Below, one piece after another: positions 1-50,991 of a stretch of 50,991 nucleotides of DNA. The notes beneath the pieces were generated by a model. The model was not told the origin of the DNA and ran no database searches. It saw only the letters and a list, made by a program, of their open reading frames with translations. A program made the translations under genes and the position numbers. The first letter of the stretch is position 1. Each line of letters starts with the position of its first letter. Location of the stretch: NCBI GenBank assembly GCA_003284445.1, contig QBVH01000008.1, forward strand, positions 1 to 50,991, given 5' to 3'. The DNA comes from Prochlorococcus sp. AG-311-D23. Lineage in GTDB: Bacteria; Cyanobacteriota; Cyanobacteriia; PCC-6307; Cyanobiaceae.

Positions 1-150
1 CTAATTAGAGAAATTTTTTCCAATGATTAGGTCCACTAATGGAGGTGATAAGTATAAACAGCCCAAACACGAGTGAGTTTACCCAACCATGATATTTTGT
101 TTACAGGCTATATTTCGGACATCAAATCCACATCAATCAAGTCATTTTTC

Positions 151-432
151 ATGAGTTCCGAACCTGATAATTTACAAACACTTATCAGTAAGTACAGAAC
201 TATGGATATTTATGAATTAGAAGCAAATATCGATAATTGGGATAAAGAGAATGATTGCCCAACTCAAACCCAAAGCCTTGTTATTGCAAAAAACGAACTG
301 GAAATCAAATACAAAGAGAGAAAAGAACAAATAGAACTTTTAACTAAATCCCTCACTTCTTCTTCACGTGTTGGGAGATGGATTTCTAGCGCTAAAGCGG
401 TTATTAAACAACTTTTAAATTTCAAGAAGTAA
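151..432 (+). CDS. hypothetical protein, charged
   Basis: I do not recognise this protein. The frame is open from a GTG at 73, but I prefer the ATG at 151, which gives 93 residues. The 26 residues upstream look like chance translation and no ribosome binding site precedes the GTG. The product is hydrophilic and rich in Glu and Lys in the middle (about residues 45-65, probably helical). It ends in a basic, partly hydrophobic tail (RWISSAKAVIKQLLNFKK) that could form an amphipathic helix. No signal peptide is visible. It stands alone ahead of a convergent NTF2-like gene. No function can be assigned. Confidence 0.45.
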   Translation: MSSEPDNLQTLISKYRTMDIYELEANIDNWDKENDCPTQTQSLVIAKNELEIKYKERKEQIELLTKSLTSSSRVGRWISSAKAVIKQLLNFKK

Positions 433-465
433 AAGCAACATCACCTTCAGTGCTTGTTTGGTTAG

Positions 466-888
466 TTAGTCCCACGTTGAAAGATCAGTAGTGCCTTGTG
501 ATCTTTGCAACCATGAAATTTTCCAAGTGCCATCAATTTTCTTAAAAACCAAAGAATAAGTAGATAGATCATTATTCAGGTCACCTTTGTAGCTAAACGC
601 TTCTTTCAAGGTAAATGCAGCTAAGCCCCAATCCGAATCAGCTTCTAACCGATGAATCTTGACTAATTCGGAGAGTTCAAAAACCAAATCATCACTGTCA
701 TACATTCCGGCAAGACCTTGTGCGGTTATGGGGTTACCACTTGGCCTGACAGCCAAGAAATTACTTGTGGTGTTGGCTGATAAAAATGTTTTGTTTTGAG
801 CCCTATCCGCAAAACCTTTTACAAGAGCTTCTAGCTGCTGTGAATCAGAAGACAATTTTCTAAAATGTTTGTCTCTAGAGCATCTCAC
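466..888 (-). CDS. NTF2-like / SnoaL-like small protein
   Basis: The last 60 residues (WGLAAFTLKEAFSYKG ... YSLVFKKIDGTWKISWLQRS) have the strand pattern and closing 'DGTWKI.W.Q.S' signature of the DUF4440/SnoaL-like NTF2 fold. These are small cone-shaped domains that bind ligands or act as catalytic scaffolds. The protein is 140 aa from the ATG at 888, about the normal length for a single NTF2 domain. The first 15 residues are doubtful and the true start may lie inside. No signal peptide is seen. The substrate is unknown. The fold call is moderately sure and the function is open. Confidence 0.5.
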   Translation of the reverse strand: MRCSRDKHFRKLSSDSQQLEALVKGFADRAQNKTFLSANTTSNFLAVRPSGNPITAQGLAGMYDSDDLVFELSELVKIHRLEADSDWGLAAFTLKEAFSYKGDLNNDLSTYSLVFKKIDGTWKISWLQRSQGTTDLSTWD

Positions 889-1099
889 AATTCAGTTAAT
901 CAGGATGTCTCATTTGATGTATTCAACAAATAGGAGTAGTAGTTCTGCTTTTACTTTTTCTGATCAAATCCACAAAGGTTCTGCATCAGAAGAACTTCCA
1001 AATGAGCAAAAGGAGGTAAATTCTTTTCATGCCTTTATTGTTGACATGAGTAAACAGTTCTCCAACATGTATAACTTTTGTGAAAAAAGACATGAGTAA

Positions 1100-1479
1100 G
1101 AAGAAGAAGAAGAAGTTCAATGTGACGCAGGGCATGACTCTGTTGCTGCTTAAAAAAATTTCACTACCTTCAAATTACGTCTTTCAACTGATTCTATTTA
1201 TTACTAATCCAGAAAATAATATTGGGTATGAGGATTAATACTAACTAGAGAAGCAAGCAGTAAAGTTTTTCAATTGTCACAGGTCATAAGCATTTAAAAA
1301 GTTTTACTTCAGAAAGGACAATAAGACTTATGTAACAAAACTGAACTCCGGGGAAAGAATAATAGGCTTATGATAAATATTTATTAAAAGCTAATAAAAC
1401 GTTCAACTCATCAAATGATGAGCCGCAGTTTGACTCAAGCCAAGGAAGGGGACTTGAGCCTATTTCGGAGAAAAGAAAA
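1100..1479. other. intergenic stretch with two tandem hairpins
   Basis: I see no convincing gene here. A 48-codon ORF beginning at 1092 with a run of Lys codons is possible but unsupported. Just before the broken small gene at 1480 there are two short inverted repeats on the plus strand. CTCATC (1407-1412) pairs with GATGAG (1417-1422) across a 4-nt loop. CTCAAG (1434-1439) pairs with CTTGAG (1453-1458). They look like a structured 5' leader of the transcript that ends at the terminator at 1601-1623. Confidence 0.35.
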
Positions 1480-1580
1480 ATGTCTTTAACCTACAGAGTT
1501 ATTAAGTACATCCGGCAAAAAGAAGCCATAGAAAGCAGCATGTAAAATTTACTTATCGAGGTAAGTCTTACCAAAGCTAG
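1480..1580 (+). pseudogene. small DUF4278-like gene with a frameshift
   Basis: An ATG at 1480 opens a 21-codon frame beginning MSLTYRVIKYIRQKE, ending at TAA (1543-1545). Directly after it, in another frame, the sequence reads KFTYRGKSYQS and stops at TAG (1578-1580). Small marine-cyanobacterial proteins of the DUF4278 type carry this layout: an LTYRG.KY motif at the N-terminus and a second LTYRG..Y motif near the C-terminus. The two halves here are therefore most simply one gene of about 33 codons broken by a 1-2 nt indel near 1543. The first motif also has Val where Gly is usual. A terminator follows at 1601. The family link rests on the repeated YRG motif only. Confidence 0.45.
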
Positions 1581-1600
1581 CAACAATAACAACATCCACC

Positions 1601-1623
1601 AAAGCCCCTTCAGGGGCTTTTTT
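1601..1623 (+). terminator. Rho-independent terminator
   Basis: A perfect 8-bp stem, AAAGCCCC (1601-1608) and GGGGCTTT (1613-1620), encloses a TTCA tetraloop. On the plus strand it is followed by more T residues. It terminates the short transcript carrying the broken DUF4278-like gene. It also lies just beyond the 3' end of the minus-strand VTT gene and may serve both. Confidence 0.8.
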
Positions 1624-1636
1624 ATTAACAAATAAT

Positions 1637-2386
1637 TTACTTAATAATATTCGATCTTTTTTGTAAATATATATTTATCATTGCCAAGATAAATATAATT
1701 AAAAAAGAAGTTATGAAAAGAAATAAATAATTTCCAGAAATCATATCTAATTCTCCACTTAATATTTTGTCTAAGAAGTTTTTCAAACCAATATCCTTGA
1801 TCTTTCTTCCGGCAAGACCACTGGCAACGAAAGGTGAATCTGAGATTATTATGCTAAAAATCAAAGCAGGCATAAACCTTTTCCATGTTATTTTTGTCAG
1901 TCCTATCGCATAGCAGACAAAATCAAAGAACCCTGACATTAATAGAGCTGTCATAAGGAAATAATTATTTTCTAGATAATCTTGACTAATGCTTTCAACT
2001 CTTCTCATTTGTCTTGAACCAAGTAATCTAGTAATATATTTTCTTCCTAATTTTCTAGCCAGTAAAAATGATATTGAACAAGAGAAAAAATCTGCAAAAA
2101 ATATAATAACTAACCCCTGCGTAAAGCCAAACTGAAAGCCGGCAGCAGCGGAAAATATTGTTCCAGGTAAAACTGGTATTATTATACTAATTGATCTTAA
2201 AATAAATAATAAGAATATTACTATTAAGCCAGAAAAATTATTCTTACTTAAGCTTCTAACACTATCATAAAAGAAATCAGTAATAATATTAACATCAAAG
2301 TGAATAAGAGAAATACTTAGAATAACAACAAAGAAAATTATTATTGAATAATTAAAATACTTACTAATGATAAACTTATTAGTCAT
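1637..2386 (-). CDS. VTT/DedA-type (TVP38/TMEM64) membrane protein
   Basis: This 249-aa integral membrane protein has about five or six hydrophobic segments, the first near residues 10-32. It has the SNARE-associated/VTT signature: a Pro-rich re-entrant region (SIIIPVLPGTIFSAAAGFQFG), then 'FFADFFSCSISFLLARKLGR', then a central 'F.MTALLMSGFFDFVCYAIGLT' segment. Family members act in lipid scrambling or membrane homeostasis; the role in cyanobacteria is not settled. The plus-strand gene at 34611-35270 in this window is a clear paralog with the same motif order. It sits alone, preceded by an AT-rich gap. The family call is firm; the substrate is unknown. Confidence 0.8.
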   Translation of the reverse strand: MTNKFIISKYFNYSIIIFFVVILSISLIHFDVNIITDFFYDSVRSLSKNNFSGLIVIFLLFILRSISIIIPVLPGTIFSAAAGFQFGFTQGLVIIFFADFFSCSISFLLARKLGRKYITRLLGSRQMRRVESISQDYLENNYFLMTALLMSGFFDFVCYAIGLTKITWKRFMPALIFSIIISDSPFVASGLAGRKIKDIGLKNFLDKILSGELDMISGNYLFLFITSFLIIFILAMINIYLQKRSNIIK

Positions 2387-2466
2387 AAAATATTTTTCAA
2401 TTAGAAACTAACTTCTTTCTTAAGTTTACAGCAATGTAATTACCAAAAAATCGCTATAAAAAATAA

Positions 2467-2790
2467 CTAATTATGTTCAAACTTTAGGCTACACATTGTA
2501 TTAGCCTCTGCCAAAGGCATTTCTCCAGTGTTCCATTTATCATATACACATGCATAAAAAGGTTCATTCAAGCTACTCAAATCATTTTTTTGATGTATTA
2601 ATTCTCTTAGATATTTAGCTTTCGCTCTAAGAAATTCTTTTTTATATAACCAGTACATAACCTCGGCAACACCTATAAAAGCCAAAGAGAATACAAAAAT
2701 AACTAACAAATGATTAATCAAACTTTCACTTCCAGGGATTAATATCTTAGGCTCGATATACAAAAAAAGTAACTCGTAAATAATACTCAA
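2467..2790 (-). CDS. hypothetical small membrane protein
   Basis: Unrecognised, 107 aa. One strong membrane segment lies at about residues 25-48 (LLVIFVFSLAFIGVAEVMYWLY). A basic cytoplasmic-type region follows (KKEFLRAKAKYLRELIHQK), then a soluble tail with two cysteines (CVYDKW...NTMCSLKF). The distribution of charge suggests the C-terminus is inside. It lies upstream of the VTT gene on the same strand with an 80-nt gap, so co-transcription is possible but unproven. No function is inferred. Confidence 0.45.
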   Translation of the reverse strand: MSIIYELLFLYIEPKILIPGSESLINHLLVIFVFSLAFIGVAEVMYWLYKKEFLRAKAKYLRELIHQKNDLSSLNEPFYACVYDKWNTGEMPLAEANTMCSLKFEHN

Positions 2791-2996
2791 AATCCTTTTT
2801 TTCTTTTTTTCTAAGAATAGCGATTCCTATCTTTGAAAGTTTTATTATTAGATTTATTAACCTTAAAAAAAGCACTGCGGCTCTTCAAAACTTAGACGCC
2901 AAAAACTAAGTTAAAATGCTTACGGAGCTATCTTCTTAGACCTTAGCCTCAACTCATGATTTATTTTGTTAGAAGGTTTTAAAATTGTAGTAAAAA

Positions 2997-4376
2997 ATGT
3001 CTTTAGAAAATTTCGTACTTAATCAATTACAAGATCTAGTTCTATCTGGCAAAACAAGAAAAGAGAAATGGAGAAGGGCTCAGCTTAACTCTTTATCAAA
3101 TTTATTAGAAAATCATCAGCAAGAAATCTTAAATGCTTTAAGCCAAGACTTAGGCAAGCCAGCGACAGAAGCGTTCTTCGAGATTATTGCTGTCAAACAA
3201 GAAATAAAACTGGCGCAGAAAAATTTATCGAATTGGATGAAGACAAGGCAAATCAACGTACCTGTCTCTCTTAAACCAGCTCAAGCGCTGGTCCAGCCAG
3301 ATCCATTGGGCTGCATTTTGATAATTGGTCCATGGAATTATCCTTTTTCTCTTACTCTTCAACCACTAGTAGGAGCATTAGCCGCTGGGAACACTGCTGT
3401 CTTAAAGCCATCTGAACATGCTCCTAACGTATCAAATCTGATAAAAAAGCTCATAGAACAATATTTCCCCCCAGAGGTCGCGCAAGTTGTTGAAGGAGAT
3501 GGAAACATTGCTGCTGATTTAATGACTCGACAATTTGATCACGTTTTTTTCACTGGTGGAGAAAATATAGGAAAAAAAGTAATGGAAGCCGCTTCAAAAA
3601 ATCTCACTCCAGTCACTTTAGAACTTGGAGGCAAAAGCCCAGCTGTTGTTATAGATGGTGCAAATCTAGAAGTAACGGCAAAGAGAGTTATATGGGGGAA
3701 AAGTCTAAACGCTGGGCAAACATGCATTGCGCCGGATCATTTACTTGTTGAGCATAAACTTTTTGATTCATTAATTTCTAATTTAATAAATTCGATTAAT
3801 GATTTTTACGGAAAGGCGCCTTTAGATTCAAAACATCTGGGGAGCCTTATCAATGAAAAACAATTTAATAGACTTAATAATTTACTAAATCAGGCTAAAA
3901 AGAATAACCAGATCATCTATGGAGGAGATAGCAATGAAAAAGAGAAAAGAATTAGCCCTACTCTGATCAAAATCGAGAATCGAAATGATCCTCTTATGAA
4001 GGAAGAACTTTTTGGCCCATTGCTACCTATTTTGAGTATTAAAAATCTCGATCAAGCCATCTCAGATTTCAAGGTATTACCTAAACCCCTTGCTTTATAT
4101 CTATTTGGAGGAGGTGAGAGGGAACAAGCGAAAGTACTATCAATGACCTCTTCAGGAGGTGTTTGTTTTAATGATGTTGTTTTACAGGCAGGGATACCTG
4201 AACTGCCATTTGGAGGTGTCGGAACAAGCGGCATGGGAAAATACCACGGTAAAGCAGGTTTTGATAATTTTACTCATTACAAATCAGTCCTAAAAAGACC
4301 TTTTTGGCTAGATCTAAACTTCAGATACCCTCCATACAAATTAGATTTGTCTTTACTTAATAAATTAATAGGTTAA
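2997..4376 (+). CDS. NAD(P)-dependent aldehyde dehydrogenase (fatty-aldehyde type)
   Basis: A full-length 459-aa class-3-like aldehyde dehydrogenase that oxidises aldehydes to carboxylic acids. The catalytic cysteine is Cys243 in NAGQTCIAPDH, and the general-base glutamate is Glu209 in TLELGGKSP. The N-terminal 'GPWNYPFSLTLQPLVGALAAGN' stretch and the 'ILIIGPWNYP' cofactor-binding motif are intact. The C-terminal hydrophobic end resembles membrane-associated fatty aldehyde dehydrogenases. Cyanobacterial homologs (for example Synechocystis slr0091) oxidise fatty and apocarotenoid aldehydes, so a role in lipid-aldehyde detoxification is likely. It is followed 45 nt later by the LysM gene. Confidence 0.88.
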   Translation: MSLENFVLNQLQDLVLSGKTRKEKWRRAQLNSLSNLLENHQQEILNALSQDLGKPATEAFFEIIAVKQEIKLAQKNLSNWMKTRQINVPVSLKPAQALVQPDPLGCILIIGPWNYPFSLTLQPLVGALAAGNTAVLKPSEHAPNVSNLIKKLIEQYFPPEVAQVVEGDGNIAADLMTRQFDHVFFTGGENIGKKVMEAASKNLTPVTLELGGKSPAVVIDGANLEVTAKRVIWGKSLNAGQTCIAPDHLLVEHKLFDSLISNLINSINDFYGKAPLDSKHLGSLINEKQFNRLNNLLNQAKKNNQIIYGGDSNEKEKRISPTLIKIENRNDPLMKEELFGPLLPILSIKNLDQAISDFKVLPKPLALYLFGGGEREQAKVLSMTSSGGVCFNDVVLQAGIPELPFGGVGTSGMGKYHGKAGFDNFTHYKSVLKRPFWLDLNFRYPPYKLDLSLLNKLIG

Positions 4377-4421
4377 AGTAAATTCAATACCTATAAGATA
4401 GATTATCAATTTAGGTTAGAG

Positions 4422-5282
4422 ATGATTAAAAATATAAAAATACTTAACCGTTTATTTTATATCAACATCATTACATTACTCTTATCAATATTTACTTTAA
4501 AAGTTAATTCAGAAACAAAGATTATCGCAAAAAGTGGTGATACCCTTTTCAAAATATCTAAGCAATATGGAGTTACTTTAAAAGAACTAATGTATAAGAA
4601 TAATTTCAATAATGCGACAAAAATAATAGAAGGTGAAGCTATAATAATACCTCACAAAGACATTAATGAATATAAAAATAATGAAAAAATAACTTATAAA
4701 GTTATAAAAGGAGATACTCTTTATAAGATTGCGAGAGATTATAGCGTAAGCATAAATGACATTATTTCCATGAATAATCTAGAGAATGATTCTTATCTTA
4801 AGCTTAATCAGATTATCTTCATCCCAAAGGGAGCTCCATATAAGAAAGTAATTAGTAGAAAAAATATTAAAGTAGTAAGTAAAAAAGTTTTTTATCATCA
4901 AACGTCTAAGACAGAAGATCTTTCAACCATCGCATATATGCACAAAATCCCAATAGAAGAAGTTGAGACTTTGAATAAATTAAATAATCCTATAAAAATC
5001 AAACCTAATTTCAAATTAAAATTAAGAAAACATAAACCTTCAAAATGGATAAGATATGGATCATTATTGATCAATTGGTCAGATTGGACATATTTTGATA
5101 GCAACTATATTACTCAATCAAAGACAACAAAGAATAAAGCTTTCTATTTAGCTCTTAGCTGCAAAAAAAGAGTTTTAAACAATACATTAAATAATTCTTC
5201 CTGGACAAACTGGTATTTCCCTGAAACTGATTTTGAATTTAAATTAATAAGTGATTTTTGTGATCAGGATTTTAATTTTTAA
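4422..5282 (+). CDS. secreted LysM-repeat protein
   Basis: 286 aa. A hydrophobic N-terminal segment (residues about 10-27) looks like a signal peptide or anchor. Three LysM modules follow. The first (about 33-78) contains SGDTLFKISKQYGV. The second (about 88-135) contains KGDTLYKIARDYSV. The third (about 155-203) is degenerate and reads TEDLSTIAYMHKI. LysM domains bind the N-acetylglucosamine backbone of peptidoglycan. The C-terminal 80 residues are Trp-rich (SLLINWSDWTYFDS) and unrecognised, and no peptidase motif is visible. It is probably a periplasmic, cell-wall-associated protein. It converges on the gene at 5284 with only one base between their ends. Confidence 0.75.
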   Translation: MIKNIKILNRLFYINIITLLLSIFTLKVNSETKIIAKSGDTLFKISKQYGVTLKELMYKNNFNNATKIIEGEAIIIPHKDINEYKNNEKITYKVIKGDTLYKIARDYSVSINDIISMNNLENDSYLKLNQIIFIPKGAPYKKVISRKNIKVVSKKVFYHQTSKTEDLSTIAYMHKIPIEEVETLNKLNNPIKIKPNFKLKLRKHKPSKWIRYGSLLINWSDWTYFDSNYITQSKTTKNKAFYLALSCKKRVLNNTLNNSSWTNWYFPETDFEFKLISDFCDQDFNF

Positions 5283-5283
5283 A

Positions 5284-6333
5284 TTATTTATTTATTTCAA
5301 GAGGTGGTGGTTCCAATCTTTCAGAGTCTTCCTCAACAAGTTGTAATCTCAACCTTTTTCCTCCTGAAAGTTCTCCAAGAGAAACTCTTATTGTGGAGCC
5401 GGTGAGCGTTTGAAGGGTGTCTAAAAGCTCTCTTAAATATGGCGTGCTACTACCAGACTCGACCCACAGTCTTTCTTGCAAGCCTTCTAATCTTTTCCAA
5501 GCAGAATGAAATTTTAAAATAGAACTCTCTATAGTTTTTGCTTGTCCAAAAGCATCTGAAAGCAGTCCTAATGAATCCAACCTTAAAGCTTCTTGAGTGG
5601 CTTTATCTAAATTTAAATTCTTATTTTGAAAAGCTCTTAAAGCCAAAGAAGCATCAAAAGACTTGCCCATCCATTTAGCTGTATTCGTCATATCTTTTAC
5701 TGAATCTATTTCAGGATTTTCTCTTAAAGTTTCGCAGATTTCTTCCTGCTGAATAGGCGTCAACTTGGACAATTCTCTTACTAATGGCGCCACAAACTTG
5801 GCTGGCAATAAATTTGATTGCGTTTTTTCTCTAATTTCATCAGGCAAAAGAGTGCTGGTTGCAGCCATAAATTGATCAGTTAAGCTTTTTACTTGTCTTC
5901 TTGTTATGTCCCTCCCTTCATTAGCAGCCTCAGAGATCATATGTTGAATCTCAGGCTCAGCTTGTGCTGTTTCTATAAAAGCTCTTTTAGAAAAATTATT
6001 TACACTAGATTCTTCAAGAATTCCTTCGACTACAAGATTATCTGAGGAATCAGCTAGTTGAATAAGGGAATAGGCTTTGCTTTTACTGATTTCCATCTCC
6101 CTAAGCCACTGCAAAAAGCCTGTACCTCTGCCATCCCCACCTCTCTTTTCTCTATCTCTTACAACACGTAAAATTCTTCCTCTCCAAATTTCGGTTTGCA
6201 AATCAAACTGTTCACATATTGACCATGCATTTTCTAATTTTTTGAGGAAATCAATATTACTTAAGTCATCTTGATCAGGATCAGGCAAATCAAAACTAAG
6301 AGAAGATGGGTCTAGAGATGGCTGGGGTATCAC
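5284..6333 (-). CDS. putative DNA-binding protein conserved in marine cyanobacteria
   Basis: 349 aa, soluble, no transmembrane segment. The region at about residues 70-100 (GFLQWLREMEISKSKAYSLI) reads like a helix-turn-helix of the type found in plasmid ParB/replication-associated proteins, where one 'chews over' a short effector helix and Ser/Lys start the recognition helix. The middle (about 170-225) is helical with an 'LTPIQQEEICETLRENPEIDS' segment. The C-terminus has a Gly/Arg-rich strand pair (GGKRLRLQLVEED). I do not recognise a named family. It is divergent from psaE across a 205-nt gap, so the two could share control. The DNA-binding idea is an inference from the helix pattern. Confidence 0.6.
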   Translation of the reverse strand: MIPQPSLDPSSLSFDLPDPDQDDLSNIDFLKKLENAWSICEQFDLQTEIWRGRILRVVRDREKRGGDGRGTGFLQWLREMEISKSKAYSLIQLADSSDNLVVEGILEESSVNNFSKRAFIETAQAEPEIQHMISEAANEGRDITRRQVKSLTDQFMAATSTLLPDEIREKTQSNLLPAKFVAPLVRELSKLTPIQQEEICETLRENPEIDSVKDMTNTAKWMGKSFDASLALRAFQNKNLNLDKATQEALRLDSLGLLSDAFGQAKTIESSILKFHSAWKRLEGLQERLWVESGSSTPYLRELLDTLQTLTGSTIRVSLGELSGGKRLRLQLVEEDSERLEPPPLEINK

Positions 6334-6538
6334 AAAAAATAAAATCTTTAAAGGTTTAACATTTCAAAGCTAATTGAAAATTAACCCAAAAATCAATATG
6401 GATTATTTATGTCTCTAAGTAAAGAATCTTTTAAAGGGGGGTAATTTTTTAGGATAGCAGCGACAGTCTGTGACACATCTACAAATATATCCTGTTCTGA
6501 TAGATAATAAAGACATTAAAGTCATATAGGTAAGTCAG

Positions 6539-6757
6539 ATGAGCTTTGCAAGAAAAGATAAGGTTCGCATCTTGCGTCAAGAATCATACTGGTTCAATCA
6601 AATTGGAGAAATAGTTTCCATAGATAAATCTCCATCAATGAGATACCCAGTAACTGTCAAATTTGATAAATGTGATTTCAAAGCTTTTAGCGGTGTTGAT
6701 GGTGGAGCCAATACCAGTCAATTTTCAGCGAAGGAATTAGAAGCTGCCTCAATTTAG
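6539..6757 (+). CDS. psaE: photosystem I subunit IV
   Basis: 72 aa, the usual size for PsaE, an SH3-like stromal subunit of photosystem I that helps dock ferredoxin and supports cyclic flow. The diagnostic motifs are present: N-terminal KVRILRQESYW, the RYPVTVKFDK strand and the GG.NT..F...EL ending. It lies 14 nt before mutM on the same strand, so the two may be co-transcribed, although psaE would be expected to be far more strongly expressed. The start is the ATG at 6539. Confidence 0.95.
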   Translation: MSFARKDKVRILRQESYWFNQIGEIVSIDKSPSMRYPVTVKFDKCDFKAFSGVDGGANTSQFSAKELEAASI

Positions 6758-6771
6758 CAGTATTTATACTT

Positions 6772-7620
6772 TTGCCAGAATTACCTGAAGTTGAGACAGT
6801 TAGAAAAGGACTTGAGAAACGTCTAAATGATTTTTATATTGAGAGAATAGAAGTATTAAAAGAACGCTCAATAGCAAGTAAGGATGGATCGCAAAGTTTC
6901 ATAAATAATGTTAAAGATAGTTATTTCGGTAATTGGGGAAGAAGGGGTAAATATTTAATAGGATCACTCCTTACAAGAGAAAAAGTTAGCAAAGGTTTTT
7001 TAGTTGTTCACTTAAGAATGACAGGTCAATTTAAATTACTTGAGAAAGAAGTTTTACCATGCAGCCATACGAGAGTGAGATTTTTCGAGGAGAGAGGAGG
7101 AGAACTCCGTTTTATAGACATTAGAAATTTCGGACAGATGTGGTACGTGCCCTCTACAAAATCAGTTCCAGAGATAGTTTCTGGAATTAAAAGATTAGGG
7201 CCAGAACCATTTAGTGCTGATTTTAATAGTCATTATTTAGAAGAATATTTGAAGAAAAAAACACGCTCAATTAAATCTGCTTTATTAGATCAAGAAACTG
7301 TTGCTGGGGTTGGAAATATATATGCAGATGAAACATTATTTGATGCAGGGATTAATCCAAAAACAGAAAGTAGAAAATTAAAAAGTAATGAATTAAAAAG
7401 GCTATGCAATAGTCTGGTCAAAATATTAAATATAAGTATTGGTGAGGGAGGGACAACTTTTAGTGACTTTAGAGATTTAGAGGGAGTAAATGGAAATTAT
7501 GGAGGGCAAGCTTGGGTGTATAGAAGAAATGGCAAAAATTGTAAAAAATGTGGAGTAAAGATATTGCGAGAGAAAATCTGTGGAAGAAGCACACACTGGT
7601 GTCCTAATTGCCAGAAATGA
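6772..7620 (+). CDS. mutM: formamidopyrimidine-DNA glycosylase (Fpg)
   Basis: 282 aa, bifunctional glycosylase/AP lyase that removes 8-oxoguanine and ring-opened purines. The start is a TTG at 6772, fixed by biochemistry: the catalytic residue is Pro immediately after the initiator Met, and the next residues read PELPEVETVRKGL as in the whole family. Also visible are the helix-two-turn-helix region (KSALLDQETVAGVGNIYADE) and the C-terminal zinc finger with four cysteines (CKKCG...CPNC). All key residues are present. It ends at the bidirectional terminator that separates it from the rRNA operon. Confidence 0.95.
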   Translation: MPELPEVETVRKGLEKRLNDFYIERIEVLKERSIASKDGSQSFINNVKDSYFGNWGRRGKYLIGSLLTREKVSKGFLVVHLRMTGQFKLLEKEVLPCSHTRVRFFEERGGELRFIDIRNFGQMWYVPSTKSVPEIVSGIKRLGPEPFSADFNSHYLEEYLKKKTRSIKSALLDQETVAGVGNIYADETLFDAGINPKTESRKLKSNELKRLCNSLVKILNISIGEGGTTFSDFRDLEGVNGNYGGQAWVYRRNGKNCKKCGVKILREKICGRSTHWCPNCQK

Positions 7621-7630
7621 TTTGGCAATA

Positions 7631-7657
7631 AAAAAGGGTCCCTAGAGACCCTTTTTT
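7631..7657. terminator. bidirectional terminator between mutM and the rRNA operon
   Basis: A perfect 10-bp stem, AAAAAGGGTC (7631-7640) and GACCCTTTTT (7647-7656), has a 6-nt loop. It has A residues on one side and T residues on the other, so it can work in both directions. It would end mutM on the plus strand and the 5S end of the rRNA operon on the minus strand. Confidence 0.85.
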
Positions 7658-7666
7658 AAAAATTTT

Positions 7667-7784
7667 ACCTGGCATCGAGCTATTTTCTCAGGGGGCAACC
7701 CCCCAAATATCGTCGCCGCTGATGCGTTTCACAACCGAGTTCGAGATGGATCGGAGTGGTTCCACATCGCCATGAACACCAGGA
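7667..7784 (-). rRNA. rrf: 5S ribosomal RNA
   Basis: On the minus strand the sequence begins TCCTGGTGTTCATGGCG and ends with ATAGCTCGATGCCAGGT, which pair to form the terminal 5S helix. The conserved internal segment CCGATCCATCTCGAACTCGG is present. The length of about 118 nt is normal. It is the last gene of the rRNA operon, 87 nt after the 23S end. Ends are estimated from the terminal helix. Confidence 0.95.
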
Positions 7785-7797
7785 TAGTGTTATTTAG

Positions 7798-7851
7798 GAA
7801 CCCTGAAGACTGCATAGAAATTATTAAAAAATAACCAGAAAGAATAAAGCA
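7798..7851 (-). other. 3' side of the 23S rRNA processing stem
   Basis: Two blocks here are complementary to blocks upstream of 23S. Bases 7837-7851 are an exact 15-bp reverse complement of 10867-10881. Bases 7798-7817 match the reverse complement of 10885-10904 at 18 of 20 positions; the two differences are compatible with G-U pairs in RNA. In the precursor transcript these arms would enclose the whole 23S sequence, as expected for an RNase III processing stem. Confidence 0.75.
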
Positions 7852-7871
7852 ATAATTTGAATAAAAGCAAG

Positions 7872-10747
<2,876 letters not shown>

Positions 10748-11053
10748 TTAAATACAATCAAAAAATCAATTGTGCTCGGCTTTTACTCAAGAATTAAACA
10801 TGAATTCTTGTATTAATAATTTAGTTTTTTGGCTAAATTAAAAAACAGAATTATGCATCCATGAGATGCTTTATTCTTTCTAATCTATGCAGTTTTCAAG
10901 GTTCTACTGAATTCTCATGAAATTAATCCATGGGAGCCCAGCATGTTATCAACTATACAAAAGATGATAAGAAGCTAGGTTCTTTTCAATAGACAATTCT
11001 AAGCCACATCTACAAATTTTTCTCCACAATTTAGTTATCAGGATAGTTTTCAG
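10748..11053 (-). other. 23S to tRNA-Ala internal transcribed spacer with boxA
   Basis: This 306-nt spacer holds no gene. On the minus strand, bases 10904-10885 read GAACCTTGAAAACTGCATAG, the conserved antiterminator-like boxA block of cyanobacterial rRNA spacers. Together with 10867-10881 it also forms the 5' side of the 23S processing stem. The rest is AT-rich, with the inverted 'atgttatcaactatacaaaagatgataa' area near 10943 suggesting further local folding. Confidence 0.7.
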
Positions 11054-11126
11054 TGGAGGTAAGCGGACTCGAACCGCTGACATCCTGCTTGCAAAGCAGG
11101 CGCTCTACCAACTGAGCTATACCCCC
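11054..11126 (-). tRNA. tRNA-Ala (UGC)
   Basis: A 73-nt cloverleaf on the minus strand. The acceptor GGGGGTA pairs with TACCTCC followed by discriminator A. The anticodon loop TTTGCAA gives anticodon UGC, and the T arm GGTTCGAGTCC is standard. No CCA is encoded. It is the second tRNA in the 16S-23S spacer, the usual cyanobacterial Ile-Ala order. Confidence 0.97.
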
Positions 11127-11135
11127 AACAACGAA

Positions 11136-11209
<74 letters not shown>

Positions 11210-11376
11210 AGGAGAAACCTTTGTTGGGTGTGACCTAGACAAGTTTAGGAACTGAAATAAAAGAATAAATTATAAAATAAATTCTATATCTGAGGTACCG
11301 ATCGACCTTAAGGTGACAGGATTGCGGCCTAAGAATAAAAAACTTAGACATCACAATCAATTTATTGTCTCCCTGT

Positions 11377-12860
<1,484 letters not shown>

Positions 12861-13386
12861 AGTCAGGCCCTATTGTAAAAAATAATTTCTACTCAGTCTG
12901 ATTTGCTTCTCCCACTAGTAACAGCACTGGCGTACTGCTTGTGATTGTTGCCACCTTGGTTTTAATAAGGGTTCTAAAGAGTGCACTTAGTTTTATCTTC
13001 GTGACTTTCCCGGATCTCAGATCCGTCGTTGCTCTAATTCTGTAACACCAAATATCAAAACAGAGCCGTGAAACTCCAATTTGAAATAGTGACAAAATCA
13101 TGCAACTAATTTCTTTTTGACGGGACCTCACACCTTTATCGCAATACATCCGATTCACTAATGAACCAGACGCGATAAAAGCGTCAGTTCCTAAACTTTT
13201 AAGTTGTCTAGGTGCAATGTTTTTGACTTAAAAAGCCAAGAACATTTTTGGTCTTCCGACCGTTTTTAAGCTTACAGCACAGAAGGGTTTAGTCTTCAAA
13301 TGTTGTAAAACTCCCACTTAACTAAAAAAACTTTCGTAATTTTTGCTAACTGAGTGCGCTCCAGATTAACTTTTGCGCAGAAGAAT
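12861..13386 (-). other. rRNA operon leader
   Basis: No gene is supported in this roughly 520-nt leader between the candidate rRNA promoter and 16S. An 89-codon minus-strand frame at 12889-13158 has no family resemblance and lies wholly inside the leader, so I treat it as chance. Cyanobacterial rRNA leaders of several hundred bases that carry processing and antitermination signals are normal. Confidence 0.5.
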
Positions 13387-13416
13387 ATTGTAGACCCTCG
13401 AAGTACTTACTTGCAA
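13387..13416 (-). promoter_or_regulatory. candidate rRNA operon promoter
   Basis: Read on the minus strand, TTGCAA (13416-13411) and TACAAT (13392-13387) are spaced by 18 nt. This is a good match to a sigma-70-type promoter and its -10 matches those seen before cyanobacterial rRNA operons. It would start transcription near 13380, about 520 nt before 16S. A second TTGCAA lies 11 nt further upstream. Identified by eye only. Confidence 0.45.
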
Positions 13417-13507
13417 CAAAGTTGCAAATGAAATGTTTTACCTCTTAGTATCAACATTAAAGGAGTAAGCCATAACTAGCTTTTAGCGATGGCAACAGAT
13501 TATCTTA

Positions 13508-14950
13508 ATGCCCGCACGTTTTAGCCAACAGAACCAAAGGGTCCGCCCCAACTCGAATGAAGACAAAGTTGTTGCAAGAGCTAAGGAACATTTTGAGAAA
13601 ACTCTAATTGAAATTTCTGGAGATATTGCAGGAAGTGTCGCGGCCTTAGAGCATCCAACAAAAAATGATGCTCTCAACTACGGAGAAATCTTTTTAAGGG
13701 ACAACGTTCCTGTAATGATCTATCTCTTAACTCAAAAAAGATATGACATAGTCAAAAAATTCTTGACAGTAAGTCTTGATTTGCAAAGCACCACTTATCA
13801 AACTCGAGGGGTTTTTCCAACAAGTTTTGTTGAAGAAAAAGGAAAATTAATAGCAGATTATGGTCAGAGATCTATTGGAAGAATTACCTCTGCTGATGCA
13901 AGCTTGTGGTGGCCAGTACTTTGTTGGCTTTATGTGAGAAAAAGTGGTGATCAAAGTTTTGGGACAAGTCAGCAGGTGCAAAGAGGCGTCCAACTTCTGC
14001 TTGATTTAGTTTTACATCCAACTTTTGAGGGAAATCCCGTTTTATTCGTACCAGATTGTTCATTTATGATCGATCGACCCATGGATGTTTGGGGAGCTCC
14101 TCTTGAGGTAGAGGTTTTGTTGCATGCATGCTTGAAGAGCTGCATTCAACTAATGGAACTAAGCAGAAAACATCAAAAAAGTCGATTGCTCGATCAGAGG
14201 CTTGTTTTAACTCGTCAGTGGGTGCATGATCTTCGACAATTTCTTTTGAAACACTATTGGGTCACAAGCAAAACGATGCAAGTTCTTAGAAGAAGGCCTA
14301 CAGAGCAATACGGCGAAGATCAGCATCAAAATGAATTCAATGTCCAACCACAAGTAGTCCCTTCATGGCTTCAGGATTGGCTTGAGAATAGAGGGGGATA
14401 CCTTATAGGAAACATAAGGACTGGTAGGCCAGATTTTCGTTTTTATAGCTTGGGGAATTCATTAGCATGCATGTTTGGAGTATTGACAGCACCTCAACAG
14501 AGAGCATTATTTCGTCTGGTACTACATAACCGTGAACACCTCATGGCACAAATGCCAATGCGGATATGTCATCCTCCAATGGATATAGAAGAATGGCAAA
14601 ACAAAACAGGTTCAGACCCAAAAAATTGGCCATGGAGCTATCACAATGGGGGTCATTGGCCTAGTCTTTTATGGTTTTTTGGTGCTTCGATATTGCTTCA
14701 TGAAAAACGTTATCCAAAAGCTGATGTTTTACTCATGGGACAAATGAGGGCTCTTATTGAAGAATGTTATTGGAGTCAATTGAATCAACTCCCAAGACAG
14801 AAATGGGCAGAATATTTTGATGGTCCAACTGGCACATGGGTAGGACAACAATCTAGGACTTATCAAACTTGGACAATTGTTGGATTTTTATTAATGCATC
14901 ATTTGCTAAGAGCTGAGCCTGATGATGTATTGATGTTGGACTTAGAGTAA
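13508..14950 (+). CDS. neutral/alkaline invertase (GH100)
   Basis: 480 aa. It hydrolyses sucrose to glucose and fructose at near-neutral pH in the cytosol. Family GH100 blocks are clear: NYGEIFLRDNVPVMIYLL near residue 57 (with the catalytic Asp in 'RDN'), 'GRITSADASLWWPVL' near 122, 'GNIRTGRPDFRFYSLGNSLA' near 302, and a 'WPWSYHNGGHWPSLLWFF' block near 377. Length is normal for cyanobacterial enzymes. Marine picocyanobacteria make sucrose and glucosylglycerate as compatible solutes, so it probably sets sucrose turnover. It begins just upstream of, and divergent from, the rRNA promoter region and converges on petD with 5 nt between. Confidence 0.92.
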   Translation: MPARFSQQNQRVRPNSNEDKVVARAKEHFEKTLIEISGDIAGSVAALEHPTKNDALNYGEIFLRDNVPVMIYLLTQKRYDIVKKFLTVSLDLQSTTYQTRGVFPTSFVEEKGKLIADYGQRSIGRITSADASLWWPVLCWLYVRKSGDQSFGTSQQVQRGVQLLLDLVLHPTFEGNPVLFVPDCSFMIDRPMDVWGAPLEVEVLLHACLKSCIQLMELSRKHQKSRLLDQRLVLTRQWVHDLRQFLLKHYWVTSKTMQVLRRRPTEQYGEDQHQNEFNVQPQVVPSWLQDWLENRGGYLIGNIRTGRPDFRFYSLGNSLACMFGVLTAPQQRALFRLVLHNREHLMAQMPMRICHPPMDIEEWQNKTGSDPKNWPWSYHNGGHWPSLLWFFGASILLHEKRYPKADVLLMGQMRALIEECYWSQLNQLPRQKWAEYFDGPTGTWVGQQSRTYQTWTIVGFLLMHHLLRAEPDDVLMLDLE

Positions 14951-14955
14951 AACTT

Positions 14956-15438
14956 CTAAAACAAACCTAAAGTCAGAGATTTATCAATTGGTAAGCATGC
15001 TCCTATCCCTAAATACATTGTCAAAACAGTTCCAAATAAAAATAATGACATTGCAACTGGTCTTCTGAAAGGATTAGCAAATTTATTTATGTTTTCAATA
15101 AAAGGAAGAATCATTAAACCCAGAGGTATCAATGTCTGCAGAGCTATACCAAGCAACTTATTAGGTACAACCCTTAAAATTTGAAAAACAGGATATAAAT
15201 ACCATTCAGGAAGAATCTCTAATGGAGTGGCAAATGGATTTGCTTTATCTCCAAGGAATGCAGGATCTAAAACTGCTAAACCAACAACACATGCAATCGT
15301 CCCAAGAATGACCACAGGAAAAATGTACAATAAATCATTAGGCCATGCTGGTTCTCCGTAATAATTATGCCCCATTCCTTTAGCAAGTTTTGCTCTTAAT
15401 TTTGTATCGGTTAAATCAGGTTTCTTAAGAGATGACAT
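14956..15438 (-). CDS. petD: cytochrome b6f complex subunit IV
   Basis: 160 aa, the normal length. It is the three-helix subunit IV that with cytochrome b6 forms the quinol-oxidising core of the b6f complex in the thylakoid membrane. Family blocks seen: [19 protein letters not shown] near residue 24, the Qo-site PEWY motif ([16 protein letters not shown]) near 77, and three hydrophobic helices. It follows petB by 52 nt on the same strand, the standard petBD operon. Confidence 0.97.
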
Positions 15439-15490
15439 GTTTTAAGGAGGGTTTAAGAAAATTAAGGATTAATTAAAAAGATAATTTTAA

Positions 15491-16147
15491 TTATAATGGA
15501 CCGGAGATTCCTTGTTTTCTAATCATTAGAAAATGCATCAACATAAATACAGCTAGAAGCCATGGCATCACAAAAGTGTGAAGACTATAAAACCTTGTCA
15601 GAGTTGATTGCCCAACGCTCTCACCACCTCTAAGAAGTTCGACCATAAAGTCACCAATCACTGGAATAGCTGCTGGGACTCCAGAAACAATTTTAACTGC
15701 CCAATAACCGACTTGGTCCCAAGGCAATGAGTACCCTGTAACTCCAAAAGCAACAGTTATTACTGCCATAACCACTCCAGTTATCCATGTCAATTCTCTA
15801 GGTCTTTTAAATCCGCCAGTCAAATAAACGCGAAAAACATGCAAAATAAGCATAAGTACCATCATTGAGGCACTCCATCTATGGACTGATCTAATCAACC
15901 AACCAAAGCTCACATCTGTCATCAGATAACTTACTGAGCTATAAGCTTCAGTTACTGTAGGTTTGTAGTAAAAGGTCATCGCGAATCCAGTCGCGAATTG
16001 GATCAAAAAACAAACCAGTGTTATGCCACCAAGACAATAAAAAATGTTGACATGTGGAGGAACGTATTTTGAAGTGACATCATCAGCTATGTCCTGTATC
16101 TCAAGACGTTCCTGGAACCAGTCATAAACCGGTGAAGAGTTCGCCAT
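15491..16147 (-). CDS. petB: cytochrome b6
   Basis: 218 aa from the ATG at 16147. The frame is open further upstream, but residues before [18 protein letters not shown] are not part of cytochrome b6. Heme-ligand histidines lie in '[20 protein letters not shown]' and '[19 protein letters not shown]'. The cysteine that covalently holds heme c-n is Cys38 here (FYCLGGITL). It is the central redox subunit of b6f, first gene of petBD, divergent from ctpA with 69 nt between start codons. Confidence 0.97.
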
Positions 16148-16216
16148 CCACTTATGCACTGTACTTTCAAATATCTTACTCGATGTGCCCCTTGGTCGCC
16201 GCAAAAGATCAATCCA

Positions 16217-17527
16217 ATGCTTTCATCTGTTAAATCTTTAACTAAGCTACTGCAAAGATTTTTTGCAGTTTTAATTTGCTTTGAGATTTTATTTCAAGTC
16301 TTTACTCAGCCAGCAATTGCCCTAAATGATGGGCAATTGCTAGTTATAGAGGCCTGGAATCTAGTTAATGCGGGTTACTTAGATCCTAAGAAATTTGATG
16401 AAATTCAATGGAAAAAACTTCGTCAAAAAGCTCTTGAAAAGCCAATAAACAATTCTCAACAAGCGTATTCAGCTATAGAAGCAATGCTTCTTCCTCTTGG
16501 AGATCCTTATACGCGGTTATTGAGACCAGTTGATTACGAAGCGATGAAGAAAAGCAACATAGGTAGTGAAATCAATGGAGTTGGTCTTCAATTAGGAGCA
16601 AGAAAAGAAGATGGAGAGATAGTTGTAATATCTCCACTTGAAGGATCTCCCGCCTCGGATGCAGGGATAACAAGCGGATCGATTATAAAAAAAGTCAACG
16701 GGCAATCTCCGAAACAATTAGGACTTGAAGCAACAGCCGCAAATTTGAGAGGTCAAACCGGGACACAGGTAGTTGTTGAATTAGAGCAACCTGACAATGA
16801 AATAAAAGAAATTTCTTTAGAAAGGAGAAGTGTTGATTTAAGACCAGTTAGGACTAAGAGAATAAGAAATGAATCAAATACCTTTGGTTATTTAAGAATT
16901 ACACAATTTAGTGAGGGAGTTCCTGAACAAGTCAAGGAAGCATTGGAAGAACTTTCTGGCAAAGAAATAGATGGACTCATTTTGGACTTAAGAAATAATT
17001 CTGGAGGTCTTGTAAGTTCTGGGCTCGCAGTTGCTGACGATTTCCTCAGCAATATGCCCATTGTTGAAACAAAAAAAAGAGATTCCATAAATGATCCCAT
17101 CAGTTCTGGACTAGAAACTATTTATGATGGCCCAATGGTTACTCTTGTAAATGAGGGGACAGCAAGTGCTAGTGAAATCCTTGCTGGTGCTCTTCAGGAC
17201 AACAAAAGATCTGAGCTAATAGGTAACAAAACTTTTGGGAAAGGCCTCATACAATCTTTAACCAATCTCAGTGACGGTAGTGGTTTAGCTGTAACAGTTG
17301 CTAGCTATTTAACTCCAAGTGGAAGAGATATACAAAATCTTGGAATAGATCCTGACCGTCTTTTAGAGATGCCAGAGCCTCTTAATCCAGGCTCTGACGA
17401 AGACAGATGGCTTTCAGATGCAGAGCTTATTTTGCAAGCAACTTTAGATAAAGAAGAAGTCTCAGAAAAATTATCAAAAGAAGCTTTAGTAAAAGAAGAA
17501 CAAGTAATAAGCCAAGAAATTGAATAA
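16217..17527 (+). CDS. ctpA: C-terminal processing peptidase (D1 maturation)
   Basis: 436 aa from the ATG at 16217; an open frame extends upstream but overlaps the petB leader, while 16217 is directly followed by a signal peptide ([15 protein letters not shown], ending near PAIALNDG). A PDZ domain (about residues 110-190, [19 protein letters not shown]) precedes the S41 protease domain. The catalytic Ser317 lies in [10 protein letters not shown] and Lys342 in [10 protein letters not shown]. CtpA trims the D1 C-terminus in the thylakoid lumen so that the manganese cluster can assemble. Divergent from petB. Confidence 0.93.
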
Positions 17528-17530
17528 ATC

Positions 17531-18790
17531 ATGTCGTCAAGAACTTATTACGACCCTCTTCATCAATCCATCACATTAAATAGCTCAATTCCAGAGGAAA
17601 AAATGGTTATGGAATTAATAGATTCCTCCCCATTTCAAAGATTAAGAAGAATCAAACAATTAGGTCCTGCCTACTTAACATTTCATGGTGCAGAATCAAG
17701 CAGATTCACTCATTCGCTTGGTGTATTTCATCTAGCAAGAAGAGCAATAAATCATTTATCAAACTTTGATTCTGAATTAAAAGAGCATAAATTCATCCTC
17801 TATGGTGCTGCGCTTTTACATGATCTAGGGCATGGTCCACTAAGTCATACAAGTGAAGAAATCTTCAAAATAAAACATGAATCATGGACCGCTAAATTAA
17901 TAAATTCAAGTCAAGAAATAACTACTATACTTAATAAATATGGGAAAGGAAATGCAAAAGAAATTTCAGATTTAATCCAATCAAGAAAATCAGAAAAAAA
18001 ATTAATAATTTCTTTAATTAGTAGTCAACTAGACTGCGATCGACTTGATTACTTAATGAGAGATAGTTATACAACAGGGGCAAGATATGGTCAGTTAGAT
18101 ATAGATCGAATAATTTCAGCAATGACTATTTCACCTGATGGAGATTTAGCAATACATCCAAAAGGATTAATGGCAGTTGAGCATTATTTAGTCATAAGAA
18201 ATCTAATGTATAGAAGCGTATACAATCATCGGTTAAATGAAGTTTGCAATTGGTTATTAGAGCAAATCATCAACACAGCAAGAAAAATTGGACCAAAAAA
18301 CTTGTGGGCTGATAAAAGCATGTCTGAATGGCTTTGGAATTATGAAAAAATGAGCCTAGATAGTTTTTTATGTAATGATGACACAGTAACTGGATATCAT
18401 ATTCACAAATGGCAATACTCTACTTATGAAAATCTATCTCATCTCTGTAGGCGCTTTCTACATAGAAATTTATTAAAAGCATTAAATATATCCTCCTTCA
18501 CTTTAGAAACAAGACTTCAATCTCTAGCAAAAGCTAGAAAACTATCTGAAAAATATTGCATTGAGCCAGATATATCCTGTGGTTTAAGAGAACAAATAGT
18601 TAAAAGTTACCATCCTTATAAACATGGACTTCGTTTATGGGACGGAGAAAGGTTACAAGCTTTAGAGAAAGTTTCACCTTTAGTTGAGAGATTAATTCAG
18701 CCGAATCAATCTTCTTGGTTGATTTATCCAAAAGAAATAGAAATTGAATTAAAAATAGAGATTGAGAAACTAAAAACGAAACACAATTAG
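17531..18790 (+). CDS. HD-domain phosphohydrolase (COG1078, dGTPase-like)
   Basis: 419 aa. It has the metal-binding HD pattern: FTHSLGVFHLARRA, then His97-Asp98 in LLHDLGHGPLSHTSE, and the downstream Asp in LDCDRLDYLMRDS. Enzymes of this group hydrolyse dNTPs or related nucleotides; SAMHD1 is a distant relative. The start (ATG 17531) lies 3 nt after the ctpA stop, and minC starts 2 nt after its stop, so ctpA, this gene and minC are probably one transcript. Substrate cannot be read from the sequence. Confidence 0.85.
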   Translation: MSSRTYYDPLHQSITLNSSIPEEKMVMELIDSSPFQRLRRIKQLGPAYLTFHGAESSRFTHSLGVFHLARRAINHLSNFDSELKEHKFILYGAALLHDLGHGPLSHTSEEIFKIKHESWTAKLINSSQEITTILNKYGKGNAKEISDLIQSRKSEKKLIISLISSQLDCDRLDYLMRDSYTTGARYGQLDIDRIISAMTISPDGDLAIHPKGLMAVEHYLVIRNLMYRSVYNHRLNEVCNWLLEQIINTARKIGPKNLWADKSMSEWLWNYEKMSLDSFLCNDDTVTGYHIHKWQYSTYENLSHLCRRFLHRNLLKALNISSFTLETRLQSLAKARKLSEKYCIEPDISCGLREQIVKSYHPYKHGLRLWDGERLQALEKVSPLVERLIQPNQSSWLIYPKEIEIELKIEIEKLKTKHN

Positions 18791-18792
18791 AA

Positions 18793-19452
18793 ATGAATTC
18801 AAACAATCAAAAAATAATAATCAATATAGATGATAGAAACTACACTAATTGGAAAATAGATTTAAAAAATAAATTAAAAACACTGAGATCAAATAATTTA
18901 GAAATAGATTCAAAAAATATCGATCTTTCATGCAAAGACATATCAGAAATAATAGAAATTGCTAATCATTATGATTCTAAGATTATTGGTTTTTGCTCAT
19001 CATCTCCAAAGACGATAGTAAGTTCTCAATCACTAGGTTATAAATCTCAATTTATTATTGAAAATTCTTCACAAAATACTTCAGAGATAAATAAAAAAAA
19101 TCTAACTTTTGCAAAAACTCACTTTCATCAAGGAACTGTAAGGTCAGGTGAATATCTTGAAAGTCCTGGGAATTTGTTAATCCTTGGAGATGTTAATCCA
19201 GGGGCAAAAGTTAGCGCAGAGGGAAATATAATTATTTGGGGAAAACTTCTTGGGATTGCCCATGCAGGCACTAATGGCAACTCTAAAGCAACCATATCCG
19301 CACTTCAACTTAGACCTGTTCAACTAAGAATCGCTAAAAAAATTGCTAGAGGGCCTAAGGATAAGCCTAAATTTGGTCATGCAGAGCAAGCAAAAATAGA
19401 TTCTGAAGAAATCATAATTTCACCACTTTTTACCACACAAGTTGATGACTAA
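18793..19452 (+). CDS. minC: septum site-determining protein MinC
   Basis: 219 aa. The C-terminal beta-helix domain is clear: GTVRSGEYLESPGNLLILG, then DVNPGAKVSAEGNIIIWG, then 'GKLLGIAHAGTNGNSKATIS', with 'LQLRPVQLRIA' at the end. The N-terminal domain is shorter and more diverged than in E. coli. MinC blocks FtsZ ring formation away from mid-cell and is delivered by MinD. First gene of minC-minD-minE. Confidence 0.9.
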   Translation: MNSNNQKIIINIDDRNYTNWKIDLKNKLKTLRSNNLEIDSKNIDLSCKDISEIIEIANHYDSKIIGFCSSSPKTIVSSQSLGYKSQFIIENSSQNTSEINKKNLTFAKTHFHQGTVRSGEYLESPGNLLILGDVNPGAKVSAEGNIIIWGKLLGIAHAGTNGNSKATISALQLRPVQLRIAKKIARGPKDKPKFGHAEQAKIDSEEIIISPLFTTQVDD

Positions 19453-19579
19453 AACCAGCAAGGTTTATGTCAAAAAGCAAGAAAAATTACTTTACACTTC
19501 CTTAGAAGATGTCTTCAAAAGCAAACCCAATACAACTGATATGACAATAAAGCTTTTTTCTTCATCAAAATCGAACTAA
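19445..19579 (+). CDS. possible 44-residue ORF between minC and minD
   Basis: The ATG at 19445 overlaps the minC stop region and reads 44 basic residues (MTKTSKVYVKKQEKLL ... FSSSKSN) before TAA at 19577. The overlap with minC is the kind seen with translational coupling. I know of no family that matches and no equivalent in other Min operons, so this may be chance. Confidence 0.2.
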   Translation: MTKTSKVYVKKQEKLLYTSLEDVFKSKPNTTDMTIKLFSSSKSN

Positions 19580-19603
19580 AGTTTGACGAATCCAAGGAGG
19601 TCA

Positions 19604-20419
19604 GTGGCGACAGATACACGCGTCATTCTTATTTGCTCAGGGAAGGGTGGTGTTGGCAAGACAACCCTTACAGCGAACCTTGGCATTTCGCTAGCAAGGC
19701 AAGGTTTAACCACTGCTGTTTTAGACGCAGACTTTGGTCTAAGAAATTTAGATTTACTATTAGGCCTTGAAAATCGAATTGTGTACACAGCACAAGAAGT
19801 TCTTGAAGAGGAATGCAGACTTGATCAGGCCTTAGTGAAGCACAAGCAAGAATCCAATCTATCTTTACTTCCTGCGGGAAATCCAAGAATGCTTGATTGG
19901 TTAAAACCCGATGATATGAAGCGCATAGTAGATATGTTAAAAGAACAATTTAATTACGTTTTAATTGACTGCCCTGCAGGAGTTGAAGATGGATTTAAAA
20001 ATGCTATGGCAGCCTCTCAGGAAGCAATAGTAGTTACCAATCCTGAGGTGTCAGCAGTTAGAGATGCAGACAGAGTAATTGGTTTACTCAATACAAATAG
20101 TATTAAACCAGTTCAGTTAGTTCTTAATAGAGTTAGGCCAAAAATGATGGCTAACCAAGAAATGCTTTCTATAGAGGATGTGACTGATATTTTAGCCTTA
20201 CCTTTACTTGGCCTTGTGCTAGAAGATGAACAGGTAATTGTCAGTACAAACAGAGGAGAGCCACTAACTTTAAATAGCGTTAATTCCCCAGCAGCTAAAT
20301 GTTATTTAAATATTGCAAAAAGATTACAAGGAGAAAATATTCCACTTATTGATCCATTAGAAGAGAGTTCTGGATTTGGTGCAAAGTTTAGAAGACTAAT
20401 GCAAACAAAAATTTTCTAA
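19604..20419 (+). CDS. minD: septum site-determining ATPase MinD
   Basis: 271 aa from GTG at 19604. The frame is open from a TTG at 19583, but that start would place the ribosome binding sequence AAGGAGG (19594-19600) inside the gene, and MinD proteins begin as here, [15 protein letters not shown]. The deviant Walker A is GKGGVGKT (residues about 13-20). The second motif is DFGLRNLD. The C-terminal amphipathic membrane helix is [13 protein letters not shown]. MinD binds membrane as an ATP dimer, recruits MinC and is released by MinE. Confidence 0.95.
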
Positions 20420-20423
20420 AGCA

Positions 20424-20762
20424 ATGACAATGACCCTTAGAGACATTATCAACAAGTTACTGCGTAGACAGCCGGCTAGCGCGAGCACCGCGCGAGAGAG
20501 GTTGCAACTTGTTTTAGCTCATGATCGATCAGATCTAAGTACAGAACTTTTAGATCAAATGAGAAAAGAAATACTTGAGGTGGTAGCAAAGTATGTAGAG
20601 ATAGACGTGGATGAAGGCGCAGTAAGTCTTGAGACAGAAGATCGCATGACCGCATTAGTAGCAAACTTACCAATAAAAAGAACTATGACTGGTCAAATCC
20701 AACTTAAAGAGCCTACGAATCAGTCAGAAGAAGAAACTGAAAGCACAGATCAAAAATCTTAA
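20424..20762 (+). CDS. minE: cell division topological specificity factor MinE
   Basis: 112 aa. The anti-MinCD region (about residues 20-50: [19 protein letters not shown]) and the dimerisation strand ([14 protein letters not shown]) are present. A Ser/Glu-rich tail follows. MinE stimulates MinD ATPase and drives Min oscillation. It starts 4 nt after minD, an intact minCDE operon. Confidence 0.95.
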
Positions 20763-20884
20763 TCAATTTAAGATGGCATTCACTTGTTGGATGAGATCAA
20801 AAAAAGATATCTAAAAAGTATTTTTAACAAATTTCTTATATGAATTAACTTTAATATTACTTTTTTAGGTAAGATATAGAGATT

Positions 20885-20956
20885 GCCGGCTTAGCTCAGC
20901 GGTAGAGCAGCGCTTTTGTAAAGCGAAGGTCATCAGTTCAAATCTGTTAGCCGGCA
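20885..20956 (+). tRNA. tRNA-Thr (UGU)
   Basis: A 72-nt cloverleaf. The acceptor GCCGGCT pairs with AGCCGGC, then discriminator A. The anticodon stem-loop GCGCTTTTGTAAAGCG gives anticodon UGU. D arm GCTCAGCGGTAGAGC and T arm CAGTTCAAATCTG are standard. CCA is not encoded. It stands between minE and the convergent small membrane gene. Confidence 0.95.
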
Positions 20957-20981
20957 TTTTAAAAACCAGAACTAAAAATAT

Positions 20982-21140
20982 CTATTTAGATTTACCAGAG
21001 ATTATCCAAATTAAAAAAGCTGAAATAAATAGGCTTAAAAATTTTAATTGAAAAATCCAATCAAAACTCATTATGGGGAGTCTGAAAAGCCACCAAAAAA
21101 TAGATTGCACTAACAAAACTATTAAAAATAGATAAATCAT
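20982..21140 (-). CDS. small two-helix membrane protein
   Basis: 52 residues from the ATG at 21140 (MIYLFLIVLLVQSIFWWLF...), with two hydrophobic helices separated by a short polar turn and a basic end (ISGKSK). A longer frame from 21203 would overlap the TsaC gene by 55 nt and I consider it unlikely. It begins 8 nt after the TsaC stop, so it is probably the last gene of the minus-strand run. Unrecognised. Confidence 0.45.
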   Translation of the reverse strand: MIYLFLIVLLVQSIFWWLFRLPIMSFDWIFQLKFLSLFISAFLIWIISGKSK

Positions 21141-21148
21141 TGGATTCT

Positions 21149-21724
21149 TTATTTCAAAACGACTGAACCAGGCCTTAACAAATTCCACTTTCCATCTTCC
21201 CATTCAACGACTGTGCTTGCCATACCAGAACAATTTGGCCAAGGGATAGGAGCCAGTATTGGAATTCCAGGGAATTTAATCGAAGCTTCCATCGCATCTT
21301 TAACAGGTGCTTCTCCAGAAATGTTTGCACTTGTAGTTGCAAGAGGACCAGTTTGCATAAGCAAATCTCTTGCAATTCTTAGTGCGGGGACTCTGAAGCC
21401 AACAGAATTTGAATTGCCATTCAAATTCTCAGATAAATTTCCAATTGTGGGCAAAACCATGGTTAATGCTCCAGGCCAATATATTTTCGCCAGTTGAAAG
21501 CTATCTTCCAAAGCACAAGGATGCACAAATCCAAACAAATCATCCAAGCAACCTCCCATTAATATGAGTGGCTTACTTGAAGGCCTTTTCTTAATAGTCC
21601 ATATTTTTTTTGAGTATTTTGGGTATGAACAAATTGCTGGCAAAGTATCAGTAGGGAATAAAGCTAAAGATCCCTTTTTCAACTTCAAAGCCAACTCAAA
21701 AATTCCAAATTGCTGGGTGATCAT
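21149..21724 (-). CDS. tsaC: threonylcarbamoyl-AMP synthase (Sua5/YrdC family)
   Basis: About 191 aa from the ATG at 21724; upstream ATGs at 21748 and 21763 are in frame but lie inside prmC. The YrdC fold is seen in LKKGSLALFPTDTLPAI, then 'KKIWTIKKRPSSKPLILM', then 'YWPGALTMVLP', and later TGPLATTSANISG. The enzyme makes threonylcarbamoyl-AMP from Thr, bicarbonate and ATP, the first step of t6A37 tRNA modification. Members with weak first motifs are sometimes annotated only as 'YrdC domain'. It directly follows prmC. Confidence 0.8.
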   Translation of the reverse strand: MITQQFGIFELALKLKKGSLALFPTDTLPAICSYPKYSKKIWTIKKRPSSKPLILMGGCLDDLFGFVHPCALEDSFQLAKIYWPGALTMVLPTIGNLSENLNGNSNSVGFRVPALRIARDLLMQTGPLATTSANISGEAPVKDAMEASIKFPGIPILAPIPWPNCSGMASTVVEWEDGKWNLLRPGSVVLK

Positions 21725-21725
21725 T

Positions 21726-22607
21726 TCATTTTCTACGACAAATTGCATAGCGCTTAATTCCACTTAAATCTTTTTCAAAAGAAACTTCTTCCATTCCAAT
21801 ATTCTTCATAAAACTAGTTATCTTTTCACTTTGATCATAATGATGTTCAAGAATCAACCAACCTCCTTTGGCAAGTCCATTTAATGCTCCAAGGATGATT
21901 TTCCTAGAAGCATTCATTCCATCCTCTCCACCATCCAAGGCAAGAATTGGCTCATGGTTTTTAACAACTGGTTCTAACTTTTCAATTAAATCTGAGGGAA
22001 TATAAGGAGGATTACTTAAAACCAAATCAAAGCTACCCCTCCATCTTTTCAAAGGTTCCCACCAATCACCTAAAGAAAATCTCACATTTGCATTTGGCAC
22101 AATAGATTTTAAATTTCTTTTTGCTAGTTCTAATGCTTCATTACTAATATCTGTTGCATGTCCATTCCAGTCAGAAAGAGATTTAGCTAAAGATGCTGCA
22201 ATAGCTCCAGAGCCTGTACCAAGATCAGCCCATCTGCCACAATCAACATTAGTAATTTTTTTCAAAGCAACATCAATCAAAAATTCTGTTTCTTGCCTAG
22301 GGATAAGAGCTTCGGATGAAACCTCTAATTCAAAATCTCTCCAGGGGCACTTAGAAATCAAATACTGAAGTGGGGTTTGATCTTTTAAATGAGATTCCCA
22401 AATAACTTCTAATTCATCAGTTGAGATATCTAAGGAAATAAAAGTCTCAGGGTTCAAAATAATGCTTTGTAATTTAGCCCAAGAGACTCCAGCCGACATA
22501 TTCAAAAGCCAATCAAAATCAACCTTCCTACCGCCTATCATTATCATTTTTCTTCTCCATTTAAGAAAAGAGTCCCCAGGAATGGCTTTAAACATAATAG
22601 ATTTCAA
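21726..22607 (-). CDS. prmC: release factor glutamine methyltransferase
   Basis: 293 aa. It methylates the Gln of the GGQ motif in RF1/RF2 using SAM. The signature NPPY is in LVLSNPPYIPSDL; the SAM-binding motif is WADLGTGSGAIAASLA; 'ALIPRQETEFLID' links the N-terminal helical domain to the catalytic domain. The start could be 22607 or the second Met (22595); either keeps the N-terminal helices (DSFLKWRRKM). It is 4 nt after the thioesterase gene and continues into tsaC, a combination also related to translation quality. Confidence 0.9.
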   Translation of the reverse strand: MKSIMFKAIPGDSFLKWRRKMIMIGGRKVDFDWLLNMSAGVSWAKLQSIILNPETFISLDISTDELEVIWESHLKDQTPLQYLISKCPWRDFELEVSSEALIPRQETEFLIDVALKKITNVDCGRWADLGTGSGAIAASLAKSLSDWNGHATDISNEALELAKRNLKSIVPNANVRFSLGDWWEPLKRWRGSFDLVLSNPPYIPSDLIEKLEPVVKNHEPILALDGGEDGMNASRKIILGALNGLAKGGWLILEHHYDQSEKITSFMKNIGMEEVSFEKDLSGIKRYAICRRK

Positions 22608-22611
22608 TTTC

Positions 22612-23052
22612 TTATACTTTTGGTCCTTCTTCTAGCATTAACAATATTTTTCTGATTTGTACTGGTAATTCTCTCACTAACTTTATAGAGTCATTTGTTT
22701 TTCTTACAACAACAAGTCCTATTGTAGCTTCTGCACCAATAGCACCATTTGATTTTAAAAATAAAGTTTTGCAAGAAAGTCGTATTTTATTTTCCAGTTT
22801 AAATTGACTCGCTAAAATAACTTTTTCGCCATGAATAAAAGATTTTTTATATCTAAGTTGAATTGAAAAGACTGGGATTTCGAAACCTTTTTTAGATAAA
22901 GTTGGATACGAATATCCAACTTTATCTAAAGCATCAATTCTCCCCTCTTCTAAAAAGTTTAAATAAGAACCATGCCACATAACCCCTGCATGATCAGTGT
23001 GCTGGGGAAGAACTGTTTTTGTTAATCTCCATATATTATTTTTTGAACTCAT
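22612..23052 (-). CDS. 4HBT hot-dog thioesterase, possibly DHNA-CoA thioesterase
   Basis: 146 aa, a complete single hot-dog domain. The acyl-CoA thioesterase signature is TDHAGVMWHGSYLNFLEEGR (Asp as nucleophile or base, Tyr, Glu). Close cyanobacterial relatives (Synechocystis slr0204 type) cleave 1,4-dihydroxy-2-naphthoyl-CoA in phylloquinone synthesis, so that is the best functional guess. It lies upstream of prmC with a 4-nt gap. Confidence 0.78.
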   Translation of the reverse strand: MSSKNNIWRLTKTVLPQHTDHAGVMWHGSYLNFLEEGRIDALDKVGYSYPTLSKKGFEIPVFSIQLRYKKSFIHGEKVILASQFKLENKIRLSCKTLFLKSNGAIGAEATIGLVVVRKTNDSIKLVRELPVQIRKILLMLEEGPKV

Positions 23053-23190
23053 CCGAAATAAGAACCAATTATCTTAGTCGTTTAATTTAATATGAAGACC
23101 TTTGAAGTAATACCTTTACAGTAAAACCTCAATATAAATATTGACCTCGAGCAAATACTTGAGATCTTACTATTTAGAAAAAGTCTTAAA

Positions 23191-23349
23191 TTACTTTTTA
23201 GGCTCAGGGCTCAATCTTCCCTTGCTGGTATCAGAATAAAAGCTTGATTTCTCACCATCGCTGGTAGAAACAAATAAACCGATAAGAAAGATAGTTGGTA
23301 CTCCAACAAATAAAAGACTTGCGGCGAAGCCAAAACTAGTGGTTTCCAT
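23191..23349 (-). CDS. psbM: photosystem II protein M
   Basis: 52 residues, begins METTSFGFAASLLFVG and continues through a single membrane helix (PTIFLIGLFVSTSDGEKSS) to a polar tail. Residue pattern and length match picocyanobacterial PsbM, the small subunit at the PSII dimer interface. It is transcribed away from psbB. It is too short for most ORF cut-offs. Confidence 0.88.
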   Translation of the reverse strand: METTSFGFAASLLFVGVPTIFLIGLFVSTSDGEKSSFYSDTSKGRLSPEPKK

Positions 23350-23825
23350 AACCGAGGTTTTTACTCAGAACAAATTTTACTGAAATAAACTATATATCCC
23401 TTCAGCAGAAAAACTGGGGTTTGAATCAAAGAGACTGAGATTTTGTAATTTGCCGAAAAATTATGAGTTTAAAAGTTTTTCAACTATTTGAATTTAAAAG
23501 CCACGAAAAATAATTTTCAAACTGTCGATTCATTTAGATTTGAGCTCGATTTTTAGTTTTTTAAAATTAAATTGATAAAAAAAACGTATTAAAATTACAA
23601 AATCAGTTGAAATTTGAAAAATTCTTTTTTTTCTTTTTATTTTTATTTTTTCTAGTCTGAGACTGTCTTTTCGCAATTTTTAGCTCCTCAAATCCAGTAA
23701 GATTTTACAAAAGAGTGTCAAAAGTCATTTCAGGTCTATGCATCCTGTGCATTAACTCAAGCAATACCATTTACGATCATGCGAGTCTTGCTGCATTAAG
23801 CAGCTTCGTTATACGAACCTGACCC
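23350..23825. other. psbM-psbB divergent intergenic region
   Basis: 476 nt with no gene. It is AT-rich with long T and A runs (for example around 23580-23660) and must contain the promoters of psbM (minus) and psbB (plus). I could not settle on a convincing -35/-10 pair. Confidence 0.5.
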
Positions 23826-25349
23826 ATGGGATTGCCCTGGTATCGGGTGCACACAGTCGTTATCAACGACCCTGGCCGTCTCCTGGCCGTGCACCTCATG
23901 CATACTGCTTTGTTAGCCGGCTGGGCCGGCTCAATGGCCTTATATGAATTGGCCATTTTTGATCCTTCTGATCCAGTACTTAATCCAATGTGGCGCCAAG
24001 GCATGTATGTCATGCCCTTTATGGCCCGCCTAGGAATTACAGGTAGCTGGAACGGATGGGATATAACCGGAGCCACCGGAGTCGACCCCGGCTTCTGGAG
24101 CTTCGAAGGTGTTGCTGCAGCTCATATAGTTTTCAGTGGCCTCCTTATGCTTGCTGCCGTATGGCACTGGACATATTGGGACCTTGAATTGTGGGAAGAT
24201 TCCCGCACTGGAGAGCCAGCCTTAGATCTTCCAAGAATATTTGGAATACATCTTTTCTTAGCTGGCCTGACATGCTTTGGGTTTGGCGCATTTCATTGCT
24301 CAGGTGTAGGCATATGGGTCTCTGATCCATATGGATTAACTGGGCATGTAGAAAAAGTTGCTCCAGTCTGGGGTGCAGAAGGATTTAATCCATTCAATGC
24401 TGGAGGAATTGTCGCCAATCACGTTGGTGCAGGACTTTTAGGAATAATTGGTGGAATATTCCATATCACCAATAGACCCGGAGAAAGGCTCTATAGGGCT
24501 CTAAAGCTAGGTAGTCTTGAAGGCGTTCTGGCTAGTGCTCTAGCGGCTGTTCTTTTTGTATCCTTCGTAGTTGCTGGAACCATGTGGTATGGCTCAGCAA
24601 CTACTCCAGTTGAATTATTTGGTCCTACCAGATATCAATGGGATTCTGGATATTTCAAAACTGAAATCAACCGGAGAGTTCAAGAGTCTATGAATGATGG
24701 TGCTTCGAAAACTGAAGCTTATGCCGCCATTCCTGAGCAACTTGCTTTCTATGACTATGTAGGTAACAGTCCAGCCAAAGGAGGACTATTCAGAGTTGGT
24801 GCAATGGTTAATGGAGATGGAGTTCCAAGTGGATGGCAAGGGCACATCTCATTTACTGATAGCGATGGCAATGACTTAGAAGTAAGAAGAATTCCAAATT
24901 TCTTTGAGAACTTCCCTGTCATTCTTGAAGACAAGGATGGGAACGTTAAAGCTGACATTCCTTTCCGTCGAGCCGAAGCTAAGTACTCCATTGAACAAAC
25001 TGGAGTCACAGCTACTGTTTATGGTGGTGAATTAAATGGACAAACATTTACTGATCCAGTAATAGTTAAACGTTTAGCAAGAAAATCTCAGCTTGGAGAA
25101 GCCTTCAAGTTTGACAGAGATCGCTACAAGTCAGATGGTGTATTCAGAAGCTCTCCAAGAGCCTGGTTCACTTATGCTCACTTGTGTTTTGGCTTGCTAT
25201 TCCTCTTCGGGCACTGGTGGCACGCTGCCAGGACTCTCTTTGGCGACAGATTCTCAGGTATCGATCCAGAGCTTGGAGATCAGGTTGAGTTTGGTCTCTT
25301 CAAAAAACTTGGAGACGAATCCACACGCCGAGTTCCTGGTCGAGCCTAA
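23826..25349 (+). CDS. psbB: photosystem II CP47 chlorophyll protein
   Basis: 507 aa, normal length. It begins [20 protein letters not shown], the hallmark of CP47. Six transmembrane helices with paired His ligands are visible (for example [13 protein letters not shown], '[16 protein letters not shown]', [11 protein letters not shown], '[16 protein letters not shown]'), then the large lumenal loop between helices V and VI, and the closing helix [22 protein letters not shown]. It is an inner antenna of PSII. psbT follows 37 nt later. It is the highest-GC protein gene here, as expected for strong codon selection. Confidence 0.98.
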
Positions 25350-25386
25350 ATCAGGATTCTTTACCCCCCTTATACCGAGAACTTAG

Positions 25387-25482
25387 ATGGAAGCTTTCTC
25401 CTACGTGCTAATCCTTACTTTGGCACTTGTAACGCTCTTCTTTGCTGTCGCATTTCGTGATCCTCCGAAATATGACAAGTAA
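25387..25482 (+). CDS. psbT: photosystem II protein T
   Basis: 31 residues: [20 protein letters not shown] then [12 protein letters not shown] single membrane helix and the conserved 'FRDPPK' end identify PsbT, a small subunit at the PSII dimer interface. It follows psbB, as in nearly all oxygenic phototrophs. A terminator lies 10 nt after its stop. Confidence 0.96.
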
Positions 25483-25492
25483 AATACCAATA

Positions 25493-25522
25493 AAAAAAGC
25501 CCTGAATTTTCAGGGCTTTTTT
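25493..25522 (+). terminator. Rho-independent terminator of psbB-psbT
   Basis: The inverted repeat GCCCTGAA (25499-25506) and TTCAGGGC (25509-25516) is followed by six T residues and preceded by an A run. It lies just after psbT. Confidence 0.88.
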
Positions 25523-25667
25523 ATTTTGACTTAGAATTAAAAATTTAAAAAATTGATTCTTCAATAAAATTAAAAATATTTTAAATAAAAAGTATTTTTA
25601 TTTAATCTACCCCTTCTCAGAATCCAAATAAATGTTTAAAGTTAGTTAGATCGTTGAAAAGGGCTGC

Positions 25668-26147
25668 ATGCAGTGCCCATCTTGTCAAAACACAGACAGT
25701 CGAGTTCTTGAATCCCGTTCTGCTGATTCTGGGAAAAGCGTAAGAAGAAGAAGGGAGTGCTTAAATTGCGACTTCCGATTTACTACTTATGAAAGAGTAG
25801 AAACAACACCAATTACTGTTTTAAAAAGAAGCGGAGCAAAAGAATTGTTTAATCGAAGTAAAATAATTAATGGCTTAAATAGAGCCTGTGAAAAAACATT
25901 GATACATGGATCTAAAATTGAATTTATTGTTGACGAAATAGAACTAGTACTCCATCAAGGAGTTGGCAAGGAGATCAAATCAATTGAGATTGGAGAAATG
26001 GTTCTTACACATTTAAGAGATATCAATGAAGTTGCTTACATCAGATTTGCCTCTGTTTATAGACAATTTAATGGAATCAATGATTTCATGAAAACCCTTG
26101 AAGCACTAAAACCAATAAAAAAAGATCAATTGGCAACAGTTATTTAA
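25668..26147 (+). CDS. nrdR: transcriptional repressor NrdR
   Basis: 159 aa. Zinc ribbon at the N-terminus [17 protein letters not shown] ... [16 protein letters not shown] (two CxxC pairs), then an ATP-cone domain (about residues 46-136, with [18 protein letters not shown]). NrdR senses dATP/ATP and represses ribonucleotide reductase genes. Complete length. Initiation is at the ATG at 25668. Confidence 0.95.
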
Positions 26148-26250
26148 CTAGAAAGACCTATCAATAAAGTAGAATTTAATTTCAATTTGGTCGGCGGGCC
26201 ATTTTGTATTTCTATCGAACTGTTCTAAAAAGGCAGACCGCCATTCAAGC

Positions 26251-27360
26251 ATGACTGAAAATTCAGAGAGCAAAGTTCAAGAAACAAATCCTGAAAAAGA
26301 GACATTAATACCTGAAGAAAATGTCTCAAATTCAACAAGTGTAGAGTTTGAAGAAAATTCAATTAATGAATTAAAAGAAGACGATATTCCAAAAAACATT
26401 CCTGCTGCTGATGACTCATCAAGCAGAATTAATAAGAGTGATCTTGAAAGTGCAGGTTTCACACTTGATGAATTCGCATCTTTACTAAGCAAATATGACT
26501 ACAACTTTAAACCTGGCGACATAGTCAATGGAACAGTTTTTGCTCTTGAATCGAAAGGAGCAATGATTGATATTGGAGCTAAAACAGCTGCTTTTATGCC
26601 TATGCAAGAAGTCTCAATAAATAGAGTCGAGGGCCTAAGTGATGTTTTACAGCCTTCAGAAATTAGAGAATTTTTTATAATGACTGAGGAAAATGAGGAT
26701 GGTCAATTATCTCTATCAATTAGGAGAATTGAATATCAACGAGCTTGGGAAAGAGTTAGACAATTACAAAAAGAAGATGCCACAATTTACTCTGAGGTTT
26801 TCGCCACGAATAGAGGCGGTGCACTTGTTCGAGTTGAAGGGCTCAGAGGCTTTATTCCTGGATCACACATAAGCACTAGAAAGGCGAAAGAAGAACTAGT
26901 TGCTGATTTCTTACCATTGAAATTCCTAGAGGTTGATGAAGAAAGGAATAGGCTTGTTTTAAGTCATCGCAGGGCTTTAGTTGAAAGAAAAATGAATCGC
27001 CTTGAAGTTGGAGAAGTTGTTGTTGGAGCAGTCAGAGGAATTAAACCTTATGGGGCATTTATAGACATTGGAGGCGTCAGTGGACTTCTTCACATCTCTG
27101 AAATAAGCCATGAACATATTGAGACTCCTCACTCTGTATTAAATGTCAATGATCAAATGAAGGTCATGATTATTGATCTAGACGCTGAAAGAGGAAGAAT
27201 TTCTCTATCGACAAAGGCGCTTGAGCCAGAACCTGGAGACATGCTGACTGACCCTCAAAAAGTTTTTGATAAGGCTGAAGAGATGGCAGCAAGATACAAA
27301 CAAATGCTTCTTGAGCAAGCAGAAGAAGGAGAAGATCCTATTGCAGTAATGACTATTTGA
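26251..27360 (+). CDS. rpsA: 30S ribosomal protein S1
   Basis: 369 aa. An acidic N-terminal region (about residues 1-60) precedes three S1 RNA-binding domains: about 88-160 (FKPGDIVNGTVFALESKGA), about 176-245 (GALVRVEGLRGFIPGSHIS), and about 250-325 (EVVVGAVRGIKPYGAFIDIG). The three-domain form is typical of cyanobacterial and plastid S1. It promotes mRNA binding at the ribosome. It begins 103 nt after nrdR and is followed by a HAD gene 18 nt later. Confidence 0.93.
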   Translation: MTENSESKVQETNPEKETLIPEENVSNSTSVEFEENSINELKEDDIPKNIPAADDSSSRINKSDLESAGFTLDEFASLLSKYDYNFKPGDIVNGTVFALESKGAMIDIGAKTAAFMPMQEVSINRVEGLSDVLQPSEIREFFIMTEENEDGQLSLSIRRIEYQRAWERVRQLQKEDATIYSEVFATNRGGALVRVEGLRGFIPGSHISTRKAKEELVADFLPLKFLEVDEERNRLVLSHRRALVERKMNRLEVGEVVVGAVRGIKPYGAFIDIGGVSGLLHISEISHEHIETPHSVLNVNDQMKVMIIDLDAERGRISLSTKALEPEPGDMLTDPQKVFDKAEEMAARYKQMLLEQAEEGEDPIAVMTI

Positions 27361-27378
27361 TTATTTACATTTATTGAA

Positions 27379-28167
27379 ATGGCAGAACTATTAATAAAAA
27401 ATAGCTCTGTTGGTTGTATTAAGGCAGTAATATTTGATAAGGATGGAACCTTATCAAACAGTGAAGAATGCTTGGTAGAACTGGCTAAAACTAGGATAAT
27501 TTTTTTTGAGGATAAATTTAAAAAATCAAAGCTAAACAATATTAAAATTTGGTTATTAAAGAAATTACTTGTTTCTGTTTATGGATTAAAAAAAAATTGT
27601 CTTTCAGCTAATGCATCTTTAGCAATAGCGTCTAGAGAGCAAAACATTATATCTACTGCGACAATATTTACTTTATTTGGTTTCGATTGGTTTCAATCAC
27701 TTTCAATCGGTAAAGAAATCTTCGATGAAGTAGATATTTACCTTTCTAATCAAAAAGGTAATATGCAGAAGCATAGAACTCTAATTCCAGGAGCTTTAGA
27801 TCTATTAATTTCTCTAAAAAAGAAAGGAGTATCTATTGCATTAATGACAAATGATACACAAGGAGGGATTGAAGAATTTATTTGCAGGAATAAGTTGGAA
27901 GATATATTTGATTATTATTGGAGTGCTGAGAATAAACCTACTAAACCGAATCCAGAAGCAGTTATAGAACTTTGCAAAAAAATGAATCTTAATCCTTCAG
28001 ATTGTGCTCTTATTTCAGATGCAGATACTGATTTAAGAATGGCCAAAGAAGCTGGTATAACTATAGTGGTTGGCTTTAATGGTGGTTGGCAAACCCCCCC
28101 AGCTCTGCTTGAAAATAGATTTCTTATAGAAAAATTAAATGAATTAAAAATTCATTCAAGCCACTAA
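27379..28167 (+). CDS. HAD-family phosphatase
   Basis: 262 aa. HAD motif I is VIFDKDGTLSNSEE (nucleophile Asp), motif II is IALMTNDTQGG, the Lys of motif III lies in NKPTKPNPEAV, and motif IV is CALISDADTDLRMAKEAG. A helical cap sits between residues about 30 and 125. These are subfamily IA features, as in phosphoglycolate phosphatases. The substrate cannot be chosen from sequence. It lies between rpsA and metK on the same strand. Confidence 0.85.
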   Translation: MAELLIKNSSVGCIKAVIFDKDGTLSNSEECLVELAKTRIIFFEDKFKKSKLNNIKIWLLKKLLVSVYGLKKNCLSANASLAIASREQNIISTATIFTLFGFDWFQSLSIGKEIFDEVDIYLSNQKGNMQKHRTLIPGALDLLISLKKKGVSIALMTNDTQGGIEEFICRNKLEDIFDYYWSAENKPTKPNPEAVIELCKKMNLNPSDCALISDADTDLRMAKEAGITIVVGFNGGWQTPPALLENRFLIEKLNELKIHSSH

Positions 28168-28190
28168 AATATTGAATATTAATATTTTTA

Positions 28191-29420
28191 ATGAGTAGCT
28201 ACGTTTTCACGTCTGAATCTGTCACTGAAGGGCATCCAGACAAAATCTGTGATCAAGTGAGTGACGCAGTTTTAGATGCATGCCTAAATTCAGATCCGAC
28301 CAGCAGAGTCGCATGTGAAGCAGTTGTTAATACTGGCTTATGTTTAATAACTGGAGAAATAACTTCAAAAGCAGAGGTGGATTTCAACAAGCTTGTAAGA
28401 GAAGTCATTAAAAGCATTGGCTATAGAAGTGCTAGTGATGGTGGATTTGATGCTAATAGTTGCGCCGTTCTAGTCGCACTTGACCAACAGTCTTCAGATA
28501 TAGCTCAAGGTGTAAATGAAGCTGAAGACCATTCAACAGATCCGCTCGATCAAGTTGGGGCTGGTGATCAGGGGATCATGTTTGGATTTGCTTGTGACGA
28601 GACTCCTGAACTTATGCCATTACCAATAAGTCTCGCTCATCGATTAGCACGAAGATTGGCATTAGTAAGGCACCAAAAATTACTCGATTATCTTTTACCT
28701 GATGGCAAAACCCAAGTAAGTGTCTCCTACCAAAACGGAGTACCATGCTACATAGACACAATCTTGATTTCTACTCAGCACAAAGCAGAGGTAGATGGAT
28801 TAACTCTTGAAGAGGAAATCCAAAAAAAAATTGCTAATGACCTATGGAAATTTGTTGTTGAGCCTGCCACCGAAGACCTGTCTCTGAAACCTGTTAAAGA
28901 ATTAACTCGCTTCCTCGTGAATCCAACCGGGAAATTTGTTATTGGAGGTCCTCAAGGCGACGCAGGTCTAACTGGAAGAAAAATAATTGTTGATACCTAT
29001 GGTGGATATGCTCGACATGGAGGAGGCGCTTTCTCAGGCAAAGACCCTACTAAGGTTGATAGATCTGCAGCTTATGCAGCACGATTTGTTGCGAAGGCAT
29101 TAGTTGCAGCAAATTTGGCAAAAAAAATTGAAGTTCAATTAAGTTATGCAATCGGAGTAGCAAAACCTATATCGATACTTGTGGATTCATTTGGGACAGG
29201 AAAGGTTTCAGACTCTGAACTAACACAACTTGTACAAGATCAATTCGATCTAAGACCAGGCGCAATCATCAAAGCATTCGATCTTCAAAATCTACCAAGT
29301 ATTAGAGGTGGTCGTTTTTATAGAGACACTGCGGCCTATGGTCATTTTGGCAGAACGGATATTCTTCTCCCATGGGAGGACGTATCTCAAAAAGCAAAAG
29401 AACTAAGTTTGCTCAAATAA
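28191..29420 (+). CDS. metK: S-adenosylmethionine synthetase
   Basis: 409 aa. It makes SAM from Met and ATP. The family motifs [17 protein letters not shown] (near residue 14), [12 protein letters not shown] (near 122) and [19 protein letters not shown] (near 278) are intact. All the Mg and K site residues that can be read are present. It links to mtnP in this window, which recycles the MTA formed from SAM. Confidence 0.97.
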
Positions 29421-29441
29421 AAAGAATTTAATCATAAAAAA

Positions 29442-30677
29442 ATGTTAAATAATTCTCTTGTACTTGGTATAGATCTTGGGACATCAGGCGTAAGAATTGC
29501 AATCATTAATGCCAACAAAAAAATATTATTCACATCATCGAAAATATACTCTAAAGGTCTTGAAATTTCTGAAGACTGGGTAAATAGCCTCAAAACTTTA
29601 ATTCAAGAAATTCCAAAAGGTCTTAAAGAAAAATTAGTTTCTTGTTCAGTAGATGGAACCTCTGGAACACTATTGGCATGCAAAAAAAATGGAGAGCCTC
29701 TTGGGAAAGCACTCCCTTATTTCTTATCCTTTTCGGAATATAAAGACGAAATCGAAAAGCTATTTAATAAAGAATGTGCAGGATCAAGTATAAGTGGAAG
29801 TGTTGGGAGAGCACTGAAACTTATAGCCTTATACGGTAATGAAATAATTTTAAGGCATCAAGCAGATTGGATTAGTGGATGGCTTATAAATAATTGGGAG
29901 TATGGTGAAGAGGGTAACAATATTAGGATGGGTTGGGACATATCAAATAATTCATGGCCAGAAAATTTTCAAAATTTAAAATGGTTAAAATGTCTTCCGA
30001 AAATAATTCCTTCAGGGCAAATAATGGGGGATTTATGTAATAAAAAAGCCAATGAACTAAGCTTACCCAAAAATCTTCAAGTGATAGCAGGGACTACAGA
30101 TTCTAATGCTGGGGTTTTAGCCACTTTTCCTAATAAAAATGATGGGATAACAATCCTTGGCAGCACAATAGTAATTAAGAAGTTTGTCAATAAGCCCTTT
30201 GAGGGAAAAGGCATTTCAAATCATAAATTGTTAGGGAATTGGCTATGTGGTGGAGCATCTAATACAGGGGCTGCGATACTACTAGATTTTTTTAATCTTG
30301 AATATATTGAAGAATTAAGCAAACAAATAAATCCTAATAAATCATCAGGATTAAATCTTCTTCCATTATCAAGTCGAGGAGAAAGATTTCCAATAGATGA
30401 TCCCAATCTACAACCAAAACTTGAGCCAAGACCTGTCAGTGATTCTCTTTATCTTCATGCATTATTTGAGGGGTTGGCCAAAATAGAAGCAAGAGGCTGG
30501 CAAAAACTAAATAAATTAGGAGCTGATTCACCTCGGCAAATAATTACTATTGGAGGTGGAGCAAAAAATATTACTTGAAAAAAGATAAGAGAAAGAGAAA
30601 TTGGCATACCAATAAAAATTTGCAACAGACCTCCCGCTGCAGGAGTAGCAAGTATTGCTTTGCAGGGATTATTATGA
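29442..30677 (+). pseudogene. D-ribulose kinase-type FGGY sugar kinase interrupted by TGA
   Basis: The frame from ATG 29442 encodes a typical FGGY kinase: ATP-site VLGIDLGTSGVRIAI at the N-terminus, SVDGTSGTLLAC near residue 68, 'AGTTDSNAGVLA' and 'LGSTIVIKK' in the middle, then the C-terminal domain with SRGERFPIDDPN and TIGGGAKNIT. It resembles cyanobacterial D-ribulose kinase (SePSK of Synechococcus 7942). At 30576-30578 TGA replaces the Trp codon that follows GGGAKN.. in relatives. The same frame then continues as KKIREREIGIPIKICNRPPAAG...ALQGLL to a second TGA at 30675. This is 34 missing residues from the nucleotide-binding lobe, so the gene product is probably inactive unless the TGA is read through or is a sequencing error. 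Confidence 0.8.
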
Positions 30678-30775
30678 ATAAAGCATTAAATTCTTTATAA
30701 AATTTTTAATCTCAATTTCATTAAATCTACCTAACTTATTAATTAATTTCTAAATTCAAGAACAAAAAGATTTTC

Positions 30776-31045
30776 ATGAACCCCGAACCAATCACCAAAG
30801 AGTCAAGTACAAGAATATGTAATCATATGAACAAAGACCATGAGGATGCAGTAAATGCATATGCAAAATATTATGGAAAAATTAAAACTTTTAAATCAGC
30901 AAAAATGATAAGCCTATCTCAAGAAGCTATTGAGCTTAAAATTGATGAACAGACATTAGAAATAAAATTTGATCATATTCTTCAAGACTGTGCAGATGCA
31001 CATAAAACATTGGTTAGGATGATTAAAGCTATTCCTAGCTTATGA
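30776..31045 (+). CDS. DUF2470 domain protein
   Basis: 89 aa. The whole protein is one DUF2470-like domain, with the ICNHMNKDHEDAVNAYAKYY start and the 'DCADAHKTLVRMIK' ending that resemble the C-terminal domain of heme-oxygenase-like split-barrel proteins such as HugZ/pyridoxamine oxidase relatives. In cyanobacteria the stand-alone form is common and its role is not known. It is 98 nt after the interrupted kinase gene. Confidence 0.72.
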   Translation: MNPEPITKESSTRICNHMNKDHEDAVNAYAKYYGKIKTFKSAKMISLSQEAIELKIDEQTLEIKFDHILQDCADAHKTLVRMIKAIPSL

Positions 31046-31189
31046 AATTTGCTTCCAACATAATCATGAGAAAATAGCGTTTCTCATGATTTTCAAATTG
31101 CCTTTGCAATTGGACAAAAGAAAAATAAGGAGATTTCAATTTATTTTTCAATAAGGTACTTACGAATTGGTAGATTATTAGGGGAGAAA

Positions 31190-31262
31190 GCCGGGATAGC
31201 TCAGTTGGTAGAGCAGGCGACTGAAAATCGCCGTGTCCCCAGTTCAAATCTGGGTCCTGGCA
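31190..31262 (+). tRNA. tRNA-Phe (GAA)
   Basis: A 73-nt cloverleaf. The acceptor GCCGGGA pairs with TCCTGGC (one G-U), then discriminator A. The anticodon stem-loop GGCGACTGAAAATCGCC gives anticodon GAA. The next three bases (31263-31265) are CCA, so the 3' end happens to be encoded, unlike the other tRNAs here. An 8-bp hairpin (31265-31286) and a terminator (31291-31317) follow. Confidence 0.95.
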
Positions 31263-31290
31263 CCATTCAAATCAAAACATTTGAATATTA

Positions 31291-31317
31291 AAGAGCACCC
31301 CCAACAGGTGCTTTTTT
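31291..31317 (+). terminator. Rho-independent terminator after tRNA-Phe
   Basis: AGCACC (31294-31299) and GGTGCT (31307-31312) form a 6-bp stem followed by T residues. A separate perfect hairpin, ATTCAAAT (31265-31272) with ATTTGAAT (31279-31286), lies between the tRNA and this terminator and may guide 3' trimming. Confidence 0.75.
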
Positions 31318-31493
31318 AATGCCTTGATTTTAGTGTTAGCAATGCCTTAGAACTTAAAGGCATTTGAATTGCCAGTTAACAAGTAGAGCAATTCCAATTA
31401 TTACAAAACCGCATAAGACCTAGTACTAGAAGCTCCAAAAATTAAAGATCATTTCAATCTTGAGTTAACATAAAAGAAATTAGTAGTTCAGAG

Positions 31494-31661
31494 ATGATGA
31501 ATCTTTTAATCGGAGTTCAAAGTACATTTGATCTTTCCAAAGTAGATTTCTCCTCAGGTCTAAATATAAATTCACCTGATCTTGCTGGCATATCATTTTT
31601 AATGGTTATTTTTGCAGGAGTTTTTGCTTTGAGACTTGGAACCACTCTTAGAGACTCGTAA
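31494..31661 (+). CDS. psaM: PsaM-like small photosystem I peptide
   Basis: 55 residues. The C-terminal 30 (ISFLMVIFAGVFALRLGTTL followed by RDS) form one membrane helix with an 'A-x-RLGTTL' end that resembles PsaM (…LAFRLSTELYK), the peripheral helix of PSI. PsaM is about 30 aa elsewhere; here a 25-residue N-terminal extension (MMNLLIGVQSTFDLSKVDFS...) precedes it. Either the extension is real or translation begins internally. The helix call is sure; the PsaM identity is moderately supported. It stands alone between tRNA-Phe and the hypothetical gene at 32083. Confidence 0.55.
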   Translation: MMNLLIGVQSTFDLSKVDFSSGLNINSPDLAGISFLMVIFAGVFALRLGTTLRDS

Positions 31662-32082
31662 TTTTCAAAAATACTACAAGTTAAATATTTAAAATATAAA
31701 AAAATTTTTCTAAAGCTGAAATTTTTAAAGACTAAAGTATTTTGATTTTTTAAAACCTTAAAAGTTTAATAACTTTAATTCCGACTTCTTCTAAAGAAGT
31801 TGACAATTAAAATGAAGACAATAATAAGTAAGACTAAAAGATCGTTAATATCTGGCAAAATCAATAGCTGGTAATCAAAAGTATTTTAAACAATAATCAT
31901 AATATATGTTGGTTTTCATATCATTTATCTCCAAATGCATTAGTTAGCTTATTAAGCATAAATCATACTGCAATAGGCTTTATCAAGTAAATTAAATAAT
32001 GATTAACTATCTTACGAAGACCTAGTTATTTTTAATATTCCATTAAGGAGTTAAAATGATTTAAACATTTGATTCTATTCTT
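31662..32082. other. intergenic region without a recognisable gene
   Basis: 421 AT-rich bases with stop codons in all frames read. A TTGACA hexamer at 31800-31805 could be a -35 element, but no well-spaced -10 follows, so no promoter is claimed. AAGGAG at 32045-32050 lies too far from the next start to act on it. Confidence 0.4.
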
Positions 32083-32313
32083 ATGAATTTAGGGGCATCT
32101 ACTGAAAATTTATATAATAATGCTGATAGTTTTGCAATGGCATTTGATGCAGCTTGGAAGGATTGTGATCTAGGAAATAATAAAGATATAAAAACAGATG
32201 AAAAGATTGAAATAGCTTTTGAGAAGATTAAAAATCACCCTTTTCTAATTTCAAACCCAATCCAATCCAGGAATGTTGCTCTCTTCAGAATAAAATTATT
32301 AGGACTAGCCTAA
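32083..32313 (+). CDS. hypothetical protein
   Basis: 76 aa, unrecognised. It is soluble, mostly helical, rich in Asp and Lys in the middle (CDLGNNKDIKTDEKIEIAFE) and ends in a hydrophobic, basic helix (NVALFRIKLLGLA). No motif is visible. It converges on the UDP-sugar epimerase gene with 34 nt between stops. Confidence 0.45.
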   Translation: MNLGASTENLYNNADSFAMAFDAAWKDCDLGNNKDIKTDEKIEIAFEKIKNHPFLISNPIQSRNVALFRIKLLGLA

Positions 32314-32347
32314 GTTTTAAATAATCAGAAGAAATTAAAACTATTTT

Positions 32348-33373
32348 TCAATAAGTATTTTTAAAATAAGCTAAGTACCATTCAGAAAATAATCTAATCC
32401 CATTCTCTATGGATGTTGTGGGTTTGTATTCTACCCATGAATTCAGCAAGTCCATCCTTGCAGCAGTTGCAACGACATCTCCTGGCTGCATAGGTTGAAA
32501 ATTCTTTATAGCTTTCTTTCCTAAATTCTTCTCTAACAACTCTATAAAGTATGATAGTTTAATTGGATTTGAATTACCTATATTAAAAATCCTATAAGGT
32601 GCTAATGAAGTTGAAGGGTTAGGAATAAGTGGATTAAAGTCATCATCAATACTTGCTTTCTTGAAGCAACAACGAACTATCCCTTCTACCACATCATCGA
32701 TGTAAGTAAAATCCCTTTGCATATTACCGTGATTGAATACTTGGATTGGCTCATTATTTAAAATTGATCTCGCAAAAATCATTGGAGCCATATCAGGTCT
32801 TCCCCATGGGCCATAAACGGTAAAGAATCGAAGCCCAGTTGTTGGCAAGTCATACAAGTGGCTATAGGTATGGGCCATTAATTCATTAGATTTCTTAGTC
32901 GCCGCATACAAACTAACTGGATGATTTACTGATTGTTCTTCATAGAAAGGAAGATTTTTATTGCCACCATAAACAGAACTGCTAGATGCATAAATCAAAT
33001 GAGGAATCTTATTCTGCCTACATCCTTCAAGTACATTTGCAAAACCCACCAAATTACTTTGTATATATGCAGCAGGGTTGGTTAATGAATAACGAACACC
33101 AGCTTGTGCGGCAAGATGAACAAAAACTTGAGGATTATATCTATTAATTATATCTTGTAATACTTTATCATCTTCTATATGGATCTCATGAAAAAACCAT
33201 TCTCCATTTATTTTTGAAACTTTCTCAATTTCAGTTAATCTAGATCTTTTTAAGGAAGTAGAGTAATAGTCATTTAAGTTATCAATACCTATAACTTTAA
33301 AATCCAAAGTAAGAAGAGCTTTTACTAAAGCTGCACCAATAAAACCTGCTGCACCTGTTACAAGAATTGTCAT
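32348..33373 (-). CDS. nucleotide-sugar epimerase, UDP-glucuronate 4-epimerase type
   Basis: About 341 aa from the Met at 33373, which begins MTILVTGAAGFIGAALVKAL, the extended-SDR NAD site; an ATG at 33394 is also in frame. The catalytic triad is in SSSVYGG and YAATKKSNE (Tyr-x3-Lys). The block LNDYYSTSLKRSRL and the 'TVYGPWGRPDMAP' block are typical of UDP-glucuronate 4-epimerases (often named WcaG or CapI). It would interconvert UDP-glucuronate and UDP-galacturonate for surface polysaccharide. It sits 111 nt downstream of a UDP-glucuronate decarboxylase-type gene on the same strand. Confidence 0.85.
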   Translation of the reverse strand: MTILVTGAAGFIGAALVKALLTLDFKVIGIDNLNDYYSTSLKRSRLTEIEKVSKINGEWFFHEIHIEDDKVLQDIINRYNPQVFVHLAAQAGVRYSLTNPAAYIQSNLVGFANVLEGCRQNKIPHLIYASSSSVYGGNKNLPFYEEQSVNHPVSLYAATKKSNELMAHTYSHLYDLPTTGLRFFTVYGPWGRPDMAPMIFARSILNNEPIQVFNHGNMQRDFTYIDDVVEGIVRCCFKKASIDDDFNPLIPNPSTSLAPYRIFNIGNSNPIKLSYFIELLEKNLGKKAIKNFQPMQPGDVVATAARMDLLNSWVEYKPTTSIENGIRLFSEWYLAYFKNTY

Positions 33374-33484
33374 ATTGCCTGCCTTTGAATTCATGATTTT
33401 ATTATAATTTACAAAAAATAAAATTTTGCATCATCATGCTAGCATTTTATTGATTAACTTTTTAAATTAAAAATAGTTAATTAC

Positions 33485-34441
33485 TTATTTACTTTTTCCA
33501 ACGGTTAATTTCTTTTCAAAATACTCTCTTGTAATTGCTAATCCTTCTTTAAACATTATTTTGGGCTCCCAATTTAATTCTTTTTGTGCAAGAGAAATTG
33601 AAGGTTTTCTTCTCAAAGGATCATCCTCTATTTCTTTTGAAAATTTCAGATTTAATTTTTCAATTGAGATATTTCTTATTAAGTTAGTTATTTGAAGAAT
33701 AGATAATTCTTCAGGATTTCCTAAATTCATAGGTCCTAAGTTTGAAGAATTCATGAATAAAGTTAAACCATCTATCAAGTCATCAACAAAACAAAAGCTT
33801 CTAGTCTGATTACCATTGCCATAAATAGTTAAGTCATTTCCATGTATTGATTGAACTAATAAGTTGCTAATAAGTCTCCCATCATTTAATAGCATTCTAG
33901 GACCATAGGTATTAAATATTCTGGCAATTCTTATTTCTATACCATGCATTCTCATATAGTCATAACACAATGATTCCGCAACACGTTTACCCTCATTATA
34001 GCAACTACGTATTCCTATAGGATTTACATTGCCGTTATACTTTTCAGGCTGGGGATGTATTTCGGGATTTCCATAAACTTCACTAGTACTTGCAAATAAT
34101 ATTCGAGCTCCAACTCGCCTAGCCAAACCAAGCATATTGTAAGTTCCAAGAAAGCTAGTTTTAGCTGTTTTGATAGGGTTTAATTGATAATGAATTGGAG
34201 AAGCTGGACAAGCTAAATGCCAAATCCTATCCACATCAAGCTTGATTGGCTCAGTAATGTCATGATGTATGAGCTCAAAAGATGGATGTCCAATCCAATG
34301 TTCAATATTTTCTTTACTCCCAGTAAAAAAATTATCCAAACATATAACTTTTTCTCCTGATTTCATTAAGCGATCAACCAAATGAGAACCCAAAAAGCCA
34401 GCTCCTCCACTAACCAAGTTTTTCACAGGAGAAGAGGGCAT
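33485..34441 (-). CDS. UDP-glucuronate decarboxylase-type SDR (UDP-xylose synthase)
   Basis: 318 aa. NAD site VSGGAGFLGSHLVDRLM; 'CLDNFFTGSKENIEHW' and 'HDITEP...DRIWHLACPASPIHYQ' are characteristic of UXS; the Tyr-x3-Lys pair is in SCYNEGKRVAE, and NTYGPRM follows. It converts UDP-glucuronate to UDP-xylose. Some databases label this group dTDP-glucose 4,6-dehydratase. It uses the same substrate as the neighbouring epimerase, so both serve cell-surface glycan synthesis. Start at ATG 34441. Confidence 0.87.
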   Translation of the reverse strand: MPSSPVKNLVSGGAGFLGSHLVDRLMKSGEKVICLDNFFTGSKENIEHWIGHPSFELIHHDITEPIKLDVDRIWHLACPASPIHYQLNPIKTAKTSFLGTYNMLGLARRVGARILFASTSEVYGNPEIHPQPEKYNGNVNPIGIRSCYNEGKRVAESLCYDYMRMHGIEIRIARIFNTYGPRMLLNDGRLISNLLVQSIHGNDLTIYGNGNQTRSFCFVDDLIDGLTLFMNSSNLGPMNLGNPEELSILQITNLIRNISIEKLNLKFSKEIEDDPLRRKPSISLAQKELNWEPKIMFKEGLAITREYFEKKLTVGKSK

Positions 34442-34610
34442 AAAAATTCACGCTTTAATTTTTAATTTTAGTATCTTGCCAAAAATTATAAAATTGATTA
34501 ATTTTATGTCACGTAAATCTTTATGGTTTTACTAAATCAAATATATTTTAAATAGGATAATTAAATTAGAAGTCTTTTAAGAGCTTATCCTCTATATCCA
34601 GGAGTTCAAT

Positions 34611-35270
34611 TTGAAAAAAGAAACATTAAAAAAGTACCTTACTATTGCATTCTTCACAGGTGCTTTCATTTTACTTGTCTTCTTAATTCAGACGTATGGA
34701 ATTGAACCATTAAGAAGTGCTGTTAAAGAAATGGGTATTTGGGCACCTCTGGGAATTCTTATACTTCGAGGAATAAGCGTAATCCTTCCAGCATTACCTA
34801 GCTCAGTTTATTCACTTTTAGCTGGATCATTACTTGGTTTCAAAACTGGCTATCTAACTATTTTTATATCTGACCTAATTTTTTGCCAGTTAGCATTTTT
34901 TATAGCCAGAAATTTCGGGCGTGCTCCTGTTCGGAAATTAGTTGGAGTAAAAGCCATGAAAAGAATTGAAGGCTTTAATCAAAATCAACTAGAAGGAAAT
35001 TTCTTTCTAATGACTGGACTACTAATGACTGGTCTTTTTGATTTTTTAAGCTATGCACTAGGGATAGGGGGAACACGATGGAGGCTTTTCACGCCAGCTC
35101 TAATAATAAGTTTATTAATAAGTGATTCAATTATTGTTGCTGTTGGCGCAGGCGTAAGTCAGGGCGCCGGACTAATGCTAGGGGGAGCTTTACTTGGAAT
35201 GTTTGCATTAGCAACAATTGCTGGATTTAAGAAAAATAAAGTCTTCAAAACTCAGGAGAAAAGCAAGTGA
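34611..35270 (+). CDS. VTT/DedA-type (TVP38/TMEM64) membrane protein, second copy
   Basis: 219 aa from a TTG at 34611 preceded by AGGAG at 34600-34604. About five hydrophobic segments. The VTT order is SVILPALPSSVYSLLAGSLL, then 'FISDLIFCQLAFFIARNFGR', then FLMTGLLMTGLFDFLSYALG. It is a paralog of the gene at 1637-2386, with identical motif order and clear residue matches in the central segments. Its right neighbour is the PE linker gene 104 nt away. Confidence 0.82.
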   Translation: MKKETLKKYLTIAFFTGAFILLVFLIQTYGIEPLRSAVKEMGIWAPLGILILRGISVILPALPSSVYSLLAGSLLGFKTGYLTIFISDLIFCQLAFFIARNFGRAPVRKLVGVKAMKRIEGFNQNQLEGNFFLMTGLLMTGLFDFLSYALGIGGTRWRLFTPALIISLLISDSIIVAVGAGVSQGAGLMLGGALLGMFALATIAGFKKNKVFKTQEKSK

Positions 35271-35374
35271 ATTAAAATAAGTGTTAAGAAATTAAATAAT
35301 ATAGATAACTAAAAAGAAAAATTTTATATTTATTCTATTTATATTGTTAAACTTATTTAGTACTGAATTTTGAT

Positions 35375-36166
35375 ATGTCAAGTATTCCATTTAAAGCCCT
35401 TAGAATAGGAGCAGAAGCTATTAATAAAAATCCTGTTAAGTATAATAAAAGCAGAGTATCTGGAAGTAAAAAAACTACATATGGATTACATATAAGAGGA
35501 GCATCAATGCCAGGAAAAAAAGAAAAATTCACAGTCACATCTAAAAGCAAACCTAAACTATTCGAAAACTTAATTCATAACAAAGTCATGAGCAGCTATA
35601 GAAGGGAAAAGATTGAAAGTTATAACTACAAAATATTAAATAAGGAAAGTGCTGGAAAAAACATTGTTCAAATAAATGAATTTGCTCCTAATGATGATGA
35701 TGCATTACTTTTAGCAATCAATGCATTATATAGAAATATCTTTGGCAACTTATCATTAATGCAATCGGAACGTCCAATTGATATTGAAAGGAAACTAAGG
35801 AATGGTGATATAACAGTAAAAGAATTTACAAGGAAAGTTTGTAAATCAACTATATATAAAAATTTCTACTTTGATAGTATTAGTCAATATAAATCTATCA
35901 GGTTAAGATATAAACATATTCTTGGTAGGCCCATAAAAAGTCAAATCGAAGTCACTCAAAGTTCTAATATTATAAATAACCTAGGTTTTGAAACTCATAT
36001 TGATTTCCTAATAGATTCTGATGAATATAATGATATTTTTGGTGAAGATATTGTTCCATATATGAGGTCATGGAATTCACCATTTGGGTTTAAAACAAAA
36101 AGTTTTCTAGAAACTTCATCAATAACAAACGCTTTTGCTACAAGTGATATTTGTGAAATTATTTAA
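35375..36166 (+). CDS. ppeC: phycoerythrin-associated linker polypeptide
   Basis: 263 aa with a single phycobilisome linker domain (pfam00427-type) over about residues 75-235: ALLLAINALYRNIFGNLS, 'ERKLRNGDITVKEFTRKVCKSTIYKNFYF', then RLRYKHILGRPIKSQ and 'IDFLIDSDEYNDIFGEDIVPYMR'. The N-terminal 70 residues are basic and disordered. No second linker domain or CpcD tail is present. This is the gene called ppeC in low-light Prochlorococcus. It would organise PE on the thylakoid. First of the linker-cpeS-cpeT run. Confidence 0.85.
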   Translation: MSSIPFKALRIGAEAINKNPVKYNKSRVSGSKKTTYGLHIRGASMPGKKEKFTVTSKSKPKLFENLIHNKVMSSYRREKIESYNYKILNKESAGKNIVQINEFAPNDDDALLLAINALYRNIFGNLSLMQSERPIDIERKLRNGDITVKEFTRKVCKSTIYKNFYFDSISQYKSIRLRYKHILGRPIKSQIEVTQSSNIINNLGFETHIDFLIDSDEYNDIFGEDIVPYMRSWNSPFGFKTKSFLETSSITNAFATSDICEII

Positions 36167-36205
36167 TTTTCTAAAAATAGATTTATACCAATTAAAATAA
36201 AGTAA

Positions 36206-36739
36206 ATGAATATTGAAGAATTTTTCTTAAAAAGCGTTGGGGAATGGAACTCAATGAGAAGCGGACATTCTCTAGCATTTCAAGATTTTGAAGAAATAAG
36301 AAGTAAAATAAAAATATTTCCTTCAAAACGAAACGATTTAAGAGTTATTAAATTTTTAAAAGATAATTCAATAAATACTAATGCAGTAAATAAAACATTT
36401 CTAATTAATTGGGAGGCAAAAAGTGAATGGATTGAGGAGGATCAAGAAGGAAATTCTTTTGGCGAAAGTATACTCGTTCCGATAGAGATTTCTAAAAAAG
36501 AGGGAAAAATAATTAGGAGCTTTGGATACACTGAAGCAGTAAAAGTAGTATCATTATATAAAATTCTTGATGATGGAACTCTAATTATTTATTCAGACTA
36601 TAGTCATACTTGTACAGAGGAAAGAATATGGTTTGTCTCAAACAATTTAAGGAGTAGATCTTCTGTTACAAGATCAATAGATTCATTAGCCATCCTGCAA
36701 ACCTCTTATGCATCAGAAATTCGCGTATTGAAAAAATAA
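36206..36739 (+). CDS. cpeS: phycobiliprotein lyase CpeS
   Basis: 177 aa, one lipocalin-like barrel. The family start FFLKSVGEWNSMRSGHSL (F...G.W.S.RS.H) is clear, as are NWEAKSEW in the third strand and 'EERIWFVSNNLRSRSSV', the usual 'ER.WF..pNLR.R.S' block. CpcS/CpeS lyases attach phycoerythrobilin to the Cys-82-type sites of PE subunits. It is 39 nt after the linker gene and 14 nt before cpeT. Confidence 0.92.
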   Translation: MNIEEFFLKSVGEWNSMRSGHSLAFQDFEEIRSKIKIFPSKRNDLRVIKFLKDNSINTNAVNKTFLINWEAKSEWIEEDQEGNSFGESILVPIEISKKEGKIIRSFGYTEAVKVVSLYKILDDGTLIIYSDYSHTCTEERIWFVSNNLRSRSSVTRSIDSLAILQTSYASEIRVLKK

Positions 36740-36753
36740 CTTTTATATAAAAT

Positions 36754-37353
36754 ATGAGAAAAAAAACTATATTAGAATTTTCAAAGATAATTTCAGGCGT
36801 ATTTAGTAATAAGGAACAGGCCTTAAATAATCCCAAAAAGTTTGCACATATTCAAATACATATTCGACCCTTATTTTTTAAAACTTATAAATGTTTTGCG
36901 TTTTACTCTGAACAGAGATATCAACACGATATATGGAATCCATATAGACAATCTATAAATAAATTATCCCATGAAAAAGAAATTTTTAATTTAAGTAATT
37001 ATAAGATTGAAGACAAAGAAAGATTTACTGGTGGCGCCTTAGATATATCTCTTCTAGATAATATCTATAAACATAAGTTATATAAAAAGTCTGGATGCAC
37101 TATGCATTTTAGAGAAACAAACCCAGGAAGCTTTTCAGGAAATATAGAATCAGGTTGCAAATGCTTTATACAATATGGGAAAGATAAGACTTATGTAAAA
37201 AGTAAAGTAACAGTTAATAAAAATATTCTTATTTCTGAAGATTCTGGATATGAAATAGAAACTAATAAAAAAATTTGGGGATCAGACTTTGGTCCATTAA
37301 TATTTAACAAAATAGATAATTTTGATTATTTTATTGACAAGAATTGGGAATAG
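36754..37353 (+). CDS. cpeT: phycobiliprotein lyase CpeT
   Basis: 199 aa. Matches the CpcT/CpeT family: FSNKEQALNNPKKFAHIQIH, then the WNPYRQSI block, then GCTMHF..... GSFSGNIESGCKCF. CpeT-type lyases or chaperones attach or stabilise bilin at the beta-Cys-159-type site. That Cys (Cys163) is present in the beta subunit encoded here. It follows cpeS and converges on cpeY with 33 nt between ends. Confidence 0.9.
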   Translation: MRKKTILEFSKIISGVFSNKEQALNNPKKFAHIQIHIRPLFFKTYKCFAFYSEQRYQHDIWNPYRQSINKLSHEKEIFNLSNYKIEDKERFTGGALDISLLDNIYKHKLYKKSGCTMHFRETNPGSFSGNIESGCKCFIQYGKDKTYVKSKVTVNKNILISEDSGYEIETNKKIWGSDFGPLIFNKIDNFDYFIDKNWE

Positions 37354-37386
37354 AGGTTCTATCTATCTTTACCAAAGAGAAATTGA

Positions 37387-38691
37387 CTAAGAACTAATTT
37401 CTTTTGCTTTTAATCTCACGAATCTATGACTATCATTCAGAAAGAATTTAGCGAGATCTTTCTTAATATGAATTTGCTTATTTTGCAATACAAGCAAGGC
37501 TGTATATCTATTTTTCCAATAAGGTGTATGCCTCTCATCTGAAAAATTATCTATATTATTATAGAATTTAGTTTCATTCAAGCAACCCAATATTTGTATT
37601 GCTTTCGATTTGAATTTCATATAATCAGACCAATCATCGGATAATATAAAATCTACTTTATCTAATAAATATTCATCATATAATTTCTGATCTAATAGCA
37701 ACTTATATACTGTAATAAAGAAGTATATAGCACCGTAATCTGATTTAGCACTATCCCAATTTTTATTTAGATAATATAAAACTTTATCTGAAGGGAGTTT
37801 TAGTAATTCTTTGATTGACTTATAACATCTATTAAAGTCTGTATGAAAAAGTTGATCAATAAAAAAGACCAAGTCATTATTAAAATTATTAACCTCTAAA
37901 ATATCTATCTTACTTGGATCATCAACAATAACTGAGTCTATACAATTAAAGAGATTTAAATTTTTCCACAATACGACTTTATTAATCCAAAGAGAGTCTA
38001 TTGCCTGTAATTTAAATGATGGAGAAAGTGGCGCCTTAATTAAAACAGGTAACACAGATAAATTATCAGCATTGATAATATCCTGAACTGCACAATGTCT
38101 ATCATTTTGGTTAGGTAGTCGCAACAAACCATTCAGATCACAAAGTTTATCCTCTTCACCAGCAAGTTTTATTAATGCCGCAAAAGAGGCTCCTTTAACT
38201 CCATTGGAAGATTTCTTATCTATTGATAATGATCTAATCATATCTATTTCTTTTCTAACTCCTAAATTAGTTAATGTTTGTATTACTACTCTTTTATTGC
38301 TAAATTGCGTATATAATTTTGAACAAATCTTATTAATAATATCAATATCATTACATTTAAGTTTGCCTAATGACCAAATAACTATCTCAACAAGGTAGTC
38401 ATCATCATTTTCTAGAAACTCTGCAATAGTTGGGATAGCTTTTTTACAACCGAAATTAGCAAGTACTTCAATTGCTTTTCTTTTGGCTATCTTATATTCA
38501 AGTGTTTCAAAGTCATATTTAATAAAGTCAAGGAGCACAATTTCTGATTCTTCACAGGGGAAATTTGCTAGGTGGAATACAGCTTTATAATAATCTGCTA
38601 AAATCTTAACCTCAGAAATTGGTCTTCTAAGAATATCGATAGCGTCTTTTTTATTGATTTTTGGTAGATTGTTAAATTGATTAGATTGCAC
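37387..38691 (-). CDS. cpeY: phycoerythrin bilin lyase CpeY (E/F type)
   Basis: 434 aa, composed of HEAT-like alpha helical repeats (for example AIEVLANFGCKKAIPTIAEF and LVEIVIWSLGKLKC). The N-terminal block RRPISEVKILADYYKAVFHL is characteristic of CpeY. CpeY, usually with CpeZ, attaches phycoerythrobilin to alpha-Cys-82 of PE. That Cys (Cys73) is kept in CpeA here. The gene is AT-rich and divergent from the next lyase with 122 nt between starts. Confidence 0.88.
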   Translation of the reverse strand: MQSNQFNNLPKINKKDAIDILRRPISEVKILADYYKAVFHLANFPCEESEIVLLDFIKYDFETLEYKIAKRKAIEVLANFGCKKAIPTIAEFLENDDDYLVEIVIWSLGKLKCNDIDIINKICSKLYTQFSNKRVVIQTLTNLGVRKEIDMIRSLSIDKKSSNGVKGASFAALIKLAGEEDKLCDLNGLLRLPNQNDRHCAVQDIINADNLSVLPVLIKAPLSPSFKLQAIDSLWINKVVLWKNLNLFNCIDSVIVDDPSKIDILEVNNFNNDLVFFIDQLFHTDFNRCYKSIKELLKLPSDKVLYYLNKNWDSAKSDYGAIYFFITVYKLLLDQKLYDEYLLDKVDFILSDDWSDYMKFKSKAIQILGCLNETKFYNNIDNFSDERHTPYWKNRYTALLVLQNKQIHIKKDLAKFFLNDSHRFVRLKAKEISS

Positions 38692-38813
38692 TTTGAATAT
38701 AAGGATCCGTATTTAGAAGATAAATAATATTATTTATGCAAATGCATGTAATAAGATTATAGCGAATAATGTAATCTAGATTATATAATAATCTTTCAGG
38801 TAGATAATAAAAA

Positions 38814-39689
38814 GTGGATAAATACTTGAAAAGCAAACAAACAGCTGATGAAGAAGAAAGAGAAAAAGCCAAGGGGGATAACCACAACAAAAGGAGTAAG
38901 AAAGAATCAAGTCAAAACGACATCAAGTTTTTAATCAAAGGTCTTAGAGATGAAAATGGTTTAGTAAGAAGAAGTCATGCAGAAGCATTAGCTAAGGTTG
39001 GTTCAGCAGCTTTACCTGAGTTAATTAAAGCTCTTCTGAATAGTAAAAACGTAATACAAAGAAGAGCTGCAGCAAAGACTTTAAAGTTAGTTGAAGATCC
39101 AACAGCTTTACCTCATTTAATTAAAGCACTTACCAATGATTCTGATTCTGTAGTGCAATTCTCAGCAGCTGGTGCAATTGCGATTTTTGGAGAGGCTGCT
39201 GTTAATCACCTAATCATTGTCTTAGAGAATCAAGAACATACAGAAATGCAATATGGTCTTGCAGCCTGGTGTTTAGCATTTATTGGAGCTAAAGCACCTA
39301 ATGCAATAAAAAAAGCAGCTAAATCTAAAAACCACAATGTTAAATCAGCTGCAATTTCAGCACTTGAAGAACACATTAGACAGTCACAAGATCAAGAAGC
39401 AATTCAATTAGTAGAAAACGCTATTAATGATACAGATGAAAATGTTCAGATTGAAGCTATTAAATTAGTTGGTAAATTATATATAATAGAATCTTTAATT
39501 CCTACCTTAATATTAAAATTAAGAAGCAAAAAACCAGATATTCGAAAAGCTTCTATATTGTCGTTGATGCAACTTAGTATTAACGAAGCCATAAATCCAC
39601 TCACTGACCTTCTTGAAATTGAGCAGGATACAAATGTTAAAGCAATCATTGAATTAGCTATAAAAAAGATCAATACCCCAAAGACTTAA
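38814..39689 (+). CDS. HEAT-repeat bilin lyase, CpeF/MpeU/MpeV type (mpeX-like)
   Basis: 291 aa from the first codon (GTG at 38814). Regular HEAT repeats of about 30 residues fill it: HAEALAKVGSAALPELIKAL, RRAAAKTLKLVEDPTALPHL, then AAGAIAIFGEAAVNHLIIVL. The Lys-rich N-terminus is low complexity. Its closest known types are the Synechococcus and Fremyella PE lyases MpeU/MpeV/CpeF that act on beta-PE Cys-50/61; a homolog in low-light Prochlorococcus was named mpeX. Subtype cannot be fixed by eye. The gene ends 16 nt before the convergent cpeZ stop. Confidence 0.78.
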   Translation: MDKYLKSKQTADEEEREKAKGDNHNKRSKKESSQNDIKFLIKGLRDENGLVRRSHAEALAKVGSAALPELIKALLNSKNVIQRRAAAKTLKLVEDPTALPHLIKALTNDSDSVVQFSAAGAIAIFGEAAVNHLIIVLENQEHTEMQYGLAAWCLAFIGAKAPNAIKKAAKSKNHNVKSAAISALEEHIRQSQDQEAIQLVENAINDTDENVQIEAIKLVGKLYIIESLIPTLILKLRSKKPDIRKASILSLMQLSINEAINPLTDLLEIEQDTNVKAIIELAIKKINTPKT

Positions 39690-39705
39690 CAAGCAAACTA
39701 TAACA

Positions 39706-40305
39706 TTAAATAATTTTGTCTCTCAAAATATCTTCTTTTATCATTGGATCAATAGATTTATCATTTAACAATTCATCAAATAAATCTTCAACAGCATGAT
39801 CTTTCATTTCTAAAAGAGCGCTAATAGAAGCTTTCGCTTTTAATAAGTCTTTATCTCTACAAGTTTTCATCAGAATATTTCTACCAGTTTTCCCTAATTG
39901 CCTCAAAATAGAAATAACAGTCAATATTATCTCAGCAGCGCCATCTTTCAGTGCTAAATCAACTACTAACATCTCATCCTTAGTTAATTCTTCTAACTTA
40001 AAATTAACAACAACTTTAAGAATCGTTTTAAGGCAGCTAACCTTAACAGTTATATTATTAGTATCAATATACAATGGAACGATTAACTTTAAAATTTTAT
40101 CTCCAAATCGACCCAAAGCTAATATTGATTTTCTTCTTATATATATATCTTCTACATTAAGATTAGCTAAAAGATTATTTATAAATGTAACCTCAAATTC
40201 TTTTCTTAAAATCAAAAATGCTTGGTAATTAATATTTGGATTAGGATGCAAAAAATCTTGATAAAGCTCTGTATATTTATTTATATCTAAAGAATTAATA
40301 ATCAT
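39706..40305 (-). CDS. cpeZ: phycoerythrin lyase/chaperone CpeZ
   Basis: 199 aa, HEAT-like repeats (IYIRRKSILALGRFGDKILK, then KVSCLKTILKVV, 'AAEIILTVISILRQLGKTG') and the characteristic C-terminal 'KDLLKAKASISALLEM'. CpeZ assists CpeY in adding bilin to the PE alpha subunit and acts as a chaperone. It is 58 nt downstream of cpeA on the same strand, so cpeB-cpeA-cpeZ are likely co-transcribed. Confidence 0.87.
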   Translation of the reverse strand: MIINSLDINKYTELYQDFLHPNPNINYQAFLILRKEFEVTFINNLLANLNVEDIYIRRKSILALGRFGDKILKLIVPLYIDTNNITVKVSCLKTILKVVVNFKLEELTKDEMLVVDLALKDGAAEIILTVISILRQLGKTGRNILMKTCRDKDLLKAKASISALLEMKDHAVEDLFDELLNDKSIDPMIKEDILRDKII

Positions 40306-40363
40306 AATTTTAAATTATTAATTAAGATCTCTGAAAATATATTTTAATTCAATTAATTAATTT

Positions 40364-40831
40364 TTAGGCAAGTGCATTTATTAAATAATCCAATAATCCT
40401 TTGAATTCCGTTTCCGCTTGCTGACTCATAACATCATTGATTTTAATTTCATCTCGAATAAATATAAATGCTTCAATATATGCAGCTGTTGGTAATAGCT
40501 GGATGCGAATAATTTCTCTCATGCCTGATATTCCCCATTCATCTAAAGGACCAGTGCCACCAGTAACTAAGCAATAATTAATAAGACGTAAGTAATGATG
40601 AATATCTCTCACGCACTTATCTTTATTAGCCTGCACATATGAGCCATTTTGATACACAGCATCAACGGCAAGATTGGTAAATCTATCAAGACAAGAAGCA
40701 AGTTTTTCTGCGGCCTCTAGACGAGCTTTTGCCCTATCAAAAGAACCTTTTACAGACTCAAAATCACTCATACTAGGAAATCTTCCTGCTGCATCGGCTG
40801 CGCTAACAACGGTTGTAACTGCAGATTTCAT
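40364..40831 (-). CDS. cpeA: phycoerythrin alpha subunit (divergent)
   Basis: 155 aa against about 164 in class I PE. N-terminus MKSAVTTVVSAADAAGRFPS and CVRDIHHYLRLINYCLVTGG with GGTGPLDEWGI identify CpeA. The main bilin site is Cys73 (equivalent to Cys82). The loop before it is about 9 residues shorter than usual. The usual second site (Cys139, normally in RNRGCAPRD) is replaced by RDEIKINDV with no Cys. So one canonical bilin per subunit is expected. This fits the reduced PE (PEIII) of low-light Prochlorococcus, also called ppeA. Confidence 0.93.
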   Translation of the reverse strand: MKSAVTTVVSAADAAGRFPSMSDFESVKGSFDRAKARLEAAEKLASCLDRFTNLAVDAVYQNGSYVQANKDKCVRDIHHYLRLINYCLVTGGTGPLDEWGISGMREIIRIQLLPTAAYIEAFIFIRDEIKINDVMSQQAETEFKGLLDYLINALA

Positions 40832-40888
40832 AGGGGCTTAAGAAGAAATGGTTTAACTTGATTTAGAAGAGGAATTAGAGATTAATGT

Positions 40889-41674
<786 letters not shown>

Positions 41675-41899
41675 ATGAAAAGTCCAACTGAAGAAGAATT
41701 TGAAGAGTCAATTAAGGAACTAAGCGAATACAAAAATCGTTTAGAAAAAGAGGTAGTAACTATTTCACAAAAGCTAAAGATGCCTCAAAGAAAAATCAAC
41801 TCAATTATCAACTCTCATCAAGAACTTAATAAAGTAAAAACAATACTTTCCAAACTATATAAGCAAAAAGAAAATACAATATCAAAGCTGATATCATGA
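41675..41899 (+). CDS. hypothetical coiled-coil protein
   Basis: 74 aa, unrecognised. Almost entirely a heptad-like amphipathic helix with Glu/Lys ends (FEESIKELSEYKNRLEKEVV and NKVKTILSKLYKQKENTI), so a coiled coil is likely. It is the same size as XseB-like small helical subunits but no motif supports that. It lies between the divergent PE genes and uvrD. Confidence 0.5.
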   Translation: MKSPTEEEFEESIKELSEYKNRLEKEVVTISQKLKMPQRKINSIINSHQELNKVKTILSKLYKQKENTISKLIS

Positions 41900-41987
41900 A
41901 TTCATTTTGGCTGTTTAAATAATATCAAAATGGATTCCATTTATGTTGCAAAACTAAATTTAATTAAATGTATTTTAAGTCTATAAA

Positions 41988-44405
41988 ATGAAACAATCAA
42001 AAAGTATATTTTTGAATGGATTAAACGAGGCTCAGTCTCATGCAGTTGATCATTTTCATGGTCCATTGTTAGTTGTAGCAGGAGCAGGAAGTGGAAAGAC
42101 AAGAGCTCTTACTCATCGTATTGCACATTTAATTACTGAATATAAAGTTGATCCTAGTTCAATTCTTGCAGTTACTTTTACCAATAAAGCTGCAAGAGAG
42201 ATGAAAGATAGGCTTGAATTGCTTTTAGCAAAAAGGTTATCAAGTCTGACCCATGGGAAGCCATGGTCTGCCTTGCAAGTAGCAGAACAAAGAGAAATTC
42301 GTAATCGTATACATCGTGAAATCAGTCGTGAATTATGGATTGGTACTTTTCACGCTTTATTTTCGAGATTATTACGCTTTGACATCGACAAATTTAAAGA
42401 CCCTGAAGGATTGACATGGACAAAACAGTTCTCAATATATGACGAGACAGATGCCCAAAGTCTTATAAAAGAAATAGTTACACAAGACCTACAATTAGAT
42501 CCAAAAAGATTTGAACCTAAAAAAGTCCGATGGGCAATCAGTAATGCCAAAAATCAATGCTTACTTCCTGATGATTTATCAAATAATCAAGAAGGTCAAA
42601 GAGGAAAATTAGTTGCCGAAACTTATAGACTTTATAGGAAAGCTTTAGCTGCTAATAATGCATTGGATTTTGATGATCTTCTATTAATACCTGTTCAACT
42701 ATTACAGCAAAATGAAAAAATTAGAACTTATTGGCACAGTCGTTTCAAACATGTGTTGGTAGATGAATATCAAGATACTAATTGGACACAATACGAATTA
42801 ATTAAACAATTAGTTACCAATGGTAAAGATCCTTCTTCTTTTCAAGATTGGAATAATCGATCTGTATTTGTTGTTGGCGATGCAGATCAAAGTATTTACA
42901 GCTTTAGAGCTGCGGACTTTAGGATACTTATGGGATTTCAAGAGGATTTTGGGAAGAAAAGCCTAGACAATACAAATGATTCAACTCTCGTGAAACTTGA
43001 AGAAAACTATCGATCTACCTCCACCATCCTCGAAGCAGCCAATTCACTAATTTCCAACAATAAAGAAAGAATAGATAAAGTTCTTAGAGCAACTAGAGGA
43101 GAAGGTGAGCCTATCAAATTAACAAGATGTGACGATGAGATAGCAGAGGCAGAGGCAGTTATTCATAGGCTAAGAATTTTAGATGCATCGAATCCAGAAT
43201 TAAATTGGGGCGATATGGCTATTCTTTATAGAACTAATGCTCAATCAAGAGCAATTGAGGACTCATTGGTCCGCTGGAGTATTCCATACATTGTGGTTGG
43301 AGGATTACGTTTTTATGATCGAAGAGAAATTAAAGATCTACTAGCTTATTTAAGACTTTTAATTAATCCATCCGACAGTGTCAGTCTTCTAAGGGTTTTA
43401 AACGTTCCTAAAAGAGGCATTGGTAAAACAACAGTTCAAAAATTGAGTGATGCTGCAAGTCAATTAAAAATTCCTCTTTGGGAAGTTGTAAATGACCCCG
43501 AATCAGTCAGATCTCTCGCGGGAAGATCAGCCAAAGGTCTTTTGAATTTTAGTGAGCTTATCAATGAATTACAAAGTCATCTTCTATCTTCAAGCCCGGC
43601 CGAATTAGTTCAATTAGTTTTAGAAAAAAGTGGTTACTTAAGTGAATTAATAGTGACAGGAACAGATGAGGCAGAAGAAAGAAGACGCAATCTTCAAGAA
43701 TTAGTTAATGCAGCTTTGCAATATCAGGAAGAAAGTGAAGATGCAAATTTAGAAGGTTTTTTATCTACTGCTGCTTTATCAAGCGATGCAGATAACAAAG
43801 ATACTGCCTCAAATCGAGTCACATTAATGACTCTTCACAGCAGTAAAGGTTTGGAATTTCCTGTCGTTTGTCTTGTAGGAATGGAGCAAGGTTTATTCCC
43901 AAGCTATAGATCACTTGATGATCCATCTTCACTTGAGGAAGAAAGGCGACTTTGTTATGTAGGACTTACTAGAGCGAAAGAAAAACTATTTCTCTTTCAT
44001 GCATCTGAGAGAAGAATGTGGGGAGGGATGAGAGAACCAGCTATCGCATCTATATTCCTCTCCGAGATACCAGAAGAGCTTGTTAAAGGAGATATTCCGT
44101 TATCTGGTGGAGCTACATTAAGAAGAGAAAAAAATCTAGACAGACTTACTAGAATTGATCGAAAAAGTAATAGAAATTCTTTTCCTAGTGAAGCTGAAAA
44201 TGCAGTAAGAAAAACATATTCTGGTCCTTCCCCAGGGAAAAAATGGTCAGTTAACGATAGGGTTGAACATTCTTCATTTGGAGAAGGGAGAATCACACAT
44301 GTTTTTGGTTCAGGAGAAAAAATCTCACTCGCTATAAAGTTCTCAGGAATGGGACCCAAAATATTGGACCCAAGACTAGCTCCATTGAAATTGATAGATG
44401 AGTAA
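41988..44405 (+). CDS. uvrD: UvrD/PcrA-type superfamily 1 DNA helicase
   Basis: 805 aa. 3'-5' helicase of repair and fork restart. Q motif GLNEAQSHAV; Walker A AGAGSGKT (residues 31-38); 'TFTNKAAREMKDRL'; motif II VDEYQDTN; motif III VGDADQSIYSFRAAD; motif IV LEENYRS; motif V TLMTLHSSKGLEFP; motif VI CYVGLTRAKE. The C-terminal Tudor-like domain (NDRVEHSSFGEGRITHVFG) is the PcrA element that binds RNA polymerase. Complete. Confidence 0.95.
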   Translation: MKQSKSIFLNGLNEAQSHAVDHFHGPLLVVAGAGSGKTRALTHRIAHLITEYKVDPSSILAVTFTNKAAREMKDRLELLLAKRLSSLTHGKPWSALQVAEQREIRNRIHREISRELWIGTFHALFSRLLRFDIDKFKDPEGLTWTKQFSIYDETDAQSLIKEIVTQDLQLDPKRFEPKKVRWAISNAKNQCLLPDDLSNNQEGQRGKLVAETYRLYRKALAANNALDFDDLLLIPVQLLQQNEKIRTYWHSRFKHVLVDEYQDTNWTQYELIKQLVTNGKDPSSFQDWNNRSVFVVGDADQSIYSFRAADFRILMGFQEDFGKKSLDNTNDSTLVKLEENYRSTSTILEAANSLISNNKERIDKVLRATRGEGEPIKLTRCDDEIAEAEAVIHRLRILDASNPELNWGDMAILYRTNAQSRAIEDSLVRWSIPYIVVGGLRFYDRREIKDLLAYLRLLINPSDSVSLLRVLNVPKRGIGKTTVQKLSDAASQLKIPLWEVVNDPESVRSLAGRSAKGLLNFSELINELQSHLLSSSPAELVQLVLEKSGYLSELIVTGTDEAEERRRNLQELVNAALQYQEESEDANLEGFLSTAALSSDADNKDTASNRVTLMTLHSSKGLEFPVVCLVGMEQGLFPSYRSLDDPSSLEEERRLCYVGLTRAKEKLFLFHASERRMWGGMREPAIASIFLSEIPEELVKGDIPLSGGATLRREKNLDRLTRIDRKSNRNSFPSEAENAVRKTYSGPSPGKKWSVNDRVEHSSFGEGRITHVFGSGEKISLAIKFSGMGPKILDPRLAPLKLIDE

Positions 44406-44448
44406 AATTAAATCTAAAAAATGTTAATTAACTAAAATAATATTTCTT

Positions 44449-45705
44449 ATGGGATTATTTGATAAATCTACAATTGAAAAAGAGATAAAAGAATTACCCA
44501 GTGGATTTTTAAGTATTATTTTAGATGCAGCTTTGTCAGCCAACATAACTTCTATTGCAATAGTTGGAGGTGTTGTAAGAGACTTAATAAAAAAATATAA
44601 CGATCTAGATTATGAAATTATTTTCAATGATCTAGATTTAATCATTGAAGGTGATACCTCAACATATATAAAAGAATTGCAAAGAGTTCTTGGAGCAGAA
44701 AGTGTAAAAGTCATACGCTTTAACAGAAATTATAAAACCTCAGAAGTAATAATTAATGGTATAAAAGTTGACATTGCATCTGCTCGTCAAGAAAGATATC
44801 CAATACCTGGAGAAAATCCAATAGTCGAATTATCAACCATAAAAAAAGATCTAATAAGAAGAGATTTCAATATAAATGCAATGGCAATTGAACTAAAAGA
44901 TAATAGACTAATAGACTTATTTTCAGGTTCAGATGCAATTGATAATATGAAAATAGACTTTTTGCATGAATCAAGTGTTTTAGAAGACCCAACTAGAATT
45001 ATTAGAGCTTCTCGCTATTCGGCCAAGTTAGATTTTAATCTATCAAATCAAGCCTCAAAACAAATAAAAGATACAATAAATCTTTGGCCTTGGAAATGGA
45101 ATATTGGAGATAATACTGATTTAGCCCCTTCAGGATTATCAATAAGATTAAGAATGGAACTAGAATTGCTTTTAGAAAATAAATATTGGAAGAATGCATT
45201 AAAAAATCTACAAGCCTGTGGAGGGTTGGGAATAGTAGATCCGAAATTACAGAATGATCAGAGACTTATTGAAAGAATTTTAATTGCAAAGAAGTCTCAT
45301 ATTGAGCCTCTAACGGCATTAGTTTATGAATCTAAAAGTCCCATTTATCTAGCTAAAAGATTACACTTAAATCAAAAGCAAAAAGAAATAATAGAAGGAG
45401 CTTGTAGATTAAATAAGTATCTAAAAAAAATAAAATCTAATAACTTATATAAAAATTGGACTCCATCAAAGTGGACGATAACACTAGAGGAAATAAATGC
45501 TAATGAATCTTCATTCATACTTGAAATATGTAGAGAAAATCCACTAAAAGAATATTTAAAATCTTGGCTATTTAACTGGAAGAATATAGAGTCTCCAATA
45601 AAAGGAGATGATTTAATAGCTAAAGGTTGGGAAGCTGGACCAGAAATAGGAATTGAAATAAAGAGGCAAAGAATAAAATTAATTGATGAACAAAATATTT
45701 TTTAA
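44449..45705 (+). CDS. cca: CCA tRNA nucleotidyltransferase
   Basis: 418 aa class II nucleotidyltransferase. Head motif AIVGGVVRDLI, catalytic DLDLIIEG, then 'RRDFNINAMAIELK' and the EDPTRIIRASRYSAKLDF block (flexible-loop and motif C). The C-terminal body is diverged. It adds CCA to tRNA 3' ends, which fits the tRNAs in this window, three of four of which lack an encoded CCA. It starts 43 nt after uvrD. Confidence 0.87.
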   Translation: MGLFDKSTIEKEIKELPSGFLSIILDAALSANITSIAIVGGVVRDLIKKYNDLDYEIIFNDLDLIIEGDTSTYIKELQRVLGAESVKVIRFNRNYKTSEVIINGIKVDIASARQERYPIPGENPIVELSTIKKDLIRRDFNINAMAIELKDNRLIDLFSGSDAIDNMKIDFLHESSVLEDPTRIIRASRYSAKLDFNLSNQASKQIKDTINLWPWKWNIGDNTDLAPSGLSIRLRMELELLLENKYWKNALKNLQACGGLGIVDPKLQNDQRLIERILIAKKSHIEPLTALVYESKSPIYLAKRLHLNQKQKEIIEGACRLNKYLKKIKSNNLYKNWTPSKWTITLEEINANESSFILEICRENPLKEYLKSWLFNWKNIESPIKGDDLIAKGWEAGPEIGIEIKRQRIKLIDEQNIF

Positions 45706-45720
45706 AGATTCAACAATTAC

Positions 45721-47901
45721 TTATTCAGCAATAAAGCCTATTTTAATCCAAGGTCCTTGCTGCATAAGTTTTTCTGAATAAATGGATGAACAACAAACAA
45801 CCAATGGGCCACAAGTTTGTGGATCTACTAAAATTTTTAACATAGTATTGTAAAACGAACTATCAGAAGAAAAATCATTAGAGATGAGCTCAAATCTTAA
45901 GTCTTTATCTCCGTCAATATTATTTAAAAAAACTTGATTTGCAGCTGCCAAGCTACTCTGAAAACCTTTATTTAAAAGTTCTTTTACACCATCATATATT
46001 GGTATATTATCCAGTTCAAGAATGACTTTTAACGGTTCTAACTTCATCTTTAATTGACCACTATTTGTAGATTCCAACATTTCTGACAAATGACCTAGCA
46101 AACCAAAACCAGTTATGTCTGTACACGCATTAACTATTCTTGAGCGTGGATTTAGATTTATTAATTGATTAATATAATTAATAATATCATGTTGACTTTT
46201 ATTCATTTCTTTTAAAACATTATCAAGTATATAAGGTTTTACTTGACCATTCATAAAGGCAGAAAAAATAATTCCAGTTCCCAAAGAACGACTAATTAGA
46301 ATTTGATCTCCCTTTCTCATTCCTCCCTTAGACCAAAAATATTTTTTATCGTCAATAATCCCATTTACAGTTAATGAGCTTTCTATTCCTAGGGAAAAAG
46401 GCTCTTCAGATATTTTTTCTGATTCTAATGTATGCCCACCTATAAGATTTGCACCTTGGACAGTTAAAGCTGAGTTAATACCTTCCAACACTTGATATAA
46501 CAATTCTTCCTGTAAATTATTTGGTATGGCTGGTAAGTTAACAAGAGACTGTGCAGAGATCACAGATCCTCCGCATGCCCAAATATCAGAACAAGAATGA
46601 AAAGCTAAAAGTCTCCCATTCAGCCATGGATCACTAATTAAAGAAGGGAATCCATCTACACTTTGTATCAAAGTCTTACCTGAATTCAATATACCGATAT
46701 TAATAGAATCATCTTTTGAAGATTCTATTAAATCTAATTTTTTTAATGCTGAATTTAATGGCGTAAAAGCTAATTTTGCCGCACATCCTCTACATTTAAT
46801 CATCTCTTCTTCTGATGACATATCTGAATCTATATCTTTAATTAGATCAAATTTAGAGATGAATTTTTTATCAATTAATTCTTTTAAACTTGATAAATAA
46901 TTAAAAGGACCAATAATAACTTTACCCCAAGAAATAAATGCTTTAGATTCCTTTTTTCTCAAGTTGATATCCAGAAGTTGTATTGCTTTTTTTTGAGGTT
47001 TCCATTCCTCAAGTTTTAAACCTTTTGTTATAAGCTCTAAATTATTTGCCAGTGGTTTTGCTGCACGAACTGCCCATACTCCAGAAGAAGGTCGAGGGTA
47101 ATCCTTAATGACTCCACAATCTCCTACAGCAAATATCTCCGGATAGCTAAGGACTTGAAGAGTTTTATGGGTTAAAACCCGTCCATTCTCATCTACAGGT
47201 AAACCACTATCCTTGATCCAATTAAATGATTTATTACCGGTACATATTAATTTTGGATATAAAACGGATGGTTCCTTATGTATAATTTCAATACTTAAAG
47301 CCTGTAAATTTTTTAACAGATTTTTTTTTATATTTCTTCCTGATTTAACCTTTAATAAAATAGATCTTTTTGGCCATCTTTTTCTTAAAGAAAAAGCTAT
47401 TTCTATTCCGGCGAATCCACCACCAATAATTACAAATGGGTTTGCAGAAGAATCATGCTTGTAGATATCTTGAGCAACAATAAATTTATAGGATTCTGAA
47501 AAAGGTTTAATTGGAACAGCTAAATCTCTATCCCCTCTAATAAAAAGTTTAGGATTTATGTTAGTTTTTGATCCTATATTAAGGGATAATAAAGAATATT
47601 CAATTTCTGGTCGTCCTGTTAAAAGTAATTTTTTTCCCTTAAGGTTTATTCCCTCAATTTCTGCCATCACAAATGAAACTCCTGCTTTTGAAGCAAGTTT
47701 TCTCAAATCAATTAGTATTTCATCGATCTTGTATTTACCTGCTACGACACCTGGGAACATCCCAGAATAAATAGTTGTACTTGCTTTATTAACTAAAGTA
47801 ATCATTCCAGCAGGCTTCAATTTAGGATTCATTGCCCATTGGAGTAACACAAGGGCATGAGTATGACCACCACCAGCTAGAACAAGATGATTACTGAACA
47901 T
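45721..47901 (-). CDS. selD: FAD-dependent oxidoreductase fused to SelD (selenide, water dikinase)
   Basis: About 726 aa from the Met at 47901 (an ATG at 47928 is also in frame). The first half is a pyridine-nucleotide-disulfide oxidoreductase-like domain: NHLVLAGGGHTHALVLL at the start, a second dinucleotide site VIIGGGFAGIEIAF, and the FAD-binding FAVGDCGVIKDYPRPSSGVW. The second half starts at about residue 368 with the SelD Cys/Lys motif KCRGCAAK, then DGFPSLISDPW, 'SCSDIWACGG' and GGHTLES, ending with 'VDPQTCGPLVV'. It makes selenophosphate from selenide and ATP. The fusion is a known cyanobacterial form. No Sec tRNA or SelA/B is seen here, so use in 2-selenouridine tRNA modification is likelier. 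Confidence 0.88.
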   Translation of the reverse strand: MFSNHLVLAGGGHTHALVLLQWAMNPKLKPAGMITLVNKASTTIYSGMFPGVVAGKYKIDEILIDLRKLASKAGVSFVMAEIEGINLKGKKLLLTGRPEIEYSLLSLNIGSKTNINPKLFIRGDRDLAVPIKPFSESYKFIVAQDIYKHDSSANPFVIIGGGFAGIEIAFSLRKRWPKRSILLKVKSGRNIKKNLLKNLQALSIEIIHKEPSVLYPKLICTGNKSFNWIKDSGLPVDENGRVLTHKTLQVLSYPEIFAVGDCGVIKDYPRPSSGVWAVRAAKPLANNLELITKGLKLEEWKPQKKAIQLLDINLRKKESKAFISWGKVIIGPFNYLSSLKELIDKKFISKFDLIKDIDSDMSSEEEMIKCRGCAAKLAFTPLNSALKKLDLIESSKDDSINIGILNSGKTLIQSVDGFPSLISDPWLNGRLLAFHSCSDIWACGGSVISAQSLVNLPAIPNNLQEELLYQVLEGINSALTVQGANLIGGHTLESEKISEEPFSLGIESSLTVNGIIDDKKYFWSKGGMRKGDQILISRSLGTGIIFSAFMNGQVKPYILDNVLKEMNKSQHDIINYINQLINLNPRSRIVNACTDITGFGLLGHLSEMLESTNSGQLKMKLEPLKVILELDNIPIYDGVKELLNKGFQSSLAAANQVFLNNIDGDKDLRFELISNDFSSDSSFYNTMLKILVDPQTCGPLVVCCSSIYSEKLMQQGPWIKIGFIAE

Positions 47902-48819
47902 GATTTTTTTAATATTTCTGGAGCACAATCAGTTGCCTACGATTTCAAAAAAGCAAGATTAGGAATTATTGGCGGAAGCGGACTATATAAGATAGAAAAT
48001 CTTAAAAACACAGTCGAGTTAAGCTTAGACACTCCCTATGGGAAACCATCCAATAAATTACTGATAGGCAATCTATTTGGAATAGAGATTGTTTTTCTTG
48101 CTCGCCACGGAGAGAACCATACTTTAAATCCAAGCGAAATTCCATATAAAGCAAATATCTGGGCTATGCGCTCATTAAATGTTAGATGGTTAATATCTGC
48201 ATCAGCGGTGGGATCGTTAAAAGAAAATATCAAACCTTGCGACATTGTAATTCCTGATCAATTTATTGATCGTACTCATCAAAGGCCATTGACTTTTTTC
48301 AACAATGGGGTTGTAGCGCACATAAGTATGGCAAGTCCTTTTTGCGAAAATCTTTCTCAAATACTTTCGCAAGAAATAGAAAGACTTTTAACAAAAGACA
48401 AAAAAATGCATATTGGAGGGACCTATCTTGCCATGGAAGGACCAGCCTTTTCAACAAGAGCAGAGTCAAACTTATATAGAGAATGGGGATGCTCAATAAT
48501 AGGAATGACAAACCATACTGAAGCCAGATTGGCAAAAGAAGCCGAAATCGCCTATTCGAGCCTATCAATGGTTACTGATTATGATTGTTGGAATCAAAAT
48601 TGCGAAAATGTATCTGTAGAAATGGTCATTGAAAATCTTCAGGAAAATGCAAATTTTGCAAAATCAATAATTTCTGCTGTTGCTAAACAAGTCTCAGAAT
48701 TAAAGCCCTCAAGCTCTTTTCACAATGCATTAAAAAATGCCTTAGTCACTCCAGAAGAGCATGTACCAGAAAGAACTAAAAGCAAGATCAAATTATTTAC
48801 AGATAAATATTGGCTTTAA
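47887..48819 (+). CDS. mtnP: S-methyl-5'-thioadenosine phosphorylase
   Basis: 310 aa from ATG 47887. RLGIIGGSGLYKIENL, then FLARHGENHTLNPSEIPYKAN, GGTYLAMEGPAFSTRAES and IGMTNHTEARLAKEAEI are the family blocks. It splits MTA (a by-product of SAM-dependent polyamine synthesis) to adenine and methylthioribose-1-phosphate. The 26 residues before RLGIIGG are not conserved, but no other start codon is usable in that stretch. Its 5' end overlaps the divergent SelD start by at least 15 nt. Confidence 0.9.
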   Translation: MITEHDFFNISGAQSVAYDFKKARLGIIGGSGLYKIENLKNTVELSLDTPYGKPSNKLLIGNLFGIEIVFLARHGENHTLNPSEIPYKANIWAMRSLNVRWLISASAVGSLKENIKPCDIVIPDQFIDRTHQRPLTFFNNGVVAHISMASPFCENLSQILSQEIERLLTKDKKMHIGGTYLAMEGPAFSTRAESNLYREWGCSIIGMTNHTEARLAKEAEIAYSSLSMVTDYDCWNQNCENVSVEMVIENLQENANFAKSIISAVAKQVSELKPSSSFHNALKNALVTPEEHVPERTKSKIKLFTDKYWL

Positions 48820-48823
48820 AAAA

Positions 48824-48862
48824 AAAAACCAACCAATATATAAAATGTCGGTTGGTTTTTAT
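48824..48862. terminator. bidirectional terminator between mtnP and psbJ
   Basis: AAAAACCAACC (48824-48834) and GGTTGGTTTTT (48850-48860) form an 11-bp stem around a 15-nt loop, with A and T runs on the two sides. It lies after mtnP (plus) and after psbJ (minus), so it can serve both. Confidence 0.82.
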
Positions 48863-48897
48863 TTTATTTCAATTAAATAGTATTGATCTAGTTGAAA

Positions 48898-49095
48898 CTA
48901 ACCAGCGTTGCCAACACCAGTGTATGAACCGTAAAAGAAAATACCCAGAACAAAAATTACAGCTGTTCCACCTGCAGTAGCGACTAACCATAGAGGAAGA
49001 GCTCCTTCTGTCCACCGTCTTTCCCAGGAGATTGCAGGTCTACCATCCGGCAGACGATCTCCTACTCGTCCATCTGGACCTTTTAATTTGCTCAT
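48898..49095 (-). CDS. psbJ: photosystem II protein J
   Basis: 65 aa. Polar N-terminal extension [20 protein letters not shown] precedes the PsbJ helix ([21 protein letters not shown]) and the [10 protein letters not shown] end. The extension is the form seen in marine picocyanobacteria. PsbJ is needed for electron flow on the PSII acceptor side. Last gene of this minus-strand PSII run, 11 nt after psbL. Confidence 0.95.
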
Positions 49096-49106
49096 GATAA
49101 AGAGAT

Positions 49107-49226
49107 TTAGTTAAAGAAGTAACTGGAAAAAAGAATTCCCATTACAAAAACAAGTAAGAGTCCAAGATAAAGACTTGTCCGGTTTAACTCAACCGGAACT
49201 TTATTTGGATTTGGATTGACTTGCAT
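49107..49226 (-). CDS. psbL: photosystem II protein L
   Basis: 39 residues: [20 protein letters not shown] followed by one membrane helix ([19 protein letters not shown]). The length and 'NRTSLY.GLL' are diagnostic for PsbL, needed for the PSII QA site and dimerisation. It lies only 29 nt downstream of psbE, leaving no room for psbF between them. No Shine-Dalgarno sequence is evident. Confidence 0.95.
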
Positions 49227-49255
49227 GGATAAAAAAGCAATCAGATGAAATTTGG

Positions 49256-49504
49256 TTATTTCAGACGAGTGTCAAGTTCAGCCTTGGAATCAAAGCGCTG
49301 AACAACAACAGGAGCTTTGCTTTCTCCAGCCTGAAAATACGTATCTGGTCTAGGAGTTCCAAAAGCGTCATAGGCAAGCCCAGAAGACACAAATAAGAAT
49401 CCTGCCACGAAGATCGCAGGTAGTGCCACTGCATGGATAATCCAATAGCGGACACTAGTAATGATCTCAAAAAACGGGCGTTCCCCGGTAGAGCCGGCAG
49501 CCAT
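49256..49504 (-). CDS. psbE: cytochrome b559 alpha subunit
   Basis: 82 aa, complete. [20 protein letters not shown], with the heme-ligand His in [16 protein letters not shown], then [13 protein letters not shown]...YF and a soluble tail ending in DTRLK. The heme is normally shared with PsbF, whose gene is absent here. First PSII subunit of the run after ycf48 (107-nt gap). Confidence 0.96.
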
Positions 49505-49611
49505 AGCCTCACTTAATCAGCTCAGTGATCTTATCAAGCGAAACCATAAGAAACGATCTCTGTTGCAAGGTGGTTACACAGAGTCATGGAAATCGTTAAA
49601 AATTTATAATT

Positions 49612-50628
49612 TCAACCCTGCCACCGCAATAAATTGCCCCTTTCACCGAATACAAATCCCTTAGGAGTGTCACTATTTAAATCGTCCAGAAAAAGAATTC
49701 TGATGAAATTTGTTGGAACAGATTCACCAACAGGGTCTTTTTCCCAAGTTTTTCCATCATCATTACTCACTAATAAAGTTCCATTTCCTCCAGCGGCCCA
49801 AATGGACTTAGATGGATCCCAAACAAGATCTTGATAGTTGTACCCGTTTACTATTGGGATTATGGGCTTTGACCAGGAATCTAAATCGTCAGAATCTGAA
49901 TTAAATCTGATTTCAGCTCCTCTAGAAAGCATCCATAAATCACCATCTGGCTGTTCACCAACACTTTGAAGTCTCTTACTACTTGCTCTTTGATGAGGGC
50001 TCCATATCTCCTCTCCTGGTCTTAGGACTGAGAAAAAGTTACCAAGGCTACTAACACTTATATATCCACCGTTATCTGTACGCCTTAATTCTCTGATACC
50101 ACCAGAGCCAGAAGTATCAATAACAATTGCTTCCCAATTGGTGCCAGCATCAGTAGTTTTATAAATTGCTCCAGCAGTAGTAGCTAACTCAGCAGAATCA
50201 GTATCAATTGTTGTTATCAAATAGGGATCTCCAGGCAACTTGTTTCCCAAATCGAGACGAGTCCAATTTTTCCCTCCATCAGTGGTATGAAGAATCAATC
50301 CTGGTTGACCTGCAATCCAACCTTCTTGGCCTTTAAAATCAACGCTTATTAAACGAAAATTACCTTCGCTTGGGATATCTAGATTCCTTTCTTTCCAGGT
50401 TATGCCTCCATCATTTGTCTCCAAAATCAATCTGTTAGTACCAACTAAGAATCCATTCTTGTCATCAACAAAGTCAATATCTAATGGATTTGCCTCAGTA
50501 TCTAGATCAACTGGTGACCAAGGGCTTGATGCGCCGAGGGAAGCATTGCTAACAGTACAACCAGTAAGAGCTACTCCAACTATCAAGGCAAGGGTCAAAT
50601 TAATGACATTTGAAAACAGACGTTTCAT
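49612..50628 (-). CDS. ycf48: photosystem II assembly factor Ycf48 (HCF136)
   Basis: 338 aa. Signal peptide with lipobox: LTLALIVGVALTGCTVSNAS, so it is a lumenal lipoprotein. The body is a seven-bladed beta-propeller with repeated asp-box-like motifs (TNDGGITWKERNL, TTDGGKNWTRLDL, TTDAGTNWEAIVI, SNDDGKTWEKDPV). It assists D1 insertion and PSII assembly and repair. The start codon overlaps the rubA stop by 4 nt (50625-50628), so rubA-ycf48 are translationally coupled. Confidence 0.93.
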   Translation of the reverse strand: MKRLFSNVINLTLALIVGVALTGCTVSNASLGASSPWSPVDLDTEANPLDIDFVDDKNGFLVGTNRLILETNDGGITWKERNLDIPSEGNFRLISVDFKGQEGWIAGQPGLILHTTDGGKNWTRLDLGNKLPGDPYLITTIDTDSAELATTAGAIYKTTDAGTNWEAIVIDTSGSGGIRELRRTDNGGYISVSSLGNFFSVLRPGEEIWSPHQRASSKRLQSVGEQPDGDLWMLSRGAEIRFNSDSDDLDSWSKPIIPIVNGYNYQDLVWDPSKSIWAAGGNGTLLVSNDDGKTWEKDPVGESVPTNFIRILFLDDLNSDTPKGFVFGERGNLLRWQG

Positions 50629-50991
50629 TTCAAAGAATAAAGAGAGAGAAAACAGGCAGCGGCTAAAGCCAAGCTTCCAAAAATAAGAACGTTTTTCTGG
50701 CCTGAAGGAAGTTTATTGAATCCAAAGCCATAAGTAAGGTTTTCTTCAAATCCACTCGGCTTTGATTTAGGGCCAATATCCATGTATCCACCAAATCCTA
50801 CTCGACAGACAGGACATCTAAACTTGTCTCTATCTATCTCTAGGAATGGTGTCCCTGGTTCAATATTTAGTTTTTTTATACCCTCATCAGGATCAAAAAT
50901 AAAACCACAGCTCATACATTCGAAGCGGTTTGCTTTTGGATCAAATTCCTCGGTTGAGTTTTTTGGTTCAAATGAAATAACTTGATTTTTT
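50625..50991 (-). CDS. rubA: rubredoxin RubA (5' end outside the window)
   Basis: The frame runs to the window edge. The internal ATG at 50915 is not the start: the residues before it (DPKANRFEC) supply the first iron-ligand Cys of FECMSCGFIFDPDEG. The second ligand pair is CPVCRVGFGG, and the Pro/Gly-rich linker leads to a C-terminal membrane helix (NVLIFGSLALAAACFLSLYS). This membrane-anchored rubredoxin is needed for assembly of PSII and PSI intermediates. About 20 N-terminal residues are visible; the rest lies beyond 50991. Confidence 0.93.
   Translation of the reverse strand, partial: KNQVISFEPKNSTEEFDPKANRFECMSCGFIFDPDEGIKKLNIEPGTPFLEIDRDKFRCPVCRVGFGGYMDIGPKSKPSGFEENLTYGFGFNKLPSGQKNVLIFGSLALAAACFLSLYSLK

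Follow-up and report, generated by a model that had tools for sequence, protein, structure and literature searches.

Cytochrome b559 is found in every photosystem II studied, and the role of its haem has stayed under debate for decades, since the complex is usually destroyed when a haem histidine is mutated away. In the 50,991-nucleotide stretch of DNA from Prochlorococcus sp. AG-311-D23 analysed here (the window), the gene for the beta subunit, psbF, is missing from its usual site between psbE and psbL. The locus thus raises the question of whether psbF has moved, has been deleted or was lost in assembly, the three options left by the original prediction, and of what stands in its place.

The psbE-psbL junction of the window

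The psbE gene, encoding the cytochrome b559 alpha subunit, is an ORF at 49256..49504 on the minus strand (PF00283, 57.9 bits; PF00284, 64.3 bits) that keeps its haem histidine (VRYWIIHAV). On the same strand follow psbL (49107..49226), an ORF homologous in all compared loci, and psbJ (48898..49095), assigned by ORF and locus comparison. On the other side of psbE are the photosystem II assembly factor gene ycf48 (49612..50628, minus strand), an ORF that adjoins psbE in other clades too, and the thylakoid rubredoxin gene rubA (50625..50990, minus strand), an ORF open at the window edge that encodes rubredoxin CxxC pairs and a C-terminal membrane helix. The gene order rubA-ycf48-psbE-psbL-psbJ is that of the canonical cyanobacterial psbEFLJ operon, except that psbF is missing here. 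As originally predicted, the ORF coordinates leave 29 nt at the usual psbF site (49227..49255, minus strand), and no PsbF-like ORF occurs in positions 48000-50991 of the window, in agreement with the claim that no PsbF-like sequence lies elsewhere in it. The profile search of the full genome that had been proposed along with these claims pointed the same way: PF00283 (Cytochrom_B559) matched psbE only, and no psbF, in the whole 1.47-Mb assembly. This assembly consists of 65 contigs and is 76% complete, and the absence of psbF from the genus rests on complete relatives.

The short spacer is fixed in a Prochlorococcus clade

The comparison with other Prochlorococcus loci, also proposed at the outset, gave a psbE-psbL spacer of 27-30 nt in 30 of 30 loci from the window's genus, which we take to be the low-light I group of Prochlorococcus. 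Complete chromosomes are included among these loci, and an independent collection of Prochlorococcus single cells added 20 contigs with a spacer in the same range. In other picocyanobacteria, the spacer is 151-179 nt long and has psbF inside it in 57/59 measurable loci, the two exceptions being Prochlorococcus AG-409-J19, with 2 nt, and AG-435-K18, with 33 nt. When the junction was probed with 732 bases spanning it, almost every genome of the genus gave a match over the full length; several of these genomes are chromosomes of 1.8-2.0 Mb in a single contig. Given the difference between the 30 same-genus loci and the 57 others, the short spacer is fixed in the clade and is neither a chance nor an assembly event. 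The fragmented, incomplete state of the window's own assembly would fit a deletion of psbF by single-cell amplification or assembly, but every one of the 30 loci from the genus has the same junction, as do several chromosomes assembled into one contig, which reduces the chance of this to almost nothing for the window, and for the genus such an artefact is ruled out.

A tree built from RubA, Ycf48, PsbE, PsbL, PsbJ and a neighbouring phosphorylase groups the window's genus with AG-435-K18 and a complete genome of genus g35 (G101), with a support of 0.99; their sister is high-light Prochlorococcus. Since psbF is missing in all three members of this group, one loss is enough for all of them. AG-409-J19 (L058) is placed apart from the window's clade. 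A further genome, G302 (L278), is placed with the high-light group and has a psbE-psbL spacer of 109 nt that is AT-rich, non-coding and without psbF. Because both fall outside the window's clade, psbF has been lost at least twice more, in the G302 lineage and in that of AG-409-J19, where the loss is independent of the window's clade.

Canonical psbF is lost from the genus

Searches of the 17 same-genus genomes that are at least 90% complete with PF00283 (E up to 10) and TIGR01333 returned only psbE and a second gene, referred to below as the long form. In complete same-genus genomes PF00283 gives psbE and one further significant frame (36-38 bits), and TIGR01333 gives that frame only. Scanning the genus with a nucleotide pattern of the [R/S]W..H type, which describes PsbF near its haem histidine, gave no more than chance-level matches. 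The searches themselves work, because they recovered canonical psbF in seven control genomes (G065, G081, G071, G187, G069, G181 and G208), and PF00283 recovers both psbE and psbF in control picocyanobacteria. The canonical, histidine-bearing psbF has really been lost from the genus. An overlooked psbF elsewhere in these genomes, strongly diverged yet with its histidine in place, might be suspected, as the gene is very short and profile searches for short genes can fail. We regard this as very improbable: neither profile nor the motif pattern found such a gene in the 17 genomes, with all controls positive, and PsbF is otherwise extremely conserved.

The remaining cytochrome b559 domain has asparagine at the haem position

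The long form is a separate protein of about 97 aa and is the only other cytochrome b559 domain in the window's genus. It matches the NCBIfam family NF002717, "cytochrome b559 subunit beta, long form", at 173.4 bits (cut-off 153; residues 3-97 of 97), TIGR01333 at 64.0 bits (cut-off 61.15) and PF00283 at 36.8 bits (cut-off 30), placing its PsbF-homologous transmembrane segment above the family cut-offs. The second half of the protein is PsbF, where the canonical RWLAVH reads RTLAVN, and there is no histidine anywhere in the protein. Across all loci compared, the haem position holds asparagine in 47/47 distinct long forms and histidine in 48/48 distinct canonical PsbF sequences, and the haem histidine of PsbE is unchanged in all same-genus copies. 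The long form therefore has neither the axial haem-ligating histidine of canonical PsbF nor its location between psbE and psbL; in the same-genus genome G032, for instance, the two loci are far apart (331 kb against 1,297 kb). A less altered long form in genus g56 (G293) reads RWLAIN, indicating that the histidine was lost while the remainder was still canonical. The dN/dS of the long form is ∼0.056 over 20 same-genus copies (psbE, ∼0.015), a value that points to a working gene under strong purifying selection.

Membership of the NF002717/NF002720 family means that a long form in Prochlorococcus was already known to annotators. From its title the family would seem to hold normal beta subunits, and the missing haem histidine, the PsbY origin described below and the absence of psbF and psbY from the clade are unstated there. 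We did not find these three features in the papers searched, and an open-literature search that excluded most subscription papers returned none on missing psbF or psbY in Prochlorococcus. The meaning of the long form thus appears not to have been described in the literature searched.

The first half of the long form is homologous to PsbY

The N-terminal 33 residues of the long form align end to end with PsbY (hhalign E 3.5e-8, probability 95). The hhalign score of 36.4 compares with a maximum of 15.9 in 100 full column shuffles and of 23.6 in 100 shuffles restricted to the membrane segment, and with 7.5 for reversed PsbY, 9.5 for PsbL and 13.3 for PsbJ. The long form misses the curated cut-off of PF06298 (PsbY), with a best score of 17.5 bits against 24; the sub-threshold PF06298 matches seen in several genomes fall exactly at the start of the long form. 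The long form is thus a PsbY-PsbF fusion. Directly after it in high-light loci (L171:1299-1485 and others) is a 61-aa ORF, a tandem partial copy that resembles only the PsbY-like half (MDIRYLIVGAPFIIAFFYTLYWLRKWGAF).

A fused chain of these two subunits is also present in the photosystem II of Acaryochloris marina (PDB 7YMI/7YMM, chain F, 99 aa), with PsbF at 11-47 and a PsbY-like segment at 62-81; the 7YMI entry shows this complex together with its Pcb antennas (PMC12661325). The order in Acaryochloris is reversed, with PsbF first, and the haem histidine is present (RWLAVHTLG), whereas the Prochlorococcus fusion has PsbY first and asparagine at this position. Chain F of 7YMI/7YMM was deposited as Photosystem II protein Y although its first half is PsbF, a name that easily hides the fusion.

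The interpretation given in the original prediction is partly supported. Deletion stands, as a true loss of the canonical, histidine-bearing gene from the genus; assembly fault falls, given the same junction in complete single-contig relatives. Simple relocation of canonical psbF is ruled out as well, for what is left is a fused paralogue whose haem position holds asparagine instead of histidine. It is a different, older paralogue that is also found in sister clades beside normal psbF.

psbY is absent along with psbF

No psbY gene scored above the cut-off in any of the 41 genomes of the genus (0/17 among those at least 90% complete), in G101 or in G302; G302 is thus another lineage with no psbF, no psbY and the long form kept. 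The nine genomes with canonical psbF that were compared (the seven controls, G111 and G146) all contain psbY, and G065, G081, G071, G187, G181, G208, G111 and G146 carry canonical psbF, the long form and psbY together. Order-wide, psbY is present in 226/260 good genomes, and the window's genus supplies 17 of the 34 without it. Some genomes with psbF, G179 among them, likewise gave no psbY, so the absence of psbY is not exclusive to psbF loss; the association between the two is strong, and the absence of psbY alone is not diagnostic. The long form occurs alongside canonical psbF in many high-light genomes, in LLII/III and in a few other genomes, and many complete high-light genomes have no long form. 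The long form was not found in AG-409-J19 or AG-435-K18, which carries no weight because both genomes are partial.

Genomic neighbourhood of the long form

The long form is flanked by one pair of uncharacterised membrane-protein genes that the window's genus, g35 and high-light genomes share (L120:2678-3109 and 3742-4215 in low-light I; L171:256-669 and 2021-2386 in high-light), and in the window's genus and g35 a flavodoxin gene is nearby. The two flanking genes had no match in Pfam, NCBIfam or PDB, and their products are likely partners of the long form. At loci of g27 (L216-L219), g43 (L215) and g56 (L220), the long form is instead beside a gene for a lumenal-type pentapeptide-repeat protein. 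The high-light genome G211 has two complete long-form clusters (L224 and L225) about 360 kb apart. A phage-borne copy was considered and rejected, as phage records gave no match and the sole match to a viral contig covered 12 residues. The draft genome of the window contains no long form, and the 6-kb neighbourhood of the gene gives no match there at all. Since this whole neighbourhood is missing, the absence is an assembly gap, and from its relatives we infer that the organism of the window has the long form.

The neighbourhood bears on a different account of the clade, in which the fusion works outside the core of photosystem II, in some other membrane complex together with the products of its conserved neighbours, and the clade's photosystem II contains PsbE without a beta subunit, perhaps as a PsbE homodimer ligating the haem. 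Consistent with this are the position of the fusion beside conserved uncharacterised membrane-protein genes and away from psbE, its presence in sister clades that also have normal psbF and psbY, and the retention of the PsbE histidine in all same-genus copies. We nevertheless consider it unlikely, as PsbF is required for photosystem II accumulation where this has been tested (PMC9214863) and as the joint loss of psbF and psbY exactly where the two-domain fusion is kept would be hard to explain if the fusion were unrelated to them.

Discussion

The most likely reading of the locus is a clade-wide loss of psbF and its displacement by a PsbY-PsbF fusion without the haem ligand, and neither a plain relocation nor an assembly loss. 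More fully, psbF and psbY were both lost in the clade and probably displaced by the fusion, which would leave the haem with at most the PsbE histidine or absent. In the ancestor of the low-light I group and its nearest relatives, canonical psbF would have dropped out of the rubA-ycf48-psbEFLJ cluster, psbY would have dropped out too, and one protein encoded elsewhere, made up of a PsbY-like helix, a cytoplasmic linker and a PsbF helix, would have displaced both. PsbY lies against cytochrome b559 (PMC4823308), and for this reason a fusion could position both helices. The N-terminus of the PsbY-like part would be lumenal and that of the PsbF helix cytoplasmic, as in all PsbF. The PsbY-first order would need one cytoplasmic linker, as seen, and the Acaryochloris order one lumenal linker, so that both may fit the same arrangement. 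The Acaryochloris chain offers a precedent that such a fused chain assembles.

Because the PsbF part has asparagine and the protein has no histidine, the haem would have at most one protein histidine ligand, that of PsbE, or there would be no haem. It might be five-coordinate or have water or asparagine as sixth ligand; alternatively, the two subunits may form a haem-free structural dimer. A haem-altered or haem-free photosystem II seems possible in principle, because Thermosynechococcus strains with PsbA3 reached wild-type levels of active photosystem II with an apo-cytochrome b559, the haem being dispensable for assembly there (PMC9214863, PMC4709441). Such strains resemble the state proposed here, since their photosystem II is active although one haem histidine of cytochrome b559 is missing, but they were engineered and the changed histidine is that of the alpha subunit, whereas the Prochlorococcus case is natural and affects the beta subunit. 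Nearly all substitutions of either haem histidine in Synechocystis, glutamine included, abolished photoautotrophy (PMC4709441), and these results count against the reading proposed here. In Arabidopsis, PsbY is needed for the high-potential form of cytochrome b559 (PMC9214863). High-light and LLII/III genomes have the fusion in addition to canonical psbF and psbY, which indicates that the fusion has, or formerly had, some other or conditional role. Iron saving, prompted by the flavodoxin neighbour, is a thought and nothing more.

The fusion suggests that a single fused chain may take the place of PsbF and PsbY, normally separate subunits of photosystem II, and reference annotation masks this chain behind a normal-sounding family name. 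It is somewhat likely that an abundant, culturable lineage of oxygenic phototrophs has a cytochrome b559 beta subunit without a haem ligand, and that the bis-histidine haem of cytochrome b559 is unneeded for photosystem II in nature. With a clade, cultured strains included, that has evolved without the second haem histidine, the role of the haem would become testable.
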